From the NCBI GenBank assembly GCA_027451225.1, contig DAIDJU010000108.1, positions 1 through 33,355 on the forward strand: DNA of 33,355 bases. The letters run 5' to 3'. The stretch comes from Acidocella sp. GTDB taxonomy: Bacteria > Pseudomonadota > Alphaproteobacteria > Acetobacterales > Acetobacteraceae. Below, in pieces: positions 1 through 33,355 of the stretch; position 1 is the stretch's first letter, and each line of letters opens with the position of its first letter. The notes below the pieces were generated by a model. It did no database searches and was not told where the DNA came from. It saw only the letters and a program-made list of their open reading frames with translations. The position numbers were made by a program, and so were the translations under genes.

Positions 1-202
1 GGCTGAGGCGGCGGTGGAGAGATTCTCGCCTGTCTGGGGGAAGATCGTCACCGAGATCGCGCCGCTGGGCGTGTTCTACCCGGCGGAGAAGGAGCATGAG
101 GATTACTTCGTCCGCAATCCGTGGTCCGGCTATTGCCAGGCGGTGATCGCACCCAAGATCGCCAAGCTGCGCAAGGCCTTCCGCGATAGGCTGAAAGCCT
201 GA
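1..202 (+). CDS. msrA: Peptide-methionine (S)-S-oxide reductase, 3' part
   Basis: This is the C-terminal part of MsrA, which reduces methionine-S-sulfoxide in oxidised proteins. The gene is cut by the left edge of the window; the reading frame is open from base 2 and ends with TGA at 200-202. The visible 66 or so residues carry the MsrA tail pattern: [12 protein letters not shown] (the family's FYPAE-x-YHQDY segment), then NPWSGYC, then an [12 protein letters not shown] end. The N-terminal catalytic GCFWG motif lies outside the window. No second domain (MsrB) follows. The assignment rests on this tail only but the pattern is distinctive. It converges on the porin gene, with a hairpin between the two. 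Confidence 0.88.
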
Positions 203-207
203 GCAGC

Positions 208-235
208 AAAAAGGGGACGGTTTCCCGCCCCCTTT
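208..235 (-). terminator. Intrinsic terminator of the porin gene
   Basis: AAAGGGG (210-216) pairs with CCCCTTT (229-235), and the stem continues inside as CGG/CCG after one mismatch. Read on the minus strand the hairpin lies 25 bases past the porin stop and is followed by five T (208-212), a normal Rho-independent layout. On the plus strand only the stem-internal TTT follows, so it may also slow transcription from msrA, less strongly. Confidence 0.6.
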
Positions 236-259
236 CACCGCAAGCGGTTTGTCGGGCTC

Positions 260-1630
260 TCACCATTTAAAAGTGCCGCCGAGGCTGACCATCTGCATCT
301 GCGCGTTGCCATTTTGCAGGTCGTTATTCCCCGGCTGGTGGCGGTGGGCGTACAGATATTGCAGGTACAGGCTAAGATCCGTGCCGATGACGTAGTTACC
401 GCCAACGGCCAGGCCGTATTCGGACAGGGTGCGCGCCTCGGTGCTATGCGTGACGGCGCCGGTCTTGGCGTCGCCCACGTAGGGCACGTAATTACCGGCG
501 GTTTGGCTGTCGAAGAAGCTTGCGCCGAGCACGTAAGGCCCGATCGCGTAATTGCCGCTAATGATGTAAGCCAGGGCATCGCGCGCACCAACCGGCTTGG
601 GGCTGTAGGCATCAAGCGTCTGGCCCCATTTGATGTTTGCCCCCAGGGTGATGGCGTCAGTTTTGGTGAACAGGCCGTGATAGGTGGTCTGCGCGCCGAC
701 CTGATAAACCTGGAGTTCATCGAGCCGGTAGCCATAATTGCCGACATAGCCGCTGCTGGCCGAGCCCGTCACCAAAGCGCCGGTGTAGCGGACGGGGGTG
801 CCGTCGATCATGCCCGCCGCAATCTTGCTCTCGAAACTCCCCAGGGTAAGCGCGTACTGGCCCATGAAGTCGAACGTGTTGTTGCGCTCGGCCGCGAGGG
901 TGGAGGTGAAGGTGGTGGACGATGCCACCCCGGAGCAGCCGGTATTGGCGTAAGAGCAGTAACTGCCATAGCCTTCCTTAAGGCCGCTGCTGTTCGGCTC
1001 GTAGGAGAAAACCCCCGATAATTTGCCGCCGAGATAAGGCTCCCCCAATGCCGGCGAAATCAGCACTACCTTGTCGGTGGTATAGAGGGCGCCCTGGTTG
1101 GCGTAGATGAACTGAGCCGGCAGCGCATTGCCCGGAACGACATAGGCGGCGGCGCTATCCATGCTGGAATATTGGAAACCGTCGCCGAAATCCTGGATCA
1201 CGCCGGTTTGCAGCAGGGTGAAGGCGCCATCCGTCTGCCCCAGGCGAACATAGCCATAGGCTGGCGTGCCGATATAGCCATAGGCGCGGCGAACATAGAG
1301 GCTGCCGGTATTGCTGTTCACCCCCTTGCCCGCCGCGGTGAAGGCGTTACGCAGATCGACGTACACACCGTAGCTGATGCCGCCGAGGGTCGTCGCGTCA
1401 AACCCGGGATAAATGCGCAGCGTGCCGTTGGTGGTGACCGGATTCAGCTTACTGCCGCCATAATTGTTGAAGGTGGAGCCGACATCATCGAGGCCAAACT
1501 GGAAGAAACCGTTCAGATGCACGGAAATCGTACCCGCGGGAACGGGTTTGACCGGCTGCGCGCGGGCATTGCCAGAGAAAGCAAGCAATGCATCCATGGA
1601 AGCCAGGGCGGTTAAAAGCAGTTTGCGCAC
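260..1630 (-). CDS. Gram-negative outer-membrane porin
   Basis: A 456-residue outer-membrane beta-barrel expected to let small solutes diffuse through the outer membrane. It begins with a signal peptide (MRKLLLTALAS..., hydrophobic core, AxA-type end ARA before QPVKP, about residue 24). The mature part consists of short amphipathic strands rich in G, Y, S and T with FFQFGLDDVG-like strands near the start, and it ends in FKW, i.e. an aromatic C-terminal residue as required for barrel assembly. The start is GTG at 1630, preceded by GGGAG about 8 bases upstream; an ATG four bases earlier is out of frame. It is monocistronic with its own terminator at 208-235. Family-level assignment (porin type common in Acetobacteraceae) is good; substrate specificity cannot be read from the sequence. 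Confidence 0.85.
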   Translation of the reverse strand: MRKLLLTALASMDALLAFSGNARAQPVKPVPAGTISVHLNGFFQFGLDDVGSTFNNYGGSKLNPVTTNGTLRIYPGFDATTLGGISYGVYVDLRNAFTAAGKGVNSNTGSLYVRRAYGYIGTPAYGYVRLGQTDGAFTLLQTGVIQDFGDGFQYSSMDSAAAYVVPGNALPAQFIYANQGALYTTDKVVLISPALGEPYLGGKLSGVFSYEPNSSGLKEGYGSYCSYANTGCSGVASSTTFTSTLAAERNNTFDFMGQYALTLGSFESKIAAGMIDGTPVRYTGALVTGSASSGYVGNYGYRLDELQVYQVGAQTTYHGLFTKTDAITLGANIKWGQTLDAYSPKPVGARDALAYIISGNYAIGPYVLGASFFDSQTAGNYVPYVGDAKTGAVTHSTEARTLSEYGLAVGGNYVIGTDLSLYLQYLYAHRHQPGNNDLQNGNAQMQMVSLGGTFKW

Positions 1631-1833
1631 TCATCTATCTCCCAAGTCTACCTGTTTTTCCTGCAAGTTTAGTAGGGAAATAGCGTGTAGCACCTGGTGT
1701 CATTTTCCTGCAACACCGCACGGCGTATAAACACCACAAATTCTATCGTAATTTATTTTTGTGGCCTGAACGGCTGTTTTCCGGGAACAGCCCAAACCAT
1801 CCTGCATCACGGTTATTATGCTGCTGCGTGTCG
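1631..1833 (-). promoter_or_regulatory. Upstream region of the porin gene
   Basis: This 203-base gap between the ygjP-like stop and the porin start is clearly more AT-rich than its neighbours around 1735-1765, as expected for a promoter. On the minus strand a TAGAAT hexamer and a TTGCAG hexamer are visible but I cannot choose a single promoter. A perfect 7-bp inverted repeat, GGCTGTT/AACAGCC (1772-1792, 7-base loop), sits just past the ygjP-like gene and could be a weak terminator without a T run, or an operator. Confidence 0.35.
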
Positions 1834-2541
1834 CTAGCCTAGGCGCAGCAGTTCCACCCCATTGCGTGTGAGCCATTGCGAGGCTGTTTCCCGGTATGGG
1901 GTAAGGCTCTCGGTCAACGCCCAGAACTGAGGGCCGTGATTCATGTGGCGCAGATGCGCCAGTTCATGCGCCACCACGTAATCCTGCACGAAATCCGGCG
2001 CGCAGATCAGCCGCCAGCAGAAGGCCAGCGTGCCATCCGGCGCGCAGGAGCCCCAGCGTGTGCGCGTGTCCTTGATCCGCACGATTTTGGGTTTCAGCGC
2101 CGCCGCCTGGGCTTTTTGCGCCGTCATGGCGGTGAGGTGCTGGCGGGCGAGGCGCTTGAGGCAGTCGCTCACGCGCCGGGCCAGGAAGTCCGGCTCGCCG
2201 GTTACCAGAATCCGCCCCGGCTCGATCCACGCGCCGCCCCGCGCGCCGGGGGCGGGGGTGATGACATGCGGCGCCCCATGCACCGGCACCGCGGCGCCGG
2301 GGATGAAGCGCAGCGCCCGCGGCAGGGCGGAAAGTTTCTCTGCGGCCCAGCCTTCATGGGCTTGCAGCAGGGCTAGCCCGGCGCGGCGCGAGGTGCGCAT
2401 GGGCAAGGTGATGAGAATGCCGCCCGAGCTGGCGTCGATACGTAAGGAGATACGCTTGGCGCGGGCGGAGCGGCGGAAGGCGACTGGGGTGAGAGCACCG
2501 TTGACCGGCACCATCTCGGGCGGCAGATCCGCAGCGCTCAT
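1834..2541 (-). CDS. YgjP-like zinc metallopeptidase (M48-related, DUF45)
   Basis: A 235-residue protein of the YgjP/DUF45 family, predicted zinc-dependent peptidases of unknown substrate. The family signature is complete: TRWGSC at 161-166, the zinc-binding helix HELAH at 192-196 (E193 catalytic) and the next ligand H202 in NHG, followed by the FW...Y C-terminal block. I chose the ATG at 2541: it overlaps the stop of the upstream ycgN-like gene as ATGA, while the frame further upstream only mirrors that gene. There is no signal peptide, so it is probably cytoplasmic. Coupling to the ycgN-like gene suggests co-expression; the biochemical link is unknown. Confidence 0.85.
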   Translation of the reverse strand: MSAADLPPEMVPVNGALTPVAFRRSARAKRISLRIDASSGGILITLPMRTSRRAGLALLQAHEGWAAEKLSALPRALRFIPGAAVPVHGAPHVITPAPGARGGAWIEPGRILVTGEPDFLARRVSDCLKRLARQHLTAMTAQKAQAAALKPKIVRIKDTRTRWGSCAPDGTLAFCWRLICAPDFVQDYVVAHELAHLRHMNHGPQFWALTESLTPYRETASQWLTRNGVELLRLG

Positions 2542-2990
2542 GCCTTGCGCCGCCGGGGCATCTTGCCCGGCCAGTCGGTAAGGTAATGCTCCAGCTCTCC
2601 GGCGTCGCGCTCGGAGATGCAGCGCCCGGCGACCGAGGCCCCGGCCTCGAACACGCTCTCCGGCCTGCCCGAACGCAGCGGATGCCAAGTCGGCAGGTTC
2701 TTGCCCTCTTGCAGCAGGCGATAGGCGCAGCTTGGCGGCAGCCAGTCGATCTTCGCCACGCTTTCCGGCGTGAGCTGCACGCAATCGGGCACCTTGCGGC
2801 GGCGGTTCGGGTAGTCCTTGCAGAGGGCGGTTTTCACGTCCAGCAGGCGGCAGGCCACGTTGGTGTAGTCGAGCTCGCCGGTGTCGTCGTCGCGCAGCTT
2901 GTGCAGGCAGCAGCGCCCGCAGCCATCGCAGAGCGACTCCCACTCCTCCTTGCTCATCTCGCTGAGCTTCTTTTCACGCCAGAATGTCAT
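2538..2990 (-). CDS. UPF0260 / YcgN-family cysteine cluster protein
   Basis: A 150-residue protein closely resembling E. coli YcgN (about 153 residues). The N-terminal block contains CDGCGRCC (C21, C24, C27, C28), followed by NVACRLLD, a further C in CKDYPNRR, PDCVQLT and the WLP-x-x-CAYR and WHPL motifs typical of the family. The conserved cysteines suggest bound zinc or an Fe-S centre; the function of the family is not established. The start at 2990 (MTFWREKKL) matches the family N-terminus. The gene is divergent from the lytic transglycosylase gene and its stop overlaps the start of the ygjP-like gene by four bases. Confidence 0.88.
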   Translation of the reverse strand: MTFWREKKLSEMSKEEWESLCDGCGRCCLHKLRDDDTGELDYTNVACRLLDVKTALCKDYPNRRRKVPDCVQLTPESVAKIDWLPPSCAYRLLQEGKNLPTWHPLRSGRPESVFEAGASVAGRCISERDAGELEHYLTDWPGKMPRRRKA

Positions 2991-3046
2991 GCGCCTTACA
3001 TAGAGTGCACATAACGCCGCCGCCAGCAGATAAAGCCGTGTGGCTG

Positions 3047-3076
3047 TTGCGGCGCGGCAGGGGCGCGTGGCAAAGT
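3047..3076 (+). promoter_or_regulatory. Candidate promoter of the mltB-to-MBL operon, possibly leaderless
   Basis: TTGCGG (3047-3052), an 18-base spacer and CAAAGT (3071-3076) precede the ATG at 3084 by only 7 bases, and no Shine-Dalgarno sequence is visible. The layout matches stronger candidates at 9787-9816 and 11053-11081, but both hexamers are poor matches to consensus. Confidence 0.3.
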
Positions 3077-3083
3077 CCGGCGC

Positions 3084-4046
3084 ATGGAACGACGCGCATT
3101 TCTCGCCGGCATGTCTATGTCCCTCTGTGCCGCGGGCGCGGCGCGGGCGGAGAGTTTTTCCGCCTTTCTCGCCAAGCTGCGCGCGCGTGCGCTGGCGGCG
3201 GGGATTCCGGCGGGCATCGTGCACAGCACCACCAGCGGGCTGAAGCCCAACCAGGACGTGCTGAAGCGCGACCAGCATCAGGCCGAATTCACCATGACCT
3301 GGGCGGATTACTCCTCACGCGTGCTGAGCCAGACGCGCATCGATAACGGCCAGGCCAAGGCGGCGGGGGTGCGCAACCTGCTGGCGGCGGTGACGAGCCG
3401 GTTCGGCGTGTCGGCGGAGCCGCTGCTCGGCATCTGGGGCATCGAGACCGGGTACGGCGTCAGCCAGGGCGATTTTCATGTCATCGACGCGCTGGCGACC
3501 CTGGCCTGGGAACGGCAGAGCAAGTTCTTTGGCGGGCAGGTGATCGACGCGATGCGCATCATCGCCATGGGCGACGCCCCGGCCGGGCGGCTGATGGGAT
3601 CTTACGCCGGGGCCATGGGTCAGCCGCAATTCATGCCCAACGTGTATCTCTCCACTGCCGTGTCCTTCTCGGGCGCGGGCGCGCCGGATATCTGGCATTC
3701 GGATGCCGACAGCCTGGCCTCCATGGCCAATTATCTGGCCAAGGCCGGATGGCAGACCGGGCAGCCCTCCAGCGAGGCTGTGTTTGCTCCCGGCTCCATC
3801 GGGCCGGACGAAACGGGCCGCAAGCTGGTCCGCACGCTGGGCTACTGGCAGGGGCGGGGGGTACAGCGCCTGCCGGGTGCGGCGCCTCTGCCGCCGGATA
3901 CCCCGGCCGCGCTGCTGCTGCCCGATGGTCCCGGCGGTCAGGCTTTTCTGGTCTATGCCAATTTCTCCGTTATTCGCCGCTATAATCCCTCCGATTTCTA
4001 TGCCCTGGCCGTCGGCGCTCTGGGGCGCATGGTGCTCACCGCATGA
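3084..4046 (+). CDS. Lytic murein transglycosylase (MltB-like, SLT_2 fold)
   Basis: A 320-residue lytic transglycosylase that cleaves the MurNAc-GlcNAc bond of peptidoglycan in the periplasm, leaving 1,6-anhydroMurNAc ends. The catalytic glutamate is E121 in GIWGIETGYG, followed by the family blocks ALATLAWERQSKFF, SYAGAMGQPQFMPN and W-x-x-DADSLASMANYL. The N-terminus carries a signal peptide ending ARA (about residue 22); it contains RRAFL, resembling a twin-arginine signal, and there is no lipobox, so unlike E. coli MltB it is probably soluble periplasmic. It is the first gene of a plus-strand operon and overlaps the rlpA-like gene by four bases (ATGA), fitting a joint role in wall remodelling. 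Confidence 0.9.
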   Translation: MERRAFLAGMSMSLCAAGAARAESFSAFLAKLRARALAAGIPAGIVHSTTSGLKPNQDVLKRDQHQAEFTMTWADYSSRVLSQTRIDNGQAKAAGVRNLLAAVTSRFGVSAEPLLGIWGIETGYGVSQGDFHVIDALATLAWERQSKFFGGQVIDAMRIIAMGDAPAGRLMGSYAGAMGQPQFMPNVYLSTAVSFSGAGAPDIWHSDADSLASMANYLAKAGWQTGQPSSEAVFAPGSIGPDETGRKLVRTLGYWQGRGVQRLPGAAPLPPDTPAALLLPDGPGGQAFLVYANFSVIRRYNPSDFYALAVGALGRMVLTA

Positions 4047-4912
4047 TTAACCGCTACACTCTCGGCCTGTTCGCCGTCCTTGCCAGTTGCACGCATAGCG
4101 TGGCGCCGCCGTCGCCCAGCGGGGTGAAGTACACGGTCGGCAATCCGTATCAGGCGGGTGGGGAGTGGTTCTACCCGCGCGAGGTGAATGATTACGACGC
4201 CACGGGGCTGGCAACTGTCATCCCCGACGGTGCGCCCACCTATACCGCCGATAATGAGAGCTACGACCCTGACGCCCTGGCGGCAGCCTCGCCGGTGTTG
4301 CAACTGCCTTGCATCGTCACCGTCACCAATCTGGTGAACGGGCGCTCGGTGGATGTGCGGGTGAATGATCGCGGGCCGATGCAGCCGGGGCGTATCCTGT
4401 CCGTCACCCCGCGCGTGGCGCGGCTGCTCAGCTTCCCGTCGGGCGGCATTGTCGAGGTTGAGGTGAAGCTGAACCAGACCCAGACCATGGCGCTGCAAAG
4501 CTCGCTGGGCGCGGTGCCCAAGCTGACCGCCGCTCCCGTGGCGGGGATCACCGCGCAGTCTCTCGCGCCGCCGGGTGGCGGGGCGGCGACCGGCGGGGTG
4601 CAGCAACTCGGGCCCAGCGCCAATGACGGCAACATGAACCAGAGCGTCACCCTCTCGGGCCAGGTGACCCAAGGCGCGCCTGGGCCGGGGCCGCTCTGGG
4701 TGCAGGTGCCGGGCTTTGGCAATGAGAGCGACGCCTTCCGCACCGTGGCCCGCATTCCGGGCCTGCCGGCGCGCGTAGTGCCGGTTTCTGGCGGGGACCG
4801 TCCGCTCTGGGCGGTGAATGCCGGGCCCTACCACACCGTGGCCGATGCGGATTCAGCCTTGCAGCAGATGTTGCAGGCGGGGGTCGCGGACCCTGAGATT
4901 ATCGTACGGTGA
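4043..4912 (+). CDS. rlpA: RlpA-like lipoprotein: divergent double-psi beta-barrel plus SPOR-like C-terminus
   Basis: A 289-residue septal-ring lytic-transglycosylase-type lipoprotein. The lipobox LASC puts the lipidated cysteine at residue 16. The double-psi barrel spans about 50-135 and keeps TNLVNGRSVDVRVNDRGP, with D109 equivalent to the essential aspartate, and E72 and D75 of the TANGExxD block. Two features are unusual: the normal ASWYG strand reads ATGLATV, and the usual histidine of AAH-x-x-LP is S83. A Pro/Gly/Ala-rich linker leads to a C-terminal region (about 215-289: LWVQV, WAVNAGPY, ADADSALQQM) that looks like a SPOR domain binding denuded septal glycan. The gene overlaps both neighbours by four bases. 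Membership in the RlpA family is clear; catalytic activity is less certain. Confidence 0.85.
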   Translation: MINRYTLGLFAVLASCTHSVAPPSPSGVKYTVGNPYQAGGEWFYPREVNDYDATGLATVIPDGAPTYTADNESYDPDALAAASPVLQLPCIVTVTNLVNGRSVDVRVNDRGPMQPGRILSVTPRVARLLSFPSGGIVEVEVKLNQTQTMALQSSLGAVPKLTAAPVAGITAQSLAPPGGGAATGGVQQLGPSANDGNMNQSVTLSGQVTQGAPGPGPLWVQVPGFGNESDAFRTVARIPGLPARVVPVSGGDRPLWAVNAGPYHTVADADSALQQMLQAGVADPEIIVR

Positions 4913-5535
4913 GCCGTTACCCCGGTCTGTTCATCACGCTGGAAGGCGGGGAAGGGGCGGGTAAATCCACCGCCGCCAAGGGGCTGGCCGACGCCCTGCG
5001 CGCCGAGGGGCATGAGGTTCTGGCCACGCGCGAGCCGGGCGGCACGCCGGGGGCGGAGGCCATCCGCGCTTTGCTGCTGGGCACCGATACGCCGCTGCAC
5101 CCCATGGCCCAGACCATGCTGCACTTCGCCGCCCGGGCGGACCATGTGGAGACCGTGCTGCGCCCGGCGCTTGAGCGCGGGGCCATCGTCATCTGCGACC
5201 GTTATTACGATTCCACCATGGCCTATCAGGGCTATGCCCAAGGGGTGGGGGTGGAGCAGGTGGCCAGCCTGATCCGTCTGGTCGACCTCACGCCAGATCT
5301 CAGCTTCTTCCTGCGCGTGCCCGGAGACGTGGCCAAGGCGCGGCTGACCTCCCGCGCCGGGGCGAGCGACCGTTACGAGCGCATGGGAGAGGATTTCACA
5401 GCCCGGCTGATGCAGGGGTTCGAGGCGATTCAGGCCCAAGAGCCGGAGCGCTGCCTGTGGGTGGATTCCTCCGGCGCGCCGGAGGCTGTGGTGGCCACGC
5501 TGCGGCGGCTGATCGCCGAACGGGCGGGGCGCTGA
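4909..5535 (+). CDS. tmk: Thymidylate kinase
   Basis: A 208-residue dTMP kinase, which phosphorylates dTMP to dTDP with ATP and is essential for dTTP supply. The P-loop GGEGAGKST is at 13-21, followed by REPGGTPGAEAIR, the catalytic/TMP-binding CDRYYDSTMAYQG block, and a LID-region sequence RLTSRAGASDRYE. The length is normal for the bacterial enzyme. The start is a GTG at 4909 whose GTGA overlaps the rlpA stop, indicating translational coupling. It sits directly before holB (stop and start share one base), a very common bacterial pairing. Confidence 0.96.
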   Translation: MSRYPGLFITLEGGEGAGKSTAAKGLADALRAEGHEVLATREPGGTPGAEAIRALLLGTDTPLHPMAQTMLHFAARADHVETVLRPALERGAIVICDRYYDSTMAYQGYAQGVGVEQVASLIRLVDLTPDLSFFLRVPGDVAKARLTSRAGASDRYERMGEDFTARLMQGFEAIQAQEPERCLWVDSSGAPEAVVATLRRLIAERAGR

Positions 5536-6518
5536 TGAGCCGCGAACCACGCGCCAACGCCCTGCTGCGCGGGCATGAGGGGGCGGTGGGCTCGCTCTAC
5601 CATGCCGCCATCTCCGGGCGCTTGCACCATGGCTGGCTGCTGGCCGGGCCGCCGGGCATCGGCAAGGCCACGCTGGCCTTCCGCTTCGCCCGCTGGCTGC
5701 TCGAAGGCGCGGAGACGCCGGACCTTTACGTGCCCGAGACCTCGCCGGTGTTCCGCCGCGTGGCTGCCGGCACGCACCCGGATTTGTTCACCGTGGAGCG
5801 GCGCATCAACGCCAAGACGGAGAAGCTGCAAAGCGAGATCGTCATCGCCACCATCCAGGAGGCCAGCGCCTTCATGCGCCTTACCCCGGCCGAGGGCGGC
5901 TGGCGCGTCGTGATTATCGACGGCGCGGAGGACATGAACACCAACGCCGCCAACGCGCTGCTGAAGCTGCTGGAGGAGCCGCCGCCACGGGCGATCCTGC
6001 TGCTGGCCACCTCCGCGCCGGGGCGGTTGCTGCCGACCATCCGCTCGCGCTGCCGGATGTTGCCCATGGCCCCGCTGGGCGAGGGCGAGATGCATGCGCT
6101 GATGCAGGATTACGCTCCAGAACTCGACTTCAACGCCCGCGAAAAGCTGATCGAGCTGGCGGAGGGGAGCATTGGCACGGCACTCTCGCTGGCGGCGGAA
6201 GGGGGCATCGCGCTGGCTGAGCTGGTGGACGAGGCGCTCGAAGCCCCGGTGGCGCCCGCCCGCGCCCAGGCCATTGCCGATACGGTGGCCCGTACCGTGG
6301 ATGGAGCGGACAAGTTCGAGACCTTCTTCTCCCTGCTGCGCGGGCGGTTGGCCGCGCGCACCAGGGCCGCCGCGCGGGCCGGGCAGGGCGGGCACAACCT
6401 TGCCGGGGCGGTCTCGCTCTGGCAGGAATTCGGTAAACTGGAGCGAGAGGTGATCGGCCTCAACCTCGACAAACGCGCCGCGGTCGTCGTGGCGCTTACG
6501 CAGCTGCACAGGTCATGA
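5535..6518 (+). CDS. holB: DNA polymerase III subunit delta'
   Basis: A 327-residue clamp-loader subunit of the AAA+ class. It has Walker A GPPGIGKAT at 38-46, the DGAEDMNTNAANALLKLLEEPP Walker B/sensor region, and the SRC motif in TIRSRCRM. The four cysteines of the zinc module found in E. coli delta' and tau are absent; HPDLFTVERR lies in their place. The start at 5535 (TGATG) shares one base with the tmk stop, and MSREPRANALLRGHE fits known N-termini. A longer in-frame extension into tmk is unlikely because it mirrors tmk sequence. It overlaps metG by four bases. Confidence 0.93.
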   Translation: MSREPRANALLRGHEGAVGSLYHAAISGRLHHGWLLAGPPGIGKATLAFRFARWLLEGAETPDLYVPETSPVFRRVAAGTHPDLFTVERRINAKTEKLQSEIVIATIQEASAFMRLTPAEGGWRVVIIDGAEDMNTNAANALLKLLEEPPPRAILLLATSAPGRLLPTIRSRCRMLPMAPLGEGEMHALMQDYAPELDFNAREKLIELAEGSIGTALSLAAEGGIALAELVDEALEAPVAPARAQAIADTVARTVDGADKFETFFSLLRGRLAARTRAAARAGQGGHNLAGAVSLWQEFGKLEREVIGLNLDKRAAVVVALTQLHRS

Positions 6519-8050
6519 ACAAACAAAGCTTCTACATCACCACGCCGATCTATTACGTGAACGGCTCGCCGCATCTCGGCCATGCCTACACCTCCACCGC
6601 CGCCGACGCGCTGGCCCGCTGGCAGCGCCTGGAAGGGCATGACGTGTTCTTCCTGACGGGCACCGACGAGCACGGCCAGAAGGTGGAAGCCGCCGCCCGC
6701 GCCGCCGGGGTGGACCCGCAAGAATTCACCGACCGCGTTTCCGCCGATTTCCAGGACATGGCGCGGGTGATGAACATCTCCAACGACGATTTCATCCGCA
6801 CCACCGAGGCCCGGCACAAGCGCTCGGCCCAGGCGCTGTGGACCAAGTTGCAGGAGAGCGGGGCGATCTATCTCGGCAAGTATGAGGGCTGGTACGCGGT
6901 GCGCGACGAAGCCTTCTACGACGAGGAAGAGACCAGCGTGAAGCCGGACGGCACGCGCGTGGCCATCGCCTCGGGCGCCGAGGTGAAATGGGTGGTCGAG
7001 CCCAGCTATTTCTTCAAACTCAGCGCCTTCCAGGACAAGCTTCTCGCTTTCTACGAGGAAAATCCGGGCTTCATCGCCCCCCAGGCCAAGCGCAATGAGA
7101 TCCTCTCCTTCGTGCGTAGCGGGCTGCGCGATCTTTCGGTCTCCCGCACCTCGTTCTCCTGGGGCATCCCGGTGCCGGGCGATGAGCAGCATGTGATGTA
7201 TGTGTGGCTGGACGCGCTGCAGAACTACCTGACCGCCTGCGGCTACCCCGAGATGGACGGCGAGCGCGCCCATTACTGGCCCGCCAGCCTGCATCTGGTG
7301 GGCAAGGAGATCATCCGCTTCCACGCCGTGTATTGGCCGGCTTTCCTGATGGCCGCGGGCATGCCTTTGCCCAAGCGCGTGTTCAGCCATGGCTGGTGGA
7401 CGGTCGAGGGCGAGAAGATGAGCAAGTCGCTCGGCAATTTCATCGATGTCCGTCCACTGGTGGAGGAGTTCGGCCTGGATCAGGTGCGCTACTTCCTGCT
7501 GCGCGAGGTGCCCTTCGGCAATGACGGCGATTTCTCCCGCAAGGCGTTGATCGGGCGGATCAATTCGGACCTCGCCAACGGCATCGGCAATCTGGCCCAG
7601 CGCACGCTCTCCTTCATCAACAAGAACGCCGGTGCGGCCGTGCCGCCGCGTGGGACGCTGCATGAGGCCGACGACGTGCTGCTGGCCCTGGCGGCGGAGC
7701 TGCCGGAGCAGGTTCGCGGGGCGATGGACAAATTGGCCTTTAACGAGGCTCTGGACGCCGTGTGGCGGGTTATCCGGGCCGCCGATGCATACATAGACCA
7801 TCAGGCCCCCTGGACTCTCCGCAAGTCTGACACGGCCAGGATGAACACCGTGCTTTACACCCTGGCCTCCGTGCTGCGCAGCGTGGGTGTGGTGCTGCAA
7901 CCCGCCATGCCCGAGACCATGGGTAAATTGCTGGATTATCTGGGTGTTGGGGCGGATCGTTCACTCGCCATCCTGGAAGCGCCGCTGGCCGAGGGCACGC
8001 CGTTGCCCGTACCGTCGGGGCTGTTCCCGCGGGTGGTGGTGGAGGCCTGA
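6515..8050 (+). CDS. metG: Methionyl-tRNA synthetase
   Basis: A 511-residue class I synthetase charging tRNA-Met. The HIGH-type motif is HLGH (20-23) in YYVNGSPHLGHAYT; KMSKS is at 301-305, followed by LGNFIDV. The connective region YEGWYAVRDEAFYDEEE lacks the zinc-binding cysteine knuckles of the E. coli enzyme, and there is no C-terminal tRNA-binding (Trbp111-like) extension, so it is the short zinc-free form frequent in alphaproteobacteria. The anticodon-binding helices occupy the C-terminal third (WTLRKSD-x-x-R, VLQPAMPETMGKLLDYLG). It overlaps holB by four bases and is followed without a gap by the tatD-family gene. Confidence 0.97.
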   Translation: MNKQSFYITTPIYYVNGSPHLGHAYTSTAADALARWQRLEGHDVFFLTGTDEHGQKVEAAARAAGVDPQEFTDRVSADFQDMARVMNISNDDFIRTTEARHKRSAQALWTKLQESGAIYLGKYEGWYAVRDEAFYDEEETSVKPDGTRVAIASGAEVKWVVEPSYFFKLSAFQDKLLAFYEENPGFIAPQAKRNEILSFVRSGLRDLSVSRTSFSWGIPVPGDEQHVMYVWLDALQNYLTACGYPEMDGERAHYWPASLHLVGKEIIRFHAVYWPAFLMAAGMPLPKRVFSHGWWTVEGEKMSKSLGNFIDVRPLVEEFGLDQVRYFLLREVPFGNDGDFSRKALIGRINSDLANGIGNLAQRTLSFINKNAGAAVPPRGTLHEADDVLLALAAELPEQVRGAMDKLAFNEALDAVWRVIRAADAYIDHQAPWTLRKSDTARMNTVLYTLASVLRSVGVVLQPAMPETMGKLLDYLGVGADRSLAILEAPLAEGTPLPVPSGLFPRVVVEA

Positions 8051-8830
8051 ATGCTCGTCGATACCCATTGCCATCTCGACTACTTCAACCAGCCCGGCGA
8101 GTGCGAACAGGTTGTCGCGCGCGCCGTGCAGGCGGGGGTAGGGGAGTTGGTGACGATCGGCGTGACCTTCGAGCAATCCAAACAAGCCATTGACATTGCA
8201 GAGAAATTTGATAATGTCTGGGCATGCGTGGGGGTTCACCCCAACAATGCGGCGGATGTGCTGCCGGTGGTCACGCCCGAGGCCCTGGCCGGGCTGGCGC
8301 AGCACCCCAAGGTAATCGGCATCGGCGAGTCCGGGCTGGACTACTTCTACGACAAAGCCCCCAAGGATATTCAGGCCGAGAATTTTCGCGCCAATATCCG
8401 TGCGGCGCAGATGGCCAATGTGCCGCTCTGCATCCATGCCCGTGACGCCGATGACGACATCACCCGCATTCTGCGCGAGGAGCGGGAGAGGGGTGGAGAA
8501 TTCGGCTTCCTGCTGCATTGCTTCTCCTCCAGCCGCGCCTTGGCCGAGGCGGCGGTGGAAATGGGCGGTTATATTTCCTTCTCCGGCATGCTCACCTTCC
8601 CCAAGGCGCCGGATATCCGCGATATCGCCAAGGACGTGCCTGAGGACCGCCTGCTGGTGGAAACTGACTCCCCCTATCTCGCTCCCGTGCCCTTCCGCGG
8701 CAAGCGCAACGAGCCCGCCTACACCGCCTACACGGCGGCGATGTTGGCGGAGATCAAGGGCATGACGCCGGAGGCTCTGGCCGATCTCACCACGCGGAAC
8801 TTCAAGACGCTGTTTCGGAAGGCGGCATGA
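8051..8830 (+). CDS. TatD-family metal-dependent deoxyribonuclease
   Basis: A 259-residue TIM-barrel hydrolase of the TatD family (YcfH-like), implicated in DNA 3'-end processing. Metal ligands are visible in the expected order: H6 and H8 in DTHCHLD, E in IGESGLDYF, H in IHARDAD, H in LLHCFSSS, and D in ETDSPYLAPVP. The C-terminal PYLAPVPFRGKRNEPAY block is diagnostic. The ATG follows the metG stop directly, and the stop overlaps the next gene as ATGA. The metG-tatD-MBL order is widespread in Proteobacteria, suggesting co-expression rather than a pathway. Confidence 0.93.
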   Translation: MLVDTHCHLDYFNQPGECEQVVARAVQAGVGELVTIGVTFEQSKQAIDIAEKFDNVWACVGVHPNNAADVLPVVTPEALAGLAQHPKVIGIGESGLDYFYDKAPKDIQAENFRANIRAAQMANVPLCIHARDADDDITRILREERERGGEFGFLLHCFSSSRALAEAAVEMGGYISFSGMLTFPKAPDIRDIAKDVPEDRLLVETDSPYLAPVPFRGKRNEPAYTAYTAAMLAEIKGMTPEALADLTTRNFKTLFRKAA

Positions 8831-9615
8831 AGATCACGCTGCTGGGCACGAGCGGTTCGGCTGGCCTGCCACAGATCGGCGGGCCGGACGGGCGCGGCGA
8901 TTGGGGCAGGACCGACCCGAACGAACCGCGCAATGCTCGCACACGTACCAGCATCGTCATCCAAACCGCTGAAGATAAAAATATTCTGGTGGACACCTCA
9001 CCGGATCTACGCATGCAGCTCACAAGCTGCGGTATTGGGCGGATCGATGCGGTGATCTACACCCATGCCCATGCCGACCATGTGGCCGGGATCGACGAAG
9101 TCCGCATTCTCAACCGTATCCTGGACGCGCCCATGCCCTGTTACGGCACCGAGGCGCTGTGGGAAGAGTTGAAGCGGCGCTTTGACTACGCGTTCAAGCC
9201 CCATAATGGCGGCTTCTTCGGCCGGCCGGTCTTGCGGGACCAAATCGTCGCGCCCGGCGAGGCCTTCGAGGTGCTCGGGACCACTATCCTGCCGCTGGAT
9301 CAGGACCATGGCTATTCCCGCTCGCTCGGGCTGCGCCTGGGCAACGCCGCCTATTGCACGGATGTGGTCCGTTTCGGTGACAACGCCTTTGCAGCGCTGC
9401 AAGGGCTGGATCTGTTCATCGTTGATTGCTTCACCCCGGCGCATGACCACCCGACCCATGCCGGGCTGCCCACGGTACTCTCCTGGGTGGAGCGGCTACA
9501 GCCCAAGCGCACGGTGCTGACGCATCTCGGCCCGGATATGGACTACCGCACATTATGCAACACCCTGCCGCCCGGCATAGAGCCTGGCTATGACGGCATG
9601 GTGCTGGAGGTTTAG
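8827..9615 (+). CDS. PhnP-like MBL-fold metallo-hydrolase
   Basis: A 262-residue metallo-beta-lactamase-fold hydrolase of the PhnP/RNase Z-like branch. The metal-binding motif is THAHADH at 79-85. Later ligands are in LDQDHGYSRSLGLRLG, IVDCFTP and THLGPDMDY. The N-terminus MKITLLGTSGSAGLPQIG, with a gap before TRTS, follows PhnP, a phosphodiesterase acting on cyclic ribose phosphates. There is no phosphonate gene nearby, so that substrate is not implied; it is the last gene of the operon and the metG-tatD linkage is conserved. It lacks the RNase Z substrate-arm motif. Confidence 0.87.
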   Translation: MKITLLGTSGSAGLPQIGGPDGRGDWGRTDPNEPRNARTRTSIVIQTAEDKNILVDTSPDLRMQLTSCGIGRIDAVIYTHAHADHVAGIDEVRILNRILDAPMPCYGTEALWEELKRRFDYAFKPHNGGFFGRPVLRDQIVAPGEAFEVLGTTILPLDQDHGYSRSLGLRLGNAAYCTDVVRFGDNAFAALQGLDLFIVDCFTPAHDHPTHAGLPTVLSWVERLQPKRTVLTHLGPDMDYRTLCNTLPPGIEPGYDGMVLEV

Positions 9616-9786
9616 CCCCGTCTATTTGCCCCAGTGATTCACGGGAGGGTGCAATATCGAACACCAGCAGCAGCGCCCGGACCTGGTTCATAACGACGCC
9701 TTCTTTCCATAATATTGATTCTGCGTTTATCTGCCGCGCCTGTTTTTGCCCCGCCAATCCGCCTCATCGTCTCCTCCAGAACACGC

Positions 9787-9816
9787 TTGCCAAGCCAGGG
9801 TGGCGGGTCCTAGCCT
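9787..9816 (+). promoter_or_regulatory. Candidate leaderless promoter of the Nudix gene
   Basis: TTGCCA (9787-9792, five of six to TTGACA), an 18-base spacer and TAGCCT (9811-9816) stand 8 bases before the ATG at 9825. There is no Shine-Dalgarno sequence, so transcription would start at or next to the A of the start codon. The rest of the 9616-9824 gap shows no gene I can support. Confidence 0.45.
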
Positions 9817-9824
9817 CGGCGCAA

Positions 9825-10577
9825 ATGGAAACGCCAACATATATCCCAGCCGCCACCCTCGTCCTGTTCGACGAATCAGCCCCCGGCCCCGCCCGGCATC
9901 TTATGCTCGAACGCACGGAGACAATGCGCTTCGCCGCCGGGATGCTGGTTTTTCCTGGGGGACGGGTCGAAGCGGATGATCATGCCATCGCCGCCAACCC
10001 GGCGCTTGCCTGCGATATTCCGGCGGAAGCCGAGGATGCCGCCGCCCGCGTCGCCGCCATTCGCGAGACGCTGGAGGAAACCGGCATCGCCGTGGCTATA
10101 CGCCCTGCCCTGGCCCCCGCCGACATCCCCACCTGGCGCACCGCGCTGAAATCCGGCGGCGCTTTTAGCGCGCTCCTGGCGCAATCGGGGCGCAGCCTGG
10201 ACCTTGCAGCGCTAATCCCTTTCACCCGCTGGTACCCCAAGCATTTGCAGCACCGGCTGTTCGACACGCGCTTCTACGCCGCCCGGCGCGAGGGTGAGGC
10301 CGAAGCCGTGCATGACGCCGACGAAGCCGCGCATCTGCTCTGGCTTACGGCCGAAGACGCCCTGCGCGACGCCGCCACGGGCACCCACCGGTTGATGTTC
10401 CCCACGGCGCGCAATCTGGAGCGTCTGGCCGCCCATGCCAGCCTTGCCGCCCTGCGCGCCCATGTGGCGGCCACGCCCTGGCACATCATCACGCCCGTGC
10501 CTTGCGAGATCGATGGTACGGTGCATCTGCGCATCCCCGAGGACGCGGGCTATCCCGTCACCGTCGGGCGGCCTTAA
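9825..10577 (+). CDS. Nudix hydrolase with an interrupted Nudix box (NUDT19-like)
   Basis: A 250-residue Nudix hydrolase, presumably cleaving a nucleoside diphosphate linked to another group (in NUDT7/NUDT19 relatives, acyl-CoA). The box begins FPGGRVE (43-49) and ends RETLEETG (80-87); the standard box would have 14 residues between its first G and the R, whereas here there are 34, so about 20 residues are inserted. The C-terminal half contains FTRWYPKHLQHRLFDTRFY, a typical NUDT19-type block. The metal-binding Glu residues of the second half (E84, E85) are present. It appears monocistronic and ends tail-to-tail with the OmpA-like lipoprotein gene; the two stop codons share bases. Confidence 0.83.
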   Translation: METPTYIPAATLVLFDESAPGPARHLMLERTETMRFAAGMLVFPGGRVEADDHAIAANPALACDIPAEAEDAAARVAAIRETLEETGIAVAIRPALAPADIPTWRTALKSGGAFSALLAQSGRSLDLAALIPFTRWYPKHLQHRLFDTRFYAARREGEAEAVHDADEAAHLLWLTAEDALRDAATGTHRLMFPTARNLERLAAHASLAALRAHVAATPWHIITPVPCEIDGTVHLRIPEDAGYPVTVGRP

Positions 10578-10984
10578 TCCACCAGCTGGATCAACACCCG
10601 CCGCGCCGATTGCGCCGGTGTGCCAGTCTGCACCGGGGCAATCGCCTGGGCGGTGCCATTGGCCCGGATCTCGATCCGCTCCTCCGGCACGCCATCCTGC
10701 ATCAGTGTATCCGCCACGATCTGGGCGCGGGTTTCTGAGAGGTAGTAATTCATCTTCTCACTGCCCACGCTATCCGCCGCCCCGGTCACAATCACCCGCA
10801 TCTGGGGCGATATCTTGGCCGCCTGGGCGGTGGAGGCGATAACCGCTTCGGCCGGGGCATCCAGCGCCGCGGAGAAGGGCTGAAAGAACACCGGAGTCGC
10901 CGGTCCCACCGGAGTCGTATCGCCCAGGGGCACGGCGCAACCGCTCAACCCCGCCAGTCCGCAGACGATCAATATCTTTCTCAT
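10574..10984 (-). CDS. Small OmpA-family lipoprotein
   Basis: A 136-residue protein with a lipoprotein signal (MRKILIVCGLAGLSGC, lipid cysteine at 16) and an OmpA C-terminal domain over about 60-136. The domain shows VTGAADSVGSEKMNYYLSETRAQIVAD, with the Asp and the LS-x-x-RA helix that bind diaminopimelate in peptidoglycan, and an ARRVLIQL end in place of the usual NRRV. It probably tethers the outer membrane to the wall (inference). The ATG at 10984 has a strong ribosome-binding site (AGGAGGG, about 4 bases upstream), which decides it over upstream in-frame starts. It is divergent from pyrB. Confidence 0.82.
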   Translation of the reverse strand: MRKILIVCGLAGLSGCAVPLGDTTPVGPATPVFFQPFSAALDAPAEAVIASTAQAAKISPQMRVIVTGAADSVGSEKMNYYLSETRAQIVADTLMQDGVPEERIEIRANGTAQAIAPVQTGTPAQSARRVLIQLVD

Positions 10985-11052
10985 CCTGCCCTCCTCATTG
11001 CCCGTTAAGGTTGATTTAGCCCCTCCTTCGGCCTGCTTGGCAACTGCCGATG

Positions 11053-11081
11053 TTGCCAAAACCGGGCGATCCGGCTCTAAC
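11053..11081 (+). promoter_or_regulatory. Candidate promoter of the pyrB operon with very short leader
   Basis: TTGCCA (11053-11058), a 17-base spacer and TCTAAC (11076-11081) lie 10 bases before the ATG at 11092. No good Shine-Dalgarno sequence precedes that ATG. With such a leader there is no room for a transcribed pyrimidine-responsive attenuator. Confidence 0.42.
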
Positions 11082-11091
11082 CGGGGCCATA

Positions 11092-12009
11092 ATGGCATCG
11101 CTCAGACATCTACTCGGGATCGAGGGGCTCAACCCCGTTACCGCGACCTCTCTGCTCGACCTCGCGGAGAGCTACGCGCTCCTCAACCGTTCGGGCAAAA
11201 CCCAGCGCGATCTGCTCCGCGGGCGCACCCTCATCAATTTGTTCTTCGAGGACTCCACCCGCACGCGCACCAGCTTCGAGCTGGCCGGGCGGCGGCTGGG
11301 GGCGGATGTGGTGAACATGTCCGTCGCCACCTCCTCGGTGACCAAGGGCGAGACCCTGCTGGATACCGCCGCCACGCTGAACGCCATGAATTGCGACCTG
11401 CTGGTGGTGCGCCATAACCGCTCCGGCGCGCCGCATCTGCTGGCGCAGAAAGTGGGGGCCGCCGTCATCAATGCGGGCGATGGCACGCACGAGCACCCCA
11501 CCCAGGCGTTGCTGGATGCCCTGACCATCCGCCGCAACAAGGGCTGCATTTCGGGCCTCACCGTGGCCATCTGCGGCGATATCGCCCATTCGCGCGTCGC
11601 CCGCTCCAACATCCTGCTGCTGACCATGATGGGCAATTTCGTCCGCCTGATCGGCCCGCCCACGCTTATCCCCGGCGGCATCGCCACGCCGGGCGTCACC
11701 GTGTTCAACGACATGGAGGAAGGGCTGAAGGGGGCTGACATCGTGATGATGCTGCGCCTGCAGAAGGAGCGCATGACCGGCGGGCTGGTGCCCTCCTCGC
11801 GCGAGTTCTTCGCCTATTACGGGCTGGACCGTAAAAAGCTCGCCCTCGCCAAGCCGGACGCGCTGGTGATGCACCCCGGCCCGATGAACCGGGGCGTGGA
11901 GATCGACAGCGAGGTGGCGGACGACGCCGTTCGCTCGCGCATCCAGGAGCAGGTGGAAATGGGCGTCGCCGTGCGTATGGCCGTGCTCGACATGCTGGCC
12001 CGAGGATAA
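11092..12009 (+). CDS. pyrB: Aspartate carbamoyltransferase catalytic subunit
   Basis: A 305-residue ATCase, which joins carbamoyl phosphate and aspartate in the second step of de novo pyrimidine synthesis. The carbamoyl-phosphate site [13 protein letters not shown], the [10 protein letters not shown] block, the aspartate-domain MLRLQKERM segment and the HPGPMNRG-x-E C-terminal block are intact. I chose the ATG at 11092 ([15 protein letters not shown]), which matches family N-termini; an in-frame ATG at 11050 would lie upstream of the candidate promoter. No pyrI regulatory gene is present; instead a pyrC' gene follows after 4 bases, as in ATCases that need a DHOase-like partner for assembly. 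Confidence 0.95.
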
Positions 12010-12013
12010 GCCG

Positions 12014-13285
12014 ATGAGCACTTTATTCCGCAATATCCAGTATCTGGACGAAGCCGCGCAAACCCTGCTTGAAGGCGATCTGCTGATCCAGGGCGGCGTG
12101 ATTGCCGATTTCGGGCAGAATCTCGGCGTGCCGGATGGCGCTGCCGTGGTCGAGGAGTCCGGCGCGATCCTGGCCCCCGGCCTCGTCGATATCCGCGCCT
12201 CGCTCGGCGAACCGGGTTATGAGTACCGTGAGACCATCGCCAGCGCCGCCGAGGCCGCCGCCGCCGGTGGCATCACCAGCATCGCCGTGCTGCCCGAGAG
12301 CGCCCCGCCCATCGACGATCCTGCGCTGGTGCATCTCATCATCGCCCGTGGCGTGGAGACGGGCTCCGTCTCCCTCCTGCCCTACGCCGCCGCCACGCGC
12401 GGGTTGAGGGGTGAGGAACTCGCCGAATACGGTCTGCTGCGCGATGCCGGGGCCGTCGCCTTTACCGATGGCGGCAAGGCCATCGCCTCCTCGCGCCTGA
12501 TGCGCCTTGCCCTCTCCTACGCCTCGGGCTTCGGCATGCGCATCGTGCAGCACCCCGAGGATACGGAGCTGGCCCGTGGCGGCGCCGCCACCGCAGGGGC
12601 GCGCGCGACCTGGATGGGCCTGCCCGGCATCCCCGCCGCCGCCGAGGCCATCTGCGTCGCGCGCGACATCCGTCTGGCCGAGCTGACCGGCGGCGCGGTG
12701 CATTTCGCCCATGTCACCACCGGCGAGGCGCTGGAGCTGATCCGTATCGCCAAGGATAAGGGGCTGAAGATCACCTGCGACACCGCCCCGCCCTATTTCG
12801 ACATGAACGAAACCGCGATCGGCGATTACCGCACCTATAACAAGCTCTCTCCGCCGCTGCGTTCCGAGGCCGACCGCCTCGCCGTGGTCGCAGCACTGGC
12901 GGACGGCACCATCGACGCCATCGCCTCCGACCACCAGCCCCGTGATGCCGACGACAAGCGCCTGCCCTTCGCCGATGCCGCCCCCGGCGGCTGCGGCCTC
13001 GCTACCCTGCTGGGCGTGACCCTGGCGCGGGTGCATGCGGGCCAGCTCACCATGCCCCAGGCCCTGGCGCTGCTGACCAAGAAACCCGCCGCGTGGCTGG
13101 GCATCGAGGCCGGCCTCATCGCCCGTGGCCGCCCGGCGGATCTGGTTCTGTTCCACCCCGAGCGCTCCTGGTTCGTGCAATCCGGCAAGCTGCCCGGCAA
13201 GGCGCAGAACACGCCCTTCGACGGCCGCGCCCTGGAAGGCCTGGTGCTGGGCACCTGGAAAGCCGGCAAGCGGGTGTTCGGATGA
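12014..13285 (+). CDS. pyrC': Dihydroorotase-like protein, probably non-catalytic (PyrC')
   Basis: A 423-residue type I dihydroorotase homologue. In active enzymes strand 1 reads DxHxHLREPG, where the two histidines bind the metals and the arginine binds substrate. Here it reads [10 protein letters not shown] (59-68): H to R61, H to S63 and R to G65. Other family positions remain, including D152 in FTDGG, H180 in QHPED, H233 in HFAHVTT, and the ASDHQP aspartate. Loss of the His pair should abolish catalysis. In Pseudomonas a similar inactive PyrC' is needed to assemble ATCase with PyrB (established knowledge); the position 4 bases after pyrB supports that role here. A functional pyrC should exist elsewhere in the genome. 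It overlaps plsY by four bases. Confidence 0.88.
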
Positions 13286-13878
13286 TCACCATCTATCTGC
13301 TCATCGCCGCCTTCGCCTATCTGCTGGGCTCCATCCCGTTCGGGCTGATCCTCACCCGCGCGGCTGGGCTGGGCGATATCCGGGCCATCGGCTCGGGCAA
13401 TATCGGCGCCACGAACGTGCTGCGCACGGGCAACAAGGCGCTCGCCGCCGCCACACTGCTGCTGGACGGGCTGAAGGGCACGCTGGCGGTGGTCTGGGTG
13501 CATGCCTATGGCCAGCACGGCGTGTTCGTGGCCGGGCTGTTCGCCTTCCTCGGGCATCTCTTCCCCATCTGGCTCGGCTTCAAGGGCGGCAAGGGCGTGG
13601 CCACCGGCCTTGGCGTGTTCTACGGCGTTTGCTGGCCGCTCGGGCTTGTCTGCTGCGCTGCCTGGCTGCTCACCGCCTTCATCCTGCGCTTCTCCTCGCT
13701 GGCGGCACTTGTGGCCTATGCCGCAGCCCCCATCGCGGCGTGGTATCTGGCCTCGCCCAGGACGGCGCTGCTGGCGCTGATCATCGCCGCACTGGTGTAC
13801 TGGAAGCACAGCGCCAATATTCGCCGCCTGCTTTCGGGCACCGAGCCGCGCATCGGCCAGAAGAAGGCCGCCGTCTGA
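13282..13878 (+). CDS. plsY: Glycerol-3-phosphate acyltransferase PlsY
   Basis: A 198-residue inner-membrane enzyme that transfers an acyl group from acyl-phosphate to glycerol-3-phosphate, the first step of phospholipid synthesis. The three signature motifs are present: GSIPFG near residue 14, [12 protein letters not shown] about 36-47, and [13 protein letters not shown] near residue 100. The rest is hydrophobic and fits five transmembrane helices. The ATG overlaps the pyrC' stop (ATGA); a longer in-frame reading upstream only mirrors pyrC'. The pairing with pyrBC' is positional, with no pathway link. Confidence 0.95.
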
Positions 13879-13879
13879 C

Positions 13880-15010
13880 GTGAGAGAGGACCTCGAGCGG
13901 CTGCGTCTGGTCCGGACCGAAAGCGTCGGTCCCGTCACCTATCGCCGCCTGCTCGCCCGCTTCCCCACCCCCGCCGAAGCGCTGGACGCCCTGCCCGCTT
14001 TGGCCCGCGCCGGTGGCCGCCCCACCACGCCGCGCATCCCCGCGCTGGCCGAAGTAGAGCGGGAATATGAGGCCGTCACCCGCCTGGGCGGGCGGTTCCT
14101 GTTTCTCGACACCCCCGGCTACCCCGAATTCCTGGCCCAACTGCCGGATGCCCCCTCCGCCATCGCCGTGCTGGGCGACGCCTCGCTGCTTTCCGTGCGG
14201 TCCGTGGGCATCGTGGGGGCGCGCAACGCTTCGGCCAACGGCATGCGCTTCGCCGAGCATCTGGGTGCGGATCTGGCCGAGCGGCTCGTCATCGTCTCCG
14301 GCCTCGCCCGAGGCATCGACACCGCCGCCCATACCGGCGCGCTCAGGGCGGGCAAGACCATCTCCGTCATCCCCGGCGGGCTGGACGTCCCCTACCCGCC
14401 CGAGAACGCCGCCCTGCAAGAGCGCATTGCCGAAACCGGCGCTGTGGTGGCCGAGGCTCCGCTCGGCACCGCGCCGCTGGGGCGGCATTTTCCCAAGCGT
14501 AACCGTATCATCGCCGGGCTGACGCTGGGGCTTGTGGTCGTCGAGGCCGCGCCCCGCTCCGGCACGCTGCTCACCGCGCGCCTGGCCAACGAGGCGGGGC
14601 GCGAGCTGTTCGGCGTGCCGGGCAGCCCGCTCGACCCGCGCTCGAAGGGCGCTAACGACCTCATCCGCCAGGGCGCGCATCTGGTGGATTGCGCCGAGGA
14701 CGTCTTCGCCAACCTGCCCGACCACCCCGCCCTCCAGGGGCTGGGGCGCGACCCGCTGTTCCGGCGCGGCCAAGCCAGTTTCGCCGAGCCTTCTCCTGCT
14801 TGGGATGAAGCGATGAGCGAGGCTGAACTCACCCGCGCGCGGGGGGAAATCCTGGCGCTGCTCGGCCCCGAGGGGGTAAGAGTTGACGAGATCGCCCGGC
14901 GCTGCCAGTTGTCGAACGCCGTGATCACGGCCGCCGTGACCGAGCTGGAACTCGCCGGACGGGTGGAAACACTCCCAGGCAACCGGATCGCACGGTACGA
15001 AGAGCTATGA
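13880..15010 (+). CDS. dprA: DNA-processing protein DprA
   Basis: A 376-residue DprA/Smf protein, which loads RecA onto incoming single-stranded DNA during transformation. The N-terminal helical region (LRLVRTESVGPVTYRRLLARF) is followed by the Rossmann-like core, with VGIVGARNAS, VSGLARGIDTAAHTGAL, IPGGLDVPYPPEN and FPKRNRIIAGL, and ends in a winged-helix DML1-like domain (about 310-376, VDEIARRCQLSNAVITAAV). The start is GTG at 13880, one base after the plsY stop. The stop overlaps a possible ATG at 15007, but topA starts at 15011. Adjacent dprA-topA is a widespread arrangement. No other competence genes are in this window. Confidence 0.95.
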   Translation: MREDLERLRLVRTESVGPVTYRRLLARFPTPAEALDALPALARAGGRPTTPRIPALAEVEREYEAVTRLGGRFLFLDTPGYPEFLAQLPDAPSAIAVLGDASLLSVRSVGIVGARNASANGMRFAEHLGADLAERLVIVSGLARGIDTAAHTGALRAGKTISVIPGGLDVPYPPENAALQERIAETGAVVAEAPLGTAPLGRHFPKRNRIIAGLTLGLVVVEAAPRSGTLLTARLANEAGRELFGVPGSPLDPRSKGANDLIRQGAHLVDCAEDVFANLPDHPALQGLGRDPLFRRGQASFAEPSPAWDEAMSEAELTRARGEILALLGPEGVRVDEIARRCQLSNAVITAAVTELELAGRVETLPGNRIARYEEL

Positions 15011-17668
15011 ATGGAACGGCCTTTGACTGATATCGTCGTCGTCGAATCCCCGGCAAAAGCCAAGACCATCAACAAATATTTGGGTGACGGCTATAAGGTG
15101 CTGGCCTCTTTCGGCCATGTGCGCGACCTGCCGCCCAAGGATGGCTCGGTCCGCCCCGACGAAGACTTCGCCATGGATTGGGAGTCCGATGACCGCGGCT
15201 CCAAGCAGATCGGCGAGATCGCCAAGGCCCTGAAGGGCGCCAAAACCCTGTACCTGGCGACTGACCCGGATCGCGAGGGCGAGGCCATCTCCTGGCATGT
15301 GCGCGCCATGCTGGAGGGCAAGAACGTCCTCAAGGGCGTGAATGTCGAGCGCGTGACCTTCAACGAGATCACCAAGAGCGCGATCACAACGGCGATGGCG
15401 CATCCGCGCAAGCTGGATATGCCGCTCATCGAGGCGTACCTCGCCCGCCGTGCGCTGGATTATCTGGTCGGCTTCACCCTCTCGCCGGTGCTATGGCGCA
15501 AGCTGCCGGGCAGCCGCTCGGCCGGGCGCGTGCAGTCGGTCGCGCTGCGGCTGGTGTGCGAACGCGAGGCGGAGATCGAGGTCTTCAAATCCCGCGAGTA
15601 CTGGACCATCGAGGCAGGGCTGCTCACCCCCACCGGCGCGCCCTACCCCGCCAAGCTCACCTATTATCAGGGCAAGAAGCTCGACCAGTTCGACCTGCCC
15701 AATGAAGCCGCCGCCCGCGCCGCCGAGGCCGCCGTGCGCGCCGGCAATTTCTCCGTCGCCAGTGTCGAGAAAAAGCGCACCCGCCGCAATCCGCCGCCGC
15801 CCTTCATCACCTCCACGCTACAGCAGGAGGCCAGCCGCAAGCTCGGCCTATCCTCCCAGCAGACCATGCGTCTCGCCCAGCAGCTCTATGAAGGCGTGGA
15901 CATGGGCGGCGATACGGTCGGCTTGATCACCTATATGCGTACCGACGGCGTGCAGCTCGCCAAGGAGGCGGTGCAGGCCATTCGCGGGCAGATCAAATCC
16001 GAGTTCGGCGAGAACTACCTCCCCGCCGCGCCGCGCGAGTATCAGAGCAAGGCCAAGAACGCGCAGGAAGCGCACGAGGCCATCCGCCCCACGGACATCT
16101 CGCTCACCCCGGCCAAGGTGGCGCGCATGCTCAACCCCGAGCAGGCGAAGCTGTACGAGCTGATCTACAAGCGCGCCATGGCCTGCCAGATGTCCGCCGC
16201 CGAGCTGGACCAGACCGCCGTGGACCTGAACGACGGCGCGGGCCAGACGCTGCGCGCCACCGGCTCCGTCCTGGCGTTCGACGGCTTCCTCAAGCTCTAC
16301 CACGAGGATACCGACGACAGCGCCCAGGATGACGACGACACGCGCATCCTGCCGCCCATCGCCAAAGGCGACCCGGCCAAGACGCGCGATGTCACCGCCA
16401 GCCAGCACTTCACCCAGCCGCCGCCGCGCTATTCCGAGGCCTCGCTGGTGAAGAAGATGGAGGAGCTGGGCATCGGCCGCCCCTCCACCTATGCGTCCAT
16501 CCTGAGCGTGCTGCGCGACCGCAATTACGTGCGGCTCGAAGCCCGCCGCTTCATCCCCGAGGACCGGGGCCGCTTGGTTACCGCCTTCCTCACCAGCTTC
16601 TTCGCGCGCTATGTCGATACCGGCTTCACCGCCAATCTCGAGGAGCAGCTCGACCAGATCGCCGAGGGCAACGCCGATTGGCGCGCCGTGCTGCGCGCCT
16701 TCTGGGACGATTTCTCGGCCGCCGTGGCGCAGACCAAGGAGCTGAAAATCTCCGACGTCATCGACGCGCTGGACGCCGATCTCGGCCCGCATTTCTTCCC
16801 CACCCGCGAGGACGGCTCCGACCCGCGCGCCTGCCCCTCCTGCGCCAATGGCCGGCTGGGGCTGAAGCTCGGGCGGTTCGGCAGCTTCATCGGCTGCTCC
16901 AACTACCCCACCTGCCAGTACACCCGTAAGCTGGCCGTCGAGGGCGGCGACAACCCGGATGACAGCCTGAAGGACGGCATGCGCGTCCTCGGCCAGCACC
17001 CCGAGACGGGCGAGGACATCACGCTGCGGCGCGGTCCTTACGGCCTCTACGTGCAGCAGGGCGAGCCGGACCCGAACGACAAAAAGGCCAAGCCCAAGCG
17101 CGCCTCTCTGGCGCGGGGCATGGATGGCAACACCATCACGCTGGACGAGGCCTTGGGCCTGCTCTCACTGCCGCGCCTCGTGGGCATCCACCCGGAGACG
17201 GGCCAGAAGATCGAGGCCAATATCGGCCGCTTCGGGCCTTACGTTAAAATGGGCGCGATCTTCGCCTCGCTCGATCGGGACGATAACGTGCTGCATCTCG
17301 GCCTCAACCGGGCCATGGACCTGATCGCCAAAAAGCAGGACTCCATCCGCACCGTCGGCGCGCATCCCAAGGATGGCGAGCCGGTGCTGGTGCGCAAGGG
17401 GCGCTTTGGCCCTTACGCGCAATGGGGCAACACGGTGGCCAACCTGCCGCGCGGGCAGGAGATGACGGCGGTGACGCTGGATGAGGCCGTGACGCTGCTG
17501 GCCGAGAAGGGCAAGGTGATGGCGCCCAAGGGCAAGAAGGGCGCCGCAAAAAAAGCCCCGGCCAAAAAGGCCGAGGCCAAACCCGCCGCCAAGAAGGCGG
17601 CGGAGAAGCCCAAAACCGCCAAAGCCCCTGCGAAGCCTAAGGCCAAGAAGGCGGCAAACGCCGCCTGA
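15011..17668 (+). CDS. topA: DNA topoisomerase I
   Basis: An 885-residue type IA topoisomerase relaxing negative supercoils. The TOPRIM domain has E12 in VESPAKAKTI and D85/D87 in TDPDREGE. The catalytic tyrosine is Y308 in ITYMRTDG. A single four-cysteine zinc ribbon (CPSC...CSNYPTC) lies near residue 600, then zinc-free C-terminal repeats (VGIHPETGQKI...GRFGPYVKMG and VGAHPKDGEPV...GRFGPYAQWG). The last 50 or so residues are an Ala/Lys/Pro tail resembling a histone H1-like sequence and probably bind DNA non-specifically. Near the end, AGGCGGC/GCCGCCT (17649-17666) can form a hairpin but no T run follows. It converges on the phasin-like gene with a 6-base gap. Confidence 0.97.
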   Translation: MERPLTDIVVVESPAKAKTINKYLGDGYKVLASFGHVRDLPPKDGSVRPDEDFAMDWESDDRGSKQIGEIAKALKGAKTLYLATDPDREGEAISWHVRAMLEGKNVLKGVNVERVTFNEITKSAITTAMAHPRKLDMPLIEAYLARRALDYLVGFTLSPVLWRKLPGSRSAGRVQSVALRLVCEREAEIEVFKSREYWTIEAGLLTPTGAPYPAKLTYYQGKKLDQFDLPNEAAARAAEAAVRAGNFSVASVEKKRTRRNPPPPFITSTLQQEASRKLGLSSQQTMRLAQQLYEGVDMGGDTVGLITYMRTDGVQLAKEAVQAIRGQIKSEFGENYLPAAPREYQSKAKNAQEAHEAIRPTDISLTPAKVARMLNPEQAKLYELIYKRAMACQMSAAELDQTAVDLNDGAGQTLRATGSVLAFDGFLKLYHEDTDDSAQDDDDTRILPPIAKGDPAKTRDVTASQHFTQPPPRYSEASLVKKMEELGIGRPSTYASILSVLRDRNYVRLEARRFIPEDRGRLVTAFLTSFFARYVDTGFTANLEEQLDQIAEGNADWRAVLRAFWDDFSAAVAQTKELKISDVIDALDADLGPHFFPTREDGSDPRACPSCANGRLGLKLGRFGSFIGCSNYPTCQYTRKLAVEGGDNPDDSLKDGMRVLGQHPETGEDITLRRGPYGLYVQQGEPDPNDKKAKPKRASLARGMDGNTITLDEALGLLSLPRLVGIHPETGQKIEANIGRFGPYVKMGAIFASLDRDDNVLHLGLNRAMDLIAKKQDSIRTVGAHPKDGEPVLVRKGRFGPYAQWGNTVANLPRGQEMTAVTLDEAVTLLAEKGKVMAPKGKKGAAKKAPAKKAEAKPAAKKAAEKPKTAKAPAKPKAKKAANAA

Positions 17669-17674
17669 AGCGTT

Positions 17675-18103
17675 CTACGCGGCGCTCTTCTCGGTTTCTT
17701 CGTGAACCGAGATCTTGGTGCGTTTGGCGGCGCTGACCGGCCTTTCCTCGGCCCCGGCGGCACCGTCACCATTCAGCAGTTTCCCTGCCTCGGTAAAGCT
17801 GGTCCGGAGTTCGTCGTTGATCTCGTGAATCACGGAGACGAACTTGTTCATCTCCTCCGCCCAATGATGACTTGCATTACCGGGTTCGACCCAGCCACCA
17901 TTGAACAGCCCGAGCCGGCTAAATATGCACTCCTGACCGTAGCGCAGTTCCAGCCGCGCCGTGGCGGCCACGCCCTGCATTACCCTCTCCTGCGCGCGCA
18001 GTACACGCAGGGTCCGCTCGCGCCAGCCGTCCATCAGTCCTTCTGTATTGAACGCGGCGATCCCTTGCTCGAAACCATATTGTGAAACTTGACGCTGTTG
18101 CAT
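17675..18103 (-). CDS. Small phasin-like protein of unknown function
   Basis: A 142-residue soluble protein, mostly amphipathic helix over 20-115 (WRERTLRVLRAQERVMQGVAATARLELRYGQ, then HHWAEEMNKFVSVIHEINDELRTSFTEAG), with a charged, disordered tail rich in A, E and K. Size, helix pattern and the motif-poor composition resemble phasin-family proteins that coat polyhydroxyalkanoate granules, but I see no decisive motif and no PHA gene nearby. The ATG at 18103 has GGGGGAA seven bases upstream. The promoter region contains a TATACT box and a 14-bp palindrome. A structural role on granules or membranes is inference; the gene may equally be an orphan. Confidence 0.6.
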   Translation of the reverse strand: MQQRQVSQYGFEQGIAAFNTEGLMDGWRERTLRVLRAQERVMQGVAATARLELRYGQECIFSRLGLFNGGWVEPGNASHHWAEEMNKFVSVIHEINDELRTSFTEAGKLLNGDGAAGAEERPVSAAKRTKISVHEETEKSAA

Positions 18104-18133
18104 GCTACGTTTCCCCCGTTATGCAGCGCCTTG

Positions 18134-18159
18134 AGTATACCCCGGCCCACCATGGTGGG
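18134..18159 (-). promoter_or_regulatory. -10 box and adjoining 14-bp palindrome (candidate operator)
   Basis: On the minus strand TATACT (18139-18134) is a strong -10 match about 30 bases from the phasin-like start. Upstream of it is the perfect palindrome CCCACCATGGTGGG (18146-18159), lying in the spacer and reaching into the -35 region; no TTGACA-like -35 is present at 17 bases. This suggests regulation by a dimeric DNA-binding protein, activating or repressing. Confidence 0.4.
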
Positions 18160-18178
18160 GTGGCAATAATGCAGCTCG

Positions 18179-18200
18179 ATACGAAAGCTTAACGTCGTAT
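18179..18200. repeat. Inverted repeat ATACGA/TCGTAT in the divergent region
   Basis: Perfect 6-bp arms ATACGA (18179-18184) and TCGTAT (18195-18200), separated by 10 bases, lie in the AT-rich part of the 200-base region between the divergent phasin-like and pdeM-like genes. The 16-base centre-related repeat distance fits a dimeric regulator site. It could serve either gene; arms this short can also arise by chance. Confidence 0.3.
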
Positions 18201-18303
18201 TCATTTACATGCTTCTTCTGCTTGCCCCGGGCTGCAGAGAAAGCAATCTTAACAAGTATTTTATGCATAGCAGCGCCGTAAAGAATATGCTTTTGCACAT
18301 GTC

Positions 18304-18999
18304 ATGACCGCTGCCCCACTCCACTTCCGTGATGAACGATTGATGCTGGACCCCACGGGGGCGGCTTTCTGGCCGAAGAAGCGCGTCCTCATCGTCGCGG
18401 ACCCGTATTTTGAGAAATATCAGGGTGTTGCCGCCCGTTCTGGTTTATCGTCCGCCCAGGATGCCAAGGCGGTGATCGAGCGGCTGAACCGGCTGGTGCG
18501 GCTATACCGTCCAACCAGGGTGATTGTGCTTGGCCAGTCCGTGCAGGAGCGCGATGGCACGCTGCGTTTGGCCAAGGATGATCGGGCGCGCATCGAAGCC
18601 ATGGCGCGCGAGGCACAGTTTATCTGGATAACGAACGAGGCGGACAGCGCCTCCCATACCCTGCCGGGGCAGTGCTTGCCCCTGCACCGCGAAGGGCCGT
18701 TCACCTTCCGCCACCAGGCCGCCCCTAAGCTCGCCCCGCGCGAGATCGAGATTTCCGGCTATTTCTCGCCCAAGGCGAGCATCGACGCGCGCGGCAAGCG
18801 CGTCTCCCGCCCCTGCTTCGTGGCCGACGCCCAACGCCTGATACTGCCCGCCTTCGGCAGCCTCTCGGGCAATATGGATGTACGCGAACCCACGATCTCC
18901 CGTTTGTTTCCGCGAAGCCTGCGCGTGTTTCTGCTGGGGCAGGACCAACTCTTCTCCTTCGCCCTGGAACAGCTTGGCCGCATGGCCGAGGTGGCATGA
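18304..18999 (+). CDS. PdeM-family phosphoesterase homologue with lost metal ligands
   Basis: A 231-residue protein matching PdeM (ligase-associated DNA damage response endonuclease) over its full length: LMLDPTGAAFWP start, LIVADPYFEK, RVIVLGQS, FIWIT, FTFRH, EISGYFSPKA, RPCFVAD and LILPAFGSLSGNMDVREP. Active members carry a metallophosphoesterase site: DxH, GDSxxD, GNHD, and GHxHPK. Here DLH is D33-P-Y35, LGDS is LGQ78S, GNHD is TN111EAD, and GHxH is GYFS (Y153, S155). Only D33, N111 and H137 of the likely ligands remain, so catalysis is improbable. It lies at the head of a two- or three-gene plus-strand unit, overlapping photolyase by four bases. I see no lhr-type helicase or ligase partner in the window. 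The ATG at 18304 has no clear ribosome-binding site. Confidence 0.78.
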   Translation: MTAAPLHFRDERLMLDPTGAAFWPKKRVLIVADPYFEKYQGVAARSGLSSAQDAKAVIERLNRLVRLYRPTRVIVLGQSVQERDGTLRLAKDDRARIEAMAREAQFIWITNEADSASHTLPGQCLPLHREGPFTFRHQAAPKLAPREIEISGYFSPKASIDARGKRVSRPCFVADAQRLILPAFGSLSGNMDVREPTISRLFPRSLRVFLLGQDQLFSFALEQLGRMAEVA

Positions 19000-20399
19000 A
19001 CGCCAGCCTCGTCTGGTTCCGCAACGACCTGCGCCTTGCGGACAACCCCGCCCTCCATGCCGCCTGCGCGGCAGGGGGCAAGGTGGCGCTGCTTTATATC
19101 CTCGATGAGCGCGCGGGTGCTGCCAGCCGCTGGTGGCTGCACCACTCCCTGGCGGCGCTGGGGCGGGATATCGCGGCGCGGGGTGGTCATCTGCTGCTGC
19201 GCCGGGGCGATCCGGTGGAGATCATCCCGAAATTAGCTGCCGAACTGGGCGTGCGCGAAATCCATGCCGCCCGGGCTTACGAGCCCTTCTGGCGTGTAAC
19301 CGACCGCGCTTTGGACGCCACGCTGAAAGCCCAGGGCGTTGCGCTGTACCGCCATCTCTCCACCTCGCTCTTCGCGCCGGAGAAGATCAGCACCAAGGCG
19401 GGCGGGGCGTATGGCGTGTTCACGCCCTTCTCCAAAGCCTGCTTCGCCGCCGGGGTGCCTGATATTTTTCTCCCCGCGCCCGAAGGCATCAACGGGATCA
19501 AAGCCACCTCAGATACGCTGGAGGACTGGCGTCTCCTGCCCAGCAAACCCGATTGGGCGGGCGGGATGCGCGAAGAATGGACACCCGGCGAGGCCAGCGC
19601 CCATGCGCGGCTGGACGAGTTCCTCGATGGCCCGATCCAGCGCTACGCCGAGGCGCGGGACCTGCCCGACAAACCCGGCACGGCGAAGATTTCCCCGCAC
19701 GCGCATTTCGGCGAAATCTCACCGCGCTACGTGTGGCACCGCGCCGCCGCGAGCGGCCATGGCAATGGCGTGCAGACCTTCCTGAAAGAGCTGCTCTGGC
19801 GCGAGTTCTCCATCCACCTGCTCTGGCAGCACCAGAACATCCGCACCGCCCCCATCCGCACCGAATTCGCCCGCTTCCCCTGGGCGGATGCGCCTTCCGC
19901 CCTGCGCGCCTGGCAGCGCGGGCAAACGGGCATTCCCATCGTGGATGCCGGGATGCGCGAGCTGTGGCGTACAGGCTGGATGCATAACCGCGTGCGGATG
20001 ATCTGCGCCTCCTTCCTGGTAAAGCACCTGCTCATCCCCTGGCAGAAGGGCGAAACTTGGTTCTGGGATACGCTGGTGGACGCCGACGAAGCCGCCAATG
20101 GCGCCTCCTGGCAATGGGTGGCAGGCTGCGGGGCCGATGCCGCGCCCTATTTCCGCATTTTCAACCCCGTACTCCAGGGGCGGAAATTCGACCCCGACGG
20201 CGCTTACATCCGCCGCTACGTGCCGGAACTGGCGAAGCTCCCCGCCGCCTGCATCCATGCGCCATGGGAGGCTGACACCGCCATCCTCGCCCATGCCGGA
20301 GTGCGGCTGGGGCGTAATTATCCGCCTCCCATCATGGGGCTGGCCGAGGGGCGCGAGCGCGCTTTGGCCGCCTATGCGTCCACCAAGGGCGGAGAATAA
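18996..20399 (+). CDS. phr: Deoxyribodipyrimidine photolyase (class I CPD type)
   Basis: A 467-residue FAD-dependent photolyase that splits UV-induced pyrimidine dimers using blue light. The N-terminal antenna domain starts SLVWFRNDLRLADNPAL. The FAD-binding helical domain contains PGTAKISPHAHFGEISPR, LLWREFSIHLLW, GIPIVDAGMRELWRTGWMHNR, DADEAANGASWQWVAG and APYFRIFNP; tryptophans of the electron-transfer chain lie in these blocks. Length is normal. The ATG overlaps the pdeM-like stop by four bases (ATGA), so the two are translationally coupled. Class I photolyase is favoured over cryptochrome or (6-4) enzymes by overall motif match. Confidence 0.95.
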   Translation: MNASLVWFRNDLRLADNPALHAACAAGGKVALLYILDERAGAASRWWLHHSLAALGRDIAARGGHLLLRRGDPVEIIPKLAAELGVREIHAARAYEPFWRVTDRALDATLKAQGVALYRHLSTSLFAPEKISTKAGGAYGVFTPFSKACFAAGVPDIFLPAPEGINGIKATSDTLEDWRLLPSKPDWAGGMREEWTPGEASAHARLDEFLDGPIQRYAEARDLPDKPGTAKISPHAHFGEISPRYVWHRAAASGHGNGVQTFLKELLWREFSIHLLWQHQNIRTAPIRTEFARFPWADAPSALRAWQRGQTGIPIVDAGMRELWRTGWMHNRVRMICASFLVKHLLIPWQKGETWFWDTLVDADEAANGASWQWVAGCGADAAPYFRIFNPVLQGRKFDPDGAYIRRYVPELAKLPAACIHAPWEADTAILAHAGVRLGRNYPPPIMGLAEGRERALAAYASTKGGE

Positions 20400-20411
20400 C
20401 GCGCAAACATC

Positions 20412-20436
20412 TTGTCATTTTCACCCAGGATGACAA
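20412..20436. repeat. Inverted repeat between phr and the phosphoesterase gene
   Basis: TTGTCAT (20412-20418) and ATGACAA (20430-20436) are perfect 7-bp arms around an 11-base centre. They lie 13 bases after the phr stop and no T run follows, so an operator or mRNA hairpin is as likely as a terminator. The AT-rich 20437-20484 stretch may hold a promoter for the next gene. Confidence 0.35.
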
Positions 20437-20484
20437 TGTACCAGTTGTAATGCGCTTATTTTCAACAACTTCCGGCGGCTGGCG

Positions 20485-21156
20485 ATGATCCCGCCCGATG
20501 CCAGGCTCCGCGTGGTGGGCGATGTTCATGGCGACTCCAAGGCCTTCGCCGCCGCTGCCGAGACGGATCGCTTCATCATCCAACTTGGGGACATGGTGGA
20601 TGACGGGCCGGACACGCCCGGCGCACTGCGCATCCTGTTTCGGCTGCTGGAGGAAAAGCGTGGCCTGCTGATCCTCGGCAATCACGACTTCAAGCTCGCC
20701 CGTGCCCTGCGGGGCGACAATGTGCGCGGCGCGCCTTTGGCCCGCACCCTGGCCGAGCTGCCGTTGAACCTGCGCGAGCGCACGATGGAGACGATCATGG
20801 CCGCCCCGGCCTGGGCGATGCTGGGGGCGAAATTCTTCGTCCACGGTTCCTTCCACCCCGGCATGCTGGATGAGCCGCCCCCTCCCTTTCCACCGGGCCG
20901 CGCCTGCCCGCTCCTGGCCCGCGCGCTCTACGGCCAGACCAGCGGGCGCGTCACCGGCTCAGGCAAGCCCGAGCGGCTGCTGCGCTGGGTGGAGGACATC
21001 CCGCGCGGCATGACCGTGTATGCCGGGCACGACCAGCGCAGCACCGATGGCCGCCCCTATATCCGCACCGCCCGCCATGGCGGCACGGCGGTGTTCATGG
21101 ATACCGGCGCCGGCAAGGGCGGGCATTTATCGTGGCTGGATATAGACCCGGATTAG
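20485..21156 (+). CDS. Calcineurin-like metallophosphoesterase, Pnkp-phosphatase-like
   Basis: A 223-residue phosphoesterase with a complete two-metal site: D13 and H15 (GDVHGD), D36 (GDMVDDG), N66/H67 (GNHD), H120 (VHG) and H182 (GHDQ). The C-terminal half, ALYGQTSGR...GKPERLLRWVEDIPRGMTVYAGHDQ then MDTGAGKGGHLSWLDI, resembles the block YGxTTG-GxPxR-W-x-YGH-x-DTG-GG-L found in the phosphatase domain of bacterial Pnkp, which removes 3'-phosphates and 2',3'-cyclic phosphates from nucleic acid ends. A kinase or ligase domain is absent. It follows photolyase in the same direction after 85 bases and overlaps the convergent MBL gene by four bases. It could alternatively be a protein phosphatase of the PP1/2A-like bacterial group. 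Confidence 0.82.
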   Translation: MIPPDARLRVVGDVHGDSKAFAAAAETDRFIIQLGDMVDDGPDTPGALRILFRLLEEKRGLLILGNHDFKLARALRGDNVRGAPLARTLAELPLNLRERTMETIMAAPAWAMLGAKFFVHGSFHPGMLDEPPPPFPPGRACPLLARALYGQTSGRVTGSGKPERLLRWVEDIPRGMTVYAGHDQRSTDGRPYIRTARHGGTAVFMDTGAGKGGHLSWLDIDPD

Positions 21157-21791
21157 CCCTGTAGGAACGGATTGCTCCGGCGCTCGGCTCCGATGGTCGA
21201 GCTGGGGCCATGGCCGCAGGTGAACTGGAACTCATCCGGCAAAGTGAGCAGCTTGGTGCGGATGCTCTCGATGAGCTGCTCGTGATTACCGTAATCGCCC
21301 AGATCCGTGCGCCCAACGGAACCACGGAACAGCACATCGCCAAAAATGCCGAATTGCTGTGCGTGGTTGATGAACACCACATGCCCTGGCGTATGGCCGG
21401 GGCAGTGGCGCACCTCGAATTCCGCCCCGCCGAGGGTGACGATGTCGCCCTCCTTCACCCAGGAATCGGGCGTGCAGTTGCGGCTGATGAGGCCAAAGCG
21501 CGCCCCGGCCTCTTGCATGTGTTCCAGCAGGAATTTGTCGGCGATGTCCGGCCCGGTAACCGGCACGCCGGTCTTTTCGGAAAGCTCCGCCGCCCCACCC
21601 GCATGGTCCATATGGCCGTGGGTGATGAAGATGCCGGTCAGCGTCACCCCCGCCTTGGCCAGCAGGTCGAGCAGATCCGGCACGTCTCCGCCAGGGTCCA
21701 CGATGCTGCCCAGCATCGTCTCGTCATCCCACAGAATGGTGCAGTTCTGCTCGAAGGCCGTGACGGGGACGACGCCGATCTTCAGCGCCAT
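21153..21791 (-). CDS. Glyoxalase II-like MBL-fold hydrolase (YcbL type)
   Basis: A 212-residue metallo-beta-lactamase-fold enzyme with the glyoxalase II ligand pattern: H58, H60, D62, H63 in THGHMDHAGG; H in HCPGHTPGH; D in FGDVLFRGSVGRTDL; and H in TCGHGPSST. It lacks the C-terminal helical substrate domain of GloB, so it belongs to the YcbL/type II branch, probably hydrolysing S-lactoylglutathione or another thioester. The start codon shares one base with the thrS stop (TAATG), so it is the last gene of the glycosyltransferase-thrS operon. The 3' end overlaps that of the convergent phosphoesterase gene by four bases. Confidence 0.9.
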   Translation of the reverse strand: MALKIGVVPVTAFEQNCTILWDDETMLGSIVDPGGDVPDLLDLLAKAGVTLTGIFITHGHMDHAGGAAELSEKTGVPVTGPDIADKFLLEHMQEAGARFGLISRNCTPDSWVKEGDIVTLGGAEFEVRHCPGHTPGHVVFINHAQQFGIFGDVLFRGSVGRTDLGDYGNHEQLIESIRTKLLTLPDEFQFTCGHGPSSTIGAERRSNPFLQG

Positions 21792-23722
21792 TAGACTGCC
21801 CCCCGCAGGTCAGGCGCGGTAGCCTCGGCCTTGAGCAGGGCGATGGCTTCCTCCAGCCCCAGGATCTCCTGCGCGGCACCACCCAGGCGGCGCAGGGCGA
21901 CTTTGCGCTCTTCGGCCTCCTTGCGGCCCACCACCAGAATGTTCGGCACATAGTGCAGCGAATGCTCGCGGATCTTGGCCTGGATCTTCTGGTTGGACAC
22001 ATCCAGCTCCGCCGCCAGCCCGGCCTTGCGCAGCGCCTCGGTCACCTCGGCGGCGTAATCGTCGGCGTCGGAGACGATGGTCGCCACCACGGCCTGGGTC
22101 GGGGCCAGCCAGAGCGGGAAGCGCCCGGCATATTGCTCGATGAGGATGCCGAGGAAGCGCTCGAACGAACCGATGATCGCGCGGTGCAGCATCACCGGGC
22201 GGGCGCGGCCGCTTTCGGAGGTGACATACTCGGCGTCCAGCCGCTCGGGCAGCACAAAATCCACCTGGATGGTGCCGCACTGCCAGTCGCGCCCGATGGC
22301 GTCGCGCAGCACGAATTCAAGCTTCGGCCCGTAGAACGCGCCCTCGCCAGGGTTGAGCTCGTACTGCACGCCCGCCTTCTCGCAGGCATCCTTCAGCGCG
22401 CCCTCGGCGCGGTCCCACACCTCGTCGGAGCCCGCGCGGGTCTCGGGACGGTCGGAGAACTTCACGCTGAAGCTCTCGAAGCCGAAGTCCTTGTAAACGC
22501 TTTCCAGCAGCTCGACGAACTTCACCGTCTCATCGGCGATCTGGTCCTCGGTGCAGAAGATATGCGCGTCATCCTGCGTGAAGGCGCGCACGCGCATGAT
22601 GCCGTGCAGCGCGCCCGAGGGCTCGTAGCGGTGGCAGGCGCCGAATTCGGCCATGCGGATGGGCAGCTGACGGTAGGAGCGCAGGCCCTGCTTGAAGATC
22701 TGCACATGGCAGGGGCAGTTCATCGGCTTGAGCGCGAGGGTGGATTCTTCCTCCACCACCTCGGCGATGAACATGTTCTTGCGGTACTTGTCCCAGTGGC
22801 CGGAATTTTCCCACAGCTTGCGGTCCACGAGCTGCGGGGTGCGCACCTCCTCGTAGCCGTTCTGCTCCAGGCGGCGGCGGATATAGGCTTCCACCGTGCG
22901 GTAGAGCTTCCAGCCCTTCTGGTGCCAGAAAATGCTGCCCACCGCCTCTTCCTGGATGTGGAACAGGTCCATCTCGCGGCCGATCTTGCGGTGGTCGCGG
23001 CGCTCGGCTTCCTCGAGCTGGTGCAGATAGGCGTCCAGCTCCTTCTGGTCGCGCCAAGCGGTGCCGTAGATGCGGCTCAGCATCGGGTTCTTGGAATCGC
23101 CGCGCCAATAGGCGCCAGCCGTCTTCATCAGCTTGAAGGCCGTGCCGACATCCGAGGTGGAGCGCAGATGCGGGCCACGGCAAAGGTCCAGCCATTCGCC
23201 CTGGCGGTAGATGGTGATGGTCTGGTCCGCCGGCAGGTCGCGGATCAGCTCGGCCTTGAAGCGCTCGCCCTTGGCCTCGAAGAATTCGATGGCCTCGTCA
23301 CGGCTCCACACCTCGCGCACGAATTTCGCGTTGCGCGCCACGATCTCGCGCATCTTCGCCTCGATGGCCGGGAGGTCATCGGGCTTGAATGGCTCGTTGC
23401 GGTAGAAATCGTAATAGAACCCGTTCTCGATGGAGGGACCGATGGTTACCTGCGTGCCGGGGAACAGCTCCTGCACCGCCTCGGCCAGCACATGGGCGGC
23501 GTCGTGGCGGATCAGCTCAAGGGCGGCCTCATCCTTGCGGGTAACGAACTTGACCGCCGCATCCTCGACGATCTCGCGGGACATATCCATCTCCACGCCG
23601 TTCACCACCATGACCAGGGCGGCGCGGGCGAGGCCGGGCCCAATCGCCTCGGCGATGGTAGTGCCCGTCACCGCACCCTCAAACGAGCGAACGGAACCGT
23701 CGGGCAGTGTGATTGCAGGCAT
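21791..23722 (-). CDS. thrS: Threonyl-tRNA synthetase
   Basis: A 643-residue class II synthetase. It has an N-terminal TGS domain (1-62), the editing domain with [10 protein letters not shown] and [12 protein letters not shown], and the catalytic core with zinc ligand C336 in [10 protein letters not shown], motif 2 [21 protein letters not shown] and motif 3 [16 protein letters not shown], followed by an anticodon-binding domain. The full length and intact motifs indicate a functional editing enzyme. The 33-base gap to the upstream GT9 gene is too small for an autoregulatory operator of the E. coli kind. The purine-rich AAGAGAGAGAC directly before the ATG probably serves as ribosome-binding site. 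Confidence 0.97.
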
Positions 23723-23755
23723 GTCTCTCTCTTTGGTTCAAAAAATACCGGGGCG

Positions 23756-24637
23756 TTATGGCAGGGCGGCAAGCACCTGCGCAACCGGGAGGTCTTGCAG
23801 ATTTGCCGCGCGCAGAATTGTCGGCCAGCCGCCATCTGGCGTTCGGGGCGCGGTGAGCGCCGGGTCGGAGGCCGCCGAGAACAGGGAAATACAACGCGCC
23901 CCCACGGCGGCGGCAAGGTGCATCGGCCCCGTGTCGTTGCCGATGGCCAGTTTCGCGCCGCGCAGCACCGAGGCGAGCTGGAAGAAATCCGTGCGCCCGG
24001 TGAGGTCGATGCCGCCGATGATGCGTGCCAACTCGCCCTCCCCCGCCGTGCCGACCACCACCACGGGCAGGTTCAGCGCCGCCGCCACCTCGCGGAATTT
24101 CTCCGCCGGAAAGCGCTTCTCGGGCCGGTGCGGGGCGGCGCCAGGCACCAGCGCCGCATAGTCGGGCGGCAGGTTGAAGCCGGAGATGTCGCCCGCCAGC
24201 CAGGAAAGGTCCGGCACCGGCAATGTCCCGATCCCGGCATCGCGCAGCTGCCCGGCAAGGCGCTCTCGCGTGTGGATATGATCGCGGTTCGCATCGCGGT
24301 GCGGCAGGGCGCAGCCCGGGGCGATGCCGGACCATTCAGGCCGCCCCGCCAAAGCGAAATAGCGCGAGGACCGGCCGGAGGTTTGCAGGTCGTACACCCG
24401 GCCGAACCCGCGCAGTTGGCGGCGCAGGCGGAGCAGCCCCGGCAAGTTCCAGGCCTCGGGTTTGGTGTCCACCTCGATGCGGTCGAACCACGGGCTTTTG
24501 CCCAGCAGCCCGGCATAGGGTTTGGTCGTCAGCAGCGAGATCCGCGCCTGGGGGTGCGCCGCGCGGATGGCGGCGAAGGCGGGAAAGGCCAGCACGATAT
24601 CGCCAAAGGCTCCGTGCTTGATGACCAGTATGTTCAC
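23756..24637 (-). CDS. Glycosyltransferase family 9 (heptosyltransferase-like)
   Basis: A 293-residue GT-B enzyme of the ADP-heptose:LPS heptosyltransferase family. The N-terminus MNILVIKHGAFGDIVLAFPAFAAIR is the typical acceptor-side fold. The donor-binding end has FPAEKFREVA, VVVGTAGEGELA, DLTGRTDFFQLASVLRGAKLAIGNDTGPMHLAAA and ISLFSAASDP. The GTG start at 24637 overlaps the upstream GT4 stop (GTGA). Extending further upstream would only mirror the GT4 gene. It probably adds a sugar to the lipopolysaccharide core at the inner membrane; heptose is not certain, since GT9 members use other donors. Confidence 0.9.
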   Translation of the reverse strand: MNILVIKHGAFGDIVLAFPAFAAIRAAHPQARISLLTTKPYAGLLGKSPWFDRIEVDTKPEAWNLPGLLRLRRQLRGFGRVYDLQTSGRSSRYFALAGRPEWSGIAPGCALPHRDANRDHIHTRERLAGQLRDAGIGTLPVPDLSWLAGDISGFNLPPDYAALVPGAAPHRPEKRFPAEKFREVAAALNLPVVVVGTAGEGELARIIGGIDLTGRTDFFQLASVLRGAKLAIGNDTGPMHLAAAVGARCISLFSAASDPALTAPRTPDGGWPTILRAANLQDLPVAQVLAALP

Positions 24638-25770
24638 CCCAGCAGCTCCGCATACACGTTCAGCAGGCGCGTCTGCGCCACCGGCAGGGAGAAATTGCGG
24701 GCGATATGCCCCCGCGCCTGCCGCCCGAACTCGATGCGCGTTTCGGTGGGCATGTCGAGAACCGCATCCAGCACCGCCGCCAGGGCCGCCGCGTTCCCGG
24801 GCGGGATGAGAAAGCCGCTCTGGCCGTCCAGCACCGTCTCGCGCGCGCCGCCATGATCGGCGGCCACGACCACCCGGCCCATCGCCTGCGCCTCGACGAT
24901 GGTGCGCCCGAAGGCCTCGGGCTTGGTCGAGCAATTCACCACCACATCGGCCAGCATCATGGCGGCGGGCACATCGTCCACATGCCCGACGATTCGCAGC
25001 CGCGCCCCCACGCCCAGTTTCTCGGCCAAGGCCACGAGGCTCTTGGTATAAGCGGTGCGCCCCTGGTCGGAGCCCACGAGAATCCCCAACGCGTCCTGGT
25101 TCCGCATCCGGGCCAGGGCCTCGATGAACAGCTTTTGCCCCTTCCAGCCCGTGAGCCGCCCGGGGAGCAGGATGGTTGGCTGGCCGGAATCGGCGCGCCA
25201 GGCGCGGGCAAGGCGCACCGAGCGGTCGCCCAACACGGTGGCGGGGTCGAAGATGTCGACATCCACGCCGCCATGCACCACGCGCACCCGCTCAGCCCCC
25301 ACGCCGTAGCGGCTCTGGATCAGCTCCGCCACGTAATTGCTGACGGCAATCACCCGGTCGCCCAACGCCATAACCCGGTTATAGCGGTTCTTGAGCCCGT
25401 TCTTCTCGCCGTAAACGCCGTGATAGGTCGTCACGAACGGAATTTTCCGCCGCTGCGCCGCGTAATAGGCAGACCATGCGGGCGCGCGGGAATGAGCGTG
25501 GATCAGGTCCACCTCGTTTTCCTCGATCACCTCTTCCAACCGGCGGATATTGCGCCAAATCCCCAGCGGGTTCTTGGTGTCGAGCGGCACGCGCACCAGC
25601 TCCGCCCCGGCGCGGGTGGCCAGCGCCGCCAGCGGCCCGGCCCCGGCGGCGATCAGCGCGCGATGGCCGCTAAGATGCACGGCCTCAGCCCCCTCCACCG
25701 CCACGCGCTCCGCGCCGCCCATGCCAAGTTTCGGCAGCACCTGGAGAATCGTTAGGCGTCGATTATTCAT
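24634..25770 (-). CDS. Glycosyltransferase family 4
   Basis: A 378-residue GT-B glycosyltransferase, probably for lipopolysaccharide or other surface glycan. The N-terminus LTILQVLPKLGMGGAERVAVE has the GGAE/R acceptor motif, followed by LIHAHSRAPAWSAYYAA and TYHGVYGEKN. The donor-binding C-terminal half contains VVHGGVD, LLPGRLTGWKGQ, VNCSTKPEAFGRTIVEAQAMG with the E-x7-E motif, and GFLIPPGN. It is the first gene of the minus-strand unit GT4-GT9-thrS-MBL. The start at 25770 has no Shine-Dalgarno; a TTAG-containing AT patch lies 8-12 bases upstream, so a very short leader is possible. Confidence 0.9.
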   Translation of the reverse strand: MNNRRLTILQVLPKLGMGGAERVAVEGAEAVHLSGHRALIAAGAGPLAALATRAGAELVRVPLDTKNPLGIWRNIRRLEEVIEENEVDLIHAHSRAPAWSAYYAAQRRKIPFVTTYHGVYGEKNGLKNRYNRVMALGDRVIAVSNYVAELIQSRYGVGAERVRVVHGGVDVDIFDPATVLGDRSVRLARAWRADSGQPTILLPGRLTGWKGQKLFIEALARMRNQDALGILVGSDQGRTAYTKSLVALAEKLGVGARLRIVGHVDDVPAAMMLADVVVNCSTKPEAFGRTIVEAQAMGRVVVAADHGGARETVLDGQSGFLIPPGNAAALAAVLDAVLDMPTETRIEFGRQARGHIARNFSLPVAQTRLLNVYAELLG

Positions 25771-25806
25771 GCGCGCCGCGCTAACATGGATTGGGGGTGA
25801 TTGCTA

Positions 25807-26556
25807 ATGCCGAATATCTGCCGCGAACCGGGTATCGAACTGGCCTATGAGTACCTGCCCGGCGCTGGGCCGGTGGTGGTGTTCTGCCCTGGCTATGCCT
25901 CGGACATGAGCGGCACCAAGGCCACCGCGCTGCTGGAAATCTGCGAGCATGAGCGCATGGCCATGCTGCGATTCGACTATTCCGGCCACGGGGCCTCGGG
26001 CGGCGAATTCATCGACGGCACGATCGGCAGCTGGGCGGAGGACGCCGCCTTCATCATCAGCCAGGTTGTGCCGCAGCAGGACTTGCTGATCATCGGCTCC
26101 TCGATGGGCGGATGGATCGCCCTGCTGCTGGCGCTGCGCTTCAAGGCCCAGATGCGCGGGCTGCTGCTCATCGCCCCCGCGCCGGATTTCACCGAAAAAC
26201 TTGTCCGCCCCGGGCTCACCCTGGAGCAATTGGAAATTCTGGGCCGCGAGGGCGTGCTGTATCAGCCTTCAGAGTACGGCAACCCGCTGCCTTTGGCCCA
26301 GAAGCTGCTGGATGAAGGGAAAAAACATCTGCTGCTGGACGCGCCGATCAGCGTGGACTGCCCGGTGCGGATTCTGCATGGCATGCAGGATGCCGACGTG
26401 CCCTGGCAGTTGAGCCTGACGCTGGCCGAGAAGCTGGAAACCCCGGATGTGCGCCTCACCTTCGTGAAGGATGGCGACCACCGCCTCTCCCGCCCGCACG
26501 ATTTAGGGCTATTGGTGGGAGCCCTGCGCGCGCTCCTCGCGCAGAACGGCTGCTAG
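25807..26556 (+). CDS. Alpha/beta hydrolase, ABHD10-like
   Basis: A 249-residue serine hydrolase. The catalytic triad is visible: S99 in GSSMGGW, D195 in HGMQDADVPW and H225 in DGDHRLSRP. Blocks RFDYSGHGASGGEF, TIGSWAEDA and LLLIAPAPDFTEKL match ABHD10, a thioesterase/esterase that removes acyl groups. I chose ATG 25807 over the in-frame TTG at 25801 because GGGGGTG lies at normal spacing to the ATG and would be too close to the TTG. It is divergent from the GT4 gene (36 bases between starts) and overlaps the SDR gene tail-to-tail by 48 bases. No signal peptide is seen. Confidence 0.88.
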   Translation: MPNICREPGIELAYEYLPGAGPVVVFCPGYASDMSGTKATALLEICEHERMAMLRFDYSGHGASGGEFIDGTIGSWAEDAAFIISQVVPQQDLLIIGSSMGGWIALLLALRFKAQMRGLLLIAPAPDFTEKLVRPGLTLEQLEILGREGVLYQPSEYGNPLPLAQKLLDEGKKHLLLDAPISVDCPVRILHGMQDADVPWQLSLTLAEKLETPDVRLTFVKDGDHRLSRPHDLGLLVGALRALLAQNGC

Positions 26557-27354
26557 CCCGGCCCGGTAATCCGGGTATTTCCAGGCAATGCCCAGCGCCG
26601 CCTTGGTCTTGGCGGCGCGCACCTTGCGATTCTCGGCCCAAAAACTGCGCGCCATGGGGGACATTGTTTTTACCGCCTCATCGTAGGCCAAGGGCGGGGG
26701 CGGCTCCACGCCCAGCAGGCGCGCGGCTTCCACCACCACATCGGCGCTGGCGGCGGGCTCGTCATCGGCAAGGTTGAAAATGCCGGCGGCATTGCGCGCC
26801 ATGGCGGCGAGCACACCCTGGGCGATGTCTTCGCGATGGATGCGCCCGAACATATGGCCGGGCTTGACCACGCGCCGCCCCTGCCCTGCGCGTAGATCGT
26901 CGAACATCGAGCGGCCGGGGCCGTAAATGCCCGCGAGGCGGAAAATGGCGAGCGGAAGGCCCAAAGCCGCCCAGGCGCGCTCGGCCTCCACGCGGCGGCG
27001 GCTACGCTCGGAGCCTGGGTTGGGGGGCGTGTCCTCATCCACCCAGCCGCCCTGGGCATCGCCATACACGCCGGTGGTGGAGAGATAGCCAAGCCAGCGC
27101 AGATGCGGCGCGGCGGCGATGGCCATGCGGTAGCGCGCCAGCACCGGGTCGCCCTGGTCATCGGGCGCGGCGGTGGTGACGATATGCGTGGCGGCGGCGA
27201 TGGCCTCCTCCGCCGCGTCGAAGGGGATCAGCGAGACGCCCGGCTCAGCCGCCGCCTTCCCGCGCGTGGTGGCGGTAACGGCGTAGCCGGCGGCGATGGC
27301 CGCCCTGGCAATGGCCCGGCCCGAATAGCCGAGGCCGAAGATCAAGAGATTCAT
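26509..27354 (-). CDS. NAD(P)-dependent epimerase/dehydratase (YeeZ-like SDR)
   Basis: A 281-residue Rossmann protein of the extended/atypical SDR group. The nucleotide-binding motif is FGLGYSGRAIA near the N-terminus, followed by STTGVYGDAQGGWVDE and the FRLAGIYGPGRS block; HREDIAQGVLAAM and FNLADDEPAA are typical of the family. The YxxxK lysine is not evident, as in YeeZ-like members, so the reaction is unknown. The ATG overlaps the stop of the upstream DUF4260 gene. The last 15 codons overlap the convergent hydrolase gene. Confidence 0.85.
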   Translation of the reverse strand: MNLLIFGLGYSGRAIARAAIAAGYAVTATTRGKAAAEPGVSLIPFDAAEEAIAAATHIVTTAAPDDQGDPVLARYRMAIAAAPHLRWLGYLSTTGVYGDAQGGWVDEDTPPNPGSERSRRRVEAERAWAALGLPLAIFRLAGIYGPGRSMFDDLRAGQGRRVVKPGHMFGRIHREDIAQGVLAAMARNAAGIFNLADDEPAASADVVVEAARLLGVEPPPPLAYDEAVKTMSPMARSFWAENRKVRAAKTKAALGIAWKYPDYRAGLAAVLREERAQGSHQ

Positions 27355-27725
27355 GCTTTGCGCCCTATGCGGCCGAGATGCGTATCCCCGAACCCGCTCG
27401 GGTATTTCAGGCCATAGCCCAACAGGCGGTCGAAGCCGATATGCCCCGTCCAGATCGCCGCCAGGGCAAAGAGCGGATGGCTCCCCACCAGCACGGCCAG
27501 CGCGCCCAGCAACAGCGGCAGAATGTAGCTGTGTACGGCGTTATAGGCTCCGGCCCCCGCCGCCGGACCGGCAAGATAGCCAAGCATGCTGAGATCCGGC
27601 GCCAGGAACAGCAGCGCGAACAACCACCAACTCTCGCCCGCCTGCATATAGGCCAGTACGGAAACACCCAGAACCGCCGCGCCCTCCAATCTCAGCAGAG
27701 CAAGCGGCATACCCCGGGGGGACAT
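27351..27725 (-). CDS. DUF4260 small membrane protein
   Basis: A 124-residue protein with about four hydrophobic segments and the DUF4260 blocks LFLAPDLSMLGYLAGP, YNAVHSYILPL, and HIGFDRLLGYGLKYPSGFGDTHLG. The function of the family is unknown. The ATG at 27725 lies 2 bases after the upstream stop; an internal ATG at 27710 (MPLALLRLEG) is an alternative start, and neither has a clear Shine-Dalgarno. The gene is in a tight minus-strand unit between the FzlA-like and SDR genes. Confidence 0.85.
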   Translation of the reverse strand: MSPRGMPLALLRLEGAAVLGVSVLAYMQAGESWWLFALLFLAPDLSMLGYLAGPAAGAGAYNAVHSYILPLLLGALAVLVGSHPLFALAAIWTGHIGFDRLLGYGLKYPSGFGDTHLGRIGRKA

Positions 27726-27727
27726 GC

Positions 27728-28396
27728 TCAGAAATCCAGGTCCGCGTAATGCGGCGGCGGGACGATGCCATTCACCTTATCCAGCAGCACGGCACGGAAG
27801 GAGGGGCGGCACTTGATGCGCGCGTACCAATCCTTGGCGGCGGCGGAGGCCGACCAGTCCACATCGCCCAGATAATCCAGCGCCGAAAGCTGTGCGGCGG
27901 CGGCGAAATCGGCCAGCGACAGATTAGCCCCGGCCAGCCAGCGCCGATGTTCGGCCAGCCAGCCGATGTAAATGAGATGCTGCTTGAGATTGGCATAGCC
28001 CGCGCGCAGGGCGTTGGCGTCCGGCGGCCCGAGCTTGAGCGCCTGCTTCATGGTCTTTTCCCAGAGCAGATGGCGCGTGACCTCGGAGAAGAATTTCTCA
28101 TCGAACCAGGAGACGAGGCGGCGGGTTTCCACCCGCTCCCCCATGGCGTGGCTGAGGAGCTGCACGTCCGGGTAGGCTTCTTCCAGATACTCGCAGATGA
28201 CCCGCGAATCGGCGACGACCAGACCGGTATCCTCGACCAGCGTAGGCACGGTACAGGCCGGGTTCAGCTCCAGATAATGCGGCTGACGCTCCCACACCTT
28301 CTCCACGCGCAGCTCGAAGGGCAAGCGTTTTTCCGCCATCACCAGACGCACCTTGCGCGAATAGGGGGAGAGCGGGAGATGATAAAGGGTTCGCAT
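27728..28396 (-). CDS. fzlA: GST-family protein, FzlA-like cell-division factor
   Basis: A 222-residue glutathione S-transferase-fold protein. The thioredoxin-like domain (1-80: YHLPLSPYSRKVRLVMAEK, TVPTLVED, ADSRVICEYLEE) is followed by an all-helical domain with SLADFAAAAQLSALDYLGDV, KDWYARIKCRPSFRAVL and the C-terminus PPPHYADLDF. These match FzlA of Caulobacter, which binds FtsZ filaments, curves them and is required for constriction; it does not act as a classical GST (established for Caulobacter). Equivalence here is inferred from motifs. No Shine-Dalgarno; CATAAC lies 8 bases before the ATG, and the gene starts just past the gltB hairpin. Confidence 0.75.
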   Translation of the reverse strand: MRTLYHLPLSPYSRKVRLVMAEKRLPFELRVEKVWERQPHYLELNPACTVPTLVEDTGLVVADSRVICEYLEEAYPDVQLLSHAMGERVETRRLVSWFDEKFFSEVTRHLLWEKTMKQALKLGPPDANALRAGYANLKQHLIYIGWLAEHRRWLAGANLSLADFAAAAQLSALDYLGDVDWSASAAAKDWYARIKCRPSFRAVLLDKVNGIVPPPHYADLDF

Positions 28397-28413
28397 GACT
28401 GCTAGTTATGCCA

Positions 28414-28444
28414 CCGGTGCCGCCCGACTGAAAGGCGGCACCGG
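28414..28444 (-). terminator. Strong hairpin after gltB
   Basis: CCGGTGCCGCC (28414-28424) and GGCGGCACCGG (28434-28444) form a perfect 11-bp stem with a 9-base loop, starting 8 bases past the gltB stop. On the minus strand TGGCATAAC follows rather than a T run, so termination may need help; the same bases lie immediately upstream of the fzlA start. Confidence 0.6.
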
Positions 28445-28452
28445 CAGTTTCA

Positions 28453-32985
<4,533 letters not shown>

Positions 32986-32992
32986 TGTTATC

Positions 32993-33355
32993 TTACTCCG
33001 CAGCTTCCGCCTGGGTGGCGGCAGTGAAATTCTTGTGGATGGCGGCGGCGGCATCGCGCCCGTCACGGATGGCCCAAACGACGAGCGACGCACCGCGCAC
33101 GATGTCGCCAGCGGCGAACACGCCCGGCAGGCTGGTCTCGAAGGTGCGGGGGTTGGTCTTGAGCGTGCCCCAGTTGGTCAGCGCCAGCTGCCGCTCATTG
33201 AAGGCGGCGGGCAGATCCTCGGGGTCGAAGCCCAGCGCCTTGATGACCAGATCGGCCTTCACGGTGTAAGCGGAACCCTCGATCGGCTCGACCGACTGGC
33301 GGCCGGAGGCGTCGGGCAGGCCCAGATGCATCTTCACCGCGCGCACGCCGGTCAC
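32993..33355 (-). CDS. gltD: Glutamate synthase small subunit, 3' part
   Basis: This is the C-terminal 120 residues of GltD, the FAD-containing subunit that passes NADPH electrons to GltB. The 5' part lies beyond the right edge and the frame is open to base 33355. Visible motifs are VIKALGFDPEDLP, TNWGTLKTNP and SLPGVFAAGDIVRGASLVVWAIRDGRDAA, the FAD-binding GD block. Its TAA stop ends seven bases before the gltB ATG, so the order is gltD-gltB. The C-terminal tail ATQAEAAE is short and unremarkable. Confidence 0.95.
   Translation of the reverse strand: MTGVRAVKMHLGLPDASGRQSVEPIEGSAYTVKADLVIKALGFDPEDLPAAFNERQLALTNWGTLKTNPRTFETSLPGVFAAGDIVRGASLVVWAIRDGRDAAAAIHKNFTAATQAEAAE

Follow-up and report, generated by a model that had tools for sequence, protein, structure and literature searches.

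Repeated and graded disarming of PdeM in Acidocella species without its repair cluster

The window, i.e., the whole stretch of 33,355 nucleotides analysed, comes from an Acidocella sp. genome (G000; 2.6 Mb, 200 contigs) and encodes a disarmed protein of the PdeM/MPE family («pseudo-PdeM»). It is one case of a larger pattern: PdeM is disarmed repeatedly, and to different degrees, in species of the acid-loving genus Acidocella that do not have its repair cluster. With catalytic residues lost and the fold under purifying selection, the window protein reads best as a pseudoenzyme of the metallophosphoesterase superfamily. Judging from the sequences compared, the usual two-metal nuclease site is probably gone and the protein kept, most likely for a second, non-nuclease function, since the active-site loops eroded while the fold and both termini stayed under selection.

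Family, fold and metal site of the window protein

The frame starts with ATG, stops with TGA and codes for 231 residues. The original prediction stated that the sequence aligns with PdeM throughout, and the profile search agrees: TIGR04123 (PdeM, NCBIfam; a hypoth_equivalog profile) matches with E 1.1e-42 over profile positions 2-205 of 207, i.e., nearly full length. The score is 145.9 bits (145.6 in the genome search), just under the curated cut-off of 150 bits. A Pfam search with E up to 1 gave no match. The top PDB sequence matches are 6nvo/6nvp, P. putida nuclease MPE (E about 2e-12). An AF2 model (53 aligned rows) has a mean pLDDT of 83.1 and a pTM of 0.84, and pLDDT <50 is confined to residues 38-51, 82-86 and 227-231. 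With this model, Foldseek ranks first 6nvp (E 3.1e-15, TM 0.69), followed by 6nvo and E. coli YfcE; LpxH, polymerase B-subunits and Mre11 come later (E >1e-3). In the PdeM tree, the window protein is nested among intact PdeM. The ORF descends from PdeM/MPE and keeps the MPE fold. Its nearest relative is the A. aromatica copy (G034/L069; 85% identity). A search of its own genome with TIGR04123 returned a single match, i.e., no second PdeM copy, and a replacement paralogue was rejected on that ground.

Table 1. Features of the window (positions within the window)
Feature	Position	Strand	Basis
topA to pseudo-PdeM interval; place of ligase, exonuclease and Lhr (about 5 kb) in intact L071, L073, L075	17669..18303	.	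synteny
Promoter-like element CATRGY-N12-AATATGCTYKT, 9 nt 5' of start codon	18266..18294	+	conservation; putative function
pseudo-PdeM (disarmed PdeM/MPE-family protein, 231 aa)	18304..18999	+	ORF and translation, TIGR04123, 6nvo/6nvp by sequence and fold
Former DxH motif: D33 kept, H35 -> Y	18400..18408	+	alignment, ligand table
Former Asp of GDx: D78 -> Q	18535..18537	+	ligand table
Former GNHD motif: N-E-A-D, residues 111-114	18634..18645	+	alignment; placing uncertain by one residue
Ligand H137 of FRH motif, retained	18712..18714	+	kept in 30/31 Acidocella copies
Former GHxH motif: H153 -> Y, H155 -> S	18760..18768	+	ligand table
Residues 200-231, most conserved of compared segments in disarmed copies	18901..18996	+	entropy, omega, tail alignment
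phr, deoxyribodipyrimidine photolyase	18996..20399	+	Pfam PF03441 E 4.1e-87, PF00875 E 1e-48; adjacency in relatives

When the seven metal ligands (D, H, D, N, H, H, H) are counted, five are replaced in the window copy (H35Y, D78Q, N112E, H153Y, H155S) and two, D33 and H137, are kept. The replacement of four motifs, as first proposed, is recovered: DxH is D33-P-Y35, GDS is GQS, GNHD is changed and GHxH is G-Y153-F-S155. The accompanying claim that the metal-binding site is lost holds for five of the seven ligands and had overlooked D33 and F-R-H137. In the light of these two residues, some ligand binding may persist in disarmed copies, at a residual or altered site. Retained enzymatic activity is nevertheless unlikely, whether through a modified metal site, perhaps with one metal, or through a phosphate site, formed by D33 and H137 with the nearby conserved R136, E149, R169 and C171. 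D33 is found in 31/31 Acidocella copies and H137 in 30/31, and D33, R136, E149, R169 and C171 are invariant across the 53 aligned rows, intact ones included; but the replacements at the five lost positions vary by lineage without any new consensus, unlike a remodelled site, and the loops concerned are of low confidence in the AF2 model. Moreover, in the usual arrangement D33 and H137 are ligands of different metal sites, with D78 as the bridging ligand, and this counts against such a site.

Ligand loss and repair-cluster partners in Acidocella

The PdeM gene is present in 31/38 Acidocella genomes, a match of E 7e-4 in G030 being left out of the 31 real copies. No real copy was found in the other seven (G003, G008, G010, G015, G030, G035, G036; completeness 77-96%), i.e., PdeM is dispensable. 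The 31 copies are distributed as follows: (i) 12 have 7/7 ligands and GNHD; (ii) 17 have lost 3-5 ligands; (iii) two are early-stage, i.e., G025, where the D of GNHD is lost together with one ligand, and G029, where that D alone is lost and every ligand kept. Among named species, A. aromatica and A. aquatica are disarmed, A. facilis and A. aminolytica intact. The original prediction had named, as the opposite case, a recent decay with dN/dS near 1 and intact sites in sister strains only; the nearest relative, A. aromatica, has itself lost three ligands, as have, by three to five, more than half of the copies.

Elsewhere the site is very stable: all 32 tabulated copies from other genera have 7/7 ligands (L065-L067 were left out of this table, L065 being a degraded copy, the same as L141). 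A scan of genome contigs outside the genus gives 38/39 copies with 7/7 ligands, with L127 as exception; these 39 partly repeat genomes of the 32. Among 395 genomes of the family, 266 have PdeM and 253 are over the cut-off. Since 11 of the 13 below it are Acidocella, disarming on such a scale is a feature of Acidocella. The other two below the cut-off (G184, G285) are incomplete copies: G184 is truncated and G285 incomplete at the frame end. In G448, D33 is replaced by H and the C-terminus is odd. The ligase search gave no match in G448, G184 and G285. Degraded PdeM was also seen outside Acidocella in L137 (G132; L127 is apparently the same contig) and L141 (G078, which belongs to another family), and the cluster ligase gave no match in either genome. 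A second, distant PdeM with intact site lies on a 3.9 kb contig of G029 (L062, G029:C325) and may be a contamination.

The distribution of the partner genes follows that of the site. The Lhr-Core helicase (TIGR04121) and the ligase (TIGR04120) are over cut-off in 12/12 genomes with intact site and in 0/19 others, and the exonuclease (TIGR04122) in 11/12 and 0/19, respectively, the contig of the missing one (G023) ending inside lhr (the Fisher test run on these counts ignores relatedness). In the window's own genome, TIGR04120 and TIGR04122 at E 1e-30 gave no match, and TIGR04121 gave only weak helicase matches (best 68.7 bits vs. a cut-off of 850). The window protein thus has neither the complete set of ligands of PdeM nor its genomic association with an ATP-dependent ligase, an exonuclease and the Lhr-Core helicase. 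An Lhr-like helicase under the TIGR04121 cut-off of 850 occurs in G012 (440 bits) and G029 (236 bits), both disarmed or early. G030 has the partners and no real PdeM match; in G006, intact PdeM and lhr are on different contigs. Adjacency of Lhr-Core and MPE in bacteria is given as 276/319 genomes in PMC8301817, and is also documented in PMC7437997.

The gene order in L071 and L075 is topA, phasin-looking ORF, ligase and exonuclease (other strand), lhr, PdeM, phr; L073 is similar without the phasin-looking ORF. In the window and in A. aromatica it is topA, phasin-looking ORF, PdeM, phr. In L077 (G025), L086, L087 and L090, PdeM begins about 250-280 nt after the topA match ends. Where visible, topA-lig-exo-lhr-PdeM-phr is thus reduced to topA-PdeM-phr; other disarmed species have other upstream genes. 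The small ORF that looks like a phasin by appearance (17675-18103, minus strand) stands alone between topA and pseudo-PdeM, and is found in several, not all, relatives.

The number of losses was estimated on a photolyase tree (27 Acidocella rows and 4 outgroups), with «altered site» comprising 16 disarmed copies, G025 and G029. This label needs 5 changes, at least 4 of them on well-supported branches, and a single clade of all 18 altered rows is rejected (p-AU 0.0002). Site and partner traits agree in every row of the tree, and 4/4 independent pairs go in the same direction, four pairs being too few to reach p 0.05 and G025 and G029 being counted as altered though early-stage. In the PdeM tree, G017/G027 and G025 are nested among intact copies. 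The active site was lost several times within Acidocella, always where the partner repair genes are also gone; alternatively to repeated loss, intact operons may have returned horizontally.

Partner loss seems to precede ligand loss because G025 and G029 have no partner over cut-off yet keep 6 and 7 of 7 ligands, both being incomplete drafts (81 and 85% completeness; the G025 locus is shortened and the G029 contig starts inside PdeM). At E 1e-40, the ligase was not found in 29 of the 266 PdeM-bearing genomes of the family, i.e., 11 Acidocella and 18 others (out of 250 PdeM-bearing non-Acidocella genomes). As 16 of these 18 are still over the PdeM cut-off, either the loss of partners need not disarm the site or draft gaps hide the ligase. 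The sites viewed in 3 of the 16 are intact in G057 and damaged in G132 and G448. In six genomes of the family, the ligase is present and PdeM absent.

Photolyase neighbour and constraint on the disarmed copies

PdeM and phr adjoin in many genera of the family, and phr is also found without PdeM. The ATG of phr overlaps the pseudo-PdeM stop codon (ATGA) in the window and in several disarmed copies; other disarmed copies have a spacer ahead of phr (L018, L021-L025, L027), and the protein is conserved there too. Most Acidocella copies shown, intact and disarmed, have a motif CATRGY-N8-14-AATATGCT (or CTGTGCTC) about 10 nt 5' of the PdeM start. Its strict form matches once in each of 6/8 genomes, always at the PdeM-phr locus, and a regulon was rejected on that basis; in G011 and G007 the strict form was not found, the elements of these two genomes departing from it. 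A looser form gives 53 matches in the loci searched, of which those printed (loci after L068 and the window) each precede PdeM or phr. The reversed looser pattern gives 0 matches, a result of small weight, the loci being mostly chosen around PdeM-phr. In L071, L073 and L075 the lhr ORF carries the motif in its 3' end. The position of the motif suggests a near-leaderless transcript: PdeM and phr probably form a unit that PdeM opens and that has a promoter of its own, with a very short leader. Among the three PdeM-less genomes examined, the motif stands directly before phr in G036 and G010 and was not found before phr in G035.

The entropy of 17 disarmed and 11 intact copies was compared by segment. 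In disarmed copies the mean entropy is up by 0.86-1.57 bits in segments 31-40, 41-55, 76-88, 111-118, 151-158 and 186-199, and by 0.28 bits in segment 119-135; the gain is <0.1 bits or none in segments 1-30, 56-75, 89-110, 136-150, 159-185 and 200-231. The ligand motifs sit in relaxed segments (31-40, 76-88, 111-118, 151-158), that of H137 not being relaxed, and segments 41-55 and 186-199 would also face the active site. Columns at most 4 residues from a ligand gain more entropy than others (p 0.0026), and invariant columns stay invariant in 10/28 cases near ligands vs. 48/81 elsewhere (p 0.047). Deletions with reference to the window copy concern residues 43-53, 80-85 and 113-117 (the contig-cut start of L027 aside); in the alignment, insertions around 41-52, 111 and 187 fall in the same or neighbouring relaxed loops.

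The C-terminal part behaves differently. Residues 200-231 have an entropy of 0.17 bits in disarmed copies, and the last 32 codons an omega of 0.025 vs. 0.030 in 9 intact copies. A tail formed by the last ~12 residues is present in 28/31 Acidocella copies, intact and disarmed (absent in G019, G028, G031), and was found in none of the other-genus rows shown in the alignment. Because residues 200-231 are constrained alike and the tail is common to intact and disarmed copies, its function seems older than the loss of the site. Conservation of these codons as a ribosome-binding site of phr was rejected, the residues being conserved with varying codons, also without overlap with phr. A beta-clamp-like reading of the conserved QxQLFSF was dropped (predicted strand 216-220, weak match to the beta-clamp motif).

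An MGK+F3X4 fit gives an omega of 0.136 over 15 disarmed copies, taken from the main lineages, and of 0.079 over 9 intact copies. In 14 disarmed genomes it is 0.138 for pseudo-PdeM vs. 0.137 for the adjoining photolyase; in 8 intact genomes it is 0.078 for PdeM vs. 0.140 for photolyase. The constraint on PdeM has thus dropped from unusually strict to ordinary, not to zero. NG86 omega is 0.085-0.216 in nine pairs with both members disarmed, and omega is 0.127 and 0.106 within clades whose members are all disarmed. None of the 17 disarmed frames contains an internal stop (that of L027 being cut at its start by the contig end). In a neutral simulation, which scores stops only, the frame stays open in 730, 94 and 14 of 4000 runs at 0.1, 0.25 and 0.5 substitutions/site, respectively. 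A recent decay, i.e., a fresh pseudogene, is ruled out by the omega values and the open frames, and the view that the protein is a pseudoenzyme under selection, put forward at the outset, is upheld.

These values also bear on the possibility that the ORF is kept solely as a translated leader bringing ribosomes to phr, the protein itself being irrelevant. The ATGA overlap, and the promoter-like motif close to the PdeM ATG with its short leader, would suit such a role. However, it is the amino acids that are conserved, and not mere openness of the frame (omega 0.136 for the gene, and much lower for its last 32 codons), and they are so also in the copies with a spacer before phr. Moreover, since phr stands directly behind the motif without PdeM in G036 and G010, the ORF is not required merely to place phr behind the motif; a pure leader is improbable. 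Slow decay, with selection relaxed after cluster loss and the rest of the protein lagging, would fit the seemingly earlier partner loss (G025 and G029, drafts of 81 and 85%) and the absence of the whole gene in other species, but it is very improbable, being refuted for the genus overall by an omega equal to that of the working neighbour, also in all-disarmed clades, by 17/17 stop-free frames and by a C-terminus as constrained as in intact copies, though it could hold for single genomes.

Probable second function and comparison with known systems

The preferred and probable reading, that of a pseudoenzyme selected for a second function, is laid out as follows: (i) in several Acidocella lineages, PdeM no longer has the ligase, exonuclease and Lhr-Core genes at its side; (ii) it is still ahead of the photolyase gene, behind the promoter-like element; (iii) the active-site loops, relieved of nuclease duty, would have eroded independently; (iv) selection continues on the fold, on the first 30 residues and on the last 32. 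Homology, ligand loss, selection, repeated co-loss with the partners and synteny are direct results here, and the lack of nuclease activity, the succession of events, the promoter, the operon and a binding partner are inferred. The second function would already exist in the intact enzyme, and would most plausibly be protein-protein or DNA binding in the photoreactivation or DNA-repair setting of the putative operon partner, with photolyase, DNA or the protein itself as candidates to be bound; the original prediction had offered a DNA-binding or scaffolding role as an inference. Tentatively, this nuclease-independent role could reside in the invariant scaffold together with the C-terminal tail specific to the genus, the protein being perhaps a binding partner or regulator of photolyase, and could alone have kept the gene through at least 4 independent cluster losses.

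Acidocella offers a natural experiment, i.e., one protein with or without its active site and with or without its partners, in close species and repeatedly, and the comparison separates nuclease residues from residues serving another role. To our knowledge, little is established about what the widespread PdeM-Lhr-ligase-exonuclease cluster does. If the preferred reading is true, this would be a traceable bacterial example of a DNA-repair nuclease becoming a non-catalytic protein. If the protein is in addition a photolyase partner, it would be the first non-catalytic accessory protein for photolyase, and a bacterial counterpart to the passage from phosphoesterase proofreader to polymerase B-subunit scaffold.

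VPS29 of retromer is a scaffold with a metallophosphoesterase fold; it likewise uses this fold as a binding platform, but in eukaryotic membrane traffic, an unrelated context. The closest known system is PdeM/MPE itself. P. putida MPE (6NVO/6NVP) is a Mn-dependent ssDNA endonuclease of the Lhr-Core repair cluster. The window protein resembles it in full-length sequence and in fold, but differs by the replacement of 5/7 ligands, by its place next to a photolyase and by cluster partners not found over cut-off. No report of an inactive PdeM was found among open-licence PMC papers searched by title or abstract opening.

Eukaryotic replicative polymerase B-subunits contain a calcineurin-like domain with inactivated nuclease motifs and a proposed scaffold role, and archaeal PolD DP1, an active relative, shares with PdeM the ligand series D,H,D,N,H,H,H (PMC4996933). 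They are of the same superfamily, and their nuclease motifs are inactivated as in pseudo-PdeM; in contrast, pseudo-PdeM has no OB domain or known polymerase partner, is bacterial and shows repeated loss in one genus. The fold matches to B-subunits (6v8p, 7kc0, 4y97) are weak (E >1e-3, TM <=0.34), near the noise level (KaiC).

A second metallophosphoesterase is encoded at 20485-21156 (Pfam PF00149, E 3.6e-7), 3' of phr. A role as a substitute specific to disarmed genomes was rejected, the gene being also 3' of phr in intact species such as L071 and L074; many Acidocella loci of both kinds, with intact or disarmed PdeM, have it close to phr.
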